Positions 1-64,000 of a DNA stretch of 64,000 bases are shown one piece after another. The position numbers and the translations under genes were made by a program. The stretch is from Thioalkalivibrio sp. ALJ7 (GTDB lineage Bacteria > Pseudomonadota > Gammaproteobacteria > Ectothiorhodospirales > Ectothiorhodospiraceae). The first letter of the stretch is position 1, and each line of letters begins with the position of its first letter. Below the pieces are notes generated by a model. It saw nothing but the letters and a program-made list of their open reading frames with translations, had not been told where the DNA came from and made no database searches. The stretch covers positions 248,001-312,000 of the forward strand of contig NZ_AQXQ01000012.1 in NCBI RefSeq assembly GCF_000376865.1. The letters are read 5' to 3'.

Positions 1-1
1 C

Positions 2-883
2 GAGCATGGATCAGCAACGGTCCATCTTACGGAACAGGTCTGTAATGAGTTTCGAAGAAATCGTGAGTCAAAAATTAAAGACGCTCTAACTAAGTTCAAG
101 GAAACGAAGTTCTCGCCACAGTTCCCATCATTCATGAAGGGTTACGACGAGTACGGGGAGATTCGGAAACTTTGCAACCACTTGCGGAATCTTCAAAAGT
201 CCATTCTTACGAAAGTTGAGGCCGATATATCTGTCAAAGACTTGGTGGCTGACCGATTGATCGATCAAATCTTCGAATCCTCAGAAATTGTTCCCGTTAC
301 AACACGGGTGTACAGGGAGGGGTCGATGCGATCTGCCCTTGGGAACCCACCGGGGAAGAACGACTCGATCGGTGACGCCATCAATTGGGCCCTTCTGTTA
401 GGATCAGTGCCAGATGGCCAAGACGTTCACATCATCAGCGAAGATGGGGATTTTTATGCAACTTTGGACGATCAGAGGGCACACCCTTTTCTAACGGAAG
501 AATGGGAGAGAGTCAAGGGCGCACGATTGTTTGTCTATCGCACGTTATCAGGGTTTATGTCCGAGCACTTTGACGGCGTCGCGTTCTCATTCGACAAAGA
601 CAAGGAAGCCTTAATTGAAGAGTTGTTCGATTCCGGTTCCTTTGCACAAACGCACAACATTGTTGCAAAACTCGAAAACTATCGGTACTTCTCTGCCAAG
701 GAGGTAATCAGAATTCTCGATGCAGCTGTTGCAAACAACCAGTTCGGCGGGATCATTACAGACTACGACGTATCGGACTTCTTGAACCGCGTTGCAGTGC
801 CCCACATGGACAATATAACATCCGCAGAGCACCGAAGGACAATCGAAATTGTCATAGAAGAGAGGCGAGAGCGAGGGTCATAG
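2..883 (+). CDS. PIN-like (DUF4935-type) protein, 5' end outside window
   Basis: The frame is open from base 2 without a stop, so the gene enters from the left and its true start is missing. The visible 293 residues begin with a segment ending LTEQVCNEFRRNRESKI, which resembles the EF-x-RNRE segment of PIN-like DUF4935 proteins. Acidic residues typical of PIN nucleases follow: ND and D in GKNDSIGDAINWALLL and SEDGDF about 30 residues later. The first catalytic Asp would lie upstream of the window. PIN proteins are usually Mg-dependent ribonucleases, often toxins or phage-defence effectors. The gene is visibly poorer in G+C than its surroundings, which suggests transfer. The family call is good; the biological role is inferred. 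Confidence 0.75.
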   Translation, partial: EHGSATVHLTEQVCNEFRRNRESKIKDALTKFKETKFSPQFPSFMKGYDEYGEIRKLCNHLRNLQKSILTKVEADISVKDLVADRLIDQIFESSEIVPVTTRVYREGSMRSALGNPPGKNDSIGDAINWALLLGSVPDGQDVHIISEDGDFYATLDDQRAHPFLTEEWERVKGARLFVYRTLSGFMSEHFDGVAFSFDKDKEALIEELFDSGSFAQTHNIVAKLENYRYFSAKEVIRILDAAVANNQFGGIITDYDVSDFLNRVAVPHMDNITSAEHRRTIEIVIEERRERGS

Positions 884-1093
884 GGGTCAGAGCTTGCTTT
901 TTGGCCCGATCTTGTTTGCCCCCCCGTCCGACTGCGCGACAGCAGGGCCAGAAAGGTAAGTCCCGCGCCGCTTTGGGCCCGAGTGATACCATTTGCCTAT
1001 CAGGGGGCTCCACAGCCAGGGGTCTTCCAACGTTGTAGTGCTTTAGTCGGGCTCGTGTGCCGGGATTAGGACGCTGGAAAAAGGGGAGCCAGG

Positions 1094-1867
1094 ATGCCGC
1101 TGGAAGATTTCGAGACGGAATTCGAGCGCGGGGAGTACCTTCAGAACCTACTTGTTGCCGAGGCAACCGGAGGTTCTGGCGACCAGGGCGACTACCAGAT
1201 TCTTCGAAGGCACTTCCTCGACAATCCAGACACGAGGGCACTCGTACCCCGTTTCGTTCGAACAAGCCGCGACCTGTCCCAGTTCTGGCAATTCATCAAG
1301 GGGAAGTTCGCACACTACGCTCAGCGACGTGAGTTCCTCTGGAAGGAATTCGGCCCACTTCTGGACCACTTGGAGTCAGGGACAAGTGGACCGGCCGACA
1401 AGCCAATTTCGGATGCTCTCCAGCAGTTCGATCAAGACAACGTTCATCGTGTCTGGTCCCGAGCAATTGAGCGCAAGAACCGTGATCCTGAGGGTGCAAT
1501 CACCGCAGCACGGACGCTGCTAGAGTCGGTCTGCAAGCACATCCTGGATAGGCGCCTGATTGCGTACCCGAAGAACGTCGAGTTGCACCAACTCTACTCA
1601 CTCACTGCAAGGGAACTCAATCTGTCCCCAGACCAGCACAGCGAAAAGATCTTCAAGCAGATTCTTGGTGGCTGCTCCGGGATCGTGACCGGACTCGGCT
1701 CCCTGCGGAACTCCTTGGGCGACGCCCACGGGCAGGGCAAACGCCCAGTGAAGCCAGCACCAAGACATGCCGAACTGGCCGTCAATCTCGCGGGAACTGT
1801 GTCGCTCTTCCTCGTCACAACATTCGAGGAAAGAATGGACAAAGAATTCGGGGGCGAACCTCGATAA
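1094..1867 (+). CDS. Abortive-infection family protein (Abi_C domain)
   Basis: A 257-aa soluble protein with no membrane segment or signal peptide. The C-terminal half (about residues 138-245) matches the abortive-infection C-terminal domain: GAITAARTLLESVCKHIL, then LYSLTARELNLSP, then GLGSLRNSLGDAHGQG and a final helix before FEERM. The N-terminal half is not recognised. A GGGGAG ribosome site lies 6 bases before the ATG. Abi_C proteins occur in phage-defence islands, and the upstream neighbour on the same strand is a PIN-like nuclease, but a 210-bp gap separates the two, so co-transcription is not certain. Function as a defence gene is inference from the family and location. Confidence 0.72.
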   Translation: MPLEDFETEFERGEYLQNLLVAEATGGSGDQGDYQILRRHFLDNPDTRALVPRFVRTSRDLSQFWQFIKGKFAHYAQRREFLWKEFGPLLDHLESGTSGPADKPISDALQQFDQDNVHRVWSRAIERKNRDPEGAITAARTLLESVCKHILDRRLIAYPKNVELHQLYSLTARELNLSPDQHSEKIFKQILGGCSGIVTGLGSLRNSLGDAHGQGKRPVKPAPRHAELAVNLAGTVSLFLVTTFEERMDKEFGGEPR

Positions 1868-2113
1868 GCCGCTGAAAGCAAAGGCTGCGCTTCCTCGCTT
1901 GAGGCTCCATAGGCGCTTAAACGTCCAATTTTCGGGCCGAAAAGCCCAAGCGAAGTGGAGGGAAAAAAGGGGACAGGGAAAAAAGGGGACAGATTTATTT
2001 TCTGACGTCCGACGGTAGGGCGGCATGCATTATTGGGCCGGACGACCATTGGGTGTGTAAACCGAGGGGAAGTGGGGCTCGGTCCAAGGCCATTATCAGA
2101 GTTTCACCGAGAG
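1868..2113. other. Intergenic stretch with a 19-bp direct-repeat motif
   Basis: No gene is seen between the Abi gene and the PCu(A)C gene. Bases 1985-2003 carry a G4-A-C-A-G-ATTTATTTTCT motif, preceded by a second AAAAAAGGGGACAG at about 1963-1976. A near-identical motif (18 of 19) recurs in the same orientation at 4184-4202. Motifs of this type are common beside REP-associated transposase remnants in proteobacteria; no transposase is present here. Confidence 0.5.
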
Positions 2114-2674
2114 TCAGTGTTGGTGATGATCTCCTTCGTGGTGGTGATGTCCGCCCGGTTCATGCTCATCCGAACGCTTCACCTCGGCTTTTACAGTGAA
2201 TAGTTCACCCGTGCGCGTGTGCAGCTCCACTCGGACTTCCTGCCCGTCTGCGAGAGGTTCTTTAAGGTCGATCAACATCACGTGGAGACCGCCAGGCTCA
2301 AGCGACACCGATCCCTTGGCAGGAATGATGATGGCCTCCACCTCGCGCATGCGCATTACCCCCGCTTCGTCTTCCTCGTGATCGTGCAACTCGGTCACCG
2401 CTGCGACCGGCGACGAACCGGAAACGATCTCGATGTCTTCGTCCGTCGTGTTGCGCAGGGTCATGTAGGCCGCAGTGCTGGGCATGCCCGAAGGCATCAG
2501 ACGTACCCAGGGCCGATCGTCGATCTCGACTCCCTCCATGCAGTCACAGAATCCCGGCTCATCGTGGCCATCCACATGATGGGCATGGGTATTGGTCGTC
2601 ACGGCAAACAAACCGGCAAGCGCAAGGCACGCGACCGTCAAGCGGATCGATGGCGGGGTGAGTCGGGTATTCAT
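2114..2674 (-). CDS. Periplasmic copper chaperone PCu(A)C (DUF461)
   Basis: A 186-aa secreted protein. It has a signal peptide (TVACLALAGLFAVTTNTHA), then the PCu(A)C fold: PWVRLMPSGMPSTAAYMTLRN, VTELHDHEEDEAGVMRMREV, and LEPGGLHVMLIDLKEPL. The family delivers Cu(I) to the CuA or CuB site of cytochrome oxidases. The usual ligand set is largely kept. A CDC motif after the signal peptide and a His-rich tail (HHHHEGDHHQH) add likely metal-binding capacity. The start at 2674 is set by AAGGAG six bases upstream; a longer frame starts at 2740. A sigma-54 promoter lies about 38 bp upstream, and the divergent neighbour is a sigma-54 activator, its probable regulator. Confidence 0.9.
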   Translation of the reverse strand: MNTRLTPPSIRLTVACLALAGLFAVTTNTHAHHVDGHDEPGFCDCMEGVEIDDRPWVRLMPSGMPSTAAYMTLRNTTDEDIEIVSGSSPVAAVTELHDHEEDEAGVMRMREVEAIIIPAKGSVSLEPGGLHVMLIDLKEPLADGQEVRVELHTRTGELFTVKAEVKRSDEHEPGGHHHHEGDHHQH

Positions 2675-2711
2675 GGTAATTTCTCCTTGGTCCGTTGGGT
2701 GCCCGAACGTA

Positions 2712-2727
2712 AGCAAGTTGGGGGCCA
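2712..2727 (-). promoter_or_regulatory. Sigma-54 (-24/-12) promoter of the PCu(A)C gene
   Basis: The minus strand reads TGGCCCCCAACTTGCT. Against the consensus TGGCACG-N4-TTGCW only two positions differ, and the GG and GC elements have the exact 10-bp spacing. The predicted start of transcription is near 2701, giving a leader of about 27 nt that contains the AAGGAG site. It faces away from the sigma-54 activator gene at 2927. Confidence 0.75.
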
Positions 2728-2798
2728 ACCCCTCTGTCACGACAATTCGCGCTCCGACGCGGCCTGGGCGCAGGGAGCGGCTCGGGGCCTGAGCCAGA

Positions 2799-2816
2799 GT
2801 GCGTGAAATGACGCAC
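2799..2816. promoter_or_regulatory. Candidate upstream activator site (inverted repeat)
   Basis: A perfect 6-6 inverted repeat, GTGCGT-gaaatg-ACGCAC, lies 72-90 bp upstream of the sigma-54 promoter at 2712-2727, the distance usual for enhancer-binding proteins. A second small inverted repeat, GGCTC...GAGCC, is at about 2779-2795. Assignment to the divergent activator is inference. Confidence 0.45.
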
Positions 2817-2926
2817 CCGATACGGCAAATGGCTCACTGCGCTCCCCTCGAAGGGACCGCGCACCTTGTCAAACGGGCTGGGTCCGGGCAGGCTTCTCGG
2901 TCATAACCCAGGCGCTGAGTAGTTTC

Positions 2927-3946
2927 ATGGACGCCTCCCGCGAACTGATTGGTGATTCCCCGGAGTTGCAGGCCCTGCTGCGGCAGGCCAACCTTGTGGC
3001 ACGTACCGACGCGACGGTTCTAATCCAGGGCGAAAGCGGTACCGGCAAGGAACGACTGGCACGCAGGATCCATGCGCACAGCCGCCGTAATGCGGCACCT
3101 CTGATCACCGTGAACTGTGCGGCCCTGCCGGCTGATCTGATCGAGTCGGAACTCTTCGGCCACCGGCGCGGGGCGTTCACTGGGGCGCACGAGGCCCAGC
3201 AGGGACTGATTCGTCAGGCAGATGGCGGCACCCTGCTGCTGGATGAGATCGCCGAACTGCCGCCCGGGGCACAGGCCAAACTGCTCCGCTTTCTGGAAAG
3301 CGGCGAATGCCAGCCGCTGGGCGCGGCCCGACCCGAAAAGGTCGATGTCCGAGTGATCGCCGCGACCCACCAAGACCTGAACCAGCATGTTGCCGAGCGT
3401 CGCTTTCGAGCGGACCTCTTCTACCGGCTGTTCGTGGTACCGCTGGAAATGCCGCCCCTGCGACAGCGGCAAGGCGATGTGCGCCGTCTAGTGGAACATT
3501 TCCGCAAGGAGCTCGCCTCGGCCCACGGGCTCGAGCCGCCGCACTTCTCACCGGAGCTCGTGCGCTGGCTCGAACGCTGGCCATGGCCCGGTAATGTGCG
3601 CGAGCTGAAGAATCTCGTCGAGCGCTGCGTGATATTCATGTCTGCCCAGACGGTCCGGCCGCAGGATCTACCCGATGCCTGGCTCCAGTCCCCGCGCGAC
3701 GAAAGACAGGGGTCGTGGGTCATCCCACCCGATGGCCTGTGTCTGGAGCGTCTTGAGATCGACCTGATTCGTCAGGCCCTGGAACGCACCGGTGGCAACC
3801 GTTCCCGTGCCGCACGCCTGCTTGGGCTTACCCGTAACACACTGCTGTATCGCATAAAGAAGAGCGCCATCTCATGGGGCCACACGGATCACGGAGAGCG
3901 ACAGAACGTGGTCGAATCTCGACAAGCCTCTGAACACAAGGAGTAG
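2927..3946 (+). CDS. Sigma-54 activator without N-terminal sensor domain (PspF-like layout)
   Basis: A 339-aa bacterial enhancer-binding protein. The AAA+ domain begins almost at the N-terminus (ELIGDSPELQALL). It has Walker A GESGTGK at 35-41, the sigma-54-contacting loop GAFTGA at 82-87, Walker B GGTLLLDE at 100-107, and a C-terminal Fis-type helix-turn-helix at about 293-320 (GGNRSRAARLLGLTRNTLLYRIKK). No receiver, GAF or PAS domain precedes the ATPase, so activity must be controlled by another protein or by expression level, as for PspF. The only sigma-54 promoter seen nearby is that of the divergent PCu(A)C gene, its likely target. The frame is open for about 120 bp upstream of the ATG, but the extra residues look non-domain-like. 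Confidence 0.9.
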   Translation: MDASRELIGDSPELQALLRQANLVARTDATVLIQGESGTGKERLARRIHAHSRRNAAPLITVNCAALPADLIESELFGHRRGAFTGAHEAQQGLIRQADGGTLLLDEIAELPPGAQAKLLRFLESGECQPLGAARPEKVDVRVIAATHQDLNQHVAERRFRADLFYRLFVVPLEMPPLRQRQGDVRRLVEHFRKELASAHGLEPPHFSPELVRWLERWPWPGNVRELKNLVERCVIFMSAQTVRPQDLPDAWLQSPRDERQGSWVIPPDGLCLERLEIDLIRQALERTGGNRSRAARLLGLTRNTLLYRIKKSAISWGHTDHGERQNVVESRQASEHKE

Positions 3947-4250
3947 GTGCCTCGTCTGACCGAACGCGGGGTCGGACCTCGACAACTCTATGACAGTAAA
4001 GGTTTTCCGGATCCGAAGGACCGGACTTTAGCACTTAACGGAGCCATTCAATCGGGAAAGCAGCCGACAAAAATCTGAGAAAGCAAAGGACGCCGGTTGC
4101 TCGCGGGCCGGGGCCAGCGCCGGGGAGCCCCTCAGAGATCGCCACGGCGCTGCGCGCCTCGCGATGACGGTTTTTTGGATATTGGGGATAGATTTATTTT
4201 CTAGCCCCGGGCTGCGAAGAAGAGGAAACCCATCTTTTGCCGGCCCGCCC
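3947..4250. repeat. Gene-free stretch with a partial 121-bp-family repeat
   Basis: No gene is seen between the activator and the fccB terminator. Bases 4115-4169 are the right part of the 121-bp palindromic element described at 7754-7874: CAGCGCCGGGGA, then the arm GAGATCGCCACGGCGCTGCG and a terminal CTCGCGATGACG. The left arm is missing. Bases 4184-4202 repeat the motif at 1985-2003 in direct orientation (18 of 19). Confidence 0.6.
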
Positions 4251-4278
4251 AAAAGGACTCGGCGCCCGGAGGCGCCGA
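4251..4278 (-). terminator. Rho-independent-like terminator after fccB
   Basis: On the minus strand a stem CGGCGCC-tccg-GGCGCCG is followed by AGTCCTTTTGG. It lies 28 bp past the fccB stop codon and would end the fccAB transcript. The T-run is short. Confidence 0.6.
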
Positions 4279-4305
4279 TCGAAGTGATTGGGAGAACGCT
4301 GGGGC

Positions 4306-5601
4306 CTAGCCCCAGATGTCCTGGGTGATGCCGGCGTACCAGGCGCGGGTGTGTTCGGCCTCCTGGCGGCGGAAGGTTGAAGACTGGCCGAGGGGACTGA
4401 CGCCACCGGAGCCTTCTACTGCCGCCTGGGCGCCGTTTTGGTACTGGTACACGGCGGCAATACTGACGCCATAGTCCGGGGTGATCAGGCCGTAGCAGGT
4501 GCTGGCCGACGACGGGTCCAGCGGCTCTTGGCCCGATAGCTCGCGCAAGATGGCCGCCGCGACGATCTTGCCCTGGTTGTTGGCCGCATGACCGGACTTG
4601 GGCATCGCACCCGCCACGCTGGCATCGCCGATCACATAGATGTTGTCGTCCATGACGGACTTGAAGGTCCGCTGATCGACCGAAGCCCAGCCTTGTTCGT
4701 TGGTGAGGCCTGCATCGTGGGCAATCTGGCCGGCGCGCTGTGCAGGGACAAAGTTCATCACGTCCGCGCGGACACGCTCCTGGCCACCGTCCGCATGGGC
4801 GGTCTTCCCGCTGACGTCGATCTCCTCGACGCGCCCACCGTTGGAGCCGCCACGCCATTCGATCATGTCGCCGTAGTGCTCGGCCCATCCCTCCTCGAAC
4901 AGGCCCTGTTTGGCAAAGCCCTCCTTGGGATCGAGGACGATGACCTTGGAGCGTGGTTTGTGGGTCTTGAGGTAGTACGCCACCATCGAGACGCGCTCGT
5001 ACGGCCCCGGCGGGCAGCGATATGGGTTGGGCGGGGCGACCATGACGTAGACGCCGCCGTTGGGCATGGCCTGTAGCTGCGCGCGCAGCAGTTCGGTCTG
5101 CGAGCCGGCCTTCCAGGCGTGCGGGATCGTCTCTGCATCGGCCTCTTCGATGCCGGGCATGTCGTCGTACTTGAAGTCGATACCCGGGGACATGACCAGC
5201 TTGTCGTACTGCTGGCTGTCGCCGCTTTCCAGGCGCACGGTGCGGCTGTCGGCGTCTACGCCAATGACCTTGTCCTGGATGACATCGACACCGTCGCGGT
5301 CGCGCAGATTGTCGTAGCCGTGCGTGATCGCCTCGATGCTCTCGAAGCCGCCAAGCACCCAGTTACTGCCGTAGCAGGTGACGTAGGTGGCGTTGGGCTC
5401 GATCAGCGTGACCGCCATGCTTGGCGAGAGTTGTTTCAGGTAGCGCGCCGCGGTGGCACCGCCGGTGCCGCCACCGACCACGACTACGTGGGCCTTGCCA
5501 GCGCTATGTGCAGCATGAGGGGTTAAACCGATACCGGTCAGGGCAGCCGCGCTAGTGATCCCGAAGGCCTTGAGGAAGTGACGTCGCGTAAAGTTATGCA
5601 T
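4306..5601 (-). CDS. fccB: Flavocytochrome c sulfide dehydrogenase, FAD subunit
   Basis: A 431-aa periplasmic flavoprotein that oxidises sulfide and passes electrons to its cytochrome partner. A Tat signal (RRHFLKAFG) heads the protein, as expected for a cofactor-loaded export substrate. The FAD-binding GGGTGGATAARYL motif follows. The Cys in YVTCYGSNWVLGG is at the position of the covalent FAD link, and the Cys residues in YRCPPGPYE and STCYGLITPDYG match the redox-active pair next to the flavin. Length equals the family norm. It follows fccA by 18 bp with its own GGGGG ribosome site, so the two form one operon. A hairpin terminator follows. Confidence 0.95.
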   Translation of the reverse strand: MHNFTRRHFLKAFGITSAAALTGIGLTPHAAHSAGKAHVVVVGGGTGGATAARYLKQLSPSMAVTLIEPNATYVTCYGSNWVLGGFESIEAITHGYDNLRDRDGVDVIQDKVIGVDADSRTVRLESGDSQQYDKLVMSPGIDFKYDDMPGIEEADAETIPHAWKAGSQTELLRAQLQAMPNGGVYVMVAPPNPYRCPPGPYERVSMVAYYLKTHKPRSKVIVLDPKEGFAKQGLFEEGWAEHYGDMIEWRGGSNGGRVEEIDVSGKTAHADGGQERVRADVMNFVPAQRAGQIAHDAGLTNEQGWASVDQRTFKSVMDDNIYVIGDASVAGAMPKSGHAANNQGKIVAAAILRELSGQEPLDPSSASTCYGLITPDYGVSIAAVYQYQNGAQAAVEGSGGVSPLGQSSTFRRQEAEHTRAWYAGITQDIWG

Positions 5602-5619
5602 TGTTGTTATCCCCCGTGA

Positions 5620-5934
5620 TCAGAAGCGCGCGAAGTAGACCGACATGGCTTCGATCTCCTCGTCGGTGTAGCCCTTGGCGTGACGATCCATGATGGTCGC
5701 GTCACGCTCGCCATCGCGGAATGCGCGCATCTGGCTCTGGATGACTCCCGCCGAGACACGGCTGAGATCCGGAACACCTTTTTCGGCCGCGGCCGCGTTA
5801 TGACAGGCTTTGCAGGAAGCGGCCATCAACTGGCCACGGGTAATTTCGTCATTGTCGGCGATAGCCTGGGATGCGGTGCCGGCCATCGCCAGCGAGGCGA
5901 CAAGCCCCGCTGCGAACAAGCGTGAGTGCTTCAT
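5620..5934 (-). CDS. fccA: Flavocytochrome c, monohaem cytochrome subunit
   Basis: A 104-aa secreted class I c-type cytochrome. It has a Sec signal (KHSRLFAAGLVASLAMAGTA), one haem site CKACH, and a C-terminal Met in EEIEAMSVYF that can serve as the sixth ligand. Having a single haem resembles the small Chlorobium-type subunit and not the dihaem Allochromatium type. CAGGAG lies 8-9 bases before the ATG at 5934; an open frame reaches 6090, but those residues look like untranslated leader. It lies directly upstream of fccB and accepts electrons from the FAD subunit, passing them to soluble cytochromes and the terminal oxidase. Confidence 0.92.
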   Translation of the reverse strand: MKHSRLFAAGLVASLAMAGTASQAIADNDEITRGQLMAASCKACHNAAAAEKGVPDLSRVSAGVIQSQMRAFRDGERDATIMDRHAKGYTDEEIEAMSVYFARF

Positions 5935-6258
5935 GCGAGCGAACTCCTGACGGTTGGGGTTTATGGTTCCCCGGCATTCAGCCGGCCCACTCATCACCAC
6001 TGCAGAAAGCGCGCCAACAGCCCCGCCGCCCCTTGCTACAGCCGTTTTCGCCGCATACAGGCCAGAACCGGCGGCGTATCCAACGGACAATTCAGCACTT
6101 TGTCGGCCAAAGCGCCCGGTTTGGCCGCTTTGTCAGCACAGGAACGGAGGAAGAGGACACCCGGCTTGTTCCGCATGAGGCCGCATGCGCGAACCGGCGG
6201 CGACAGGCTGGCACGGACGGTTTACCCTCGTAAGGATTAATCGAGTAAGGGCCTGCCC
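5935..6258. other. Divergent intergenic region fccA / pyk
   Basis: This 324-bp region holds the promoters of two divergent genes. I see no RNA gene, repeat or conserved frame in it. A GTAAGGG ribosome site sits 7 bases before the pyk start. Confidence 0.5.
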
Positions 6259-7716
6259 ATGCCGTTTCCCGCGCAGAAGACGAAGATCGTGGCCACGATC
6301 GGGCCGGCGTCCGACTCCCCGGACACGCTGCGCCGAATGATGCACGCCGGGCTCAATGTGGTGCGGCTGAACTTCTCGCATGGTGATCCTGCCTACCACG
6401 CCGAGGTGATCGGCCGTATCCGAGAGGCGGCGCAGGATACCGGCACCCGCGTTGCGATCCTCGGCGACCTGCCGGGGCCGAAGATGCGTATCGGTGAGCT
6501 GGCCGAGGAACCGATCGAGCTGGAGCCCGGCGAGAGCCTTACCCTGACTACGGAGGACTGCAGCGGCGATGCCTCGCGCGTGAGCGTGTCGTTCTCCGAG
6601 CTGCCGGAGGCGGTGCAGCCGGGTGATGCGCTGTTTCTGAACGATGGCTACATCGAGCTGGAGGTGGTGTCAGTCGAGGGCCACGACGTCACCTGCCGCG
6701 TGCAGACCGGCGGGGAATTGCGCTCGCGCAAGGGCCTGAACCTGCCGGGCATCGATCTGGGCATCCGCGCCTTTACGCTGGACGATCACGACTGGCTGCG
6801 GTTCGCGGCGGAACACGGCGTGGATGCCGTCAGCCAGAGCTTCGTGGTCGACGGCGACGACATCCTGGCCGTGCGCAAGGCGGCGGAGGCGCTGGGCTAC
6901 AGCCCCTTCATCATCGCCAAGATCGAGCGGGCCGCGGCACTGGAGCAGCTCGACAGCATCCTGGAGGCGGCGGACGGCATCATGGTGGCGCGCGGGGATC
7001 TGGGGGTAGAGATCCCGATCGCGAGCATCGCCCTCGCCCAGCGCCGCATCACCCGGCGCGCCAACCAGTACCACCGCCCGGTGATCACCGCCACCCAGAT
7101 GCTGGAGTCCATGGTCATCTCGCGCCGCCCGACCCGGGCCGAGGCGACCGATGTGGCGAATGCCATCCTCGGCGGCACCGACTGCGTGATGCTCTCCGGC
7201 GAATCGGCCATGGGACGCTATCCGGTGGAATCCGTGGCGATGCTCGCGGCTATTGCCCGCTCGATCGAACCGGAACGCGACCGAGGCATGATGCCTGATG
7301 GCCCGAACGACCATGACGAGGCCGGGCGCGACCGCGCCGTCGATCTGATCGTGCGCAGCGTATTCCACACCGCGCAGCGGCGCCTGCCACAGGTGACCCT
7401 GGCGCCCACGCTCAGCGGCACCACCGCCCGGCGTATCGCCTGCCTGCGCCTGCCCTGCTGGACGGTCGCTTTTACCCCGAACGCCGCAACCGCCCAGGGC
7501 CTGCAGTTCTCCTACGGCGTCGAGCCGGTGGAGGTCAGCGAGGACCGCAGCGACTGGAACGACTTCGCCCGGGCGTGGCTCGCCGAGAACGACATCAACG
7601 ACGGCCTCGCCCTCCTCATCCAGGGCCCCTCGGGCCCCAACCCAACCGGCAACCACCGACTGGAACTGCTCGAACTCGACAGCCCCCGCCAGGGGGACGC
7701 ACCAGGGCATACCTGA
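6259..7716 (+). CDS. pyk: Pyruvate kinase
   Basis: A 485-aa cytosolic enzyme that converts phosphoenolpyruvate and ADP to pyruvate and ATP. It has the N-terminal KTKIVATIGPAS with GLNVVRLNFSHG, the barrel with the active-site segment FIIAKIERAAALEQLD, metal ligands in DGIMVARGDLGVEIP, and the substrate loop ITATQMLESMV followed by PTRAEATDVANA. The C-terminal allosteric domain is present but somewhat divergent. The final 65 codons are duplicated, with mostly silent differences, at 7913-8123 beyond a 121-bp repeat, so this end of the gene may have been exchanged or duplicated recently. Confidence 0.96.
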   Translation: MPFPAQKTKIVATIGPASDSPDTLRRMMHAGLNVVRLNFSHGDPAYHAEVIGRIREAAQDTGTRVAILGDLPGPKMRIGELAEEPIELEPGESLTLTTEDCSGDASRVSVSFSELPEAVQPGDALFLNDGYIELEVVSVEGHDVTCRVQTGGELRSRKGLNLPGIDLGIRAFTLDDHDWLRFAAEHGVDAVSQSFVVDGDDILAVRKAAEALGYSPFIIAKIERAAALEQLDSILEAADGIMVARGDLGVEIPIASIALAQRRITRRANQYHRPVITATQMLESMVISRRPTRAEATDVANAILGGTDCVMLSGESAMGRYPVESVAMLAAIARSIEPERDRGMMPDGPNDHDEAGRDRAVDLIVRSVFHTAQRRLPQVTLAPTLSGTTARRIACLRLPCWTVAFTPNAATAQGLQFSYGVEPVEVSEDRSDWNDFARAWLAENDINDGLALLIQGPSGPNPTGNHRLELLELDSPRQGDAPGHT

Positions 7717-7753
7717 GAAACGGTCAACAAGAACACACCCTTCTTCCCTGCCC

Positions 7754-7874
7754 CGTCATGGCGAGGCCCCGCAGGGGCCGTGGCCATCTCCGTACGCGAC
7801 CCCAGACGCCCGCCTCGATCAGCGCCGGGGACATCCACAGAGATCGCCACGGCGCTGCGCGCCTCGCGATGACG
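7754..7874. repeat. 121-bp palindromic element, copy B
   Basis: The ends are CGTCATGGCGAGG and CCTCGCGATGACG, near-perfect inverted repeats. Each arm (about 36 bp) contains its own hairpin: GGCCCC-gca-GGGGCC in the left, GGCGC-tgc-GCGCC in the right. The two arms also pair with each other. The core reads CAGCGCCGGGGACATCCACA. Full copies of exactly 121 bp are at 12435, 13673 and 13870. It resembles the widespread short repeats that begin CGTCATTGCGAGG. Confidence 0.85.
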
Positions 7875-7912
7875 GTGTCCACCCGTGAAGGGGACGCCCA
7901 CCTTTAACCCTA

Positions 7913-8123
7913 CTCCTACGGCGTCGAGCCGGTGGAGGTCAGCGAGGACCGCAGCGACTGGAACGACTTCGCCCGGGCATGGCTCGCCGAGAACGACATC
8001 AATGAGGGCCTCGCCCTCCTCATCCAGGGCCCCTCGGGGCCCAACCCGACCGGCAACCACCGCCTGGAACTGCTCGAACTCGACAGCCCCCGCCAAGGGG
8101 AACACCAGGCCAGTAACCGGTAG
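7913..8123 (+). pseudogene. Duplicated 3' tail of pyruvate kinase
   Basis: This stretch aligns with pyk bases 7509 onward at a constant offset of 404. It is open to a stop at 8123 and would encode the last 65 residues of PykA with a different C-terminus (QGEHQASNR instead of QGDAPGHT). Most codon differences in the shared part are silent; the amino-acid changes are conservative (for example Asp to Glu). It lacks a start and the catalytic barrel, so it is a gene fragment. Confidence 0.8.
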
Positions 8124-8159
8124 AACCACGCTGCCGAGACCACGGGCCTGTTGCAGGCG

Positions 8160-11100
8160 TTACCGCGGCATACATTTCACCCCACCCAATTGCTCCAGTG
8201 GTCGCGGGCGGTCGATGTAGTAGCCCTGCACGTAGTCGATGCCGATGGCGGCCAGGCACTCGACGGATGCCGCGTCCTCGACAAATTCGGCAATGGTCTG
8301 CAGGCCCATGGTGTGGGCGATGGCGTGGATCGATCGGACCATGGCCTCGTCGGTCGGGTTGTTCGCGATCTCGCGCACGAACACGCCGTCGATCTTCACG
8401 TAATGCACCGGCAGGTTGCGCAGGTACCCAAAAGAGGACAACCCCGAGCCAAAGTCGTCCAGCGAAAACCGGCAACCGTTGGTGGACAGCGCCTCAATGA
8501 ATTGCTGTGCGGCATCGAAACTCCCGATGGCACTGGTCTCGGTGATCTCGAAACAGACGGACTCGCCAGGTACCTGGTGCTGCTCCAGCAACGCTTGTAT
8601 CTCGGCGAGCAGGGCCGAATCCCCAAGGCTCGCACCAGAGAGATTGATTGCGCAGATGATGGAATGTCCGGGGTCCGAGCGTTGCAGATCTCCCATCCAT
8701 GCGAGCGTATTGCGCAGCACCCAGCGGTCGACCTCGGGCATCATCCCGTAACGCTCCGCGGCCGGTATGAAGGCGCTGGGCGGAACCAGATTGTCCTCGT
8801 CATCAAGGAGGCGAACGAGGATCTCGTAGTGGACCGCCGGGGCGTCCGGGTCCGCCGCCGGAACGATGGGTTGGAAGTACAGCCGCAGCCGGTCGCGGTC
8901 GAGCGCGCTGCGGATGCGGGCGGCCCACTGCATCTGGCCCTGCCGCTCGGCGAGGTCCTTGTCGTCGGGTTCGAACAGGTGCACGCGGTTGCGCCCGTGC
9001 TCCTTGGCCACATAGCAGGCAGCATCGGCCTGTCCGAGCACTTCAGCCAGATCACTGCCGCCCGCTTCCAGGGCGACCAGACCGATACTGCTACCGAGAG
9101 CAAATTGACGGCCCTTCCAGGGAAACCGGAATCGATGAACTCTTTCGCGGATTTTTTCGGCGACACTCTGCCCTCCGCTAACCGGACAGTCGCGCAGGAT
9201 CACGCCGAATTCGTCCCCGCCAAGGCGAGCAAAGATATCGCTCTCGCGCAGGCAGTCTCCAATCACGCGGCTGATCTGGCGGAGCAGTTCGTCTCCTGCA
9301 AGGTGGCCGCAGGTATCGTTGACGACCTTGAACTGATCCAGGTCGATATAGCAAAGCACATGGCGCCGGTGCGGGTCGCGGGCCCCCGCCAGCAACTCGC
9401 CCAGTCGCGCCTCGAACTCCCTGCGGTTAAACAGGCCGGTCAGGGCGTCGTGCGTGGCCTCCCAGGACAACTGGCGCTCCATCGCCTGCGCTTCGGTCAC
9501 ATCGTGCAAAACCAGAATGCCGCCCGCTACGCTGTCCTCCCGATCCAGAATTGGCGCGGCGGTATATCGCACCACCCGCTTCTCACCGGATGCATCGACC
9601 AGACTCCAGGTCGTGGAACTGTTCTGAACGTTCCTCTCGCGCAGCAGTGAGGCGATCACGTTGTCGCAATCTGCCAACATTGACTGATCCTCGAAACGGA
9701 ACAATCGGCACAGTGGGAGCCCTTCTGCCTTGTCAGCCAGCTGGCAACTGAGGCTTGCGGCGCTGGCATTGATGAATCGAACCCGTCCCGTTTCGTCCGT
9801 GGCGACAACCGCATCCACAATCGACTCGAGGGTTACCTGAGCCAGTTCCCGCTCGCGATCCAGCTGGTTCTGCACCATCCGCCGCTCGGTGACGTCCCGA
9901 ATCACTGCCGTGTAGAAAGACTGGCCCCCATCAGTGCTTGGCGAGGCGTGCAGCTCAAGATAGCGTTTCCGATCGCCGATCTGACCCTGGACTTCCTCGA
10001 CACCACCGGACTGGAGACGCTGCTGGATCCCTCGAGCGAAACGCGTGCCAAGCAGGGGCTGCAATAACTCGTCCAAAGGACGGCCACTGACACCCTTCTC
10101 GTCGATTGCCAGCAGTTTTTCCGCGCCGGGATTCAGGCTGATCACCTGACCGGCCGGATCGAAGGTCACGATGCCCTCGCTCATGTCGCGAAACATCGTT
10201 CGCGTCCGGTTTACTGCGCTCTCCAGTGCAGCCATCACTTCGTTATACCGGCGTGCGATCAGTCCGACCTCCGTAAATGGCTCGACCGGCACGCGCCGGG
10301 CGAGATCTGTATCGCTGGCCTGCCGCTCCATCGCGCTCAGGAGATCGATCAGGTCGGTGCGAGCACCGTGCTCGCTAACGTTGAGACCAACCCTTTCATC
10401 TTCCGCGCTGACACGCAGCGGCCGCCAACGGTCGATCCCGCGCAAGATCAACCAGGCCAGGACAAAGGTAGTCGCGCCAATTGCAACGATGCCCAGCACC
10501 TGCACGCCCACCTGTTCCAGACGCCCCAGACCAGTGGCCAGATGCTCCGGCTGCCCGAAGAGACCTACCGCCAGCGTGCCCCAGATGCCGGCTGCCAGAT
10601 GAACCGGTATCGCCCCGACACTGTCGTCCAGACGGCGCCGGATCATCCAAAGGTCGGCGGCCAGCATGACCGCTCCGCCGATCGCACCGATGAGCACCGC
10701 CATACTGGTGGAAACAGCGTGCGCCCCGGCTGTAATGGCCACCAGACCGGCAATCAGGCCATTCAGCGGCACCAGCAGGTTGTCGGAATGCCCACCCCCA
10801 ATGCGCCGGCTCAGGAAAAAGGCCGTGACCGCCCCTGCCGCCGCTGCCAGAAGGGTATTGCCGATGATCGCCGGCACCCGTTCAGTGAGGCCCAGCTCGC
10901 TGCCACCATTGAATCCGATCCAGCCGAGCATGAAGAACAGCCCACCGAGCGCGGCCATAGGCAGGTTGCTGGCGGGAATTCGCTGCACGCCGTCCTCGGT
11001 GAAGCGCCCGATTCGCGGGCCGATCACGATCACGGCCGCCAGCGCAACCCAGCCGCCCACGCTATGCACCACCGTCGAGCCGGCAAAGTCGACGAAGCCC

Positions 11101-11561
11101 ATCGCGGCCAGCCAACCATCCCCTGGAGCGATGACGCCGCCCCAAGCCCAATGGCCACTGAGTGGATAGATCAATACAACCACGACCAGCGTCACCAGGC
11201 CGTAGCTGACATAGGACATCCGCTCCGAGACCGCCCCGGATACGATAGTCGCGGCGGTTGCCGCAAACATCGCCTGGAAGATGAAGAACGCGGTCTTCTC
11301 AACGCCCAGTTCGCCCAGGTCCGGCAGCCAGAATCCACTGCCGATCAGGCCCATGGAGCTGGGCCCGAACATCAGGCCAAAGCCCACGGCCCAGAAAGCC
11401 AGCAGGGTCAGCACGAGATCCGTCGCGTTCTTCATCGCGACGTTGATCGCGTTTTTGCTTCGAGTCACGCCCGCCTCAAGGGAGAGGAAACCCAACTGCA
11501 TCAACAACACGAGTGTCGCGCTGACCAGCAGCCAGACGACATCGACTTGCGTCAACTGCAT
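8160..11561 (-). CDS. Ammonium-transporter-domain c-di-GMP sensor: Amt-PAS-PAS-GGDEF-EAL fusion
   Basis: A single 1133-aa chain. Residues 1-400 are a full Amt/MEP channel with the twin pore histidines (H166 in VVHSVGGW, H321 in VHLAAGIWGTLAVGLF) and the FQAMFAATAATIVSGAVSER segment. A short linker (SEHGARTDL) leads to two PAS domains (about 455-565 and 575-695). The GGDEF domain (700-865) has intact GGDEF at 781-785 and an inhibitory RxxD (RESD, 772-775). The EAL domain (880-1130) carries EIL in place of EAL but keeps FEITETS, SLDDFGSG, VKIDGVFV, AEFVED and VQGYY. The Amt part probably senses ammonium, or transports it, to tune c-di-GMP synthesis and breakdown. A candidate sigma-54 promoter and NtrC site lie upstream. 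Confidence 0.95.
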   Translation of the reverse strand: MQLTQVDVVWLLVSATLVLLMQLGFLSLEAGVTRSKNAINVAMKNATDLVLTLLAFWAVGFGLMFGPSSMGLIGSGFWLPDLGELGVEKTAFFIFQAMFAATAATIVSGAVSERMSYVSYGLVTLVVVVLIYPLSGHWAWGGVIAPGDGWLAAMGFVDFAGSTVVHSVGGWVALAAVIVIGPRIGRFTEDGVQRIPASNLPMAALGGLFFMLGWIGFNGGSELGLTERVPAIIGNTLLAAAAGAVTAFFLSRRIGGGHSDNLLVPLNGLIAGLVAITAGAHAVSTSMAVLIGAIGGAVMLAADLWMIRRRLDDSVGAIPVHLAAGIWGTLAVGLFGQPEHLATGLGRLEQVGVQVLGIVAIGATTFVLAWLILRGIDRWRPLRVSAEDERVGLNVSEHGARTDLIDLLSAMERQASDTDLARRVPVEPFTEVGLIARRYNEVMAALESAVNRTRTMFRDMSEGIVTFDPAGQVISLNPGAEKLLAIDEKGVSGRPLDELLQPLLGTRFARGIQQRLQSGGVEEVQGQIGDRKRYLELHASPSTDGGQSFYTAVIRDVTERRMVQNQLDRERELAQVTLESIVDAVVATDETGRVRFINASAASLSCQLADKAEGLPLCRLFRFEDQSMLADCDNVIASLLRERNVQNSSTTWSLVDASGEKRVVRYTAAPILDREDSVAGGILVLHDVTEAQAMERQLSWEATHDALTGLFNRREFEARLGELLAGARDPHRRHVLCYIDLDQFKVVNDTCGHLAGDELLRQISRVIGDCLRESDIFARLGGDEFGVILRDCPVSGGQSVAEKIRERVHRFRFPWKGRQFALGSSIGLVALEAGGSDLAEVLGQADAACYVAKEHGRNRVHLFEPDDKDLAERQGQMQWAARIRSALDRDRLRLYFQPIVPAADPDAPAVHYEILVRLLDDEDNLVPPSAFIPAAERYGMMPEVDRWVLRNTLAWMGDLQRSDPGHSIICAINLSGASLGDSALLAEIQALLEQHQVPGESVCFEITETSAIGSFDAAQQFIEALSTNGCRFSLDDFGSGLSSFGYLRNLPVHYVKIDGVFVREIANNPTDEAMVRSIHAIAHTMGLQTIAEFVEDAASVECLAAIGIDYVQGYYIDRPRPLEQLGGVKCMPR

Positions 11562-11608
11562 GCAGCCGGCCTGAGTTCAGTGCGGACAATCGCCATACCC
11601 ACCACCGA

Positions 11609-11624
11609 AGCAAATTTGGCACCA
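11609..11624 (-). promoter_or_regulatory. Candidate sigma-54 promoter of the Amt-GGDEF-EAL gene
   Basis: The minus strand reads TGGTGCCAAATTTGCT: the essential GG and GC are 10 bp apart and TTGCT is intact, with three mismatches in the -24 block. It is placed about 48 bp before the start codon, giving a leader of about 36 nt. Confidence 0.55.
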
Positions 11625-11758
11625 ACTCCATCATGTGAGCACGAGCGGAGCGAGGTAATGCGCCTCGCGCTCAGCCTTAAGGACCTAACGGGCCATACAG
11701 GCGTGCCAAGACTACTTAACGGACAGCACGTCCCTCAGATCACTTTTTCTCGTCTTTT

Positions 11759-11775
11759 TGCACTGTTTCGATGCG
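11759..11775. promoter_or_regulatory. Candidate NtrC enhancer site
   Basis: TGCACTGTTTCGATGCG matches the NtrC palindrome TGCACTATTTTGGTGCA at 13 of 17 positions, with both conserved half-site cores. It lies about 135-165 bp upstream of the sigma-54 promoter at 11609-11624. This fits nitrogen control of an ammonium sensor but is unproven. Confidence 0.4.
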
Positions 11776-11979
11776 GAACGCACTCATACAGGGCTAAAGC
11801 CCGAAGGGGCGCACTCATTAGGCGCGCCATTGCATCGAAGGGGAGCAGAAACGGTGTAGCACGGACCAGAAAATTGGGATCCAGGCACCAAACAACACAA
11901 ACTCTTCTAGCTGAACGCCATTACGATTGCCGCGCCCGAGTGGCGGATGTCTTGCCTCCTTTCTCCGGGACTTGCTCCG

Positions 11980-12343
11980 CGAGGATTTCGACAAGGACAC
12001 CCGCGCCCGCAGCGGCCTTTTTGCCGCGGCGGTGGCCTTCTCCGTGTTCGAGATGCTGGACAAGACCCAGCTCGCGGTGGTCACCCTGGCCGGGGCCTCC
12101 GGTGCGCTACTGCCGGTGGTGCTAGGCGCCACGGTCGGGATTCTGCTGATCACGACCCCGGCGCTGATCCTGGGCAAGCGCTTTGCCAACAGCATCCCGG
12201 CCGCCCCCCTGCGCTTCGTGGCCTCCGGCCTGTTCCTGCTGGTGGGGCTGTGGACCTGGGCCGAGGCCGGCGGCTGGATGCCCGATCTCGGTCTGCCCGA
12301 TTTCTCGGGGATGCTGCAGCGGGCGGTGGAGAACCATCAGTAA
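11980..12343 (+). pseudogene. Truncated duplicate of the GDT1/MneA-like gene
   Basis: From 11980 the sequence equals the full gene at 13218 onward (offset 1238). It starts at codons DFDKDTRARS and continues through the second conserved motif EMLDKT to the same stop codon. The first half, with the EIGDRS motif, is absent, as is the riboswitch. A few changes cluster in the first 75 bp; from about 12040 to the stop the two copies are identical, so the duplication is recent. Similarity continues downstream through the 121-bp repeat. Confidence 0.88.
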
Positions 12344-12434
12344 TGCGCCGAGGCTCGGGCGTTTCGAATAGGCCCCCCACAGGTCAAGGCGTGGCATAGA
12401 GCGACGAAGACGAAGACACCCACGTTCTCCGCCC

Positions 12435-12555
12435 CGTCATGGCGAGGCCCCACAGGGGCCGTGGCCATCTCCAAACGCAACCCCAAACGTCCGCCTCTGT
12501 CAGCGCCGGGGACATCCACAGAGATCGCCACGGCGCTGCGCGCCTCGCGATGACG
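12435..12555. repeat. 121-bp palindromic element, copy C
   Basis: A full-length copy of the element at 7754-7874, with ends CGTCATGGCGAGG and CTCGCGATGACG. It stands 91 bp past the stop of the truncated exporter copy, the same context that copy D has after the intact gene. Purine-rich GACGAA repeats flank it. Confidence 0.85.
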
Positions 12556-12679
12556 GTGTTTGCCTCTCCGCCGTGGTGAAACCTCACAGGGGCGACGAAG
12601 ACGAGGGCGAAGACGAGGACACCCACCCTCTTGAGGCCGGCCTTCTGAATCCGAAGTCAGCTCCTGACCGACTTACGTG

Positions 12680-12708
12680 TGGACGGGGCCGGAAGGCTTC
12701 GCTAAGAT
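12680..12708 (+). promoter_or_regulatory. Promoter of the riboswitch-controlled exporter gene
   Basis: TGGACG at 12680-12685 and TAAGAT at 12703-12708 are separated by 17 bp and resemble sigma-70 -35 and -10 boxes. Transcription would begin at about 12715, a few bases before the riboswitch. Confidence 0.5.
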
Positions 12709-12717
12709 GCGCGCACC

Positions 12718-12900
12718 CTCAGGGGAGTAGTCGCTCCGGCCGCCCTGGCCGGAGGCACACGTCAACATACTTGGCCGCATGGCCGTGGCGTGTGCAGCCC
12801 GTGCGAAGGCGCTATGGCGCCGGTTCCGCACCGGGCCTGACAAGACCTGTGGCACCGATATCCGGCCTGCCTTGTGGCAGGCCCGGCCCGTGGGCGGGCG
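12718..12900 (+). promoter_or_regulatory. yybP-ykoY (Mn2+) riboswitch
   Basis: The leader contains the class signature AGGGGAGTAG, a stem CTCCGGCC/GGCCGGAG, then GTCAACATACTTGG inside a GCACACG/CGTGTGC helix, and a closing segment CCTGACAAGACCTG. A further stem CCTGCC-ttgt-GGCAGG (about 12865-12880) may be the expression platform. This class binds Mn2+ and switches on exporters. It lies directly upstream of a GDT1/MneA-like gene, a textbook target. The 3' limit is approximate. Confidence 0.92.
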
Positions 12901-12951
12901 GCGATGTCGGTGTCACCGGTTTTGTCGTGCCGCTCGCCCCGGATGATCTTC

Positions 12952-13581
12952 ATGGAACTCTTCCTGCTTTCCATTGTGGCTGTTGCGATCGCGGAGATCG
13001 GCGACCGCTCGATGTTTCTGGCCGCCCTGTTCGGGATGCGCTGTCGCAGCGCCTGGGCGGTGTTCTGGGGCATGGCCACGGGTCTTTTTCTCAATCAACT
13101 GCTGTCCGCGGTGGCCGGGATCTGGCTGTTCGCGGTGATCGCGACCGACTGGCATCTGTGGGTGGTCGGGGCCGCATTCCTGGCGATGGCGGTCTGGGTG
13201 CTGATCCCGGAGGACGACGAGGATTTCGACAAGGACACCCGCGCCCGCAGCGCCTTTTTCGCCGCGGCGGTGGCCTTCTTCGTGTTCGAGATGCTGGACA
13301 AGACCCAGCTCGCGGTGGTCACCCTGGCCGGGGCCTCCGGTGCGCTACTGCCGGTGGTGCTAGGCGCCACGGTCGGGATTCTGCTGATCACGACCCCGGC
13401 GCTGATCCTGGGCAAGCGCTTTGCCAACAGCATCCCGGCCGCCCCCCTGCGCTTCGTGGCCTCCGGCCTGTTCCTGCTGGTGGGGCTGTGGACCTGGGCC
13501 GAGGCCGGCGGCTGGATGCCCGATCTCGGTCTGCCCGATTTCTCGGGGATGCTGCAGCGGGCGGTGGAGAACCATCAGTAA
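12952..13581 (+). CDS. GDT1/TMEM165-family (UPF0016) cation exporter, MneA-like
   Basis: A 209-aa inner-membrane protein with about six hydrophobic segments in two related halves. It has the two family signature motifs: EIGDRS near the N-terminus and EMLDKT in the second half, separated by a charged loop (EDDEDFDKDTRARS). Bacterial members (MneA) export Mn2+. The start is the Met of MELFLLSIVAVAIAE, which fits the family; an open frame goes back to 12874 through the riboswitch. Control by the upstream Mn2+ riboswitch supports manganese detoxification. A truncated duplicate lies upstream, and two 121-bp repeats follow the stop. Confidence 0.92.
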   Translation: MELFLLSIVAVAIAEIGDRSMFLAALFGMRCRSAWAVFWGMATGLFLNQLLSAVAGIWLFAVIATDWHLWVVGAAFLAMAVWVLIPEDDEDFDKDTRARSAFFAAAVAFFVFEMLDKTQLAVVTLAGASGALLPVVLGATVGILLITTPALILGKRFANSIPAAPLRFVASGLFLLVGLWTWAEAGGWMPDLGLPDFSGMLQRAVENHQ

Positions 13582-13672
13582 CGGGCCGAGGCTCGGGCGT
13601 TTCGAATAGGCCCTTGCGGGTCAAGACGTGGCATGGTGCGACGAAGACGAAGACACCCACGTTCTCCGCCCC

Positions 13673-13793
13673 CGTCATGGCGAGGCCCCGCAGGGGCCGT
13701 GGCCATCTCCGAATGCAACCCCAAACGTCCGCCTCTGTCAGCGCCGGGGACATCCACAGAGATCGCCACGGCGCTGCGCGCCTCGCGATGACG
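13673..13793. repeat. 121-bp palindromic element, copy D
   Basis: A full-length copy of the family described at 7754-7874, 91 bp after the exporter stop codon. With copy E it forms a tandem array of period 197 bp whose spacer is GTGTTTGCTTCTCCGTCGTG-ATGAAACCTCGCAGGGG plus GACGAA repeats. Confidence 0.85.
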
Positions 13794-13869
13794 GTGTTTG
13801 CTTCTCCGTCGTGATGAAACCTCGCAGGGGCGACGAAGACGAAGACGAAGGCACCCACGTTCTCCGCCC

Positions 13870-13990
13870 CGTCATGGCGAGGCCCCGCAGGGGCCGTGGC
13901 CATCTCCGAACGCGACCCCAAACGTCCGCCTCTGTCAGCGCCGAGGACATCCACAGAGATCGCCACGACGCTGCGCGCCTCGCGATGACG
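13870..13990. repeat. 121-bp palindromic element, copy E
   Basis: A full-length copy, offset exactly 197 bp from copy D, and like it flanked by GACGAA-rich spacer. A third spacer start follows at about 14008. The region 13582-14155 otherwise has no gene. Confidence 0.85.
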
Positions 13991-14155
13991 GTGTTTGCTT
14001 CTCCGTCGTGATGAAACCTCGCAGGGGCGACGAAGGCGAGGACCCCTATCGTTTCCGTTCCGCAACGTTCGGTCAGCGCCCGGGGTTGCTTGCGGCCAAG
14101 TGTCCAGACTGTATGCTCGGGCGCTCCGCAAACACTGCCAGCGAGAACCACCACC

Positions 14156-15247
14156 ATGGGTACGCCTGACAACTCCCCGGACCTGGAACAGCCCGAAGGC
14201 CCGAGCCAAGCCGATCAGGACGGCTTTGCCGCGTTCGAACGGGGCGACTATCGGACAGCGGGGGAACTGTGGGCGGCCAGTGCCGAGGCGGGCTCCGCCT
14301 GGGCCCAGTTGGGTATGGGGATTCTGTATGCCGATGGCCTCGGGCTGGATGTCGATGCCGAGCGTGCGCGCGGGTACTGGGAGCAGGCCGCGGCGCAGGG
14401 ACTGAGCGATGCCAGCTTTAACCTGGGCGTGATGGCGGAGAAGGCCGACCCCGCCGATACCGAGGCGGCCCGACACTGGTACCGCCATGCGGCCGAGACG
14501 GGTCACATCGTGGCGCAGAACAACCTGGCCGTGCTGCTGCAGAACACGGGCGACGAGGCTGCCGCCACCGAAGCCGTCCAGTGGTGGAAACGCGCCGCGG
14601 AGCACGACGACCCCGACGCCCTGAACAGTCTCGGTGTCGCGCACCAGCAAGGCAGTGGGTGCGCCCGCGATCGGACCGCCGCCGCCGAGTACTACGCCCG
14701 TGCCGCCGAAGCGGGACACCGCGATGCGGCCTTCAACCTCGCCCTGGCCCTGGAACAGGGCGACGGCGTAGCAACGGACATGACCGGGGCCGCCCACTGG
14801 TATCGGCAAGCCGCCGAGGCCGGGGACCCGGACGCCGCCGCCCGCCTGGGCAACCTCTGCCGCGACGGCAACGGCACGCAGGAAGACCTGACGGCGGCGG
14901 CCCACTGGTATCGCGCCGCGGCCGAAGCCGGCCATCCCCAGGCTCAGGCGAATCTGGGCGTCCTCCTGGAACGGGGGCTTGGGGTGACGCAAGACGAGTC
15001 GGCCGCGGCCGCCTGGTACCTGGCCTCGGCGCGGCAGGGGCTGGCCCCGGCGCAGTACAACATGGGCATCGTGCTCGCCGAGGGCCGTGGCGTGGAGGCC
15101 GACCTGCCCGGCGCCTGGGCCTGGTTCGCGCGCGCCGCCGATCAGGGCCACAAGCCGGCCGCGGAGGCCCGCGACTACGTCCACCAGCAGCTCACCCCGG
15201 AACAACGCCGCGAGGCCGAGGCGCGCAAGACCGAGAGCTCCCGCTAG
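14156..15247 (+). CDS. Sel1-repeat (TPR-like) protein
   Basis: A 363-aa protein built of about eight to nine Sel1 repeats of roughly 36 residues, recognisable by the recurring pattern A-x-x-x-L-G-x-x-x-x-x-G-x-G-V followed by AAxWYRxAAEAGxxxA. Such solenoids act as protein-protein scaffolds; no enzymatic motif is present. No export signal is visible at the chosen ATG (MGTPDNSPDLEQP), so it is probably cytoplasmic. The frame also opens at a TTG at 14090, less likely. It stands alone between repeat clusters. Confidence 0.88.
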   Translation: MGTPDNSPDLEQPEGPSQADQDGFAAFERGDYRTAGELWAASAEAGSAWAQLGMGILYADGLGLDVDAERARGYWEQAAAQGLSDASFNLGVMAEKADPADTEAARHWYRHAAETGHIVAQNNLAVLLQNTGDEAAATEAVQWWKRAAEHDDPDALNSLGVAHQQGSGCARDRTAAAEYYARAAEAGHRDAAFNLALALEQGDGVATDMTGAAHWYRQAAEAGDPDAAARLGNLCRDGNGTQEDLTAAAHWYRAAAEAGHPQAQANLGVLLERGLGVTQDESAAAAWYLASARQGLAPAQYNMGIVLAEGRGVEADLPGAWAWFARAADQGHKPAAEARDYVHQQLTPEQRREAEARKTESSR

Positions 15248-15311
15248 TCCACCAGCGCGGGCACCCTAAGCGCAGCAAGCAGAGGCCAGCCAACTCACTA
15301 CCTGTCCCGCC

Positions 15312-15413
15312 ATGGCGCCGGATGGCTACGGATTCCACGACTACTGGCGTATGGGGCTGTCGCTGCTAGTGATGGTGACTGCCGTGCCACTCATCCCGTG
15401 GGTGTGGCCACGG
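15312..15413 (+). pseudogene. C-terminal remnant of an SLC13-type transporter
   Basis: The peptide MAPDGYGFHDYWRMGLSLLV followed by MVTAVPLIPWVWP is typical of the last helix of SLC13/DASS anion transporters. Nothing upstream continues the gene, and the frame reads on into unrelated sequence. It appears to be the relic of a deleted transporter gene. Confidence 0.55.
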
Positions 15414-15494
15414 CAGGGGGTATCACCGAGTCTCGGACCTGGAATACGTTCTGGCGAACGGGTGAAGCCCCCCTTCCAATGGCCCTCCCGACGC

Positions 15495-17633
15495 TCAGGG
15501 CGCCTCTACCGCCTCGACGTCCTGGCGCAGAAAGTCCAGGCGCTCTTGGATGGGCTCGGGGTAGTCGGCCTGTTGGCGTCCGCCCAGATGTTCGGCGAAG
15601 AAGGCCTCCAGCCCCGCGAAGAAGGCGAGACGATTGGTCTGGCCGACGAAGCCATGGCCCTCGTCCGGGGCCAGCAGGTATTCGACCGGGTGGCCCGCCG
15701 CATGCAGGGCCGAGACGATCTGATCGGACTCGGCCTGCTTGACGCGTGGGTCGTTGGCGCCCTGCACGACCATTAACGGCGCCTCGATCTTCTCGACATG
15801 GAACAGCGGCGACTGGGCCTTGAGCCGTTCGCGATCTTCCGGGTCCTCCGGATCCCCGACCCGGCCGTGCATGCGACGGATGCCCGCCTCCCAGTACGGC
15901 GGGATGGATTCCATCAGCGTGATCAGGCTGGAGGGGCCAACCATGGAGACGCCGGCCGCGTAGAGATCCGGCGTCCAGGTGAGACCGGCCAGGGTCGCGT
16001 AGCCGCCATAGGAGGCGCCGAAGATCGCGACCCGATCCGGATCGGCAATGCCTTCGTCGATCAGATACTGCACGCCGTCGGTCACGTCGTGCTGCATCAC
16101 GCCGGTGCCCCATTCCTGGTTGCCGGCGTTGAGAAAGGCCTTCCCAAACCCCGAGGAGCCGCGGAAGTTGGGTTGAAACACGGCATAGCCACGGTTGGCG
16201 AGGAACTGGACCGTCCCACTGTAACCCCAGGTATCGCGGATCCAAGGGCCACCATGCGGCATCACTACGAGCGGCAGACCTTCGGCCTCCACACCGTGCG
16301 GAAGCGTGAGATAACCGGGGATCTCCTGGCCGTCTCGTGCCGTATAGCGGATCGGTTCCATCGGCGCGAGGTGCTCACGCGGCAAATCCGGGCGCCCCTC
16401 GTACAGTCGCTCGATCTCGCGTGCCTCGACGTTCGCGAGGTACACACTGCCCGGATCGGTATCGCGGATGGCCGCGACGGTCCACAGGGACTCGTCACGG
16501 GTGCGCGAGGTGAGCTCCAGCTCGCCCTCGCCCAGTTCTTCGCGCAGCCAGTCCAGATGTGCCTCGAATGCCTCGTCATGCGCGTAGATACGCTGGCGAT
16601 CCCCGGTGTACACGGTGGCCAGCAGGCGATGATCCCGCTCCGAGAACATCGCACTCCCCAGATCCACTTCACCTTCGGGGTCGCGGTGGATGAATTCCTC
16701 TTCGCCCGTGGCGGGATCGAACAACACCAGTTCCACTCGGTCGCGCTCATCACCTGCATTGGTACGCAGGTAGAAACGCGCTCCGTCGGCATGGAAGTTC
16801 GCCACCGAACAGGTCTCGCCAAAGGCACAGGTGTACACAGGCTCGAACTCATCCTAGGACTTCACACGCAGGATCTCGGTGCCGGCCGCGTCGGTGGTGC
16901 GCACGGCCTTGCGCAGCTCGCCTTCGTGGAACCGCCAGCCCTCGATCTCGTGGGTATTCTTCGCCACCCGGGTCTTGTCGCCGGTTTCCAGCGAGACGCG
17001 ATAGACATCGTGCAGACGCGGGTCGCGTTCGTTCAGACCGACGAAGATGGTGTCCGGGGTCGCACGCGGCACGTGAAGCACCCGCGCCTGCACGCCGTCA
17101 CCTCCAGCCAGCTTGCGCGACTCGGGTAGATCGTCAGCGTCAGTCGCGTCCTCCAGTGCAATCGCACGCAACTCCAGGTTCTCGTCGCCATCGCGATCGC
17201 GCGCAAAGATCAGGTAGCGCCCATCACGTGACCAGAAAAAGCCCATGATCGAACGCTCCTCGGCTGTCAGCGGGCGTGCCGACTCCAATGGCGCGCCGCG
17301 CTCCATCAGGTGCAGGTTCATCGCACCCTCGTGGGCACTGAGCAGTGCCACGTAGTCGCCATCCGGCGAAATACGGCCGGCGGCATGCTGCGGATCACGA
17401 AAGAATTGCTCCAGCTCGAGCAGCGGCGGCGCGTCGCCACGAGCCCATGGGCCCTGATCGACCTCCACGGCCTTGGCCTCGACCCCGCGTTCCGTCGCAC
17501 TCGCGGCGGGGACGCCGACGACCAGCGACCCCAGCGCTACCGCGAGGGGCAGACCCATCCACCCGACCGCCGCATGGCGGAGCCGGCCCCGTTGCTCCGA
17601 ATCATCCGCCGAACCGTTCCCCGTGAGCTGCAT
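15495..17633 (-). pseudogene. S9-family (prolyl oligopeptidase-like) peptidase interrupted by one amber codon
   Basis: The two halves lie in the same reading frame. The first encodes a signal peptide (start ATG at 17633, GGGAGGGAAGGC just upstream) and the beta-propeller, ending EILRVKS. A TAG (16854-16856) follows. The frame then continues DEFEPVYTCAFGE through the rest of the propeller and the alpha/beta-hydrolase domain. The catalytic triad is intact: Ser in GASYGGYATLAG, Asp in [11 protein letters not shown], His in DEGHGF. No other damage is seen over about 712 codons, so the lesion is a single nonsense change or a sequencing error. A GTG at 16838 could restart the second part without a signal peptide. 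Confidence 0.85.
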
Positions 17634-17737
17634 GCCTTCCCTCCCGATATGTCTGCACCAGCGACAGTCACGCCGGTCCGTGGGTTCCCCGAGTGGATAC
17701 TCAACGGGCCCGGTCAACGCGCCTGGATAAAGGCCTG

Positions 17738-18145
17738 CTAGTCCTGCCAGCCGCGAAAACCCTCCCGCACCGACAAACTGCGGGCGTACCCCAGATCCCG
17801 CAGCAGTTCCGCAGCCCTCAGGCTGCGTCGCCCGCTGTTGCACAGGCACAGCAGGATCTGGTCCTGAGTCACGTGGTACTTGTTGATCAACGCGATGAAG
17901 TGCTGAAAATCCCGATCGTCCGGCTCGTCCGCGTCGAGCAGTTCCTGCTCTTCCTCCGTGATCTCCCTCCCCAACAGCTGTTTCAACCGGAACAGGGGGA
18001 CCGGAACCGCGCCGTCCACGGCGCCCTCCAGTTCCAGTTCGAACGGCTGGCGAATGTCCAACAGGACAGCCAGCCCAATATCGACCAGTTCGCGCGACGC
18101 CGCCGCACTAATCTCCAGGTGCGGCTTATCTGTCTCGTCTACCAT
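17738..18145 (-). CDS. Single-domain rhodanese-like protein
   Basis: A 135-aa cytoplasmic protein with one rhodanese fold. It has VDIGLAVLLDIRQPFELELEGAVDGAVPVP (CH2A-type motif), an inserted acidic stretch rich in E and D, and the active loop CNSGRRS, whose Cys would carry persulfide sulfur. Start ATG at 18145 follows AAAGGAG; a longer frame to 18217 is less likely. It is divergent from the alternative oxidase gene. It probably moves sulfane sulfur in this sulfur-oxidising genome, but its partner is unknown. Confidence 0.88.
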   Translation of the reverse strand: MVDETDKPHLEISAAASRELVDIGLAVLLDIRQPFELELEGAVDGAVPVPLFRLKQLLGREITEEEQELLDADEPDDRDFQHFIALINKYHVTQDQILLCLCNSGRRSLRAAELLRDLGYARSLSVREGFRGWQD

Positions 18146-18197
18146 GCCTTCTCCTTTACGTTGCGTATTGCGCCAAGGCCACTCTCGCGGCTGCGAT

Positions 18198-18216
18198 TGT
18201 CCATGAGTCGCGGACA
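18198..18216. promoter_or_regulatory. Inverted repeat in the rhodanese / AOX divergent region
   Basis: TGTCC-atgagtcgc-GGACA is a perfect 5-bp-arm inverted repeat midway between two divergent genes and could be an operator for either. Evidence is limited to the symmetry. Confidence 0.25.
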
Positions 18217-18333
18217 CACAGGGCGCTCATACTTTGTACTTTGTGAAGCGGCCCCACGACATTCCAGATTGCGGGTTCTACGCTCGTTGGATAACCGCCA
18301 CCAGTAACGATGCACGGCCCGAGGGGCATCCTG

Positions 18334-18960
18334 ATGAACGACCAAGACATCGATCTAAGCCGTCACCACGAACCCCGCGATTTCTCCGATCGCGCCGCCA
18401 GGGGTTTCACCTCGCTCATGCGATTCTTCGCCGATACGTTCTTTGCCGGTCGCTACGGACACCGCGCCGTGGTGCTGGAGACGGTGGCCGGCGTCCCCGG
18501 CATGGTGGGTGCGACGCTACAGCATCTGCGTTCACTGCGACGCATGGAAGACGACCATGGCTGGATTGCCAAATTGATGGACGAGGCCGAGAACGAGCGC
18601 ATGCACCTGCTGACCTTCGTCGAAATCGCCTCACCCAACTGGCTAGAACGCCTCCTGATCATCCTGGCTCAGGGCTTCTTCTATACGTTGTACTTTATGA
18701 TTTACGTGGTCTCCTCACGCACAGCCCACAGGATCGTCGGTTACTTCGAAGAGGAAGCCGTCGTCAGTTACACCGAGTACCTGGAGGAGGTGGAATCCGG
18801 CGCGATCGAGGACCTCCCCGCGCCGGACCGCGCCATCCAGTACTGGCAGCTTGCGGAAGACGCCCGCTTGTCCGACGTCATCCGCGCCGTGCGCAACGAC
18901 GAGGCCGGCCATCGGGACGTCAATCACGGCTTCGCCGACTTGCTGAGAAAGAAGACCTGA
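18334..18960 (+). CDS. aox: Alternative oxidase (di-iron ubiquinol oxidase)
   Basis: A 208-aa monotopic membrane oxidase that passes electrons from ubiquinol to O2 without pumping protons. All ligand motifs are present: LETVA (E49), NERMHL (E88, H91), [12 protein letters not shown] (about 139-141) and [11 protein letters not shown] (E190, H193). Hydrophobic helices at about 53-62 and 104-127 anchor it. It is shorter than plant enzymes, as bacterial forms are. Start 18334 follows GAGGGG; an ATG eight codons upstream is also in frame. It may keep respiration running when sulfide, cyanide or NO blocks haem oxidases. Bacterial AOX genes are scattered, which suggests transfer. Confidence 0.93.
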
Positions 18961-18961
18961 C

Positions 18962-19777
18962 GTGACCCATCCACAGGGGAGAACCTTGTCCGCGGTCGGC
19001 GCGCAGACCGACGGCAACATCGACCAGCAGCGTTCGCAGACCGAACAGGTCTCGACCCCAATGAACGAGATGGCGGCGACGGTTCAGGAGGTCGCGCGCA
19101 ACGCCTCCGATGCCGCCTCCTCCAGCCAAGGGGCCGACCAGGAGTCCCGCACCGGCGGCGAGGTCGTGCGCACGGTGGTCAGCGACATCGGTCGCCTGTC
19201 CGGTGAAGTCGCCACCATCGAAGAGACCGTGCGCAACCTGGACGAGAAGGGCCACCAGATCGGCTCGGTGCTGGACGTCATTCGCGGCATTGCCGAACAA
19301 ACCAACCTGCTCGCCCTGAACGCGGCGATCGAGGCCGCCCGGGCCGGCGAACAGGGTCGTGGCTTTGCCATGGTCGCCGACGAGGTCCGCACCCTTGCCT
19401 CGCGCACCCAGGACTCCACCGCCGACATCCAGGCGATGATCGAGGCCCTGCAGGCGGGCACCCGCAACGCGGTCACCGCGATGGGTCGGGGACGCGAGAT
19501 GGCCGAGGCCACCAGCAACGATGCCGAGCGCGCCGGCCAGGCGCTGGAATCCATCGTCCAGGCCATCGGCCGAATCAGCGACATGACCACCCAGATCGCC
19601 AGCGCCGCGGAAGAACAGAACGCCGTGGCCGAGGAGATCAACCACAACATCTACGCGATCAACGACATCACCGGCGACACCGCCAATGGCTCGCGCCAGA
19701 CCGCGACTGCCAGCCAGGAGGTCGCGGATATCGCGTCGCGCGTGCGCGACCTGGCCTCCGCCTACCGCATCGCCTGA
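18962..19777 (+). CDS. Headless methyl-accepting chemotaxis signalling domain
   Basis: A 271-aa coiled coil equal to the cytoplasmic domain of a chemoreceptor. The conserved hairpin tip, [20 protein letters not shown] followed by [15 protein letters not shown], is intact. There is no transmembrane helix, HAMP or ligand domain, and the N-terminus ([20 protein letters not shown]) corresponds to the middle of the usual first helix. It begins with GTG one base after the aox stop. It is either a truncated MCP gene or a soluble receptor fragment that could still bind CheA/CheW. Coupling to aox is suggested by spacing alone. Confidence 0.85.
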
Positions 19778-19888
19778 TCCCCACGCAGGCGGCCCAGGCC
19801 CGGCCCGCGCCGCGGCGGCCATCGGACCGGGCTTCCGGGCACAACGACCATGGCGGTATAGTCGTCCGGCGTTTACCCGGGAGGTCGC

Positions 19889-20167
19889 ATGAGACTCTGG
19901 TCGAAGTGGAAAAAGGGCGGCACGCTACTGGCCGACGTGCTCAAGCGTAACGGTGTCGATCCCAGGGCGGCGGCTGCCAAGGAGGCCTTTCGCCAGATCC
20001 TGGACGATGCGGAGGCGGCGGCCGATACCCGCCTGAAAGACGAGCAGGCCGACGGCTCGCTATCCCCGGACGAGCGCAACACCCGCTGGGAGGCGCTGTT
20101 CTTCGAGGAGATCCGCACCCGGGCCAAGGGCTACGCACAATCCGCGCGCAACCAGCGCAAGGACTAA
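19889..20167 (+). CDS. Hypothetical small charged protein
   Basis: A 92-aa predicted cytoplasmic, mostly helical protein starting MRLWSKWKKGGTLLADVLKR, with a GGGAGGT ribosome site just upstream. It is rich in Ala, Asp, Glu, Arg and Lys, and has no Cys, signal peptide or membrane segment. I do not recognise a family. Codon use matches its neighbours. Confidence 0.6.
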   Translation: MRLWSKWKKGGTLLADVLKRNGVDPRAAAAKEAFRQILDDAEAAADTRLKDEQADGSLSPDERNTRWEALFFEEIRTRAKGYAQSARNQRKD

Positions 20168-20254
20168 CCCAACCACACTGCCGGGTCCATTTCGTGGCGC
20201 CTTTCGCACTTCGTGCTACCCTCCGCCGCGTTTCCCGATCCACCGGTCCCGCCC

Positions 20255-20557
20255 ATGAAATTCTTCCGCCTGATCAGCGTTCTCGAGGGTTTGTCGCTCA
20301 TTACCCTGCTGTTTATCGCGATGCCGCTGCGCACCTACGCGGACATGCCTCTGGCCGTGACCTATGTCGGCTGGGTCCACGGCATCCTGTTCATCGTCTA
20401 CGGCGCGGCGTCGGTGATGGCCAGCCACCTGAGCGGCTGGCCGGTTTGGAAATGGCTGCTGGTGCTGTTCCTCGGCGTGGTGCCCTTCGGCTTTCTCTAC
20501 GTGGACTACCTGATCCGGCGCGAAACCGCCCCCAGCGGCAAGGCCGAAACAGCCTGA
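20255..20557 (+). CDS. DUF3817 integral membrane protein
   Basis: A 100-aa inner-membrane protein with three hydrophobic helices. The opening FFRLISVLEGLSLITLLFIA and the segment YVGWVHGILFIVYG are characteristic of DUF3817. The tail FLYVDYLIRRE leaves the C-terminus in the cytoplasm. Start at 20255 is chosen from the family N-terminus (MKFFRLI); the frame extends back to 20213. Function is unknown. Confidence 0.8.
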   Translation: MKFFRLISVLEGLSLITLLFIAMPLRTYADMPLAVTYVGWVHGILFIVYGAASVMASHLSGWPVWKWLLVLFLGVVPFGFLYVDYLIRRETAPSGKAETA

Positions 20558-20815
20558 CACCCGTCATCACCCCGGCCGCAGCAAAGCGCAGAGCCGGGAC
20601 CTCCCGCGCCGGCATTGCCCGGCGACCAGGCCTATCCCTGCGGCCGAGACCCCGGATCACCGCTGCGCGGTGTCCGGGACGCCGAAGGACGGGAGACCCG
20701 ACGTCAGACCGTGTGCCTTACCCTGCGCGCCGGGTGGCGCGAGGGCGTCGGACGCGCCCCTGTTCTGAGCGCGCCTGTTCTGAGCACACACGGCGCCGAT
20801 CCGCGCCGGTTCGGC
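20558..20815. repeat. Intergenic palindromic repeats
   Basis: A long hairpin, CCCGGA-tCACCGC-tgc-GCGGTG-tCCGGG, lies at 20651-20678. It is preceded at about 20562-20600 by CCCGTCATCACCCCGGCCGC and GAGCCGGGACCTCC, the layout of common REP-like intergenic elements. Two tandem copies of CTGTTCTGAGC are at about 20760-20785. No gene is seen. Confidence 0.5.
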
Positions 20816-22147
20816 TCAGTCCGCGTCGTGCAGGAGCTGCTGCTCCATATCGACAATGAAGTCCGGCAGGGTGTCGAGATCGTGCTGATCACGCACACCC
20901 TGCTCGCCCTCACGCACCAGCTCGCGGCCAGGATGGTTGTCGCTGTGCAGGAACTGATAGGTGATCTGCCCGGGGTAGAACACCTCGACCTCGGTCCATT
21001 CCAGATCAGCGTCGTCCAGATCCCCATCGACGCGCCGGGCCACGATGTCGGCCTCCCCGTGTTCCAGCCCCAGGGTCATCGGCAACGAGACCAGGTGCCA
21101 GCGCGCGCCCACGGCACTGTGAACCGCGAAGGCGACGTTGTAGGACTCGCCAGGTTCCAGGGTCTTGCTGTCACGGTCATTGGGTGCCTCGAGCGAACGG
21201 GTCAGTGCAATCCGCCAGGCGCCGTCTTCGTAGCCACCATCGGCACGGATCGCGCCACGGCTGCCGCTCGGCTCTTGCAGGAACCGTTGCGGGATCACGT
21301 CGCCTTCCTGCCAGTCGTGGTCCGGATCAAAGGCGACCGCGTTGCCCTCGTGGATGTAATAGGCGTCGTCCTGCCGGTACTCGCGGGCGATCAGGGCCTC
21401 CCACTCCAGGGCGGGGGCTCCGACCTTCTCCGGATCGAACATCCAGGCGGGCTGATCGGCGTCATTGTCCCAGTTGGTCGTGAACATGCTGGTGCCCTCG
21501 GACGACAGGCGGTAGTGCAGCACGTAATTGTTGTCCGCATAGCCCATCGGATGGCTGCGGTGCGACCGCCACTGCCACAGGTCGAGGAAAACGCCATCGG
21601 ACTGCAACTGATCCAAGGCGTCATCATCGGCAACTTGATCCCAGGAGGTCTCTTCCGGATCGTCCGTGACGCGAGTCTGCGGGAGGTATTTGCGGACGTC
21701 ACTGCGCCCGAGGTCGCCACCCAGTTTGGGGTGCTCGCGAACGGCATCCGCGTCCACCTCGGAGGTCAGGCTGCGCATACCGTCATGCGCGGTCATCCAC
21801 CCGCCCATGCGGTCGAAACCTTCCACCTTGCCGTCGTCCAGCATCATGGAGATCCGGTCCTCGTACAGGCCGTGCTCGTCCGGCCCCGGGCCGCCGGAGC
21901 CGTAGCGCACCCACTCACCATCTTCGTAGCGCCAGACCTGGTGATACCAGCTGGGGGTATCGGTCTCGTACTCGTAGTGGATGCGGAAGTCTTCGTCGTT
22001 ATAGACCGCGGCGACCCGCAGAACCGCGCGGGCATCCTCTTCGGCGGGAATAAAGACATTGCGATCGGTGTCCACGAGACGGGGTTCGGCCAGCGCCAGA
22101 GCCGGGCAGGCGGCGGCGACCGCAAGGGCCATCAGTGATTTTTTCAT
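20816..22147 (-). CDS. Ethylbenzene-dehydrogenase-related haem-binding protein (EB_dh)
   Basis: A 443-aa secreted protein with signal KKSLMALAVAAACPALALA. The mature part has the beta-sandwich pattern of the haem-b-binding gamma subunit of ethylbenzene dehydrogenase and DMSO-reductase-family enzymes: YNDEDFRIHYEYET, DRISMMLDD, FLDLWQWRSHRSHPMGYADN and AFAVHSAVGARWHLVSLPMTLG. The Met in the YEDRISMML segment and a later Lys or His are candidate haem ligands. No molybdenum or FeS subunit is encoded nearby, so it may act as a stand-alone electron carrier. The substrate is unknown. Confidence 0.8.
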   Translation of the reverse strand: MKKSLMALAVAAACPALALAEPRLVDTDRNVFIPAEEDARAVLRVAAVYNDEDFRIHYEYETDTPSWYHQVWRYEDGEWVRYGSGGPGPDEHGLYEDRISMMLDDGKVEGFDRMGGWMTAHDGMRSLTSEVDADAVREHPKLGGDLGRSDVRKYLPQTRVTDDPEETSWDQVADDDALDQLQSDGVFLDLWQWRSHRSHPMGYADNNYVLHYRLSSEGTSMFTTNWDNDADQPAWMFDPEKVGAPALEWEALIAREYRQDDAYYIHEGNAVAFDPDHDWQEGDVIPQRFLQEPSGSRGAIRADGGYEDGAWRIALTRSLEAPNDRDSKTLEPGESYNVAFAVHSAVGARWHLVSLPMTLGLEHGEADIVARRVDGDLDDADLEWTEVEVFYPGQITYQFLHSDNHPGRELVREGEQGVRDQHDLDTLPDFIVDMEQQLLHDAD

Positions 22148-22440
22148 GTGGCTCTTCCTATATATGGATTTGAAGATATTTTGAACTCCCTACGACCACA
22201 AGGGAATTAGCAGGTTCCTGCCGGGTGTCCCGACATAGATCACGGCCAGAGGCCGTGCAGCGCTGGCATCCGCACCCGGCCGGACCCGCACACCCTCGAG
22301 GCATCCTCACCCAAGGAGACCTAGGAAACACTGATCGATGAGAGGCTTTGCGCCCGAGCATCCGCAGGCGGGCGTGGCCACACCTTGCGCCTGCGCGCGT
22401 GCTTTAATCGGCTCCTCGTCTTTCTGAAAGCGAAACCGCC

Positions 22441-22788
22441 ATGATTGCCGTGATCTTTGAAGTGGAACCGCACGCCGAGCACAAACAGGACTACCTCGAT
22501 GCAGCCGCCCAGCTGCGCGAGCATCTGAAGGAAGTGGAGGGCTTCATTTCCATCGAGCGTTTTGAAAGCCTGAGCCAGCCCGGCAAGGTCCTGTCGCTGT
22601 CGTTCTGGCGCGACGAGGATGCCGTAAGCCAGTGGCGCAATCTGGAAGAGCATCGTCAGGTGCAGGCGGCCGGGCGCAGCGGAATCTTCGCCAACTATCG
22701 GCTGCGCGTGGCCGAGGTCGTGCGGGATTACGGCCTCCACGACCGCGAGCAGGCGCCGGGCGACTCACGCAACGCCCACGGCGCCTAA
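22441..22788 (+). CDS. Antibiotic-biosynthesis-monooxygenase (ABM) domain protein
   Basis: A 115-aa ferredoxin-like-fold protein. IAVIFEVEPHAEHKQDYLDA, the central GFISIERFESLSQPGKVLSL and SFWRDEDAVSQWRNLEEHRQ are classic for the ABM family. Members include quinol and haem monooxygenases but also many uncharacterised proteins; no specific substrate can be given. It is read alone, followed by mscL on the same strand 78 bp downstream. Confidence 0.85.
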   Translation: MIAVIFEVEPHAEHKQDYLDAAAQLREHLKEVEGFISIERFESLSQPGKVLSLSFWRDEDAVSQWRNLEEHRQVQAAGRSGIFANYRLRVAEVVRDYGLHDREQAPGDSRNAHGA

Positions 22789-22866
22789 CCCCTGCGACCG
22801 TCGCCCTGCGCACCAGCCCCTGCGCTGGACTATAGCTTTTGCTTTGACGATGCGAGGGAGATGGAC

Positions 22867-23268
22867 ATGGGCATGGTGAACGAGTTCAAGCAGTTTGTAG
22901 CGCGCGGCAATGTGATGGATATGGCCGTGGGCGTGATCGTGGGTATCGCCTTCGGTCAGGTCGTGGCTTCACTGGTGGGGGATGTACTGATGCCACCGAT
23001 CGGCCTGCTGATCGGCGGGGTCGATTTCTCGGAGCTGGCGTTCGTGCTGCGTGAGGCGGAGAACGGTATGGCCGCGGTGACCGTCAATTACGGGATCTTC
23101 ATCAAGCGCGTGGTGGATTTCCTGATCATCGCGGCCGTAGTGTTTGCGGCCATTAAGATGATCACCCGATTGCAGCACAAGGAAGAACCGAAGGCCGCGG
23201 AACCCGCCGCCCCCAGTAACGAGGAAAGACTACTGGCCGAGATCCGTGACCTGCTAAAGACACGGTAA
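22867..23268 (+). CDS. mscL: Large-conductance mechanosensitive channel MscL
   Basis: A 133-aa inner-membrane channel that opens under turgor stress. It has EFKQFVARGNVMDMAVGVIV at the start of TM1 with the glycine-rich constriction, TM2 FLIIAAVVFAAIKMI, and a charged C-terminal helix EERLLAEIRDLL. GAGGGAG ends at 22860, immediately before a first ATG (22861), so the ATG at 22867, six bases from it, is the better start. Confidence 0.96.
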   Translation: MGMVNEFKQFVARGNVMDMAVGVIVGIAFGQVVASLVGDVLMPPIGLLIGGVDFSELAFVLREAENGMAAVTVNYGIFIKRVVDFLIIAAVVFAAIKMITRLQHKEEPKAAEPAAPSNEERLLAEIRDLLKTR

Positions 23269-23328
23269 CGCGGCAGGCGCCCGGACGGCCAGATGGATCC
23301 CGATGCAATAGCGGCTCAGGAGGAACGT

Positions 23329-24276
23329 TTGGGCAATGCCATCGAAGTAGAAGGCCTGGTACGCGATTTTGGCGGTACACGGGCCGTGGACGGTGTCGAC
23401 CTGCGGGTGCCAACGGGGCGCGTGCTGGGCCTTCTGGGCCCCAACGGGGCCGGCAAGACGACCGTGGTGCGGATGCTCGCCACGCTGCTGACGCCCACCG
23501 CCGGGGCGGCTCGGGTGGGCGGCTTCGACGTGGCCCGCGAGGGCGCACGGGTGCGCGAGATCATCGGCCTGACCGGCCAGTACGCCTCGGTGGACGAAAA
23601 GCTGACCGGGCGCGAGAATCTGATCCTGATCGGACGCCTGCTGGGCCTGAAGCGCCGCGATGCGCGGGCCCGCGCCGATGAGCTGCTAGCCGATTTCGAC
23701 CTCCGCGAGGCGGGGCAACGCCCGGCGCAGACCTATTCCGGCGGGATGCGGCGGCGGCTCGACCTGGCCGCAAGCCTGGTCGGGCACCCGCGCATCCTGT
23801 TTCTGGATGAGCCTTCCACCGGCCTGGACCCTCGGGCCCGGCGCGACCTGTGGGATCGCGTCCGCCAGCTTCAGACCGACGGCACCACGGTGCTTTTGAC
23901 CACCCAGTATCTGGAGGAGGCCGATGCCCTGGCCGACTCCATCGTGGTGCTGGACCACGGCCGCGTCATCGCCGAGGGCACGGCCGCCGAGCTGAAGGCG
24001 CGGGTTGGCGGGCGCACGCTGTTCCTGATGGTGGCCCAACCAGAGCAGGCGGCGATGGCCGCCGAACGAGTGGCCACGGTCACGGGCGGCATGCCGGTCG
24101 TGGAGGGCGAAACGATCAGCGTCCCGGTGTCGGATCCGGGCCTGCTGCCCGCCGTCCTGCGCGACCTGGATACCCAGAATATCGAGGTGGCGGAGCTGGG
24201 TCTGCGCGGCGCCAGCCTGGATGATGTATTCCTGTCCCTGACCGGACGCAGCGGCGCCAGCCGCGAACAGCCCTAG
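23329..24276 (+). CDS. ABC transporter ATPase, DrrA (daunorubicin-resistance) type
   Basis: About 315 aa. It has Walker A GPNGAGKTT, signature YSGGMRRRLDLA, Walker B ILFLDEPSTGLDP and the switch His region TTQYLEEADALADSIVVL. The C-terminal extension (after ELKARVGG) is that of DrrA-type exporter ATPases. A strong AGGAGG at 23318-23323 sits inside the longest frame (ATG 23293) and five bases before an in-frame TTG at 23329, giving the family-typical start GNAIEVEGLVRDFGG; I prefer the TTG. It is followed 17 bp later by its permease. The transported compound is unknown; the family is best known from actinobacteria. Confidence 0.92.
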   Translation: MGNAIEVEGLVRDFGGTRAVDGVDLRVPTGRVLGLLGPNGAGKTTVVRMLATLLTPTAGAARVGGFDVAREGARVREIIGLTGQYASVDEKLTGRENLILIGRLLGLKRRDARARADELLADFDLREAGQRPAQTYSGGMRRRLDLAASLVGHPRILFLDEPSTGLDPRARRDLWDRVRQLQTDGTTVLLTTQYLEEADALADSIVVLDHGRVIAEGTAAELKARVGGRTLFLMVAQPEQAAMAAERVATVTGGMPVVEGETISVPVSDPGLLPAVLRDLDTQNIEVAELGLRGASLDDVFLSLTGRSGASREQP

Positions 24277-24293
24277 GGCGCGGAGGACGCGGC

Positions 24294-25061
24294 ATGAACG
24301 CGATCGATCAGACCCTGGCGCTCGCCTGGCGCAGCCTGGTTCAGGTGCGCCGCAACCCGTGGGAACTGGGCGACTACAGCATCCAGCCGATCCTGTTTCT
24401 GGTGCTATTCCTGTTCGTGTTCGGCGGGGCCATCGCCGGCTCGCCGGAGAACTACCTGGCGTTCGTGCTACCGGGCGTTATCGTGATGAACATGCTGTTC
24501 GTGACGGTCTATGTCGGCCACGGCCTGAATACGGACCTGACCCGCGGCGTGTTCGATCGCTTTCGCGCCCTGCCCATCCCGCGCTGGGCGCCATTGGCCG
24601 GACGCATCCTCGCCGACGTGGTCAAGCAAGTACTGTGTATCGCGCTGCTATTGATCGTCGGCTTTCTGCTGGGCTTTCGTCTGGAGACATCCTGGGCCCA
24701 TCTGCTGGCGATGGTCGCGCTGGTCTTGAGCTTCGCGGTGGCGTTTTCCTGGGTGATGGTGCTGGTCGGCGTGCTCGCACGCGACCCTGAGCATGTGCAG
24801 CTGTTCGGCTTTACCGCGCTGTTCCCGATCACCTTTGTCAGTTCCGCCTTCGTGCCGGTGGATACGATGCCCGGATGGTTGCAGGGCTTTGTGCAGGCGA
24901 ACCCGGTGTCGCTACTGGCCGATGCCGCCCGCGGCCTGATGAACGCCGACGGCCCCGCGCTGGAGCCCGCCCTTTGGTCGTTGGCCTGGGCCTTAGGGAT
25001 CGCACTGGTGTTCGCACCCCTGTCGGTCTATGCCCTGAACCGCCGTCTGGCGCGCGGGTAG
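24294..25061 (+). CDS. ABC-2 permease, DrrB type
   Basis: A 255-aa inner-membrane protein with six helices of the ABC-2 fold. RRNPWELGDYSIQPILFLVL and VFGGAI at the start, and FPITFVSSAFVPVDTMPGWL followed by NPVSLLADAARGL near the end, are DrrB hallmarks. It forms the membrane half of the exporter with the preceding ATPase gene. It converges on the GGDEF gene that follows. Confidence 0.92.
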   Translation: MNAIDQTLALAWRSLVQVRRNPWELGDYSIQPILFLVLFLFVFGGAIAGSPENYLAFVLPGVIVMNMLFVTVYVGHGLNTDLTRGVFDRFRALPIPRWAPLAGRILADVVKQVLCIALLLIVGFLLGFRLETSWAHLLAMVALVLSFAVAFSWVMVLVGVLARDPEHVQLFGFTALFPITFVSSAFVPVDTMPGWLQGFVQANPVSLLADAARGLMNADGPALEPALWSLAWALGIALVFAPLSVYALNRRLARG

Positions 25062-25109
25062 CACAATCCATCCTCCGACCATGGCCTGCTGCTCCCCGCC
25101 GCGGCCTAT

Positions 25110-26150
25110 TCAAAACAGCTCAATCTCACCCGGCTGGATCGTGGACCGCTGGATCGCGCCGGCGGCGACCAGGCGGTCGTACAGGCAGACCTGGTTCTTG
25201 CCGTTGGCCTTGGCGTAGTACAGGGCCTGATCCGCCTCGTCCAGCACGGCACTGGCGGTCTTGTAAGGACGCAGTTGAGTGACCCCGATGCTGGTCGTGA
25301 CCCGGCCGACCCGCGGCAACGTGTAGTCGGCGACGGCGCGCTGCAAACGCTCGAAAGTCGCGGCGGCCATGTCGGCACCCGCCATTTCGGCCAGCACCAC
25401 GAACTCCTCCCCGCCAAAGCGGTAGATCAAGTCATGCTCGCGGAAACTCTGCTGCAACAACCGCGCCAGCAGAATCAATACCTCGTCACCGTACACATGG
25501 CCGAAGCTGTCGTTGATCTTCTTGAAGTCGTCGATGTCGATCACGCCGAGCCAGATCTGAGTCTCGTCGGGGTTGGGCTCCTGGCGGCGATCTTCGACCA
25601 GACCCGGCCGATGGACACTGCGCTCCAGCGTGGCCAGTTCGCGGAAATTGTCGTCGAAGGTCTTGCGGTTGAGCAGGCCGGTCAGCTCATCCGTCTGGGC
25701 ATCGTCAATCAGGCGCACGAAATTGCGATACACGGAGAGGAAGCTCTGCACCAGCAAACCATCGAGCGACTCGCTGGCTTCCTCACCCTCGAACGCAAAT
25801 GCCAGACAGATACTGAACTCGTTGAGCCCGGACATCGGAAAGACCGACACGCGGCGGCCCGCGTCGTCGATATCCGCAACCGCCTCGCCGGTCCGCAACG
25901 CCTGCTCCAGCAGCCCGTCGGGCAGGGGCTGATGGCTCCGATCGAACGGGACCGTGGTTACGGCATCGTGCTTGCGGTCAAAGGAGTGCAAGCTCTTGGG
26001 CCGGCCTTCGGCATCCAGCGCAATCGCCCAGATATGGGCAGACTCGTAGATGCCGTCCAGCGTCTTGAGAAGACTGCATTCCAGACGCTGGGCATTGCGG
26101 ATGCCCGTAAGGTGGGCCAGGCCCTCAAGCAAATCGCGACCGCTGGTCAT
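25110..26150 (-). CDS. GAF-GGDEF diguanylate cyclase
   Basis: A 346-aa cytoplasmic protein with no membrane segment. Residues 1-150 form a GAF-like domain (ICLAFAFEGEE...), then the cyclase domain begins at DELTGLLNRKTFDDNF. The active motif is GGEEF, and an RxxD inhibitory site (REHD) sits five residues before it. Both suggest an active, feedback-inhibited c-di-GMP synthase. The ligand of the GAF is unknown. No EAL domain is present. Confidence 0.93.
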   Translation of the reverse strand: MTSGRDLLEGLAHLTGIRNAQRLECSLLKTLDGIYESAHIWAIALDAEGRPKSLHSFDRKHDAVTTVPFDRSHQPLPDGLLEQALRTGEAVADIDDAGRRVSVFPMSGLNEFSICLAFAFEGEEASESLDGLLVQSFLSVYRNFVRLIDDAQTDELTGLLNRKTFDDNFRELATLERSVHRPGLVEDRRQEPNPDETQIWLGVIDIDDFKKINDSFGHVYGDEVLILLARLLQQSFREHDLIYRFGGEEFVVLAEMAGADMAAATFERLQRAVADYTLPRVGRVTTSIGVTQLRPYKTASAVLDEADQALYYAKANGKNQVCLYDRLVAAGAIQRSTIQPGEIELF

Positions 26151-26529
26151 GGCGCTGATCTCGTCGGGTCGGAGGAGACCGCCGGCGTCCAGAATCGATC
26201 ATTCGCCGCGCCAACGGTGCGAAATCAATTGGGTGCACGACACCGTGTGTGGCATTGCGCATGGGTGGTGGCACAACCCGGCTAGGTCATGGCGGGCCGG
26301 AACCACCTTTCGCGCAGTATGTTACCGCAAAAATAGAGCGCCAAGTCGGGGGACGTCCTGCCATTCAAACCACTACGGCATACGAGCGCCACAGGGAAGC
26401 CCTGCCCCAAGCCCCCAGGTGTGGAATCTCACGCGGGTTGGCGAACCCTTCAGCGAACCGTTGCAGGCAAAAGAGTCGCCGCATCCCTGCGACGACAAGA
26501 CACACCCCGTGTGCGGGGTCCGGTCGTAC
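26151..26529 (-). other. Gene-free stretch with hairpin after the DsrE operon
   Basis: No gene is seen. On the minus strand ACCCCG-caca-CGGGGT (26504-26519), followed by GTGTCTTG, lies 10 bp past the last DsrE stop and is a weak terminator candidate. The rest is upstream leader of the GGDEF gene. Confidence 0.45.
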
Positions 26530-27030
26530 TTAGTAGACCGGTACCAGGGCATAGCCCTGATTCTGGTAGCCCATGATGGCGATGAAACCGCTGCGCACCG
26601 GCTTGATCGAGTCCAGCACCTTGTCGTTGTCCACGCCGTAGGCGCGGGTCGCGGCGGCGCAGACCTCCATCTTCACGCCCAGCTCATCCAGTCGCTCAAC
26701 CGCCTTGGCGATCTCTTCCAGGGTGTCACCGTGATCGATCGCGACCTCGGGCTCCGGATCGGTGGTGATGAACTTGACCGCATCGGCGATGAACACCATG
26801 CGCAGGTCGGGCTCCACGCCTTCCTTGACCAGGTTCTCGTGGTTGGTGGCGATGCCGCGCAGGTAGGCGAGCATCACGTTCGGATCGGATTTGCGCATGT
26901 CGTAGACGGCCCGCATGGTCTCGATGTCCTGGGTAGCCTCGCGGTTATCCAGGCCTTCGGCGCTCGCCTTCGAGACCAGTCCGAACGGCAGCAGAACGGC
27001 CAGCAACAGGATCAGTATTGGATTTCGCAT
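26530..27030 (-). CDS. Secreted DsrE-family protein (second in operon)
   Basis: A 166-aa periplasmic protein: signal PILILLLAVLLPFGLVSKASA, then a DsrE/F-like alpha/beta fold (VYDMRKSDPNVMLAYLRGIA, DLRMVFIADAVKFI, LDELGVKMEVCAAATRAYG). The single Cys in EVCAAATRAYGVD corresponds to the sulfur-carrying position in DsrE-type proteins. AGGAGG precedes the ATG. It is a paralogue of the gene just upstream, with the same ending GYxxQGYAxxPxY. Sulfur-carrier function is inferred from family and Cys position. Confidence 0.82.
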   Translation of the reverse strand: MRNPILILLLAVLLPFGLVSKASAEGLDNREATQDIETMRAVYDMRKSDPNVMLAYLRGIATNHENLVKEGVEPDLRMVFIADAVKFITTDPEPEVAIDHGDTLEEIAKAVERLDELGVKMEVCAAATRAYGVDNDKVLDSIKPVRSGFIAIMGYQNQGYALVPVY

Positions 27031-27088
27031 GGTGAGATTCCTCCTATTGGGGTGGTGGTCCGTTTGTTTTGTTGTCGGACCGGGTCGG

Positions 27089-27580
27089 TCAGTAGATCGG
27101 GATCACCGCATAGCCCTGGGCTTGATACCCGGTTAGCGAGACAAAGGTATTGCGCACCGGCTCGATGCCGGGCAGCAGCTCGCCGTGATCCACACCGAAC
27201 AACCGCGTGGCGACGGAGCAGGACTCCATATGCACACCCTTCTCCTGCAACGCCGCGATGTGGTCCTCGATGGCGTCCAGATGGTCGAACTCGGTCAACT
27301 CGAAGCGCTCGCGATCCTCGCTGACCATGGTCACGGCCCGGCCACGGAAGGTGAGGATCATGTCCGGCTCCACGCCCTGATCGGTCAGGTCTTCGAACGT
27401 CTCGCGGATCACCATCAGGTACAGCGCCATGAGCTCCGGGTCATTATTGTTGAGATCAAAGACCACACGGCCCTGATCCACGCCCTCCAGGGCTCGGGCA
27501 TCGGTGGGGGCATCGGCCTGAACACTCAGCGTGGTCAACGACAGCGCGAGCAGCAGGAACAGCGAGCTAACGATCTTCAT
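27089..27580 (-). CDS. Secreted DsrE-family protein (first in operon)
   Basis: A 163-aa periplasmic protein with signal KIVSSLFLLLALSLTTLSVQ. The fold and the single Cys (HMESCSVATRLFGVD) parallel the downstream paralogue, and the end GYQAQGYAVIPIY is shared. The pair probably form a hetero- or homo-oligomer in the periplasm. It starts 27 bp after the TetR stop codon, so the regulator and both proteins form one transcription unit. Confidence 0.82.
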   Translation of the reverse strand: MKIVSSLFLLLALSLTTLSVQADAPTDARALEGVDQGRVVFDLNNNDPELMALYLMVIRETFEDLTDQGVEPDMILTFRGRAVTMVSEDRERFELTEFDHLDAIEDHIAALQEKGVHMESCSVATRLFGVDHGELLPGIEPVRNTFVSLTGYQAQGYAVIPIY

Positions 27581-27607
27581 CAGGGGTTCTCCAGGGGATA
27601 AGTGGAC

Positions 27608-28225
27608 TTACAGTGGGTCTGCCGGGGTCATGGCGATCGCACGCCAGGCGGCTTCCTGCGTCTCGTGCAGGTAGTGCTCCAGCGGGTGTTCCAGAACGCG
27701 GTCCAGGTGGAGGTGCAGCAGGCGAATCGCCCCCCCGAACGCAGCGGTGGCGGCTACCGGCACTTCCATCGGGCGCACCTCGCCGTTCTCGATGCCCTGC
27801 TCGATGCATTCGCGCATGCGCAGAAAGGGCTGCGAGGAGCACACTGGCGGCTCGTTGGGAAGAAACTCGCGGTGCCGCGCCTCCAGCACGAAGCGCATGG
27901 TCTGAGGGGCCTCGGTGGAGGCATCGAACATGAAGGCGATGATCCCGTCACAGCGCGCACGGCAGTCGCTCTCGTGTTGCATGACATCGGCCAGACCAGC
28001 GTCCATGCGCTGCAGCAGGTCGTCGTACAGGGCCTTGGCCAGCGCCTCCTTGTTGCCGAAGTGGTGGTAGATCGAGCCAATGGAGACATCCGCCTGGCGA
28101 CGGATGTCGTGGATCGAGGTATTGAAATAGCCATCACGGCTGAAGCGCTCCAACGCGGTGTCCAGCACCAGCTTGCGCAGGGCTGCACCGCGTACCGAGG
28201 GCTTGGGGTTTTTCGTCATCGTCAA
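27608..28225 (-). CDS. TetR-family repressor of the DsrE operon
   Basis: A 205-aa regulator. The N-terminal HTH reads LVLDTALERFSRDGYFNTSI and then DIRRQADVSIGSIYHHFGNKEAL, a canonical TetR recognition motif. The C-terminal ligand domain contains three Cys residues (ESDCRARC and VCSSQ), so thiol or sulfur sensing is possible. It is the first gene of the operon with two DsrE-like proteins, and a palindrome lies just upstream of its start, consistent with autorepression. No clear Shine-Dalgarno is seen before the two adjacent candidate starts (28225 and 28219). Confidence 0.9.
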   Translation of the reverse strand: MTMTKNPKPSVRGAALRKLVLDTALERFSRDGYFNTSIHDIRRQADVSIGSIYHHFGNKEALAKALYDDLLQRMDAGLADVMQHESDCRARCDGIIAFMFDASTEAPQTMRFVLEARHREFLPNEPPVCSSQPFLRMRECIEQGIENGEVRPMEVPVAATAAFGGAIRLLHLHLDRVLEHPLEHYLHETQEAAWRAIAMTPADPL

Positions 28226-28230
28226 TACCG

Positions 28231-28245
28231 AACCGAACGTTCGTT
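28231..28245. promoter_or_regulatory. Candidate TetR operator
   Basis: AACCGAACGTTCGTT is an imperfect 15-bp palindrome around the perfect core CGAACGTTCG. It is centred 13 bp upstream of the TetR start, overlapping where the operon promoter should end (a TAAATT box is just upstream on the minus strand). Confidence 0.5.
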
Positions 28246-28383
28246 CTAATTTAGCGCGACGATATGGGAAATGCCATACGTTGGCCGCGTGGCATGGCAG
28301 AGAAACGGCCGAGCCCGCGCGTTACTCAGGCCCGACCGATACGCGGGAGAAGAGCCAGGCCAGGGATTGGCGGCCCGGGTTCC

Positions 28384-28416
28384 GGATGGAGATTGCTTCG
28401 CTGCGCTCGCAATGAC
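28384..28416. repeat. Single arm of the CGTCATTGCGAG repeat family
   Basis: GGAGATTGCTTCGCTGCGCT followed by CGCAATGACG equals one arm of the widespread repeat whose complement begins CGTCATTGCGAGCGCAGCG. It is related to the arms of the 121-bp elements but lacks the second arm. Confidence 0.6.
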
Positions 28417-28440
28417 GGGGTCAGCGCAACCGGATTGCGA

Positions 28441-29757
28441 TCAGAAGTCCTCGAACTCCATGGCGCGGAACACGCGGCCGGCGTTCTGGCGGTGCAGTTC
28501 ACCGTAGGTGTCCAGGTGTCGGTAGGCGGTCTGGTCGATGTTGTAGGCATCGTTCAGCGTGCCGCCCTCGTCGAGGATGCGCTGGACCTCTTCGCGCAGA
28601 TACACCAGGTAGTCATGGGTGTAGCGGCGCAGGGCCTCGAAGTCATTCACCGGCTCGCCGTGGCCGGGGATGATGTAGTCCGCGCCCAGGGCCTCGAGCT
28701 TGTGCCAGGTGTCGACCCAGCCGGCGGTATCGGTGTAGTCGAAGATCGGCAGCATGCGCTGATGGAAGGCCAGGTCCCCAGTGATCAGGGTGCTGCGACC
28801 GGGTACGAAGACCGCGATATCGCCCGGCGCGTGGCCCGGACCCAGGTACAGGATCTGAATGGTCTCGCCACCCATCTCCAGATCCAGACGCGAGGCAAAG
28901 GTGATGTCCGGGATGCCCAGTTCGGTCATGAAGGCCTTCTCGCGGGTGCGATTGGCCGCCCCTTCCAGACTGGCCTGGCCGTTGGCCTCGATCTCGCGCC
29001 AGGCATCATTATGGGCGATCACCCGGGCGCCCTGCTCCTGCCAGTAGGTCATGCCCAGCATGGCGTGGCCCTGGGCATTCTCCAGCACCACGTATTCCAC
29101 CGGCTGATCGGTGATTTGCTTGATCTCGTGGTGCAGCGACTTGGCCAGCAGGTAGTTGTCGCCGGCATTCATCACCACCACGCCATCATCGGTGATGATG
29201 AATGACAGGTTGTTGTTATGGCCGGAGTTCTCGTAGGTGGAGGGCTGGGTGGCGCCGATCGCGGACCAGACCCCTTCGGTGACCTTCCGCGGCCGGTCGT
29301 AGAGGAACGAGTCCCGTGCCTTGTCCAGCACGTACAGCGGCAGGCCAGCGTCCTTCCACTCGAAGAAGCCACCGGGGTAGTTGTGCACGTTGGTGTAGCC
29401 CATCTGCTGCAGGGTCTGCGCGGCGGCGACGCTGCGCAGGTTCTGGCCACAATAGACGACAATCGGGGTGTCTTTGTCCGGGATCTCGCCGCGGACCTCG
29501 AACTCGATCCAGCCGCGCGGAATGTTCAGCGTCTCGCTGGAGCGGATCTGCCCACCGGTGTGCTCGATCTCGGTACGCGTGCGCACGTCGATCACCACGT
29601 GATCGGGCTCGTTGGCGATCAGGTCCTGCAGCCCTTCCTTGTCGATGTTGGTGATCTCGGCATTGGCCGCCTCGATCAGCCGCTCCCCGGTCAACTCTTC
29701 GGCCTGCGCGGTGCCTGTCACCGCGACCAGGGCCAGCCCCAGCCAGATCGCTCGCAT
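28441..29757 (-). CDS. Periplasmic rhodanese-metallo-beta-lactamase-fold fusion
   Basis: A 438-aa exported protein (signal RAIWLGLALVAVTGTAQA). Residues 35-150 are a rhodanese domain with DVRTRTEIEHTGG and active Cys in VVYCGQNLRS. Residues 165-400 have the MBL fold (LSFIITDDGVVVMNAGDNYL, GPGHAPGDIAVF, LITGDLAFH, YIIPGHGEP). The key HxHxDH motif reads ENAQGHA, so most first-site metal ligands are missing while later His and Asp ligands remain. It may act on persulfides or thioesters as SoxH-like proteins are thought to, or bind only one metal. It is divergent from the small HMA-like gene. Confidence 0.88.
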   Translation of the reverse strand: MRAIWLGLALVAVTGTAQAEELTGERLIEAANAEITNIDKEGLQDLIANEPDHVVIDVRTRTEIEHTGGQIRSSETLNIPRGWIEFEVRGEIPDKDTPIVVYCGQNLRSVAAAQTLQQMGYTNVHNYPGGFFEWKDAGLPLYVLDKARDSFLYDRPRKVTEGVWSAIGATQPSTYENSGHNNNLSFIITDDGVVVMNAGDNYLLAKSLHHEIKQITDQPVEYVVLENAQGHAMLGMTYWQEQGARVIAHNDAWREIEANGQASLEGAANRTREKAFMTELGIPDITFASRLDLEMGGETIQILYLGPGHAPGDIAVFVPGRSTLITGDLAFHQRMLPIFDYTDTAGWVDTWHKLEALGADYIIPGHGEPVNDFEALRRYTHDYLVYLREEVQRILDEGGTLNDAYNIDQTAYRHLDTYGELHRQNAGRVFRAMEFEDF

Positions 29758-29871
29758 CGTCTCTCTCCTTCGGTCGTTCTATCCCCTCACCATAGCCCAC
29801 TGGTTGAGCCGCCGCTTGCAAGGTCTATATTCAGGGAAAGGCACACGGCCCGTCGGTCGAAGGAGCCCCCA

Positions 29872-30105
29872 ATGAGCAACCACATGGCGGATGTCACCAT
29901 CCATATCGACGAAGACACCGATCACTCCGCGCGTGAGCGCATCCAGGACGCCCTGCGCGAGCTCCCGGGCGTAATGGCCGCCTCCAGCCACGATGAACGT
30001 CCGCACCTGATGGTGGTGGAGTACGACCCACAACGCATCAACAGCCGCAAGCTGCTGGACACGGTCACGGCCTCCGGAGTGCATGCCGAACTGATCGGCT
30101 TGTAG
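29872..30105 (+). CDS. HMA-like small protein without the CxxC motif
   Basis: A 77-aa ferredoxin-like protein: MADVTIHIDEDTDHSARERI, then LRELPGVMAASSHDERPHLM and VVEYDPQRINSRKLLDTVTA. The pattern is that of heavy-metal-associated (HMA) chaperone domains (beta-alpha-beta-beta-alpha-beta), but the metal-binding loop has no Cys. AAGGAG lies before the ATG. The longest frame runs back to 29218, but that part is antisense to the rhodanese-MBL gene. Metal binding is doubtful; the role is unknown. Confidence 0.8.
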   Translation: MSNHMADVTIHIDEDTDHSARERIQDALRELPGVMAASSHDERPHLMVVEYDPQRINSRKLLDTVTASGVHAELIGL

Positions 30106-30142
30106 CCGCCCCCACCCAGAATTCCCGCCGCCTGGCGGGACA

Positions 30143-31675
30143 ATGCTGCCCTGGTCTGTCACCATTATCGGAATGGGGAAACAGGCTGGCATGGATCACG
30201 GCCCTGCGCGCTCGGCAAGCACGGCCTCCTGGGGTAGCGACCTTGTCGCAAGGGCACTCGCCTGGCGATTGCTGCTGCCCATTGGTCTGATCCTGACCGC
30301 CAGCTATGTGGTACTACCCCACGGGCTGTGGACTAGCACCCTCTACGTACTCCTGACGGCCGGCGCGGCCACCGCGGTAGGCGTCGCCGCACTGCGCCAT
30401 CCGCGCCCCTTCGCCACGGGCGCCTGGGGCCTGATCGCCACGGCCCTGGCCCTGGCCGCCATCGGCCACGGCATCTGGTACTGGCTGGACCTGCAGGGAC
30501 TGGAACCCTTCCCTTCCGCCGCAGACATCTTCTACCTGCTGGTCTATCCCCTGTTCGCCGTCGCCCTCTGGCGCCTGGGTGACCGGAACGTTCGGGCGGA
30601 CGGCGCCTTCGTGGATGCCCTGATTATCGGAATCTCGGCGGCGGTGCTGGCGTGGGCCGTACTGATCGCCCCGTACGCTTACGACCCAAGTCTGAGCTGG
30701 CTGCAACTCCTGGTATCCGCCGGTTACCCGGTGGCGGACCTGATCCTGCTACCCCTGGTCCTGCGTCTGCTGTTCCTGCACCGCGCCCATCTCACCGCCC
30801 ACGTTTTCTTGCTCCTGGGCATGCTCGCCTACCTGACCGCCGATCTGCTGTATGCCCATGGCAACGCCTCCGGCTGGTACGCCCCGGGCGGGTTGACGGA
30901 CGCCGGCTGGCTAGTCGCCTACACCCTGATCGTGGCGGCCGTATGGCATCCCTCGGCGCAGATAGAACCCCAGGCGCGTACATCGGCGGCCGATGTCTCC
31001 GGCCGGCGGCTGCTCGTGCTGGGTGCGGCCGTGGTCCTGGTGCCAATGATCATCCTGTTCACGGCTGGTGACGATATGGAGACCATCCGCGGCGCCGCGA
31101 TTGCCTCCATCGTGATGTTCGTGCTGGTCCTGTACCGCATGGCTGGAATGCTCCGCGAGAGCCATCGGCAGGCCCACCGCCTGGAGCACCTCTCGCGCAC
31201 CGATCCACTGACCGGGGCCGGCAATCGCCGCCAGCTGGAAGAGCAACTGAGTCGAGAGATCGCCCGCGCCGAGCGCACCCAGGGCCCACTCAATGTGGCG
31301 CTGCTCGATCTCGACCATTTCAAACGTTTCAATGATACCCACGGCCATTCCGCCGGGGATGCCCTGCTGCATGAGATGGTGCATGCCTGGCGTCCCAACC
31401 TGCGCCCCACCGATGTGCTGACCCGCTTTGGGGGCGAGGAGTTTGTACTGATCTCTCCCCACATCGACACCCAGCAGTGCGACCAACTGCTGCAACGCTT
31501 GCGGGCGGTCGTCCCCTATGGTCAGACCTTTTCCGCCGGTATCGCCAGCTTCCACGCAGGCGATACGCCGGATGACCTGCTGGGTCGAGCCGACCGGGCG
31601 CTTTATGCGGCGAAGAGCAGCGGACGTGCCCGTAACGTGATCGCCGACGACCACGCCGCGCCTTCCTCGAACTAG
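30143..31675 (+). CDS. Multi-TM membrane diguanylate cyclase
   Basis: Up to 510 aa. About eight to nine hydrophobic helices between residues 40 and 335 form a membrane sensor resembling MASE-type modules, not assigned further. The cyclase domain starts at DPLTGAGNRRQLEEQL and has GGEEF with an RxxD site (RPTD) five residues before it, so it should be active and feedback-inhibited. Starts at 30173 or 30191 are also possible because the first residues are not conserved-looking. It lies 37 bp after the HMA-like gene on the same strand. Confidence 0.9.
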   Translation: MLPWSVTIIGMGKQAGMDHGPARSASTASWGSDLVARALAWRLLLPIGLILTASYVVLPHGLWTSTLYVLLTAGAATAVGVAALRHPRPFATGAWGLIATALALAAIGHGIWYWLDLQGLEPFPSAADIFYLLVYPLFAVALWRLGDRNVRADGAFVDALIIGISAAVLAWAVLIAPYAYDPSLSWLQLLVSAGYPVADLILLPLVLRLLFLHRAHLTAHVFLLLGMLAYLTADLLYAHGNASGWYAPGGLTDAGWLVAYTLIVAAVWHPSAQIEPQARTSAADVSGRRLLVLGAAVVLVPMIILFTAGDDMETIRGAAIASIVMFVLVLYRMAGMLRESHRQAHRLEHLSRTDPLTGAGNRRQLEEQLSREIARAERTQGPLNVALLDLDHFKRFNDTHGHSAGDALLHEMVHAWRPNLRPTDVLTRFGGEEFVLISPHIDTQQCDQLLQRLRAVVPYGQTFSAGIASFHAGDTPDDLLGRADRALYAAKSSGRARNVIADDHAAPSSN

Positions 31676-31758
31676 GAGAATGGATTACATACCCCAAGGA
31701 GCAAATCCCGGCATTCGCGCGTCTACTCCGGAGACCTGACGACCAGAAGGCCTGTTGC

Positions 31759-33063
31759 ATGCCCCATTGGATGACCACCTCGCTCCTGCTAACCCTTTCC
31801 TCTCTCGCGATCACCCCTTTCGCCACGGCGCAGGATGCCGACACCCCCACGGGCGCCGTCGAGTCGGCCACCACCATCGCGGCGGGGGATGGCGACATCC
31901 CGGTTGAACGTTACCGCGCGGACGGCGATGCCGTGCTGCTCTGGTTCCCGTCCGAGCACGGCGTGCAGGACGGTCACCGCGATCAGGCCCTGGCCCTGCA
32001 GGCTGCCGGGATCGAGGTCTGGCTGGTCGACCCGTTCACCGGGCACTTCCTGCCGGAGGCGGCATCCAGCTTCAACGAGATGCCGCTGGCCACTGTCCCC
32101 GACCTGATCGAGGCGGCCCACGACGACACCGACCGACCCCTTTTCGTCTTTGGCCACGACCGCGCCATGCCCTGGCTGCTGACCGGCCTCTACCAATGGC
32201 AACAAGCCCATCCGGAAGCCGGACACCTCGCCGGGCTCCTGATGGCCAGCCCCTATCTGCACACCGGAGCGGACACCGACGCAGCCGAACTGCAGGCCAT
32301 CGTCGAGCTCACCAACCTGCCCGTGTATATCCTGCAGCCTGCCCTGTCGCCCCAACGCCAGCATCTTGGACGCATCCAGGCGGGACTGTCCGCCGGCGGC
32401 AGCAGCGTAGGCGCACGACTGCTGCCCGAGATCCGCGACCGCTTCTTTTTCCGGCCCGACGCCACCCCCGAGGAGCGGCTCGCCAGCGAGACCTTTCATC
32501 GAGAAATCGTGTTCGGCATGGACCTGCTCACCCGCCTGCCCCACCAGCGCGTTCCCGCCGTGGCCGCGGCGGGCACCGACCTGACCGTGCGGACACCCAG
32601 CGGCAGTGATGCACAGCTGAGTACGCTGGACGAACCGGTGGATGCCCCGCCATTGGAGCACCCCGATCTGGCGGGCGACCTGCAACGTCTGGAGGACTAC
32701 CACGGCGAGGTGATCCTGGTGAACTTCTGGGCCAGCTGGTGCCCCCCTTGCGTACACGAAATGCCGTCCATGCAACGCCTCGAAGATGAACTGCGGGAAG
32801 ACGGATTCCGCATCCTCGCCGTCAACCTGGGCGAGGACGAGGACACCATCCAGCGTTTCATCGAAGACGAAGTTCAAACCGATTTCGCGATCCTGCTCGA
32901 CCCGGAACAAGACTCGCTCGACGACTGGCGTGCAATGGCCTTTCCCACCAGCTACGTGATCGACCGCCAGGGCCGGCTGCGCTACTACCTGTTTGGCGCC
33001 ATCGAGTGGATGGAGACCGGCGTCATCGAACAAATCCGCGAACTGCTGGACGAGGGGGCCTGA
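31759..33063 (+). CDS. Alpha/beta-hydrolase-like and TlpA-thioredoxin fusion (copy 1)
   Basis: A 434-aa exported protein (signal TTSLLLTLSSLAITPFATA). Residues 45-270 look like a divergent alpha/beta hydrolase (VLLWFPSEHGVQDGHRDQAL, VFGHDRAMPWLLTGL); GHDRA replaces GxSxG, so hydrolase activity is doubtful. Residues 295-434 are a TlpA/ResA-type thioredoxin with LVNFWASWCPPCVHEMPSM. The Cys-Pro-Pro-Cys site suggests a periplasmic thiol reductase. The same rare architecture is repeated at 36797-38059 on the other strand. Confidence 0.88.
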   Translation: MPHWMTTSLLLTLSSLAITPFATAQDADTPTGAVESATTIAAGDGDIPVERYRADGDAVLLWFPSEHGVQDGHRDQALALQAAGIEVWLVDPFTGHFLPEAASSFNEMPLATVPDLIEAAHDDTDRPLFVFGHDRAMPWLLTGLYQWQQAHPEAGHLAGLLMASPYLHTGADTDAAELQAIVELTNLPVYILQPALSPQRQHLGRIQAGLSAGGSSVGARLLPEIRDRFFFRPDATPEERLASETFHREIVFGMDLLTRLPHQRVPAVAAAGTDLTVRTPSGSDAQLSTLDEPVDAPPLEHPDLAGDLQRLEDYHGEVILVNFWASWCPPCVHEMPSMQRLEDELREDGFRILAVNLGEDEDTIQRFIEDEVQTDFAILLDPEQDSLDDWRAMAFPTSYVIDRQGRLRYYLFGAIEWMETGVIEQIRELLDEGA

Positions 33064-33167
33064 ACCATACCGCGCAAAGCCCCTGCGATTCGCACCTGTT
33101 TGCCCACCGGGTCAATGCTTTACTCTGCACACAGCATTGTGCTGCCAAACCACAGGGAAGCCCACGC

Positions 33168-33716
33168 ATGAAGGGAGTTGTGTTTAATGTCCTCGAGGAG
33201 ATCGTGACCGAGCACTACGGCACGGACACCTGGGAGGACCTGCTCGATCATGCCAAGCTCAGCGGGGCCTACACCTCGCTTGGCAACTACGACGACACCG
33301 ACATGCTCAAGCTGGTAGAGGCCGCCAGTGCCACAACCGGCATGGACGAAGCCACCTGCCTGCGCTGGATCGGCCGCGAGATGCTGCCGCGCTTCGAAAG
33401 CATCTACCCCGGCGTATTCGAGGACTACCCGGACACCATTGCCCTGTTGCGTGCCCTGAACGACGTGATCCATCCAGAGGTGACCAAGCTGTATCCAGGG
33501 GCCATCGTGCCCATATTCCATTATCACAAGGTCGCCGAAGACCAACTGATGATGGAATACGACTCCCAGCGCCAACTGTGTTCCCTGGCACACGGACTGA
33601 TGCTCGGTGCCGGGGACCGCTACGGCCAGACGCTGCGCGTCGAACACCACGAATGCGTGCACCGGGGCGATGCCCGCTGCCTGTTCGATATCCGCGCCGA
33701 GGGGTCCATTGGCTGA
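33168..33716 (+). CDS. H-NOX (haem NO/O2-binding) sensor
   Basis: A 182-aa soluble haem sensor. The proximal haem ligand is H102 in DVIHPEVTKLYPGA, and the haem-propionate motif YxSxR is Y131-S133-R135 (YDSQR). MKGVVFNVLEEIVTEHYG is the classic N-terminus. No Tyr at the distal O2-stabilising position is obvious, which would favour NO selectivity. AGGGAAG precedes the ATG at 33168; the frame is open further upstream but not H-NOX-like. Its stop overlaps the start of the GAF-GGDEF-EAL gene, so the pair is an H-NOX-controlled c-di-GMP switch, as in Shewanella. Confidence 0.95.
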   Translation: MKGVVFNVLEEIVTEHYGTDTWEDLLDHAKLSGAYTSLGNYDDTDMLKLVEAASATTGMDEATCLRWIGREMLPRFESIYPGVFEDYPDTIALLRALNDVIHPEVTKLYPGAIVPIFHYHKVAEDQLMMEYDSQRQLCSLAHGLMLGAGDRYGQTLRVEHHECVHRGDARCLFDIRAEGSIG

Positions 33717-35655
33717 TCCGGCCACCCCCGGCGATTCCCTCGCCTGGCGTCGCCTGGAGCGGCGCTTCGCGCGTGAACGCACGGCCCGCAGCGAGGCCGA
33801 AACGATCGCCGAAGACGCCACCCGCCGGCTCTACCGCGAGCAGATCAAGCTGGAGGCCATACTCCAGGTCGCCACGCGCGCGAATGAAAGCAACGATATC
33901 GAAGAGACCACTCGCCAGGGGCTGGCCAGCCTCACCGAGCATACGGTGTGGAAGTGCGCCCACATCTTCTATCGCGACCCATCAGACCGGCTGTCGGCCG
34001 TGGCGTGGGTGGATCATCTGGCCGGCTCGGATACATCCCGTGAAGCCCCCTGGACGACCTGCGGCCAGGAACTCCTGAATCAGGCCAACGGTGTGCGCTG
34101 CGAGTTCTTCGACGAACCTCCTTTTGCCGCTGGCGCCTCGGCTAGCGGCCACGGTCTCCAGCATTGCTGCATCTGCAGCATCAGCGTGCACGGTCGCTGT
34201 TTCGGACTTATCGAGGCCTTTTCCAACGTCCCGGATCGCGATCAGGCACTCAGCCGCGAATTCTTCGAAGGCATCGCCCAGACCTTGGGCTATGTATACA
34301 AGCGCGAACACGATCGCCGCATGATCGAACACATGGCCTATCACGACCCCCTGACGGGGCTCGGCAACCGTGCCCAGCTATTCGACCACTTGGATCTGGC
34401 GATCCGCCGCGCACGGCGCGAGCAGCACAAGGTCGCCGTCATGGCGATCAACGTCGACCGCTTCCGTGACATCAACGACAGTGCGGGTACACGCGCCGGT
34501 GACGCCTTTCTGGTGGAACTGGCACAACGCATCCAGTCGTCCATACGCGATATCGACACCGTCGCCCGGCTGGGGGGCGACGAATTCATGATCGTGTTCG
34601 ATGGCCTGGGCGATTCCGAAGACATCACCACGCTGGGCCAGCGCCTGTTGCGCAATCTCACCCCGGAGGCGCTGAACGCGAAGAGGGCCACGCAGACGCC
34701 GACGCCGACGCAAAGCGCCGGTGTCGCGATCTACCCGGACGATGCCCGCGACGCCGAAGGTCTTGCCCATTGCGCGGAGACGGCCATGCAGCGGGCCAAG
34801 GCCGAGGGTGGCGACCGCCTGGTGGCCTACGACCCGGCGCTCGCGCAGCGCAACGAACAGCGCCGGCAACTGGAACAACAGGTGCGTGCCGCTGCGGAAC
34901 AAGGCGCATTTGCCCCGTATTACCAACCCCTGGTGGAGCTGCCTTCCGAGCGCGTGATCGGAGCCGAGGCCCTGCTACGCTGGCAGATGGCGGACGCGCC
35001 GGGGCCCGATGTCTTCATTCCCATCCTTGAACGCCTGGGGCTGATGCACGAGGTGGGGACCCAGGTACTACGCACCGCCCTGCAACATGCCTCCCAGTGG
35101 TTGAATGAAGGCCGTGACCTGCAACGGATCTCGGTCAACGTGTCCCCCGTCCAGCTACAGGATGACCGCATCCTCGACACGCTCGATCAGATCCTGGCGG
35201 AAACCGGCCTGCCCGCCGATCGGGTCTGTCTCGAAATCACCGAGAATGTCTATCTGGAAGGCGACGAACACATCCGCACGCGCATGGCCGCACTGCGCGC
35301 ACGCGGCATTGCGATTGCACTGGACGACTTCGGTACCGGCTACAGCTCGCTGGGCTACTTGCAGTGGCTGTCGCTGGACACCCTCAAGATCGACAAGAGT
35401 TTTGTCTTCGGAGTCGCCGACCAAAAGCACCACCTGAACCTGGTGCGCTCCATCATCGGGATTGCCGAGGCGCTGGAGCTGGCGGTAACGGCCGAAGGCA
35501 TCGAGACCCCCGAGATCGCGCGCCTGATCGCCGCGCTCGGCTGCACCTACGGCCAGGGCTACCACTATGGCCGCGCGATGCCTGCCGACGAGCTGTGGGC
35601 CCGCCTGGCATGGCCCCGTGGCCCGGGTCGAATCCCCGGAAACGATCCTCAATAG
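33709..35655 (+). CDS. GAF-GGDEF-EAL c-di-GMP enzyme, H-NOX partner
   Basis: A 648-aa soluble protein. An N-terminal coiled coil (RRLERRFARERTARSEAET...) leads to a GAF domain with HCCICSISVHGRCFG. The GGDEF domain has intact LGGDEF, and the EAL domain has GAEALLRW, CLEITEN, ALDDFGTGYSSLGYL, LKIDKSF and AEGIE. Both activities look possible; in H-NOX partners NO usually shifts the balance to hydrolysis. The start is a TTG at 33709 behind GAGGGG, overlapping the H-NOX gene by 8 bp, so translation is coupled. Confidence 0.93.
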   Translation: MADPATPGDSLAWRRLERRFARERTARSEAETIAEDATRRLYREQIKLEAILQVATRANESNDIEETTRQGLASLTEHTVWKCAHIFYRDPSDRLSAVAWVDHLAGSDTSREAPWTTCGQELLNQANGVRCEFFDEPPFAAGASASGHGLQHCCICSISVHGRCFGLIEAFSNVPDRDQALSREFFEGIAQTLGYVYKREHDRRMIEHMAYHDPLTGLGNRAQLFDHLDLAIRRARREQHKVAVMAINVDRFRDINDSAGTRAGDAFLVELAQRIQSSIRDIDTVARLGGDEFMIVFDGLGDSEDITTLGQRLLRNLTPEALNAKRATQTPTPTQSAGVAIYPDDARDAEGLAHCAETAMQRAKAEGGDRLVAYDPALAQRNEQRRQLEQQVRAAAEQGAFAPYYQPLVELPSERVIGAEALLRWQMADAPGPDVFIPILERLGLMHEVGTQVLRTALQHASQWLNEGRDLQRISVNVSPVQLQDDRILDTLDQILAETGLPADRVCLEITENVYLEGDEHIRTRMAALRARGIAIALDDFGTGYSSLGYLQWLSLDTLKIDKSFVFGVADQKHHLNLVRSIIGIAEALELAVTAEGIETPEIARLIAALGCTYGQGYHYGRAMPADELWARLAWPRGPGRIPGNDPQ

Positions 35656-35771
35656 CACCCGGCCGCTCCATCCCGGCAGCCAATCGATCCCTACCCGAAT
35701 ACCGGACTATTACACGCAAGCGGCCCGGCCCGACTACGCTTGAAGAAGGCACGTTTGCCCGGGAGGACACC

Positions 35772-36446
35772 ATGAACTCGCCCATCACAATCCGACACGC
35801 TAGCCAGGGCCTGTTGCTCGCCGCGGCTCTGGGGCTCGCAGGCCCAGTGCCGGCCGAACCCGAGGTCGGTATCACCACCGACATGGCCGAGTTCGAAGTG
35901 CGCCACGGCGATGAGCGCATGACGGTCACCCGCGATCAGGACACCTTCGCGACCATCGATCTCGACTATGCGCAGATTGCACGCCCCTGTCCGCCCTTCT
36001 GCATCCAGCCGATGAACCTCGGGCGCGGGGTCGAGACCCTGGGCGAACTGGAGTTCATCGACTATCTCCAGCAAACCACGCAGCGCGACGATCTTCTGAT
36101 CATCGATTCACGCACCCCGCGCGAATACCACCGCGGTACGATCCCCGGCGCCATCAACATCCCCTGGGACCGGCTGCACTTCGCGTCGGGCGCCGATCCG
36201 GAGGATGTACGAAACGTGCTGACCGACGATTTTGGCGTGGTCTTCGACGGCGACTTCTACGACTTCAGCCAGGCCAAGACACTGGTGCTGTTCTGCAACG
36301 GACCCTGGTGCGGCCAGTCCCCCACCAACATCCGCACCCTGACCAACCTTGGCTATCCGGCGGAACGCATCAAGTGGTACCGCGGCGGCATGCAGCTATG
36401 GCATGCCTTCGGCCTGACCACGGTAGAGGGCGTGACGGATGACTAG
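35772..36446 (+). CDS. Exported rhodanese-domain protein
   Basis: A 224-aa protein with signal QGLLLAAALGLAGPVPA. A short N-terminal part holds a Cys pair (ARPCPPFCIQPMNLG). The rhodanese domain follows, with LIIDSRTPREYHRGTIPGAI and active-site Cys in LFCNGPWCGQSP (two Cys in the loop region). GGGAGG lies before the ATG; the frame opens far upstream inside the EAL gene but that is a shadow. The TAG stop lies in the CTAG that forms the left edge of the 318-bp element inserted immediately after it. Confidence 0.9.
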   Translation: MNSPITIRHASQGLLLAAALGLAGPVPAEPEVGITTDMAEFEVRHGDERMTVTRDQDTFATIDLDYAQIARPCPPFCIQPMNLGRGVETLGELEFIDYLQQTTQRDDLLIIDSRTPREYHRGTIPGAINIPWDRLHFASGADPEDVRNVLTDDFGVVFDGDFYDFSQAKTLVLFCNGPWCGQSPTNIRTLTNLGYPAERIKWYRGGMQLWHAFGLTTVEGVTDD

Positions 36447-36760
36447 GGAGACGCTGATTGAATCGCACGTCCGCGCTCGAGTCGCTTTTACGTGCAAACA
36501 AGGCGCGGTGACTGCCGTGCAGTCACTCTGCACAAGGGAACCGCAACGCCGTGCGCGCGCCCGTTATTGATCAACAACGGGCGGCCGAGCCCGCTCTTTC
36601 AATCACTTGTCGGGTTGGCGCCCCCCGATTCTGAATGAATATGGCCCGATACTGCGTTGCGACGCTTGCGGGTAGAACCACTACCCGCTGCACGACGCGC
36701 CTTGTCTCGGAAAACAGGGGGCGCCAACGCGGACGTGCGATTCAATCAGCGTCTCCCTAG
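36443..36760. mobile_element. 318-bp miniature inverted-repeat element (MITE)
   Basis: The ends 36443-36475 and 36728-36760 are perfect 33-bp inverted repeats starting CTAGGGAGACGCTGATTGAA. CTAG may be a 4-bp target duplication, as IS5-type transposases make at YTAR. Nested inside are further perfect inverted pairs: ACAAGGCGCG (36498-36507 with 36696-36705) and GTTGGCGCCCCC (36614-36625 with 36717-36728). Local hairpins occur at 36508-36526 (GTGACTGC-cgt-GCAGTCAC) and 36668-36688 (GCGGGTAG-aacca-CTACCCGC). No coding frame for a transposase is present, so it must be moved in trans. Confidence 0.88.
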
Positions 36761-36796
36761 CGCGCTCGCAACGCGCGCCGGAACTCTGGCTTAGGA

Positions 36797-38059
36797 CTAC
36801 TCGTCCATCAGCTCCTGGATATCGGCCAACACGTCCGGTTCATCCCATTCGATCGCGCTGTTGACCGAATACCGGATGCGCCCTTCACGGTCGAGGATGA
36901 ACGAGCTGGGGAAGGCGAATACTCGCCAGCCCGCCGCCACGCGGCCATCGAAATCCATCAATACCGGGAAATCCACCTGTACCTCGTCCATGAACGTCGC
37001 GATGTGTTCCGCGCTCTCCTGGTAGTTGACCGAGACAATCGAGAACCCCTCGCCCAGGGTCTCGGCCATGCGGTTCATCGACGGGATCTCGTGGACACAG
37101 GGCGGGCACCAACTCGCCCAGAAGTTCAACAGCACAACGTCCCCGGCGTAATCGGACAGCGACTGCTCATCGCCCAGGTGGTCGGTCAGCGTGAAGTCCG
37201 CCATGGGCGCCGCGCGATCGCGCTCCACCAGGCCACGTCCGGCCTCGACCCGAGGCGTATCCTCCGGCAAAGGCGCCGCAGTCCGGGCACGCGGAACACT
37301 CGCCAGGAGGCGCCCGGCCTGCAGCAACTGCGAGGGTAGCTGGTCGGTCGCCACCTGTTCCTCGGGCGCGGGATCGGAACGGCGCAGATAATAGAAATCC
37401 CGCACCTGAGGCACCATCTGCACGAACACCGGGCTCCCGCCCTGGCGCAGGTCGGCCAGGATGTCGTTCAGGTGCCATCGGTACACGCCCTGCGTGGGTT
37501 GCAGCAAGAAGACCGGCAGGCTAGTGGCTCGCACCACGTCCTCGCGCACCGCTGGCGCGCCCGCCACCGGGGTATCGGTTATCAGATTGGGAAACGCCAG
37601 CGCAGCGCCCAGTACGTAATCACCCTCTGGCGCGTCCTCCTGCCATTGGCGCATGCCCCGAAGCGCGATCAGGGCAGGCCGCCCGGACGCCACCAGCATC
37701 ACTTCCTTACCAGTATGGGCGTGTGCCTCGCGCAACAACGCGGCCACGGAGACACCGTCCAGGCTGCGCATGCTCTCGTTCGTACGCGGGAGAAAGTGCG
37801 CATCCAGCAGGTCCACCTGCCACACCTCGACGCCGGCCGCCGCCAGGGTCTGGCCCAGGACCCGATGATTGGGGTGCTCGCCGGCCTGCGGCAATAGCCA
37901 TAGATACAGGCGTTCGCCCGATGCGGGGAACACCGTGACCTCCAGTTCGACCCCTTCCGGGTCGGTGAAACTTTGGGTGCGCGGCTCGACCGCGGCAGCC
38001 GGCAGCCCGGCGCTCAGGAGCAACCACAGCCCAAGGGCCAGGGACAAGGCGGTTTTCAT
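36797..38059 (-). CDS. Alpha/beta-hydrolase-like and TlpA-thioredoxin fusion (copy 2)
   Basis: A 420-aa exported protein (signal ALSLALGLWLLLSAGLPAAA). It has the same architecture as the gene at 31759: an N-terminal hydrolase-like domain (LYLWLLPQAGEHPNHRVL, VMLVASGRPALIAL; no catalytic GxSxG) and a C-terminal TlpA domain with LLNFWASWCPPCVHEIPSMN. The two proteins share order and motifs but are well diverged, so the duplication is old. The CPPC motif suggests thiol-disulfide exchange in the periplasm. The partner is unknown. Confidence 0.88.
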   Translation of the reverse strand: MKTALSLALGLWLLLSAGLPAAAVEPRTQSFTDPEGVELEVTVFPASGERLYLWLLPQAGEHPNHRVLGQTLAAAGVEVWQVDLLDAHFLPRTNESMRSLDGVSVAALLREAHAHTGKEVMLVASGRPALIALRGMRQWQEDAPEGDYVLGAALAFPNLITDTPVAGAPAVREDVVRATSLPVFLLQPTQGVYRWHLNDILADLRQGGSPVFVQMVPQVRDFYYLRRSDPAPEEQVATDQLPSQLLQAGRLLASVPRARTAAPLPEDTPRVEAGRGLVERDRAAPMADFTLTDHLGDEQSLSDYAGDVVLLNFWASWCPPCVHEIPSMNRMAETLGEGFSIVSVNYQESAEHIATFMDEVQVDFPVLMDFDGRVAAGWRVFAFPSSFILDREGRIRYSVNSAIEWDEPDVLADIQELMDE

Positions 38060-38131
38060 GCGGTAGAGACCAGCAGCTCGGGGAGGGGAACCCGACTATA
38101 GCGCGTGACAGCGCCCGTCCGGAATGCCGGG

Positions 38132-38710
38132 TTAGCGCCGGCTCGGATGGATATGCTGCCAGGTTCGTAGCTGGCGGGTCTTCTCCACCATGCGCCACAG
38201 CGAACGGCTGTTGTTGTAGCGCGATACGTGCTGCAACGGGACCCACAGGATGTCGTGCGACTCGTGGCTGCCGGGCACCGGCAGGTGGTTATCGATCTCC
38301 AGCAGGAAGCGCACGTCGATGTGCTCGTGCATCGGAAAATCCGGGCGGGCCGGGATGGTGTGGATATCGAGATCGAAGATGTCCTCCGCCACCAGCCGAA
38401 TCTGCTCGGGGGCCAGTCCAGTCTCCTCGTGAGTCTCGCGCAGGGCCACCTGCAGGATGTCCGCCTGGCCATCGGCGTGACCACCCGGCTGGAACCAGCG
38501 GTGATGCTTGCCGTGCAGCAGGAGCAGCGCCTGCTCGCGATCCGGGCTGACCACCCACGCCGATCCGGTCACATGGGCCGGTAGCAGATCGCAATGAAAG
38601 CAGTCCGGTTGCTCGCTGACGAACTCCAGCGCCCGACGCACGAAGCCGGTCTCCTCAATGAACCGCGTCTGGTGACGCGCGAGCAGATCCAGTAGCTGGG
38701 CGCGATGCAT
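38132..38710 (-). CDS. NUDIX hydrolase
   Basis: A 192-aa cytoplasmic pyrophosphohydrolase. The Nudix box is GHADGQADILQVALRETHEE followed by TGL: the REXXEEXG core is intact, but the first Glu of the 23-residue consensus is Ala, as in several GGHAD-type subfamilies. The remaining sequence includes WFQPGGHADG and HEHIDVRFLLEID. The substrate is not predictable. Its start lies 1 bp beyond the stop of the BMC gene, so the two are co-transcribed, with the NUDIX gene second. Confidence 0.9.
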   Translation of the reverse strand: MHRAQLLDLLARHQTRFIEETGFVRRALEFVSEQPDCFHCDLLPAHVTGSAWVVSPDREQALLLLHGKHHRWFQPGGHADGQADILQVALRETHEETGLAPEQIRLVAEDIFDLDIHTIPARPDFPMHEHIDVRFLLEIDNHLPVPGSHESHDILWVPLQHVSRYNNSRSLWRMVEKTRQLRTWQHIHPSRR

Positions 38711-38711
38711 C

Positions 38712-39326
38712 TCAGGTACCCGCGGGGTTGTGCAGCGCGTGGATCGCCGCGCGCGCGGCCTCGTCCACGTTGCCCTCGGTGCCAGCCAGGGTCAGACGGC
38801 CAAAGGCCCCGACCGCGCGCACATCGATGAGCGAGACATGGGCGGCCTTGAGCGCCTGGTTCGCGGCGTAGATGATGTACCCGGCCGGCTCCGCCTCAAG
38901 GATGAACATGCTCTGCTCCGGCAGAATCATGTTGCCGCGGCGGTTCTGGCGGTTGATCAGCACCGTGTGATCAGGGGTCATCCCCCGGATGGTCTCCTGC
39001 CAGGGGATGCGGCAGGGCTGACGGTCCTCCTGGCTCGCACCCAGGCGTTGCAAAAGCACCCGCCCCGCTTCCTGTACTTCGCTCTGGTCGCGGTGATGGA
39101 TCACCATGGAGCCGAACTCGCGTTCCACCACCTGCTGCGCAAGGTGCACATTGGTCGCCTTCAGCGCCACGTCGGTCAGACGGTGGACCGCCATCCCCGG
39201 CGACACCTCCACCCACAGGCACGAGTCCCCCGGCACGGGCAGAAAGCCCTGGGAGACCGTAGCCATGTATTCCGCCAGCTGTGGCTGGAGGGAATCCATG
39301 TAGACGTAGGTGCGCAGCTTGATCAT
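38712..39326 (-). CDS. Tandem-domain bacterial microcompartment (BMC) shell protein
   Basis: A 204-aa protein with two BMC-like halves. The second (about 135-204) is clear: [20 protein letters not shown], then [20 protein letters not shown] and [11 protein letters not shown]. The first (about 8-105) is more divergent: [20 protein letters not shown] and [19 protein letters not shown]. Tandem-domain shell proteins form pseudo-hexameric trimers in carboxysomes and metabolosomes. No other shell gene or encapsulated enzyme lies in this window. Start 39326 ([11 protein letters not shown]) is chosen over an in-frame start at 39476 whose extra residues do not look like the domain. Confidence 0.8.
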
Positions 39327-39592
39327 GAATCCGCCAATGGGGAGGCACCGATGGTTCGGCGCTTCCTCGGGCCCGTCGAACCAGGCCGCCCCCCGCCAAC
39401 GGGAGGGCAGCCCGTACCGGGCGCAAACGAAAACGGCCAGGAGCAGCACCCGCGGGATGCGGCCCGGCCGTGACAACGGGCGCTATTGTGGACGCCCCAG
39501 CCCCGAAGCTCAACGTTGACAGGCCACACCCACCATGCTGTGACCTTCAGAAACGGGCGCCTCGGGCCCGTTAGGCACCCCCCACGAAATCA

Positions 39593-39621
39593 CTTGTATA
39601 CCCCCGCCCGACTGCCATACT
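39593..39621 (+). promoter_or_regulatory. Promoter of the GNAT-C39 gene, likely leaderless
   Basis: TTGTAT at 39593-39598 and CATACT at 39616-39621 are 17 bp apart. The start codon begins seven bases after the -10 box, where transcription should start, and no Shine-Dalgarno is visible, so the mRNA may be leaderless. A hairpin AACGGGC/GCCCGTT at 39552-39572 precedes it. Confidence 0.4.
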
Positions 39622-39627
39622 TCGACT

Positions 39628-40734
39628 ATGATCCGCACCGCGCTGCTTGACGACCTGCCCGCCCTGGTGGCGCTGGAGGAGCAAGCCTTTGCCAGCGACC
39701 GGCTCTCGCGGCGCCAGTTTCGCTACATGCTGACACGGGCCAACGCCCGGCTCCTGGTGGCCGAACAGAACGCGGCCCTGGTGGGTTATGTCCTGCTGCT
39801 GTTCAGCCGCGGCACCTCGATGGCACGGCTGTACTCGATCGCCGTACGCCCCGAGGCACGCGGACAAGGCCTAGCCAGGGCACTTGTTGCCGCGGCGGAG
39901 GAGGCCGCGCGCGAACACGAGTGTGCCTGGTTGCGACTGGAGGTGCGCAAGGACAACCCCGCTTCCAATGGCCTCTTCGAGGCACTCGGCTACCGCCGTA
40001 TCGGGGAGTACGGCGACTACTACGCGGACCACATGGATGCCTGGCGCTACGAGAAATCGCTCGCGCCGCATCTGGATCAGGAAATGGTCCGCGTGCCGTT
40101 CTACGAGCAGACCCAGGACTTCACCTGTGGGCCGGCTGCAATCATGATGGCGATGAAGGCCCTGGCCCCCAACCTGGAGCTGGACCGGAAGCTGGAACTG
40201 CGCCTGTGGCGCGAGGCCACAACCATCTACATGACCTCCGGCCATGGCGGCTGCGGCCCGTACGGACTGGCGCTGGCCGCCGCCCACCGTGGCTTCGGCG
40301 TGGAGCTGGTCATCAACGACGAGCGCATGCCTTTACTGGATTCCGTGCGCAGCCCCGAGAAGAAGGAAGTGATGCGCCTGGTGCAGGAGGACATGCTGGA
40401 GGAGATCCAGACTCTGGGCCTGCCCCTGACCTACGGGACCTTGTCGGTAGACGACCTGAAGGCCCGCTTCGACGATGGCGGCGTGCCCGTGGTGCTGATC
40501 AGCTCCTGGCGTATCTATGGCGAGAAATTTCCACACTGGGTGGTAATCACCGGCTTCGACGAGCACTACGTCTACATGCACGACCCGTATGTGGACCACA
40601 ACAACGACGAAATCCCCCTGGACTCCATCAACATGCCGATTCCACGCCGGGACTTTAACCGCATGGCGCGTTACGGCAAGGCCGGCCTCAGAGCCGTCCT
40701 GATCCTCTACCCGCGACCCGACACGCTGCCCTGA
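39628..40734 (+). CDS. GNAT acetyltransferase fused to a C39-like papain-fold peptidase
   Basis: A 368-aa cytoplasmic fusion. Residues 1-145 are a RimI-like GNAT domain with the acetyl-CoA loop RPEARGQGLARALV and NPASNGLFEALGY. Residues 150-368 are a C39-type cysteine-peptidase-like domain with nucleophile C167 (QDFTCGPAAIMMAMKAL), H303 (PHWVVITGFD) and D319 (MHDPYVD). The next gene, two bases later, encodes a RimK-like ATP-grasp ligase. Such GNAT-peptidase and ATP-grasp pairs have been proposed to make and trim an acylated peptide; the product is unknown. No transmembrane helices are present. Confidence 0.9.
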   Translation: MIRTALLDDLPALVALEEQAFASDRLSRRQFRYMLTRANARLLVAEQNAALVGYVLLLFSRGTSMARLYSIAVRPEARGQGLARALVAAAEEAAREHECAWLRLEVRKDNPASNGLFEALGYRRIGEYGDYYADHMDAWRYEKSLAPHLDQEMVRVPFYEQTQDFTCGPAAIMMAMKALAPNLELDRKLELRLWREATTIYMTSGHGGCGPYGLALAAAHRGFGVELVINDERMPLLDSVRSPEKKEVMRLVQEDMLEEIQTLGLPLTYGTLSVDDLKARFDDGGVPVVLISSWRIYGEKFPHWVVITGFDEHYVYMHDPYVDHNNDEIPLDSINMPIPRRDFNRMARYGKAGLRAVLILYPRPDTLP

Positions 40735-40736
40735 AC

Positions 40737-42206
40737 ATGGCCAACCACCTGCTGCTGATCGAACAACCCGAGGACTGGAAGCCGCATTTTCCGGACTACC
40801 CGGTCATGCTCGCACGCGACTACCTGGCCCACCCGCCGGCCACCGAGGGGCCGCCCCTGCGGGTCATCAACCTGTGCCGCGGGCACCGATACCTGAGTGT
40901 CGGATACTACTGCTCGCTGCTGGCCGAGGCCCGTCACCACCGGGTGGTGCCCACGGTACGCACCCTGCAGGACCTGTCGCGCAAATCCATCTACAGCCTG
41001 GACACCGGCGATATCGACCGCAAGGTGGCCCGAGTGCTCGGCCGGCGCGCCAGCCTGCAGGCGACCGCCTTCGAGATGATCGTGTTCTTCGGTCACTGCA
41101 TCCCCGAAGCGATGCAGGAGATCGCCCAGCAGTTGTTCGCCATCTTCCCCGCCCCAATGTTCCGGGTCGAGTTCCGGCTGGCCGGGCAATGGCGGATCGA
41201 GGCCCTGCGCCCACTGTCCCTGCAAGACCTGACCAGCGAACAGGAGGAGGCCTTCTTCGCCGCCCTGGACGGGTATCTGGCGCGCCGCTGGCGCAAGCGT
41301 CGCGGGGCGCGCGGCGCGCGCTATGACCTGGCGATCCTGCAAAACCCGGAGGAAGCACTGCCGCCGTCCAACCGTGGCGCGCTCAAGCAGTTCATTCGCC
41401 ACGGCCGCGCCCTCGGCCTGGAGGTGGAACTGATCCAACGCCGCGACCTCACGCGGCTGGCGGAGTACGACGCCCTGTTCATCCGCGAAACCACGCGCAT
41501 CGATCACTACACCTACCGTTTCGCCCGCAAGGCCGAGGCCGAAGGCATGGTGGTGATCGACGATCCCGACTCCATCCTGCGCTGCACCAACAAGGTCTAC
41601 CTGGCGGAGCTGCTGACCGCGCACCGGATTGCCACGCCACGAACCTTGATCGTCAGTCGCGACAACCTGCTCGCCGCCGAGGAGACGATCGGCTACCCGA
41701 TCGTCCTGAAGATCCCGGACGGCTCGTTCTCGCGCGGGGTGTTCAAGGTCGAAAATCGTGACGAGCTGGAATCCACCGCACGGGGCCTGTTCCGCGAATC
41801 CGACCTGATCCTGGCGCAGGAATTCACCTACACCGAGTTCGACTGGCGCATCGGCATCCTGAACCGCCAGCCGCTGTACGCCTGCCAGTACTTCATGTCG
41901 CGCAAGCATTGGCAGATCGTGAACCACGCGGCCAAGGGCAGTGCCCGTGAAGGCGGCTTTCGTACCCTGCCCATCGAGGAGGCCCCGCCCACCGTGATCA
42001 AGACCGCGCTGCGCGCCGCTAACCGGATCGGCGACGGTCTGTACGGCGTGGACCTGAAACAGACGGCACATGGGGTGGTGGTCATCGAAGTAAACGACAA
42101 CCCGAATCTGGATGCCGGGATTGAGGATGCCGTACTGGGCGAGCGGCTTTACCAGCGCATCCTGGAGGACCTCATCCGCCGCCTGGACCACCTGCGCCAA
42201 CGCTGA
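40737..42206 (+). CDS. RimK-like ATP-grasp ligase with RLAN N-terminal domain
   Basis: A 489-aa cytoplasmic protein. The N-terminal 190 residues match the RimK-like ATP-grasp N-terminal (RLAN) domain (PPLRVINLCRGHRYLSVGYY, HRVVPTVRTLQDLSRKSIY). The ATP-grasp core covers about 285-480, with YPIVLKIPDGSFSRGVFKV, QEFTYTEFDWRIGILNRQPL and the metal site VIEVNDNPNLDAGIED. RimK relatives attach amino acids (often Glu) to protein C-termini or small molecules. It is translationally linked to the GNAT-C39 gene, two bases upstream, and the two probably form one pathway. Confidence 0.92.
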   Translation: MANHLLLIEQPEDWKPHFPDYPVMLARDYLAHPPATEGPPLRVINLCRGHRYLSVGYYCSLLAEARHHRVVPTVRTLQDLSRKSIYSLDTGDIDRKVARVLGRRASLQATAFEMIVFFGHCIPEAMQEIAQQLFAIFPAPMFRVEFRLAGQWRIEALRPLSLQDLTSEQEEAFFAALDGYLARRWRKRRGARGARYDLAILQNPEEALPPSNRGALKQFIRHGRALGLEVELIQRRDLTRLAEYDALFIRETTRIDHYTYRFARKAEAEGMVVIDDPDSILRCTNKVYLAELLTAHRIATPRTLIVSRDNLLAAEETIGYPIVLKIPDGSFSRGVFKVENRDELESTARGLFRESDLILAQEFTYTEFDWRIGILNRQPLYACQYFMSRKHWQIVNHAAKGSAREGGFRTLPIEEAPPTVIKTALRAANRIGDGLYGVDLKQTAHGVVVIEVNDNPNLDAGIEDAVLGERLYQRILEDLIRRLDHLRQR

Positions 42207-42260
42207 TTCAGGCCTGGGCAAGGCCCGTATAATGGACGCACGTAAACGCAAGGGACGGCC

Positions 42261-44291
42261 ATGCCCCGCCAAGAGGATGCCACTCAGCTGCTCGACCGGC
42301 TGGCGAACGATCCACAATACGATCTCGCCGAGACCCTGCGCGCCATCATTGGCTGGTTGCGTCCGCCGGACCCTGACAATATCGCGCCAGTCATCGCGCG
42401 GATCGAGGATCTGGTCCTGGCCCTTGGCGACCGGCCAGAGCTGCGCGAACACCTCCGCGACCGCCTGGAGCAGGGGCTGGAAGATGCCCGCCATCTGACC
42501 CTGTATACCGGGATCGGGCTGTTCTCACGCAAGGGCTTTTTCCGCGAGGCGGCGGAGCTGTTGTACGAGCGGATCAATCCGCGGCCGATGGACCGCGCGG
42601 ACCTGCGTGACGTGCTCTACCACGTATTCCACGATCCGAAAGACGCGATCTGGGTGGCACGACTTCCGGACGATGCCTGGTCGCGGCTGCTGCAGGCGCT
42701 GGGATGCCTGTCCGGTGAGCACCCCGGGGTGCTGCAGCGGGCCCGCGAAGAGGCCCTATACGCGCTGGAGATGCTCTCGATCTGGATCGCGGCGGAGGAG
42801 CTGGAACCGGAGCTGCTGCGTCTCGACCCTTCAATCGCCGAACGCAACTCTGCGTTTGTGGCCCAGGAACGCGAAATCTCCGCCTACGTACGCGACTACC
42901 GGCTCTGGCTGGAAGACCCTGATTACGAACGGGTAGACGATCGCCATGCGCGTGTCCTGCTGGAGCAGTGCAAAGAGCAGATCGACCGCCTGCGACGGCG
43001 CGCGATCACCCATGGCAACAGCCTGTCGCTGACCCACCTGATGGAACGTCTGGATCAGACCCTGGCCCGTATCCACAAACTGCTGGACCTGCTCGAGCCG
43101 AACAGCGGTGACGAACCGCGCCAGGCGGCAGTCGGCGTGTTCCGCGATCTGGTGACGATCAGTGCCCGCAGCCACGGCGTTCGCGCCCTATGGCAGGACA
43201 ACATCCGCCTGGTCTCGCGCAGCGTGACCCAGCATGTCAGCGACACCGGCGAGCACTACATCACTCGCGACCGCAGCGAATACTTCCAGATGCTGCGCTC
43301 CGGGGCCGGGGCTGGCCTGATCATTGCGGTGATGGCGTTGATCAAGATTCAGGTCGAGGCCCTGGGGCTGTCCGAAGGCTGGAACACCCTATGGGTCAGC
43401 CTGAATTATGGCCTTGGCTTCGTACTGATCCATATCCTGCACTTCACCGTGGCCACCAAGCAGCCGGCGATGACGGCGGCGCGCCTAGCCGCCGCCATCG
43501 AGGAAACCGAGCGCGGAACCGCGGATCCTTCCAAACTGGCCGACCTGCTCATGCGGGTGGGGCGCTCGCAGTTCGCCGCGGTACTGGGCAACGTCGGCGT
43601 GGCGTTGCCGACCGCCATCCTGATCGGGCTGTTCGCATCCAGCCTGTTCAGTGCCCCGGTCTTGTCCAGCCACGAGATCGACTATCTGATGGACAGCCTG
43701 CGTCCGATCATGGGACTGGCATTGTTTTTCGCCGCCATTGCGGGTGTCTGGCTGTTCGTCTCCGGGCTGATTGCCGGCTTTTTCGACAACCGCTGCGCCT
43801 ATCTCGACCTGCCCGGACGTCTACGCGAGCACCCGCTGCTGCGACGGCTGCTGCCGGAAGCCAGCCGCCATCGCCTGGCCGACTGGATTGGCTACAATTA
43901 CGGCGCGCTGATCGGCAACTTCCTGTTCGGCGTCCTGCTGGGGGTGACCGGCTTCGTCGGCTACCTGCTAAACCTGCCGCTGGATATCCAGCACGTCGCC
44001 TTCGCCTCGGCCAACCTCGGCTATGTCACCGCCAGCGAGGCCCCGGGACTGCTCCTGTTCGGGCTGTTCCTGGTGTTCGTGCTACTGATTGGGGCGGTCA
44101 ACCTGTGGGTCAGCTTCGGTCTTGCGCTGTATGTTGCACTGCGTGCGCGTGGGGTGCGCATGGGCGCCTTCGGGCGGGTCTTCCGCGCCTACGGTCGTCA
44201 TCTGCGGAAGCGCCCTCGCGAGTTCCTGTTCCCACCCCGAACGGCGCCCACCTCTGATGGGGGGCCGGGCGACGAGACCGATGCGCGCTAG
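42261..44291 (+). CDS. Gcr-type 'site-specific recombinase' family membrane protein
   Basis: A 676-aa protein of the family named site-specific recombinase (SpecificRecomb, COG4389). The N-terminal 340 residues are soluble and helical. The C-terminal half has about six to seven hydrophobic helices (AGLIIAVMALIKI, VGVALPTAILIGLF, IMGLALFFAAIAGVWLF, NFLFGVLLGVTGFVGYLL, LLLFGLFLVFVLLIGAVNLW). No tyrosine or serine recombinase motif is visible, so the name is probably historical; a membrane role is more likely. AAGGGAC precedes the ATG. It follows the ATP-grasp gene by 54 bp and overlaps the lipase gene by 11 bp. Confidence 0.85.
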   Translation: MPRQEDATQLLDRLANDPQYDLAETLRAIIGWLRPPDPDNIAPVIARIEDLVLALGDRPELREHLRDRLEQGLEDARHLTLYTGIGLFSRKGFFREAAELLYERINPRPMDRADLRDVLYHVFHDPKDAIWVARLPDDAWSRLLQALGCLSGEHPGVLQRAREEALYALEMLSIWIAAEELEPELLRLDPSIAERNSAFVAQEREISAYVRDYRLWLEDPDYERVDDRHARVLLEQCKEQIDRLRRRAITHGNSLSLTHLMERLDQTLARIHKLLDLLEPNSGDEPRQAAVGVFRDLVTISARSHGVRALWQDNIRLVSRSVTQHVSDTGEHYITRDRSEYFQMLRSGAGAGLIIAVMALIKIQVEALGLSEGWNTLWVSLNYGLGFVLIHILHFTVATKQPAMTAARLAAAIEETERGTADPSKLADLLMRVGRSQFAAVLGNVGVALPTAILIGLFASSLFSAPVLSSHEIDYLMDSLRPIMGLALFFAAIAGVWLFVSGLIAGFFDNRCAYLDLPGRLREHPLLRRLLPEASRHRLADWIGYNYGALIGNFLFGVLLGVTGFVGYLLNLPLDIQHVAFASANLGYVTASEAPGLLLFGLFLVFVLLIGAVNLWVSFGLALYVALRARGVRMGAFGRVFRAYGRHLRKRPREFLFPPRTAPTSDGGPGDETDAR

Positions 44292-45303
44292 CACGTCCCT
44301 CCTTGCCGGGTGTCTGATCCTGATGCTCACCGGCTGCGCCGGGACGGTCCCCAGTGCCGGCGGAAGCGAGTTCCGGACACCATCGATGGCTCCCGATGCG
44401 GTCTACGCGGCCGACGGCGACCGTCTGCCGCTGCACCGCTGGGGACCGGAACAGCCCGAGCAGATCGTGCTCGCCCTGCACGGGTTCAACGACCACGGTG
44501 GCAGCATGCAGCCCCTGGGCGAGGCCCTGGCCGAACACGGTATCGCGGTCTACGCCTATGACCAACGCGGCTTTGGTGCCACGCGCAACGCCGGCTACTG
44601 GTCCGGCCACCGTCTAATGGCCGAGGACGCGCGCACCGTCCTTGATCTCCTGCACGAGCGCTATCCCGACCAGCCGCCCTACCTGATCGGCAAGAGCATG
44701 GGCGGTGGTGTGGCCCTCCTGGCGGCGACGCGCACCGACAGCGTCGGGTCACCACCCGTCATCGCGGGTACGGTGCTGATTGCCCCCGCGGTCTGGAGCC
44801 GCGGCGACATGCCCTGGTATCAGCGCTTCGGCCTCTGGCTGGGGGCGCGTCTAGCGCCCGGCTGGCGCCTGGACGGAGAAATGGCCGCCGACCTGGACAT
44901 CCACCCCACGGATGACCCCGCGGTGCTGGAGCAGATGCGCGACGATCCCCTGGTGCTGCGCGATGCCCGCATCGACGCCCTGGACGGCCTGACCACCCTG
45001 ATGACCCATGCCCTGGAGGCGGGACCCGACCTGCCCCCGCCCAGCCTGACGCTCTACGGGGCCCGCGATGACCTGGTGCCACCAGAACCCCTGGCGCGCC
45101 TGCTGGATGCGCTGACCGGGCAAGGGGTAGAGGGCCATCGCGCAGTCCTGTATCCCGAGGGCTACCACATGCTCACCCGCTACACCCGTGCCGCGACCAC
45201 GTTCGAGGACATCGCCGCATGGCTCAAGGACCCGGAGGGCCGTATCCCCTCCGGGCACGAACGCACCCCGACCGGTCTGGCAGAGTACCTCCGCGAGCAA
45301 TAG
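44281..45303 (+). CDS. Alpha/beta-hydrolase lipoprotein (monoglyceride lipase / lysophospholipase-like)
   Basis: A 340-aa protein with lipobox LTGC at the end of its signal (LLAGCLILMLTGC), so it is probably a lipoprotein. The hydrolase fold has VLALHGFNDHGGSM (oxyanion), nucleophile Ser in GKSMGGG, Asp in LYGARDDLVPPE and His in GYHMLTR, the layout of monoglyceride lipases and lysophospholipase L2. Translation is coupled to the preceding membrane-protein gene. Its longest frame extends upstream within that gene, but the lipoprotein signal fixes the start. Confidence 0.9.
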   Translation: MRASTSLLAGCLILMLTGCAGTVPSAGGSEFRTPSMAPDAVYAADGDRLPLHRWGPEQPEQIVLALHGFNDHGGSMQPLGEALAEHGIAVYAYDQRGFGATRNAGYWSGHRLMAEDARTVLDLLHERYPDQPPYLIGKSMGGGVALLAATRTDSVGSPPVIAGTVLIAPAVWSRGDMPWYQRFGLWLGARLAPGWRLDGEMAADLDIHPTDDPAVLEQMRDDPLVLRDARIDALDGLTTLMTHALEAGPDLPPPSLTLYGARDDLVPPEPLARLLDALTGQGVEGHRAVLYPEGYHMLTRYTRAATTFEDIAAWLKDPEGRIPSGHERTPTGLAEYLREQ

Positions 45304-45375
45304 GGACCGCACGACACTGGCCGCCGCCCGCCATCGGCGTTACGGTTGAGACGCAACCCCGGAAGAGCCAATGCA

Positions 45376-45747
45376 ATGACCGATTCGAAATCCAGCCGCC
45401 TTGATGACCTGGTCGCACGCAGCCGTCAGGACCAAGCCGAGCGCGAACGCGGCTATCGCGAACAGGCGCTGAAGATGTACTCCTGGGTTTGCGGGCGCTG
45501 CGGCCGCGAGTTCACCCGCACGAACCTGCGCGAACTGACGGTTCACCATCGCGACCACAACCATGACAACAACCCGTCGGACGGTAGCAACTGGGAACTG
45601 CTGTGCCTGTACTGTCACGATAATGAGCACCAGCGCTATACCGATGCCACCCCTGGTACCGGGGGCAGTGCCGCAGGTCCTTCGGCCACGCACAACCCGT
45701 TTGCCGGGCTAGCCGATCTGCTGAATCGAGACGACCACTCGAAATAG
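45376..45747 (+). CDS. yajD: YajD-type HNH nuclease
   Basis: A 123-aa protein of the YajD family. It has a zinc-binding pair CGRCG, the HNH segment LTVHHRDHNHDNNPSDGSNW and a second pair LCLYCHDNEH. The catalytic His lies in HHRDHN. The N-terminus is a charged helix (RLDDLVARSRQDQAERERGYR). HNH nucleases cut DNA, but the cellular role of YajD is not established. The start is the second ATG after a GGAAGAG site. Confidence 0.92.
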   Translation: MTDSKSSRLDDLVARSRQDQAERERGYREQALKMYSWVCGRCGREFTRTNLRELTVHHRDHNHDNNPSDGSNWELLCLYCHDNEHQRYTDATPGTGGSAAGPSATHNPFAGLADLLNRDDHSK

Positions 45748-45766
45748 CGTACCCACCGCGTTCGGT

Positions 45767-46348
45767 TCACAACCGGCGCCACCAGAACTGCAGCGGCTTG
45801 AAGGTCTCCTCGGTCATGCCGATGTCCGGCCAGGGGAATTCACAGACCAGGCCCCCGGCCTTCTCGTAACCGCGTTTGGCCCAGAAGCCGTCCAGCGGCC
45901 GGTAGTTTGCCGGGCGCCGTGGGTGATCGTCCGGACGAATCACCGAACAGAAGACGGCATGGGCAAAACTCAACCTGCGGGCGGCCGCCTCGCGCTCGTC
46001 GAAAAAGCGATGCCCAGCCCCCTGGCCACGAAAGGCGGGCTCCAGCACCGATTCCGCCAGATAGTAATACGCCGCAGGTTCCAGCCCGCGCTCGACGAAA
46101 GGGGCCTGGAACTCCGCCTCGGCCGCAGCCAGCGGAAGCGCGGTGGAGGCCCCAACGACGCGCTCCCCGTCCAACGCCAGCACCAAGGTGCTGTCGGGGC
46201 AGTCGACATACTCCTGCAGATAGGCCTCTTCGTACTCCGGCGTGCCCTCGTAGAGATAGGGCCACTCGCGGAACACCGCAATGCGCAGGCGCGCCACGTC
46301 TTCCAGATAGGCCGCGATCCCGGCCCCTCCTACGGTCCTGAACTGCAT
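45767..46348 (-). CDS. GNAT-family N-acetyltransferase
   Basis: A 193-aa protein with the GNAT order: LRIAVFREWPYLYEG, VGASTALPLAAAEAEF, YLAESVLEPAFRGQGAGHRFF (the acetyl-CoA loop RGQGAG) and YRPLDGFWAKRGYEK. The substrate is unknown. It converges with yajD, 19 bp away. Confidence 0.88.
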   Translation of the reverse strand: MQFRTVGGAGIAAYLEDVARLRIAVFREWPYLYEGTPEYEEAYLQEYVDCPDSTLVLALDGERVVGASTALPLAAAEAEFQAPFVERGLEPAAYYYLAESVLEPAFRGQGAGHRFFDEREAAARRLSFAHAVFCSVIRPDDHPRRPANYRPLDGFWAKRGYEKAGGLVCEFPWPDIGMTEETFKPLQFWWRRL

Positions 46349-46397
46349 CGACTCCCCTCAGCTCATGCGCTCGCTCTGATGCGATCGTCCCATACGC

Positions 46398-47432
46398 TCA
46401 ATCCCCCGGTTCGGCCTCGGGGGCCAACCGCCCCACCCCACGCAGCAGCCGCCCGAGGATATCCGCCCCGCTGATCAGACGGCGCTGGCCCTCAGTCCAG
46501 AGCAGAATCACATCATTACCCACCACGGTGTCGCCGCTGCTGGCCGGTCGCACCTGAAAATAGGGCACCAGGCTGCCCAGACGGCGACTGGCGTCACGCA
46601 CCACCAGCGGTCGATGACAATGGTCTTGCGGATCGAACCCCTCCGGCGCAAAAAGGGCCTCGCGGGTCAGGTCCGCGGCGCGTAACACCACCCGTGGCTC
46701 GCCCTCGCGATCGGTAATGACGACCCAACCCCGCCCCGCACGATTGATCCGGTGCAGGAACGGATCGTCGATACGCGGCTGGATCGCCGGGAACACCGGG
46801 CGATTCTCCATAAACTCCAGCTCCAACACACTGTCCGGGTCCAAGGCCTCGCCCTCATGCTGGACCAGGATGTCGTCCAGCTCCAGAAAATTGCGGGCGC
46901 CACGCCCCTCGACCCGCGTGATCTCGCTGTCGCGCGCCTGGATATGCAGGTCGATCAGGTGGTGCAGATCGCGCTCGGGAAGGAAGCGGACTTCCTCGCC
47001 CCCCAACCAGCGGTCCAGCACCCATGCCGTCGGTCGCGCAACGGGATACATCAGGACTTGATAGAAGCGCAGTACCGGATACAAGGCGCCCGCCACCCGC
47101 AGGGCATGCCGCGAGAAATACGACTGCGGAAGAATCTCGGCAAAGATCGTGATCACCACGGTGGAGAACAGGAAGGCCGCCACGCCACCCATCACCGACC
47201 CCGAGAGCAGTGCCAGCATCACGTTGACCGCCACATTGCCCCAAAGGATGGTCACCAGCGCAAAGTTGGCATCACCCCGCAGGGCCAACAGGCGCTCGGC
47301 GCGCGCATCCCCCTTCTGCGCCTCGACCTCCAGCTCCAGCTTGCTGCGCGAGAACAGCCCCAGATTCAACCCGGACAGGATGGCCGATTGGGACAGGCAG
47401 ACGAGGATGCCCAGCCATGTCAGGAGGCTCAT
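46398..47432 (-). CDS. CNNM/DUF21 transmembrane protein (CorB/CorC-related)
   Basis: A 344-aa inner-membrane protein with a DUF21 domain: three to four helices including the motif NLGLFSRSKLELEVEAQKGD and the IFAEILPQSYFSRHA segment. A divergent region with CBS-like parts follows (GRGWVVITDREGEPRVVLRA). CNNM relatives export or sense Mg2+ or other divalent cations. Start 47432 (MSLLTWLG) follows GGAGAG; the frame opens at 47462. Confidence 0.88.
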   Translation of the reverse strand: MSLLTWLGILVCLSQSAILSGLNLGLFSRSKLELEVEAQKGDARAERLLALRGDANFALVTILWGNVAVNVMLALLSGSVMGGVAAFLFSTVVITIFAEILPQSYFSRHALRVAGALYPVLRFYQVLMYPVARPTAWVLDRWLGGEEVRFLPERDLHHLIDLHIQARDSEITRVEGRGARNFLELDDILVQHEGEALDPDSVLELEFMENRPVFPAIQPRIDDPFLHRINRAGRGWVVITDREGEPRVVLRAADLTREALFAPEGFDPQDHCHRPLVVRDASRRLGSLVPYFQVRPASSGDTVVGNDVILLWTEGQRRLISGADILGRLLRGVGRLAPEAEPGD

Positions 47433-47681
47433 GGTTTCACTCTCCGCGCAGATGATGGACACAGGGTTTACAGGCTCAGGGTAGCGCGTACCGCATTGTG
47501 CGCATCCGCACGGAACTCCGAATCGACCACCCCCAACCCTCTCTCGACACCCGGAAGAACATCTACACTCGGAGACGGGGCCGGCACCAACCGGGCCGAC
47601 CCCCTAGCGGCCCCACCGGTTGGCAACGCCAGTATGGCGATCGGCCGCAGGGGCCACCGTCTTCGCTACAGGAGGATCTGC

Positions 47682-48131
47682 ATGGATACTGTCTGGATCG
47701 TTGTCGCCGACGCCGCACGCGCCCGCATCTTCGCTTGCGAGGGTCGCGCCTGCCAGGGAATGCACGAGAGCGAAACGCTCTCGCACAGCGAGTCCCGCGC
47801 CCATAACCAGGATCTCGTCTCGGATCGCCCAGGGCGCAGCTGGAGCAGTGCCAGCGGGGATGCCCGCCACGCCATGCAGGACAGCACCGACCCCGCCGCC
47901 AACGAACGCAACCGCTTTGCCCGCGAGGTCGCCGAGCGCCTGAAGTCGGCCTACCACGACGGCACCTTCAAACGCCTCGTGATTGTCGCCGCGCCCTCGT
48001 TCCTTGGGGCCCTGCGCGACATGCTCGACCCGACCGTCGCCCAGAGCGTAACCGCCGAGGTGGCGAAGAACGTCACCAAGTCCACGGACGCGGCGACCCT
48101 GCGCAAACATCTGCCCGACTTCCTGTACTAA
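47682..48131 (+). CDS. Host-attachment-protein family (PF10116)
   Basis: A 149-aa cytoplasmic protein starting WIVVADAARARIFACEG, with DLVSDRPGRSWSS and a C-terminal VIVAAPSFLGALRDMLDP, the pattern of proteins annotated as required for attachment to host cells. The fold resembles eRF1/Pelota-like domains. The name stems from Agrobacterium; the actual function here is unknown. AGGAGGA six bases before the ATG sets the start. A long perfect hairpin follows the stop. Confidence 0.9.
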   Translation: MDTVWIVVADAARARIFACEGRACQGMHESETLSHSESRAHNQDLVSDRPGRSWSSASGDARHAMQDSTDPAANERNRFAREVAERLKSAYHDGTFKRLVIVAAPSFLGALRDMLDPTVAQSVTAEVAKNVTKSTDAATLRKHLPDFLY

Positions 48132-48136
48132 CAAAC

Positions 48137-48172
48137 CCGATCGGGGCCGCGGCATGGCGCGGCCCCGATCGG
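48137..48172. terminator. Bidirectional hairpin terminator
   Basis: A perfect 15-bp stem, CCGATCGGGGCCGCG and its complement, encloses a 6-nt loop between two convergent genes. There is no U-run, but its position six bases past one stop and five before the other fits a shared terminator. Confidence 0.7.
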
Positions 48173-48176
48173 TTCA

Positions 48177-48806
48177 TCAATCTCCCAGATCGTCCGGCTT
48201 CAACGTACCGAGCAGACGCGGCCCGTCCGGGTGCGACTCGAATATGGCCATCTCCGCCTCCTCAATCTCCACATCCACCGCATGGCGCAGGTTCAGGTCG
48301 TGCCCCACCACCACGATGTTTTTTTGGAGATCCTCGGGCGGCGTGTTCAGATGCCGCCGCAGGCCCTCGATAAGGTCGTCGCGGCGTTCCTCATCCCGAA
48401 TGATCGGCAAATTGTAAAGCTCGAAGCGGATGTCGTACTCGCCAAAGGCGTAGTGGGCCGTCTCCCAGTTACGACAAAACTCGCTGCTCAGGATCTGTTC
48501 AACCGCAATAGAGTGGCGCTCGAAGCCCTCTCCCACCTGCCGCGCCTGTTCGCGACCCTGGGTACTCAGGTTGCGTTGTCCCGCGCAGTCGTCCATATCC
48601 GAAAGGTCGTAGTCGTCATGCGAACGATCCGTGGCCGCGTGGCGCCAGAACACCACCAACCCGCCGGCCTGGAGGCGCTCGATCAACACCGGGGGTTCCA
48701 GGGATTCGGCACTGGCGGCGCTAGCCAGCATCATGAACAGCCCCGTCATGCTGGCAGTCATCAATCGTCGCACCGGTCTACTCCTTCGGATCTTCCCGCA
48801 TTGCAT
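48177..48806 (-). CDS. Secreted histidine phosphatase (copy 1)
   Basis: A 209-aa exported protein. After a signal peptide (MTGLFMMLASAASA) comes the histidine-phosphatase superfamily catalytic motif WRHAATDRS (RHA in place of RHG), then GQRNLSTQGREQARQVGEGF, LSSEFCRNWETA and the second catalytic His in VVVGHDLNLRHA. The mature protein is acidic and has a Cys pair. It is a tandem paralogue of the gene at 48852. The substrate is unknown. Confidence 0.86.
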   Translation of the reverse strand: MQCGKIRRSRPVRRLMTASMTGLFMMLASAASAESLEPPVLIERLQAGGLVVFWRHAATDRSHDDYDLSDMDDCAGQRNLSTQGREQARQVGEGFERHSIAVEQILSSEFCRNWETAHYAFGEYDIRFELYNLPIIRDEERRDDLIEGLRRHLNTPPEDLQKNIVVVGHDLNLRHAVDVEIEEAEMAIFESHPDGPRLLGTLKPDDLGD

Positions 48807-48851
48807 ATCCCAATGAGTAGACGATCCGCGTAGTGACTGTCCACTCCGACG

Positions 48852-49448
48852 TCAGCGGAAATCGTCCGGCGTCAGGATTCCGATCACACGGGGTGTGTCA
48901 CCGCCCGGCTCGAAGACGGCGATCTCGCCCTCGTCAATCTGGACGCGGGCGGCGCGTTGCAGATTGATGTTGTGCCCAACGATGACCACGTTCTTCTCGG
49001 CATCCTCCGGGGCGGTCACCAGATAGCGCTGCAACGCCGTGACCAGGTCCTGCTGGCGCTGGCGATCACGCACCGGCGGCACGTTGAAGAGGTCCTCGCG
49101 AACCTCCCAGGACTCTTCGCCGAAGGCGATCCTTGCGCTATCGATATTGCGGCAGAATGGCGAAGTCAGGATGCGCTCGACCGGGATGGCGTGATCGTCG
49201 AAGCCTTTACCTACCTTGCGCGCCTGATCCCGCCCATGGTCATTCAGATTGCGTTGCACCTCGCAGCGACTCATGTCGGACAGGTCGGTATCACGCTGAC
49301 TCCGATCCGTGGCGGCATGGCGCCAATAGATCACCAAACCACCTTCCTGCATGCGTTCCAGCAACGCCTCTGGTTCAAGGGAATCAGCGGACACGATCGC
49401 CAACGGGAAGACCAGCAGGATCAGGCACAGCAAACCGCGACGCAGCAT
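48852..49448 (-). CDS. Secreted histidine phosphatase (copy 2)
   Basis: A 198-aa exported protein (signal GLLCLILLVFPLAIVSA). It shares every key motif with copy 1: YWRHAATDRS, VQRNLNDHGRDQARKVGKGF, LTSPFCRNIDSA and VIVGHNINLQRA, and the same ending LTPDD. It lies upstream of copy 1 on the same strand with a 45-bp gap, so both are probably in one transcript. Confidence 0.86.
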   Translation of the reverse strand: MLRRGLLCLILLVFPLAIVSADSLEPEALLERMQEGGLVIYWRHAATDRSQRDTDLSDMSRCEVQRNLNDHGRDQARKVGKGFDDHAIPVERILTSPFCRNIDSARIAFGEESWEVREDLFNVPPVRDRQRQQDLVTALQRYLVTAPEDAEKNVVIVGHNINLQRAARVQIDEGEIAVFEPGGDTPRVIGILTPDDFR

Positions 49449-49586
49449 GAGAACCTCCGAAAAAGTGGTATCGAGCAGGGTAATGGACCGCCGCCGAGCC
49501 GCCCCGGTTCAGCGGAGCTCGCGTTGACGCCCCCCGAGACCAGCCCTAGTATGCCGTCACTGCCTTGCCCGGAACCCCGAGCCCTC

Positions 49587-50408
49587 ATGACCTATTGTGT
49601 CGCCATTGATCTGGACGACGGCCTCGTCTTCGCCTCCGACTCCCGTACCAATGCGGGAGTCGACCAGGTCAGTACGTACAGCAAGATGCACACCTTCGAG
49701 ATCGAGGGTCAGCGGGTCTTCGTGGTCCTGGCCGCCGGCAACCTGGCGACCACGCAATCGGTGGTGCAGCAGCTCAAGCGCGATATGGAGGAAGGGGCGG
49801 AGGAAAGCCTGGCGACCGTGGAGCGCATGTCGGATGCGGCGGACTACCTGGGGCGACTCAATCGCGAAGAGGCCGAGAAACACTCCGAGGCGCTCTCCCG
49901 TTCCGGTATCAAGGCCGAGGCCACCCTGATTATCGGTGGCCAGATCGGGGACGACACGCCAGCCATCTATATGGTCTACCCGCAGGGCAACTACATCACC
50001 ACCTCGCAGCAGACGCGGTTCCTGCAGATTGGCGAGAGCAAATACGGCAAGCCGATCCTCGATCGCATCATCGAGCCGACCACCCCGCTGGGAGACGCGG
50101 CTCGCTGCGCCCTGGTCTCGATCGACTCGACCATTCGTTCCAACCTGACCGTGGGCCCGCCGATCGAGGTCATGGTGTACGAGCGCGGCACCCTGACCTT
50201 CGACCATTACCTGTGCCTGGAGACGGACGACGACTATCTGCGCTCGCTTACCCAGGCCTGGGACGCAAACATCAAGAAGGCCTTTACCGACCTGCCGCGC
50301 TTCGACTGGGAGTCCGCTCACACGCGCAAGCAGCGCGGAACGCGGGTCAGCCGCGGCTCCGGCAAGTCCGCGGCCACTGCGGGCAAGGAAAAGAAAACCC
50401 GCCGCTGA
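49587..50408 (+). CDS. Anbu (proteasome-type ancestral beta subunit) peptidase
   Basis: A 273-aa protein with an Ntn-hydrolase fold. The start MTYCVAIDLDDGLVFASDSR is the Anbu signature; after Met removal the Thr becomes the nucleophile. DSRTNAGVDQVSTYSKM, VVLAAGNLATTQSV, LIIGGQIGDDTPAIYMVYPQ and QIGESKYGKPILDR follow as in the family. A basic C-terminal tail (TRKQRGTRVSRGSGKSAATA) is unusual. Anbu genes normally neighbour an ATP-grasp, an alpha-E and a transglutaminase gene; here the first two lie convergently downstream. The longest frame runs back to 48957, an antisense shadow. Confidence 0.93.
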   Translation: MTYCVAIDLDDGLVFASDSRTNAGVDQVSTYSKMHTFEIEGQRVFVVLAAGNLATTQSVVQQLKRDMEEGAEESLATVERMSDAADYLGRLNREEAEKHSEALSRSGIKAEATLIIGGQIGDDTPAIYMVYPQGNYITTSQQTRFLQIGESKYGKPILDRIIEPTTPLGDAARCALVSIDSTIRSNLTVGPPIEVMVYERGTLTFDHYLCLETDDDYLRSLTQAWDANIKKAFTDLPRFDWESAHTRKQRGTRVSRGSGKSAATAGKEKKTRR

Positions 50409-50437
50409 AAGGCTCGCAGGTGCGCCTGCAAGCCTTT
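50406..50437. terminator. Hairpin between convergent Anbu and alpha-E genes
   Basis: GAAAGGCTcGCAGG-tgcg-CCTGCaAGCCTTTC forms a 14-bp stem with one mismatch. It overlaps the Anbu stop and ends 11 bp before the alpha-E stop, so it can serve both directions. Confidence 0.65.
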
Positions 50438-50447
50438 CAATGCCGGT

Positions 50448-51407
50448 CTATGCGGCCTGGGTCTGCGTCTGCGCTGGCGCGATCCGGAACCAGGTCTCGA
50501 CGTTGGCGCCGTGAATATCCCCGATATCCCGCTGCAACACATCCATAAAGGCGTGTAGACCGTCTTCGTTGATCAGCTCGTCCACATGCGCGCTGGCGGC
50601 GTGGCGGCGTGCCTGAATCACCAGACGTAGGGGCAGTTCGTTGTTGGGCAGTTTCTCCAGCGCGTCCTGCACCTGGGTCAGCGCGTGGGTCACCGAGCGC
50701 GGGAAGGCCGTGTCCTGCAACAGGAACCGCACCACGTCCACGCCGTTGATCCGGCGCTTCACGTGCTGGCGGTACATCTGGAAGCCGCTCCCCGAGCGCA
50801 GGATGCTGGTCCACAGCAGCCCCTCATAGGGCTCGGGATCCTCGCCATCCTTCTTAAGTAGCTTCAGCGCACCGACGTCGACATGCCGCGTGGACATGTC
50901 GGCACGTTCCAGGTTGCGGCCCAGACGGATGAAGTCGTAGGCGGCGTCATGGCTCATGGTGCCGGCCAGCAGCCCGGTCAGGGTCTGGCAACGCTGCACC
51001 ACCGCGGAGAGGAACTCGAAACGGCCGCGCTTGCCGATGCCCTGATCGATATGGTCGCGGGCAAACAGATAGAGCTCGTTCATCACCTCCCACGCCTCGG
51101 AAGGCACCAGGTCGCGCGTGGTCCGCACATTCTCGCGCGCCGCGCGCAACGAATTGAGCACCGAACTCGGGTTGTCGGAATCCGCCAGCAGGAACTTCAC
51201 ACAGTTGCGTTCATCATCCCGCTGGTAGTGGTTATCGAACAGATCTTCGTTCCCGGTCACGTCGACCAGTCCCTTCCAGGACAGCTGTACCGATTTCGGC
51301 ATGTCCAGCGCCAGAAGATTGAAGGCCATGACCATGCGCGCCGTATTCTCGGCGCGCTCGACGTAGCGCGCCATCCAGTACACACGTTCTGCGACTCTCG
51401 AGAGCAT
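50448..51407 (-). CDS. Alpha-E domain protein of the Anbu cluster
   Basis: A 319-aa all-helical protein starting MLSRVAERVYWMARYVERAE, the conserved opening of alpha-E proteins. Further family features are RFEFLSAVVQRCQTLTGLLA, YDFIRLGRNLERADMSTRHV and LQDTAFPRSVTHAL. The function is unknown; members accompany circularly permuted ATP-grasp ligases and are predicted to help make a peptide-like tag. GAGGAG precedes the ATG, which lies one base after the ATP-grasp stop, so translation is coupled. Confidence 0.92.
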   Translation of the reverse strand: MLSRVAERVYWMARYVERAENTARMVMAFNLLALDMPKSVQLSWKGLVDVTGNEDLFDNHYQRDDERNCVKFLLADSDNPSSVLNSLRAARENVRTTRDLVPSEAWEVMNELYLFARDHIDQGIGKRGRFEFLSAVVQRCQTLTGLLAGTMSHDAAYDFIRLGRNLERADMSTRHVDVGALKLLKKDGEDPEPYEGLLWTSILRSGSGFQMYRQHVKRRINGVDVVRFLLQDTAFPRSVTHALTQVQDALEKLPNNELPLRLVIQARRHAASAHVDELINEDGLHAFMDVLQRDIGDIHGANVETWFRIAPAQTQTQAA

Positions 51408-51408
51408 C

Positions 51409-52857
51409 TCAGTTCTCCTCGTCCACGATCCAGGTGTCCTTGCTGCCGCCACCCTGGGAGGAATTCACCACCAGGGAGCCCTTGCGCATCGCCACGCGGG
51501 TCAGGCCACCCGCCGTCACGTCCGTGCGCACGCCCTGCAGGATGAAGGGCCGCAGGTCCAGGTGGCGCGGCTCGATGTCGTCGCCGCAAAGGGTCGGTGC
51601 AACCGAAAGATCCAGGGTCGGCTGGGCAATGTAGTTGCGCGGGTCCTTCTTGATCAGCTGGGCAAACTCGGCGCGCTGCTTCTTGGTCGCGTGCGGACCG
51701 ACCAACATGCCGTAGCCCCCGGATTCGTTGGCCGGCTTCACGACCAGCTCGTCGAGGTGATCCAGCACATACGCCCGGTCTTTCTCATTCACGCAGAGAT
51801 AGGTCGGCACATTGGGGATGATCGGCTCCTGGTCCAGGTAGTAGCGGATAATGTCCGGCACAAAGGCGTACATCACCTTGTCGTCCGCGACCCCCGCGCC
51901 CGGCGCATTCGCCAGGCCCACGTTACCCTGGCGCCAGGCGCGCATCAGCCCGGGCACGCCGAGCATGGAATCCGGATTGAAGACCTCGGGGTCGAGGAAT
52001 TCGTCATCAATGCGCCGATAGATGACATCCACCCGTTCCAGACCATCAATGGTGCGCATGTAGACGCAGTCATCGTCGCCGACCACCAAGTCCGCACCCT
52101 CGACCAGCTCGGCACCCATGCGCTGGGCAAGGAAGGAGTGCTCGAAGTACGCCGAGTTATAGATCCCCGGGGTCAGTACCGCAATCTCGGGGTAATCCTG
52201 CGGCCGTGGCGAGAGCGACGCCAGCATGTCGAAGAGCTGTGTGGGGTACTCATCCACCGGGAGGATGCTGGAGTTTTCGAACAATTCCGGGAACACCCTC
52301 TTGGTGACCTGCCGGTTCTCCAGCATGTAGGAGACCCCGGACGGTACGCGCAGGTTGTCCTCCAGCACGTAGAACTGGCCCTTGCCGTCACGCACCAGGT
52401 CCGAGCCGCAGATGTGCGCCCAGACGCCCTGGGGAGGCTTGATACCGACGCACTGCTCGCGGAAATTCTTGGACTGGTTCAGCACGTAGCGCGGGATCAC
52501 CTTGTCCTTGAAGATCCGCTGCTCGTTGTAGATATCGTCGATGAACAGGTTCAGCGCATTCAAACGCTGCTCGAGGCCGGCCGAGACCTGATCCCATTCC
52601 TTGCGGGCAATCACGCGGGGGATGATGTCGAACGGCCACGCGCGGTCGATGTTCTCGCCTTCGGTGTACACCGTAAAACTGATCCCCATTTCCAGAATGG
52701 CGCTGTCAGCGGCCTGCTTGCGACTTTGAATCTCACCCTCGTCCAGCGAGGCCAGGTACTCCGCCAGGGCCTTTCCCGGGGCACGTGGCTTACCGGGCTT
52801 CTTGATCAGTTCGTCATAGAACGGGGCGGGGTCGTAACGCTTCCAGTCGATGGCCAT
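51409..52857 (-). CDS. Circularly permuted ATP-grasp ligase of the Anbu cluster
   Basis: A 482-aa cytoplasmic protein. FDIIPRVIARKEWDQVSAGL, LNLFIDDIYNEQRI, FYVLEDNLRVPSGVSYMLEN, VLTPGIYNSAYFEHSFLAQR, GELVEG-type acidic region, VDVIYRRIDDEFLDP and VVKPANESGGYGMLVGP are the hallmarks of circularly permuted ATP-grasp type 2 proteins. They are thought to form amide bonds. Start 52857 (MAIDWKRYDPAPFYDELI) follows AGAGGAT; the frame opens to 53001. It is the first gene of the minus-strand pair with the alpha-E gene. Confidence 0.92.
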   Translation of the reverse strand: MAIDWKRYDPAPFYDELIKKPGKPRAPGKALAEYLASLDEGEIQSRKQAADSAILEMGISFTVYTEGENIDRAWPFDIIPRVIARKEWDQVSAGLEQRLNALNLFIDDIYNEQRIFKDKVIPRYVLNQSKNFREQCVGIKPPQGVWAHICGSDLVRDGKGQFYVLEDNLRVPSGVSYMLENRQVTKRVFPELFENSSILPVDEYPTQLFDMLASLSPRPQDYPEIAVLTPGIYNSAYFEHSFLAQRMGAELVEGADLVVGDDDCVYMRTIDGLERVDVIYRRIDDEFLDPEVFNPDSMLGVPGLMRAWRQGNVGLANAPGAGVADDKVMYAFVPDIIRYYLDQEPIIPNVPTYLCVNEKDRAYVLDHLDELVVKPANESGGYGMLVGPHATKKQRAEFAQLIKKDPRNYIAQPTLDLSVAPTLCGDDIEPRHLDLRPFILQGVRTDVTAGGLTRVAMRKGSLVVNSSQGGGSKDTWIVDEEN

Positions 52858-52988
52858 TCGTCGGATCCTCTGACGTGGAGATGGTGTTGCTCTACAGTAA
52901 CGCCTTTGCCGCGCACCCTGCTGGTGCAACCGTCGGAGAGCGCCTGGCGCTCGTACTTTCGTCCCCTGCCATCCGTCCGAGGTTCCCG

Positions 52989-53267
52989 ATGTCGTCGACA
53001 CTCGACCAACGCCTGATCGAACTCTTCCAGCATCCCCGCATTCAGGGCTGCAACTGGCAACCGAGGCTTTTTTGGCATCCGGCCGCGGACGGCAGCGCGT
53101 TCGGCCCGCTGCGGGTGGACGGACGTGAGCTGGAGGTGTTCCTGGCGACCATCATCGGCGAGCCCTCCAGCGAACGGGCGGCGCTGGACCAGGAACAGGA
53201 AGGGAGAGGTCACTTCATCGCGGCCAACGCACGCCGCCACGAGTTACCGTTGTTTACCCGCCGCTGA
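52989..53267 (+). CDS. Hypothetical protein
   Basis: A 92-aa protein beginning SSTLDQRLIELFQHPRIQGC, with QPRLFWHPAADGSAFGPLRV following. No membrane segment or known motif is seen. CGAGG is seven bases before the ATG. It is divergent from the ATP-grasp gene and could be accessory to it, but I do not recognise the family. Confidence 0.5.
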   Translation: MSSTLDQRLIELFQHPRIQGCNWQPRLFWHPAADGSAFGPLRVDGRELEVFLATIIGEPSSERAALDQEQEGRGHFIAANARRHELPLFTRR

Positions 53268-53297
53268 CTGCCCTGCCGGCGCGATGACCCGGAACAC

Positions 53298-53532
53298 CGT
53301 CATCGCGAGGAGCGCAGCGACGTGGCGACCTCCGTGGGAACCCCCGGCGCCGGCCGGGACGAACGTCGGGGGTTTCGGCCGGAGGTTACTCGCTGCGCTC
53401 GCCCTTTGGGCCGGCCTGCGGCCGTTCAACGCGCTTCGCACTTTTGTGCCACGGCCCGTGCGGGGCCCCGGAATGACGGGGGGCAGGAAGAAGCACTGTT
53501 ATCGCGAGGAGCGAAGTGAAGGGGCGATCTCC
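53298..53532. repeat. Two arms of the CGTCATCGCGAGG repeat family
   Basis: CGTCATCGCGAGGAGCGCAG then CGACGTGGCGACCTCC begins at 53298, and a second direct copy, TTATCGCGAGGAGCGAAGTG then AAGGGGCGATCTCC, begins at 53499. The spacer also contains GGAATGACGGGGG at about 53471. They match the arms of the 121-bp elements earlier in the window but are arranged differently. No gene lies in 53268-53554. Confidence 0.6.
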
Positions 53533-53554
53533 GGGGCCAACCCCGGCGCCGGAC

Positions 53555-54172
53555 TCAGGCCGGCTTGCGGAATTCGACCTGCTTCCAGTAGCCGAACAGG
53601 CTCGCCGGGGCGACCATGCAGGGCTCCTGGCCGGTCACCCGCACGAAGTCCTCGTACTCCATGTCCGGACGGAAACCGACGGCCTTGGAGAGCGGACGCA
53701 GGCAGCGCTCGAAGCCGCGCAACAGCCATTGCTGTGAGGCAAAGTGATTAACCACGAGGAGCCGCCCACCGGGACGGCAGACGCGCCACATCTCGGAGAA
53801 CAGGGCATCCGGATTGGGCACAACGGTGGCGACATACATCGCCACCACCGCATCGAAGCTGTCATCGGCAAAACCGAGGCGCTCGGCATCCATCTCGCAC
53901 AGACCGGACACCGCCGGAAGCCCCCCGTTCAGGCGCCCACGGGCCACTTCCAGCATCTCCCGCGAGACATCGATACCGACCACCTCACAGTCATCCGGGT
54001 AGTCCGGCAACGAGATCCCCGTGCCCACCCCAACCTCGAGGATGCGCTTGCCGGACAGCGGCGCCAATGTCTCCTGCGCACTCGCCCGCCCGGTAGCAAA
54101 GACCCGCCCAAAGGTCGAGTCGTAATGCCGGGCGTAGCGCCGGTAGCTCTTACGAATACTGACGAGATCCAT
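53555..54172 (-). CDS. SAM-dependent methyltransferase, phosphatidylethanolamine N-methyltransferase-like
   Basis: A 205-aa soluble class I methyltransferase. SAM motif I is ILEVGVGTGISLPDY, followed by EVVGIDVSREMLEVAR, DDSFDAVVAMYVATVVPNP and RVCRPGGRLLVVNHF. The start VSIRKSYRRYARHYDSTFGR resembles PmtA-type enzymes that methylate phosphatidylethanolamine toward phosphatidylcholine. The substrate is inferred from the overall pattern, not from a specific residue. Confidence 0.82.
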   Translation of the reverse strand: MDLVSIRKSYRRYARHYDSTFGRVFATGRASAQETLAPLSGKRILEVGVGTGISLPDYPDDCEVVGIDVSREMLEVARGRLNGGLPAVSGLCEMDAERLGFADDSFDAVVAMYVATVVPNPDALFSEMWRVCRPGGRLLVVNHFASQQWLLRGFERCLRPLSKAVGFRPDMEYEDFVRVTGQEPCMVAPASLFGYWKQVEFRKPA

Positions 54173-54240
54173 GCCGAAGCGTCCTGAATCTGAATGGCCG
54201 GACGCCGGGATTCCGGCGACCGCAAGCGAACCGAGTCCGA

Positions 54241-56328
54241 TCAGGACTCGGGTTCGACCGCCTTCATGCTCAGGCGAATGCGCCCCTGCTTGTCCACTTC
54301 CAGGACGCGCACGGTGACGGAATCACCCTCGGAGAGGAAATCACTCACGTTTTCGACGCGCTCGTCGGAAATCTGCGAGATATGCACCAGACCATCGCGT
54401 CCGGGCAGGATCGAGACGAAGGCGCCAAAGTCCATGATCTTGGCGACCTTGCCGGTGTACTGACGACCCACTTCGATGTCGGCGGTCAGCTCTTCGATAC
54501 GGCGCTTGGCTTCGAGCCCGGCGGCCTGATCGGTGGAGGATACCTTCACCGTGCCATCGTCCTGGATGTCGATGTTTGCACCGGTCTCTTCGGTCAGGGC
54601 GCGGATGGTGGCGCCGCCCTTGCCGATCACATCGCGGATCTTGTCCGGGTTGATCTTCATGGTGATAAAGCGCGGCGCATGCGAGGACATCTCTTCGCGA
54701 TGGCTTGGCAGCACCTCGTTCATGCAACCGAGGATGTGCATGCGGCCTTCGCGCGCCTGGGCCAGCGCCCGCTCCATGATCTCGCGGGTGATCCCGTCGA
54801 TCTTAATGTCCATCTGCAACGCGGTGACGCCGTTGGTGGTCCCCGCCACCTTGAAGTCCATGTCGCCCAGATGGTCCTCGTCACCGAGGATATCGGAGAG
54901 CACGGCAAAGCGGTCGCCTTCCTTGATCAGGCCCATCGCGATCCCGGCCACCGGCGCCTTCAGTGGCACCCCGGCGTCCATCAGCGCCAGGGAGGTCCCG
55001 CAGACCGAGGCCATGGAGCTGGAGCCGTTGGATTCGGTGATCTCGGAGACCACGCGGATCACGTAGGGAAAGTCCTCGTCATTCGGCATCACGGCTGCGA
55101 CACCCCGCTTGGCGAGGCGCCCGTGGCCGATTTCGCGGCGCTTGGGCGAACCGACGAAACCGGTTTCACCAGTGCAGTAGGGCGGGAAGTTGTAATGCAG
55201 CATGAAGCGATCGCGGCGTTCGCCCTCGATCGCATCAATCACCTGGGCGTCACGGTCGGTCCCGAGGGTCGCGACCACCAGTGCCTGCGTCTCGCCGCGG
55301 GTGAACACGGCGGTCCCGTGGGCGCGCGGCAGCACCCCGGTAGTAATGGTGATCGGGCGCACGGTCTTCGTGTCGCGGCCGTCGATACGCGGATTGCCAT
55401 CCAGAATGCGGTCACGCACCAGGCGGTATTCGAGATCGTGGAACGCCGTCTTCACGTCATCGGCGCTCGGACCCGACTCATCGTCGCGGGCAAGCGCCTC
55501 GACCGACTTCGAACGCAGCTCACTGATACGTTGGGTACGCGCCTGTTTCTCGGCAATCTGGTAGGCCGCGATCAGGTCGTCGCCCACTACGCCCTTCACC
55601 TGATCTTCCAGCGATTCGATGGTGGCCGGGGCTTCCCATTCCCAGGCCGGCTTGCCGGCCTCGGCGGCTAGTTCCTTGATCGCCTGGATGGCGGCCTGCA
55701 TCTGTTCGTGCCCGAACATCACCGCACCCAGCATCGCCTCTTCGGAGAGCTGCTTGGCCTCGGATTCCACCATCAGCACGGCGTTCTCGGTACCTGCCAC
55801 CACGAGATCAAGGTCGGATTCCGCCAGGGCGCTATAGGTCGGGTTCAGCAGGTACTCACCGGCACGATAACCCACTCGCGCGGCACCAATGGGGCCGGCA
55901 AACGGGACACCGGACAGGGCCAACGCGGCCGAGGTACCGAGCATCGCGGGGATATCGGGATCCACCTCGGGGTTGATCGACATGACGGTCGCAACCACCT
56001 GCGTCTCGTTTTTGAAGCCTTCGGGGAACAGCGGACGGATGGGGCGATCAATCAGGCGCGAAGTCAGAGTTTCCTTCTCGCTCGGCCGTCCTTCGCGCTT
56101 GAAAAACCCGCCCGGAATCTTGCCCGCGGCGTAGGTGCGTTCCTGATAGTTCACGGTCAGCGGGAAGAAGTCGCGGCCCGGTTCGGCCTCCTTGCGGGCC
56201 ACCACGGTGACCAGGACCACGGTCTCGGCCATGTTGACGAGGACGGCGCCACTGGCCTGGCGAGCGATGTCACCGGTCTCGAAGGTGACGGTATGGTTTC
56301 CGTACTGGAACGACTTCTTATATGCCAC
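54241..56328 (-). CDS. pnp: Polyribonucleotide nucleotidyltransferase
   Basis: A 695-aa PNPase, the 3'-5' phosphorolytic exonuclease of the degradosome. It has two RNase PH domains (first: [20 protein letters not shown]; second: [20 protein letters not shown] with [20 protein letters not shown]), a KH domain ([20 protein letters not shown]) and an S1 domain near the C-terminus. The start is a GTG at 56328 giving [14 protein letters not shown], as in the family. It is the last gene of the conserved nusA-infB block, and the hairpin before it may be the RNase III target for autoregulation. Confidence 0.97.
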
Positions 56329-56413
56329 GTTATATCCCGTTTCCCGTAGTGCGTGCGTCTTTCTTACGTGCGATGGGCCCGGCAACACCCCTGTGTGCCC
56401 GGCCCCGAAACTG

Positions 56414-56444
56414 AACGGGCCCGCACCAATGGCGCGGGCCCGTT
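56414..56444 (-). promoter_or_regulatory. rpsO-pnp intergenic hairpin
   Basis: AACGGGCCCGC and its complement flank a short loop between the rpsO stop and the pnp start. E. coli has a comparable hairpin here, cut by RNase III and needed for pnp autoregulation. No T-run follows, so it is not a simple terminator. Confidence 0.6.
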
Positions 56445-56453
56445 ATGCCGGCC

Positions 56454-56723
56454 TTAGCGGCGCAGGCCAAGTTCCTTAACCAGGGCCTGATAGCGGTCCT
56501 GGTCATGGCGCTTGAGGTAGGTCAGCAGCTTGCGGCGCTGACTCACCATTTTCAGCAACCCGCGACGCGAGTGATGATCCTGCTTGTGCTTTTCGAAATG
56601 GCCCATCAGATGCTGGATGCGGGCCGTCAGCAGCGCGACCTGGACTTCCGGCGAACCGGTGTCGTTGGGATCCCGCTTGTGCTTCTCGACAATGGCCGAT
56701 TTTTCTTCGGTAGTGAGCGACAT
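56454..56723 (-). CDS. rpsO: 30S ribosomal protein S15
   Basis: An 89-aa primary rRNA-binding protein of the small subunit. It is full length with the conserved [20 protein letters not shown] and [20 protein letters not shown]. It stands between truB and pnp as in most gammaproteobacteria. Confidence 0.98.
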
Positions 56724-56892
56724 TAAAACCTGACTCCTGAAATTTCTGAACCGTTAACCGACCAGTGGCGCTGGCGATAGGCGGGGAATGGTATCACGAG
56801 GCGGGAGCGAGTGAACAGGAACCAACGGTGCGAATCAGAGTCTTCGCTGGGCATCACGACCCCGGGCGCGCAGGCGCCCCGACGAGCATCGC

Positions 56893-57855
56893 CTATGCTG
56901 CGGGCACAAACAGCCGCCGGGCCAGCACCTGACCCTCGCCATCCTGAACGCCCACCGCGAGAAACCCGCCATCGGCCGCGAACACACGTACCAGGGGCCA
57001 CCCTGTATCCTCTTCGGCCGGGGCATCGGCAGCGCCCGGCGCCGCGGCGATCACGGCGGTACCCGACGCGGGATTGCCATGCCGCATGGCGGCGCTGGCA
57101 GCCGCATCCAGCGTGACCGACGGCCAGTGAGCCAAGGCCGCCTCTGCCGGCTGCAGCATGGCCTCGATCGCCGCCGCCCCACCCGCCTCGAAGGCCGCTT
57201 CGATGGCATCCAGCGAGACCATCGCATCCGCATCGAAATGCCCATGGCCGACCCGGTGCAGGGTATCCACTGCCGCACCACAACCGAGGGCATGCCCGAT
57301 ATCTGCGACCAGCGAACGGATATAGGTCCCCTTGGAACAGTGGACCTCCAGACGCAGCCGATCCGGGCCCACGGCCTCGATCTTCAGGGAATGAATCTGG
57401 ACCGGACGCGGCGGGCGGTCGACCTCGACGCCCTGACGCGCCAACTCGTACAGACGCTTGCCCTGATGCTTGAGCGCCGACACCATGGGGGGAACCTGTT
57501 TCTGTGCCCCGCTAAACCGACGCTCCAGGTCGCGCAGCATGGCTTCGTCGATCGTCGGGATCGGCGCCTCGCGAATCACCGCACCATCGAGATCCGCACT
57601 GTCGGTCTCGACTCCCAGTTGCGCCTCGGCGATGTAGCGCTTGTCGGCATCGAGCAACCAGCCGGACACCTTGGTGGCCTGCCCGAAGCACAGCGGCAAA
57701 AGGCCAGTCGCCCGCGGGTCCAATGCCCCGGTGTGACCGGCCTTTTTCGCCTGCAACAGATATTTGACCCGCCCCAGGGCCTGGTTGGAGCTGCGCCCAC
57801 GGGGCTTGTCCAGCAACAGAATGCCGTCGACCTCGCGCCGCTTGCTGCTCGCCAT
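56893..57855 (-). CDS. truB: tRNA pseudouridine(55) synthase
   Basis: A 320-aa enzyme forming Psi55 in the T loop of tRNAs. It has VDGILLLDKPRGRSSNQALG, the catalytic Asp in AGHTGALDPRATGLLPLCFG, YIAEAQLGVETDSADLDG and the RNA-contact segment CSKGTYIRSLVADIG. Start 57855 (MASSKRREVDG) fits the family; the frame extends to 57996 in the rbfA gene. Confidence 0.96.
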   Translation of the reverse strand: MASSKRREVDGILLLDKPRGRSSNQALGRVKYLLQAKKAGHTGALDPRATGLLPLCFGQATKVSGWLLDADKRYIAEAQLGVETDSADLDGAVIREAPIPTIDEAMLRDLERRFSGAQKQVPPMVSALKHQGKRLYELARQGVEVDRPPRPVQIHSLKIEAVGPDRLRLEVHCSKGTYIRSLVADIGHALGCGAAVDTLHRVGHGHFDADAMVSLDAIEAAFEAGGAAAIEAMLQPAEAALAHWPSVTLDAAASAAMRHGNPASGTAVIAAAPGAADAPAEEDTGWPLVRVFAADGGFLAVGVQDGEGQVLARRLFVPAA

Positions 57856-57877
57856 GGGGAGAACGACCCGCCTGGGC

Positions 57878-58330
57878 TCAGGCCCCGCGTTCCGGCCCCG
57901 AGTCCGGGTTGCGGCCGTCGTCGCCCGCGTCCTCATCGGTGGCCTCGGGGTCGTCGTCCACGTGGTGGGCGCGATCCTCGGCCAGGGCCTGGTCAATCAG
58001 GGACGACAGATGTGCCCCACGCTCCGGGGTGTCGTCGTAGACAAAGCGCAGTTGCGGCACGCTGCGCAGGCGCATGCGCTGGCCCAGGGCACGGCGCAGG
58101 AAACCTGCGGCGCTGTTGAGCCCCTTTTGCGCCTCGCGGCCATTCTCTTCGCCACCGAGCTGGGTGAAGAACACCTTGGCATAAGCCAGGTCGCGGGACA
58201 CCTCGACCCCGGCCAGGGTGATCATCCCCACGCGCGGGTCCTTGAGTTCTACGCGGATCAGCTCGGCCAGCTCGCGCTGGATCTGCTCGCCCACTCGGTC
58301 CGAGCGGTGGAAGTCACGGTTGCCGGGCAT
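57878..58330 (-). CDS. rbfA: Ribosome-binding factor A
   Basis: A 150-aa 30S maturation factor with KH-like fold: RVGEQIQRELAELIRVELKD, PRVGMITLAGVEVSRDLAYA and LRFVYDDTPERGAHLSSLID. The C-terminus has a long acidic extension (EDRAHHVDDDPEATDEDAGD). Its ATG overlaps the infB stop by one base. Confidence 0.95.
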   Translation of the reverse strand: MPGNRDFHRSDRVGEQIQRELAELIRVELKDPRVGMITLAGVEVSRDLAYAKVFFTQLGGEENGREAQKGLNSAAGFLRRALGQRMRLRSVPQLRFVYDDTPERGAHLSSLIDQALAEDRAHHVDDDPEATDEDAGDDGRNPDSGPERGA

Positions 58331-61056
58331 CAGAGCGTCCGGGCCACCTCGACGCGCTGGAAGACCTCGATCTGGTCACCGGCCTTGACGTCGTTGTAGT
58401 TCTTCACCGCGATACCGCATTCGGTACCGGCCTTGACCTCGTTCACGTCGTCCTTGAAGCGACGCAGGCTTTCCAGCTCGCCCTCGTAGATCACGACATT
58501 GTCGCGCAGCACGCGGATCGGGTTGCCCCGCTTGACCGCACCCTCCATTACCAGGCAGCCGGCGACCTGACCAAAACCGGAGGCCTTGAAGACGTCACGC
58601 ACCTGCGCGAGACCGATGATCTCTTCGCGAATCTCGGCGGACAGCAGACCGGACAGCGCCTGTTTGACATCGTCGATGGCCTCGTAGATCACCGAGTAGT
58701 AGCGCACGTCGATCTCGTTTTCCGCGGCCAGGCGCTTGGCCCCCGCATCCGCACGCACGTTGAACGCAATGACAATCGCCTCGGAGGCCATCGCCAGGTT
58801 CATATCGGACTCGGAGATCCCACCCACACCGGCGGAGACCACCTTCACACGGACCTCGTCGGTCGACAGCTTGATCAGCGACTCGCGCAGGGCCTCGGCC
58901 GAACCCTGGACATCCGCCTTGATCAGGATGTTCACGGTGGCGATCTCGCCGTCCTGCATCTGGTTGAAGATGTTTTCCAGCTTGGCGGCCTGCTGCGCGG
59001 CCAACTTGCGCTCACGCTGCTTGGTATCACGGTGCTCGGCGACCTCGCGGGCGGTCTTGTCGTCCGCAACCACCAGCACTTCGTCGCCAGCCTCCGGGAC
59101 ACCGGACAGGCCCAGGACCTCGACCGGCATGGACGGACCGGCGGCCTTCACGGGCGCACCGGTATCGTCGAACATCGCCCGCACACGACCGTATTCCTTG
59201 CCCGAAAGCAGGATATCGCCGTGCTTCAACTGGCCGGACTGCACCAGAATGGTGGCCACGGGACCACGCCCCTTCTCCAGGCGCGACTCGATCACTACGC
59301 CACGGGCCGGACCTTCGTCCGGGGCCTTCAATTCCATCACTTCGGCCTGGAGGCCCAGGGCCTCCAGCAGCTCGTCAATGCCCTGCCCGGTATGGGCGGA
59401 GACATGAATGAACTGGGTGTCACCACCCCAGGCCTCGGGGATGACCTCGTGCTGGGCCAGGTCGTTCATGACCCGATCCGGCTCGGCTTCCGGCTTGTCG
59501 ACCTTGTTCACGGCGACAACCATCGGTACACCCGCCGCCTTCGCGTGCTGGATGGCCTCCATGGTCTGCGGCATCACGCCATCGTCCGCCGCCACCACCA
59601 GAATGACGATGTCGGTGGACTGGGCGCCACGCGCACGCATCGCGGTAAACGCGGCGTGCCCCGGGGTGTCCAGGAAGGTCACACCGTCGTGATTGTTCTT
59701 CACGTGGTAGGCGCCGATGTGCTGGGTAATCCCGCCGGCCTCGCCAGAGGCGACCTTCTCCTTGCGGATGTAGTCCAGCAGCGAGGTCTTGCCGTGGTCG
59801 ACATGCCCCATCACGGTCACCACCGGCGGACGCGGCTTGGCCTCGGCGGTCTGCTCCAGACCGGTGTCGATCTCGTCCTCGACCGAGGTCTCCTTCGCGG
59901 CGATCGGCGTGTGCCCCATCTCCTCGACCACGAGCATCGCGGTGTCCTGATCGATGGACTGGTTGATGGTGGCCATCACACCCATGCCCATCAGGGACTT
60001 GATCAGCTGCGGGGCCTTGATGGCCATCGCCTGCGCCAGATCGGCGACGGTGATGGTCTCCGGCACCTCGACCTCGCGCACAACCGGTGCGGTCGGCTTG
60101 GCGAAGCCGTGCTTGCTGGTAACTGCCTGAGCGGCTGCGGTCTGCGCCTTGCGGCTTTCGCCCTTCTTGCGGCGCCCACGGCGATCACCCGCCACGTGCA
60201 GTTCCTTACGCTCGTCCTTGCGCGCGCCGCCCTTGCGGGCGCCCTTGCCGGCCTTGGCATCGGCGGCCGGAGCCGCCGGGGCGGCCTGGCGTGCAGCGGC
60301 CTCGCGCTCCAGGCGCGCCTGTTCTTCCTTCTCGCGCTTGGCCTCCTGGGCCTCCAGTTCCTTCTGGCGCTTCTTCTGGCGCTCCTCGCGCTCGCTGGCT
60401 TCCTGCTTGCGCGCCTCCGAGGCCTTGCGCTGGGCCTCGCGTTCGGCCTCGACCTGCAGGGCGAGCTGTTCCGTGCGGCTAAGCGGGCGTTTCGGCTTCG
60501 CCGGCTCTGGCTCAGGCTCGGGCGCTGGTTCCTCGGCCTCGGCCGCGACTTCCTCGACTTCCGGCTCCGCCGGAGTCTCGGCGGCCGGCTCCTCCACGGG
60601 GGCCTCTTCGGCCACCGGGGTGTCCTCGACCGGGGTCTCGGGGGTTGGCTCTGCCACCGGTTCCGGAGTGGCGGCGCGCGGCTCTTCCGCGACGGCCGGA
60701 GTCTGTTCCTCGGTAGCTGGGGCCTCCTCTACCGGCGCCTCGGGCGGGGCCTCGGCAGGCTTGCGCTTCACGGTACGCTTCTTGCGCACCTCGACATTGA
60801 CCGTCTTCGAGCGTCCCTGCCCGGAGCTGACCTTGAGGGTCTGCGCTTGCGTGCGGCGTTTCAGGGTGACGCGCCCGGCGTCGCCCCCCTCGCCATGCGA
60901 CTGACGGAGGTGATCGAGCAGCTTGCGCTTTTCGGCATCGGTGATCGCGGCCTCCGGGCCATCGACGTCGACACCCGCCTCCTTGAGCTGAACCATGAGG
61001 CGGTCAACCGGCGTCCCCACCGATTCCGCGAATTGCTGCACTGTCATTTGCGCCAT
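58330..61056 (-). CDS. infB: Translation initiation factor IF-2
   Basis: A 908-aa GTPase that places fMet-tRNA on the 30S subunit. It has the N-terminal IF2_N domain ([20 protein letters not shown]), a long low-complexity Ala/Glu/Pro-rich linker (about 90-300), and the G domain with [17 protein letters not shown] and [12 protein letters not shown]-terminal IF-2 domains follow. Start 61056 is set by GGAGGT seven bases upstream; the frame opens five codons earlier. The block tRNA-fMet, rimP, nusA, infB is as in E. coli. Confidence 0.97.
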
Positions 61057-61135
61057 GGCGCCTACCTCCATTCCAGATTCTTTTCAGGCCAACCGACAGC
61101 CTGTAATACGGGATCGTGCTTCGAACGTCCGGGGA

Positions 61136-62632
61136 TCAGTCCCCGGTCTCGAACCACGGGGCGCGTGCCGTCATGATCAGCGCCGACGCCTGCTCCGTAT
61201 CCAGCCCGGTCATCTCGACCACATCGTCGGATGCCTGCTCCGCCAAATCTTCCATGGTGCAAACACCATGCGACGCCAGCGTGTTCGCCAGCGCCTCGGT
61301 CATGCCATCCATGCCCAGAAGATCCTCGGCGGGCTCGAAACCCTCGCGACCATCCTCGGCCGCGATCGCCTTGGTCAGGAGTGCGTCGCTCGCGCGGTTA
61401 CGCAGCTCCGCGACCATATCCTCGTCGAATTCTTCAATCGCCAGCAGCTCGGCCTCTTCTACGTAGGCCACCTCATCCAGGGTGGTAAAGCCTTCCTGCA
61501 CCAGGATGCTCGCGACTTCCTCGTCGACGTCCAGGGCCCCCATGAAGAACGTGACCAACTGCTGGGCCTCGGCCTCGCTCTTCTCGGCCGCCTGTTCCTC
61601 GGTCATCACGTTCAGCTCCCACCCAGTCAGCTGGGAGGCCAGACGGATGTTCTGACCACCACGACCGATGGCCAGGGAAAGCTTGTCTTCCTCGACCGCG
61701 ATGTCCATCGACTGCTTGTCCTCATCGACCACGATCGACAGGACTTCCGCAGGCGACATCGCGTTGATCACAAACTGGGCCGGGTTCTCGTCCCAGACGA
61801 TGATGTCGATACGCTCACCAGCCAACTCGTTGGAGACTGACTGCACGCGGGAACCGCGCATGCCGACACAGGCGCCCACCGGGTCCAGTCGCGGATCGTT
61901 GGACCGCACCGCGATCTTGGCGCGCATGCCCGGGTCACGGGCCGCACCCATGATATCGATGATGTTCTGTCCGACCTCCGGCACCTCGAGCTTGAACAGC
62001 TCCATCAGGAACTCCGGAGCGGTCCGGCTGAGGATCAGTTGCGGGCCACGGGCCTCGGGGCGGATCTCCTTCAGGAAACCGCGCAGGCGGTCATTAGTGC
62101 GCACGGTCTCGCGCGGGATCATGTGTTCCCGCGGAATCAAGGCCTCGGCGTTGCTCCCGAGATCCACGTAGGTCCCATTACGGTCGGTGCGCTTGACGAT
62201 TCCCATCACCAGCGTACCCACGCGATCCTGGTATTCCGCGACCACCTTCGCGCGCTCGGCCTCGCGCACCTTCTGCACGATGACCTGCTTCGCGGTCTGC
62301 GCCGCGATGCGACCGAAGTCCACGGCCTCGACCGATTCTTCGATCACGTCGCCGATCTGGGCATCCGGATTCTTCTGCTGGGCATAGGACAGCAGGATCT
62401 GGTACTCCGGGGACTCGAACTCCGGGTCCTCGTCGTCCACCACGGTCCAGCGACGGAAGGCTTCGTAGTCGCCCTCCTCGCGATCGATGCTTACGCGGAC
62501 GTCCATCTTGCCGCCGTGGTACTTGCGGGTCGCCATTGCCAGGGCCGATTCCAGGGCGTCGAAGATAATGTCCTTCTCAACGCCCTTCTCGTTCGCCACG
62601 GCATCCGCGACCAGCAGGATCTCCTTGTTCAT
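61136..62632 (-). CDS. nusA: Transcription termination/antitermination factor NusA
   Basis: A 498-aa factor with the N-terminal RNAP-binding domain (EILLVADAVANEKGVEKDII), S1, two KH domains (GACVGMRGSRVQSVSNELAG) and two C-terminal acidic repeats (DLAEQASDDVVEMTGLDTEQ). It regulates pausing and termination. It is second in the operon, and a leader terminator upstream of rimP may respond to NusA, as suggested for E. coli. Confidence 0.98.
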   Translation of the reverse strand: MNKEILLVADAVANEKGVEKDIIFDALESALAMATRKYHGGKMDVRVSIDREEGDYEAFRRWTVVDDEDPEFESPEYQILLSYAQQKNPDAQIGDVIEESVEAVDFGRIAAQTAKQVIVQKVREAERAKVVAEYQDRVGTLVMGIVKRTDRNGTYVDLGSNAEALIPREHMIPRETVRTNDRLRGFLKEIRPEARGPQLILSRTAPEFLMELFKLEVPEVGQNIIDIMGAARDPGMRAKIAVRSNDPRLDPVGACVGMRGSRVQSVSNELAGERIDIIVWDENPAQFVINAMSPAEVLSIVVDEDKQSMDIAVEEDKLSLAIGRGGQNIRLASQLTGWELNVMTEEQAAEKSEAEAQQLVTFFMGALDVDEEVASILVQEGFTTLDEVAYVEEAELLAIEEFDEDMVAELRNRASDALLTKAIAAEDGREGFEPAEDLLGMDGMTEALANTLASHGVCTMEDLAEQASDDVVEMTGLDTEQASALIMTARAPWFETGD

Positions 62633-62707
62633 GTCTTGCCTCTCCGCACTCGACAGTCGCCTGCCGATTCAACAAAAGCGTAGCCGCGCCCTCGACGACA
62701 ACCGGGT

Positions 62708-63163
62708 CTACAGTTGTTCCAGGACACGCGCGTTGTGGATCGCGGCCAGCGGCAGCTCGTAGGCCATGCCGTCCACTTCCACCTCGATCATGGATTCGTC
62801 CACCGTCAGCAGCACACCCCGGAAATTGCGCCGGTCGTGCTCCGGCCAGGTCAGGCGCACCTTCACCGCATGCCCGATGTACTGCCGGAATTGCTTGGGG
62901 GTAAACAGGGGGCGTTCCACCCCCGGGCTGGATACTTCCAGGGTGTAATTGCCTTTCAGGGTCTGCTCGACCTCGATGACGGCGCCGACCTGATCACTGA
63001 CCCGCGCGCAATCGTCCACCGTGACGCCATTCGGGCCATCGATATAGATACGCACAACGGGCGGCTTGGAACCGGCGTGATACTCCAGTCCCCACAGTTG
63101 CATGCCCTCCCCCTCAACCACGGGGGTTAACAGCGTTTTCAGTTGTTCAGCCTTTTGCGACAA
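62708..63163 (-). CDS. rimP: Ribosome maturation factor RimP
   Basis: A 151-aa 30S assembly factor: LKTLLTPVVEGEGMQLWGLE, VVRIYIDGPNGVTVDDCARV and YTLEVSSPGVERPLFTPKQF. The start is uncertain. A TTG at 63163 gives the usual length (SQKAEQLKTLL); the frame is open back to 63331, through the leader terminator, which argues against the long form. Confidence 0.93.
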   Translation of the reverse strand: MSQKAEQLKTLLTPVVEGEGMQLWGLEYHAGSKPPVVRIYIDGPNGVTVDDCARVSDQVGAVIEVEQTLKGNYTLEVSSPGVERPLFTPKQFRQYIGHAVKVRLTWPEHDRRNFRGVLLTVDESMIEVEVDGMAYELPLAAIHNARVLEQL

Positions 63164-63208
63164 GGGCGTCTCGATCGACTCCGTCCCGATTGGCCGGGAC
63201 CCGGAAAC

Positions 63209-63231
63209 AAAAAAAGGGCGCCGAACGCCCC
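63209..63231 (-). terminator. Leader terminator upstream of rimP
   Basis: The minus strand reads GGGGCGTTCGGCGCCC followed by seven T. It lies 46 nt before the rimP start and downstream of the tRNA terminator, so it can attenuate the rimP-nusA-infB operon. Confidence 0.75.
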
Positions 63232-63253
63232 TCGTACACCTCTCACGATGACA

Positions 63254-63272
63254 GCAGTGAACCTTCCACTGC
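63254..63272 (-). promoter_or_regulatory. Structured leader hairpin before rimP
   Basis: GCAGTG-aaccttc-CACTGC is a perfect 6-bp stem between the tRNA terminator and the leader terminator. An 8-bp inverted pair, TTAAGGAC (63294-63301) with GTCCTTAA (63343-63350), flanks the rest of this interval. These could form alternative structures that control the leader terminator. Confidence 0.4.
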
Positions 63273-63351
63273 GAGGCGCGCGGGAGCGCGGCCTTAAGGA
63301 CTGCGAGCCGGCCGCGAGAAGTTGCGGCCAAAGACCCTGTCGGTCCTTAAC

Positions 63352-63372
63352 AAAAAGGCCCCGTATGGGGCC
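63352..63372 (-). terminator. Terminator after the tRNA gene
   Basis: The minus strand reads GGCCCCATACGGGGCC and then TTTTT, a classic intrinsic terminator 12 bp after the tRNA 3' end. Confidence 0.85.
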
Positions 63373-63383
63373 TCTCTGACAAT

Positions 63384-63460
63384 TGGTAGCGGGGGCAGGA
63401 TTTGAACCTGCGACCTTCGGGTTATGAGCCCGACGAGCTGCCAGACTGCTCCACCCCGCA
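63384..63460 (-). tRNA. Initiator tRNA-Met (CAU), CCA encoded
   Basis: A 77-nt cloverleaf. The anticodon loop is CTCATAA within a stem with three consecutive G:C pairs (CGGG...CCCG), the mark of initiator tRNA. The first acceptor pair is unpaired, as initiators need; here it is T1 opposite T72 (5' TGCGGGG, 3' CCCCGCT-A-CCA) and not the usual C1-A72. The T stem is GCAGG/CCTGC. It leads the rimP-nusA-infB block as metY does in E. coli. Confidence 0.95.
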
Positions 63461-63520
63461 TCCGAGACGCAGAACTATAGCAAAGCGGGCACCGCCCCCG
63501 CAAGGATTATTGTCGATATT

Positions 63521-63862
63521 TTACCGGGTCCGGCGCTGGCCGGAGCGCAGATGCGGGCGCAGGTCATAGCGCCAGATGTAACCCGGCAGGGCAAACATCG
63601 CGAATAGCGACAGGGTGATCACGTAGAACTCCCAACCCTGGGTGTGAATACCACCCGTGGCCTGATACTCCAGACCCTTGCCGATCAGCCCGATCAGGAA
63701 GTACAGCACCAGCCATTCGCCGATGCGGGTCCACGGACCCTTGGTCTCTTCCGGCAGGACCATCAGGCCGATGCGTTCGCTGAGCCAGGGCAGATTTGCG
63801 CTGATGAAAGCGACAACCACAAAGCCCCATACCAATACTTCAAATGGAATCCACTGTGTCAC
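63521..63862 (-). CDS. DUF2818 membrane protein following nuoN
   Basis: A 113-aa protein with three hydrophobic segments (EVLVWGFVVVAFISANLPWL, EWLVLYFLIGLIGKGLEY, FYVITLSLFAMFALPGYIWR), the DUF2818 pattern often found right after the nuo operon. It starts with GTG three bases after the nuoN stop, so it is co-translated with complex I genes. The role may be in complex I assembly or stability; this is inference. Confidence 0.88.
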   Translation of the reverse strand: MTQWIPFEVLVWGFVVVAFISANLPWLSERIGLMVLPEETKGPWTRIGEWLVLYFLIGLIGKGLEYQATGGIHTQGWEFYVITLSLFAMFALPGYIWRYDLRPHLRSGQRRTR

Positions 63863-63865
63863 GAG

Positions 63866-64000
63866 TTACCCGATAATTGCGTAGTGGGTGAGAGACAGCA
63901 GCAGCCCCGGGAAAATTCCCAACAGCAGTACCGCAAGCCCATTGATGCTGAGCGCCGTGGCCAGGGCGCCGCTCGGCTGCACCGGCTCCTCGGCCCCTTC
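63866..64000 (-). CDS. nuoN: NADH-quinone oxidoreductase subunit N, C-terminal end
   Basis: The right edge of the window encodes, on the minus strand, a frame ending GLAVLLLGIFPGLLLSLTHY followed by AIIG and a TAA stop. This is the typical last helix of NuoN, a proton-pumping membrane subunit of complex I. Only about 44 codons are visible. Confidence 0.8.
   Translation of the reverse strand, partial: EGAEEPVQPSGALATALSINGLAVLLLGIFPGLLLSLTHYAIIG

Follow-up and report, generated by a model that had tools for sequence, protein, structure and literature searches.

The window, by which we mean the whole stretch of 64,000 nucleotides that was analysed, contains two adjacent genes, one for a GNAT acetyltransferase fused to a C39-like peptidase domain and the other for an RLAN-type ATP-grasp ligase. 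Judged from their distribution across genomes, the two products very probably form a functional pair, whose peptidase domain is optional and to which the two genes downstream are unrelated.

The gene pair and its domains

The following features, all in coordinates of the window, are referred to below:

39628..40734, + strand: GNAT acetyltransferase (residues 1-145) fused to a DUF3335 / C39-like papain-fold domain (156-360); ATG start, 368 aa
40093..40707, + strand: DUF3335 (C39-like) domain, with the papain-type set Gln161, Cys167, His303 and Asp319
40737..42206, + strand: ligase with RLAN and RimK-like ATP-grasp parts; ATG start, 489 aa
40812..41261, + strand: RLAN domain, ligase residues 26-175; PF14401, 164.9 bits
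42261..44291, + strand: PF10136 'SpecificRecomb' (Gcr-type) membrane protein, from Pfam; judged outside the system
44257..45303, + strand: alpha/beta hydrolase, probable lipoprotein; Hydrolase_4, 169.3 bits; judged outside the system

The preliminary description of this DNA had reported a GNAT-C39 fusion and an RLAN-ATP-grasp protein separated by 2 bp, and the open reading frames and the Pfam matches agree with it. The first protein matches Acetyltransf_1 at residues 25-122 (68.4 bits, cut-off 20.7) and then, within the same ORF, DUF3335 'Peptidase_C39 like family' at residues 156-360 (295.4 bits, cut-off 25), the domain order of the GNAT-DUF3335 fusion family. The second protein matches RLAN at residues 26-175 (cut-off 25) and RimK ATP-grasp at residues 285-459 (40.7 bits, cut-off 21), and its domain score above the curated cut-off and intact active site place it among the RLAN-type ATP-grasp ligases.

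No Shine-Dalgarno-like match was found 5' of either start codon (best 2/5), and no sigma-70-like promoter was found in 38600-45400, where shuffled sequences gave a mean of 0.9; the transcription start could therefore not be placed. The missing Shine-Dalgarno-like match would be compatible with the suggestion that the first gene is leaderless. An Rfam search at the gathering threshold found nothing in 36000-47000. PADLOC returned no defence-system match for four proteins and PHROGs returned two acetyltransferase families, one family of unknown function and one S6 ligase family; on these results a defence or phage system was rejected.

Co-occurrence and linkage of the two genes

In a sample of 274 genomes of the class, RLAN was present in 63 genomes and a strong DUF3335 match in 44, and 43 of these 44 also contained RLAN (Fisher p 1.6e-33, a value that ignores kinship). 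The distance between the two was at most 3 kb in 40 of the 43 genomes. The 44 do not include the weak DUF3335 matches of G004, G016, G049 and G116 (21-25 bits), of which two exceed the cut-off by the rule of the search tool; the count becomes 44/46 when these two are added and 45/48 with all four. The window's family was represented by 47 genomes: 33 carry the two genes and the other 14 lack both, and in one of the 33 the genes lie 316 kb apart. The joint presence and absence, together with the genome in which the genes are unlinked, argues for a common function that goes beyond a common promoter, and the two are very probably functional partners. The linkage, on whose conservation the preliminary description had staked its reading, thus holds far beyond chance in the class sample and in the 33/14 family split.

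The genes are tightly packed: when same-strand pairs were measured from start codons that a script assigned, 37 of 49 gaps were in the range of -8 to +11 bp. Ligases with a GNAT partner occur in cultured Proteobacteria (Azospirillum, Dyella, Marichromatium, Pseudomonas); Azospirillum brasilense and Marichromatium gracile have the GNAT-C39 / RLAN pair, and Dyella has a natural GNAT-only orthologue. Within the window's genus the distribution of the pair is patchy (19/30 genomes). No GNAT was found near RLAN in four loci of the class sample and in five of the named loci, which are the best 80 of at least 583 confirmed. The contig leaves room for a neighbour at L088, L145, L153 and L195, whereas L083, L123, L201 and L216 lie close to contig ends; for the class loci L083, L113 and L123 the DUF3335 gene is on another contig.

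Catalytic residues and predicted folds

Residue conservation was examined in 66 GNAT-C39 sequences, thinned from 86 length-filtered proteins, and in 72 ligase sequences, thinned from 137. The papain-type residues Gln161, Cys167 and His303 of the DUF3335 domain were found in 66/66 sequences and Asp319 in 65/66. In the ligase, K286, K325, D439, E451 and N453 of the ATP-grasp part and N45, Y58 and S60 of the RLAN domain were invariant, and E362 was kept in 62/72. Loss of C167, H303 or the ATP-grasp ligands, the other finding that would have spoken against the preliminary description, was thus not observed. E105 of the GNAT was invariant in the 66 sequences. The position which we take to be that of the RimI general-acid Tyr is Y in 42/66 and F in 22/66 sequences, and is Phe in this protein.

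AF2 models of the GNAT-C39 protein and of the ligase had pLDDT values of 92.9 and 87.9, respectively. Fold comparison of the GNAT part gave Ard1 (4pv6, Z 23.0) and RimI (2cnm, Z 22.9) as tied best matches. For ligase residues 196-487, which cover the ATP-grasp part and leave the RLAN domain outside the compared region, the matches were ArgX (3vpb, Z 28.5), LysX (3vpd, Z 28.4) and RimK (7qys, Z 27.3). The GNAT and ATP-grasp parts filled the lists of fold matches, among which the graspetide ligase PsnB ranked 45 (E 2.7e-15). Searched by sequence against solved structures, the DUF3335 part gave no hit with E below 0.28. The resemblance of the modelled ligase to LysX, ArgX and RimK, and of the GNAT to RimI and Ard1, makes a peptide or protein terminus the likely substrate of the pair.

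The peptidase domain is optional

A GNAT-only partner, lacking the C39 domain, was found in 6 of the 63 class loci. L114, which is counted as GNAT-only, is broken or fragmentary, and the locus L111 stops at a contig edge. The same arrangement was found in 32 of the 80 named loci (the best 80 of at least 583 confirmed). The GNAT partner is thus retained where the C39 domain is missing, and the peptidase domain is optional, not essential to the pair. The preliminary description had proposed that the fused protein both acylates and cleaves. The domains and catalytic residues for both are present, but with C39 absent from so many loci, the core of the system cannot be to 'acylate and cleave'.

Downstream genes and other neighbours

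The SpecificRecomb and hydrolase genes follow on the same strand. The gap after the ligase is 54 bp, and the hydrolase ORF, whose start was placed by eye at 44257 or 44281, overlaps the SpecificRecomb gene; a lipobox-like LTGC was noted by eye in the hydrolase N-terminus. This arrangement could point to a single four-gene unit, as the preliminary description had envisaged, but the co-occurrence analysis makes such a unit hardly credible. Of 42 class loci, 1, which is the window's own, has SpecificRecomb no more than 4 kb from the ligase; among the named loci listed this holds for 0 of 61, and among family loci for 0 of 20 (taken from the 32 family genomes, besides the window's, in which the ligase is present). 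SpecificRecomb is also rarer than RLAN, being over the cut-off in 12 of the 274 class genomes against 63, and in the five other class genomes with both it is on a different contig in every case. In G223, a genome of the same genus, SpecificRecomb and the hydrolase stand side by side on another contig, away from the pair. Of the four genes proposed for analysis, the couple is therefore conserved, the other two adjoin it in the window's genome only, and these are unrelated neighbours of the pair.

Hydrolase genes of other kinds recur near the pair in the 42 class loci: M14 in 4, DUF2817 in 3 and argE in 9. A sister operon, which we call type II, was found in 13 of the 63 class loci and consists of C39_2, RLAN-ATP-grasp, GCS2 and FGase. 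Its complete ligases are 40-49% identical to that of the window and its C39 domain is homologous to the window's (hhalign 95.4%, E 1.8e-8); unlike the window pair, it has a GCS2 ligase and an N-formylglutamate amidohydrolase-type hydrolase (FGase), and no GNAT was found in it. The type II ligases form a separate clade of 10 rows with support 100 in a quick tree; thinning at 78% identity had reduced its 137 sequences to 83, and 29 of its 80 inner branches stayed open.

Precursor peptides were sought in 116 type I loci among 3645 ORFs of 18-110 aa that lie no further than 1.5 kb from the pair, or from the ligase alone where the GNAT was not fused, leaving out matches of >92% identity. None of the 12 largest small-ORF clusters appeared to be a precursor-like peptide spanning distant orders; by eye, they were either alternative frames of neighbour genes or families confined to a genus or, at most, an order. 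A membrane-like ORF, ~85 aa long, was seen in 11 type I loci, and the 10 displayed were from Lysobacterales. One neighbour cluster of 8 loci encodes an ABC-ATPase, at scattered positions. No conserved candidate substrate protein adjoining the pair was recognised among the annotated part of the neighbour clusters.

Proposed function and alternatives

We tentatively favour, at somewhat less than even chances, a cytosolic module for N-acetylation and amino acid ligation. LysX, ArgX and RimK activate carboxylates via an acyl phosphate. By analogy, the RLAN-ATP-grasp enzyme would activate a carboxylate with ATP and then join an amino acid to it, and the RimI/Ard1-type GNAT would cap the alpha-amino group with acetyl. 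The product would most likely be a short N-acetylated non-ribosomal peptide, which the C39-like Cys-His-Asp domain, lost or absent in other lineages, could trim, transfer or recycle. Folds and residues predict ATP-dependent ligation and acetylation; that both enzymes share a small-peptide substrate, in what order they act and what C39 contributes are inferred as well. The module is consistent with the near-complete co-occurrence, the invariant catalytic sets, the tight gene packing and the LysX/ArgX/RimK and RimI/Ard1 folds, and also with the retention of the GNAT without C39, the recurrent hydrolases (M14, DUF2817, argE) and the second, GCS2-type ligase of the sister operon. Against it speak that RLAN occurs without a nearby GNAT in some genomes and that the general-acid Tyr position is occupied by Phe in this protein. 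What holds best of the peptide-making system proposed earlier is that a ligase and an acetyltransferase share one substrate; peptide synthesis itself is more conjectural, modification of protein ends being an alternative.

RimI, Ard1 and RimK act on protein ends, and the fold evidence therefore favours this alternative equally. In this view a single dedicated cellular protein would be acetylated by the GNAT, at its N-terminus or on a peptide tag, and extended with amino acids at its C-terminus by the ATP-grasp enzyme, in the way that RimI and RimK treat ribosomal proteins; C39 could remove the tag. We regard this as rather unlikely, though as the likeliest of the alternatives. The nearest folds are those of RimI/Ard1 (Z about 22-23) and RimK/LysX/ArgX (Z 27-28), the latter acting on protein C-termini or the carrier LysW (in part from entry titles and passages of PMC4490483). 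The genome also has a separate rimI and a separate RimK-type gene, so that the pair would be a second, dedicated set. On the other hand, no conserved substrate protein was recognised beside the pair, weaker matches of the GNAT extend to small-molecule acetyltransferases, and a dispensable metabolite would account better than a modified core protein for the patchy occurrence among genomes of the genus.

A role in N-acetyl amino acid or arginine metabolism, in which the pair would make or salvage an acetylated amino acid conjugate deacetylated by ArgE, appears improbable. ArgX is among the nearest ligase folds, argE lies within 4 kb in 9/42 class loci, on the opposite strand and in several families, and in 11/20 family loci the ligase has argA and/or argE no more than about 5.3 kb away. 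However, argE is near in only 1 of the 61 named loci listed, neither gene was found in 19.9 kb around the window's pair, and shared ancestral gene order explains the proximity without any function. The two neighbours tested match the canonical ArgE and ArgA models, by which ordinary arginine synthesis is already served. More improbable still is a graspetide-like RiPP system, with the ATP-grasp enzyme cross-linking a precursor, the GNAT capping it and C39 removing the leader. The PsnB fold match would suit it, as would the removal of double-glycine leaders by the C39 peptidases of ABC transporters described in passages of PMC10318531. It is opposed by the result of the precursor search, by the loci that lack C39 and by the scattered positions of the ABC-ATPase cluster.

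An unlikely but broader form of the favoured acetylation and ligation module would place RLAN ligases at the centre of a modular proteobacterial pathway, so far unrecognised, that makes end-capped peptides: type I with a RimI-type acetyltransferase, type II with GCS2 and FGase. The homologous C39-like domain would then be a shared editing step that can be lost, and acetylated peptides of a new class, serving as metabolite or tag, would be the product. No product of the pair was found in the parts of the literature searched. With natural variants that lack the peptidase domain, and with both carriers and non-carriers of the pair in a single genus, comparative metabolomics and genetics could address the function directly.

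Comparison with known systems

The window ligase shares the ATP-grasp fold and active site of RimK, LysX and ArgX, and differs from them in an extra N-terminal region of ~190 residues containing RLAN. It scores 36.2 bits against the RimK (S6 ligase) model NF007764 (cut-off 331) and 87.0 bits against the LysX/ArgX model TIGR02144 (cut-off 275.6), below both cut-offs, while the separate RimK-type gene of the genome (G000:C9) scores 232 bits to PF08443. Similarly, the GNAT has the fold and the conserved Glu105 of the RimI/Ard1 N-alpha-acetyltransferases, but is fused to DUF3335 and frequently has Phe at the general-acid Tyr position in its family. Its match to RimI (TIGR01575; 80.2 bits in hmmscan, 82.9 in the genome search) falls below the cut-off of 86.4, which the separate rimI (G000:C7) exceeds with 122.5 bits.

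N-acetylation, peptide bond formation and a peptidase gene are also combined in the synthesis of the osmolyte NAGGN (Ngg/AsnO/peptidase), where, according to passages of PMC8070244, Ngg N-acetylates a glutamine and makes the peptide bond and the operon includes a peptidase gene; unlike in our pair, both steps reside in one protein. NAGGN synthetase was rejected by score: against TIGR03103 (cut-off 569) the window protein reaches 27.4 bits, over the GNAT part only, and the best of its genome 29.5 bits. The synthetase is over the cut-off in 10 of the 274 class genomes; five of these also have DUF3335 and RLAN, and a sixth has a type II RLAN. In the part of PMC9756463 considered, a RimK family protein beside a GNAT gene is common to Pseudomonas fosmids chosen for pyomelanin formation; we take these genes as bystanders there.

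DUF3335 members are frequently fused to GNAT, according to passages of PMC10318531, which describe papain-like proteins with the same fusion, and of the same family, as the first protein of the window; its passages on GNAT-DUF3335 do not mention an RLAN ligase partner. RLAN (PF14401) RimK-like ATP-grasp amidoligases were reportedly predicted by comparative genomics by Iyer et al. in 2009, and the window ligase shares their domain make-up, score and catalytic residues and is likewise linked to peptidases and to further acyl- or amide-forming enzymes. The pair is a member of a predicted, uncharacterised family, for which GNAT-only variants, co-loss within a family and unlinked retention of both genes have been measured here.

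Conservation of the GNAT-DUF3335 and RLAN-ATP-grasp genes

The preliminary description predicted a peptide-making system from two adjacent genes of the following region:

38132-38710, minus strand, NUDIX gene next to the BMC-domain gene (profile match)
38712-39326, minus strand, BMC-domain protein (profile match)
39628-40734, plus strand, GNAT domain fused to DUF3335, a C39-like papain-fold domain, 368 aa (ORF and Pfam)
40737-42206, plus strand, RLAN domain followed by a RimK-like ATP-grasp domain, 489 aa (ORF and Pfam)
42261-45303, plus strand, PF10136 'SpecificRecomb' membrane protein and overlapping alpha/beta hydrolase, the next two genes 3' of the pair

The pair genes are separated by 2 bp, and same-strand pairs in relatives are equally tight (-8 to +11 bp in 37 of 49, with start codons picked by script). 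No Shine-Dalgarno-like motif was found 5' of either gene (region including 39583-39628); a weak TTGTAT/CATACT pair directly 5' of the first ATG (39583-39628) was seen by eye only. The BMC-domain protein resembles the carboxysome protein CcmP (227.7 bits vs a cut-off of 340), and three other BMC-domain genes of this genome (contig C12:91486-92405) lie ~194 kb from the BMC/NUDIX genes.

Among 274 genomes drawn evenly across the class, RLAN was found in 63 and strong DUF3335 in 44 (48 listed matches less four weak ones), of which 43 carried both. DUF3335 was located immediately 5' of RLAN on one strand in 33 of these 43 genomes, within 3 kb in other arrangements in seven, and on a separate contig in three. 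In the family Ectothiorhodospiraceae, the same 33 of 47 genomes carry both genes and the same 14 carry neither (E <= 1e-20 for both genes); 12 of these 14 are at least 96% complete. The coupling exceeds chance, with probabilities not corrected for kinship, and the couple proposed in the preliminary description is indeed conserved. The genes are adjacent in 32 of the 33 family genomes; in the other one (G317) they are 316 kb apart, and their retention together despite this separation speaks for a shared function, beyond a shared promoter.

Compared with the window ligase, full-length copies show 78-80% identity in genus g223 and 74-75% in g2 of its family, but just 68-71% in the window's own genus, g1. 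This pattern may reflect a transfer that replaced the gene, or an early-branching position within the genus.

The C39-like domain is dispensable, the downstream genes are unrelated

Of the 63 class RLAN loci, 40 have an adjacent GNAT-C39 gene, six (one of them a broken locus) GNAT alone, 13 another operon and four nothing; the best 80 of 583 confirmed loci (the named loci) comprise 43, 32 and five with GNAT-C39, GNAT alone and nothing, respectively. GNAT-only proteins, whose carriers include Dyella, Rhodanobacter, Lysobacter, Arenimonas and three Pseudomonas, mostly end cleanly at ~145-165 residues, and no DUF3335 match was found elsewhere in the six GNAT-only class genomes. Since the GNAT loci also show five or more switches in C39 presence on a quick ligase tree with many open branches, the core of this type (type I) is GNAT plus ligase, and the C39 step can be lost. 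Exceptions to the core are L088, L145, L153 and L195, loci with a ligase and space on the contig where no GNAT was found. In genome G060, the GNAT-C39 gene lies on a different contig from the ligase, which is abutted by a gene of 292 aa (L113:7220-8095).

The four-gene unit of the preliminary description, which included a Gcr-type membrane protein and a lipoprotein hydrolase, did not hold. SpecificRecomb and hydrolase genes lay no more than 4 kb from the ligase at one of the 42 class loci that had sufficient flanking sequence, the window's own, and at none of 61 named loci, and they were not found in 20 family loci of ~11 kb (from 20 of the 32 other family genomes with the ligase). In G223, of the same genus, they adjoin each other on a different contig from the pair (86% and 75% identity). 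They are a separate unit, placed here by happenstance. As neighbours in their own right, shared with G223, they occur at 42261-45303 and also at locus L065.

M14 carboxypeptidase (4/42), DUF2817 (3/42) and argE (9/42) recur near type I pairs. Of the 20 family loci, 11 have argA and/or argE no more than ~5.3 kb from the ligase, but argE is near in only one of 61 named loci; this proximity may derive from a shared ancestral order. A DUF155 (RMND1-like) gene lies directly 3' of the ligase in three genomes (L101:5963-6766, L134:7078-7872, L105:11802-12278); one member (L084) was compared with Pfam. No precursor gene was recognised among small ORFs within 1.5 kb of 116 type I loci (12 largest clusters viewed).

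The other operon (type II) was found in 13 of the 63 class loci, some clipped by contig ends:

L074:7880-12031 and 12 other loci, C39_2 + RLAN-ATP-grasp + GCS2 + FGase operon, complete in 10 of 13

Besides the ligase, it contains a stand-alone C39-like protein (12/13), homologous to DUF3335 (hhalign 95.4%, E 1.8e-8), a GCS2 ligase (11/13) and FGase (10/13). Its ligases form a single clade (support 100) in the same quick tree, in which many branches are open. The gene contents thus follow a common scheme, in which both types pair the RLAN ligase with another acyl- or amide-forming enzyme and with hydrolases.

Catalytic residues and folds

Gln161, Cys167 and His303 of the C39-like domain and Glu105 of GNAT are invariant across an alignment of 66 GNAT-C39 proteins, thinned and filtered by length, in agreement with the earlier naming of C167 and H303 as catalytic; at position 319, 65 of the proteins have Asp and the remaining one Glu. 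Where RimI has its general-acid Tyr, 42 of the 66 proteins carry Tyr and 22 Phe, the window protein being among those with Phe. K286, K325, D439, E451 and N453 are invariant in all 72 aligned ligases.

AlphaFold2 models were good (mean pLDDT 87.9 for the ligase and 92.9 for GNAT-C39). The ATP-grasp part of the ligase (residues 196-487) matched ArgX (Z 28.5), LysX (Z 28.4) and RimK (Z 27.3), and the GNAT part matched Ard1 (Z 23.0) and RimI (Z 22.9). As NAGGN synthetase, RimI, RimK or LysX, the pair fails curated cut-offs; elsewhere, this genome encodes another protein that passes the RimI cut-off, as well as a further gene of RimK type.

Discussion

RLAN ligases were reportedly predicted in a 2009 study. 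GNAT-DUF3335 fusions are already described (PMC10318531); in the literature searched, no text was found on RLAN with a GNAT-DUF3335 partner or on any product. We regard the pair as a member of a known, uncharacterised kind, for which co-loss, an optional peptidase and two operon types sharpen the prediction.

The ligase would activate a carboxylate with ATP and then add an amino acid, GNAT would place an acetyl group on the alpha-amino end, and the C39-like domain might serve in editing or recycling. Our first choice would be a short acetylated peptide, because only some members of the genus have the pair (19 of 30 genomes) and because its combination of an acetylating enzyme, a ligating enzyme and a peptidase resembles the logic of the osmolyte NAGGN (PMC8070244). 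Nearly as likely is modification of the ends of one protein by the pair, as the fold relatives ArgX, LysX, RimK, Ard1 and RimI act on protein or peptide ends.
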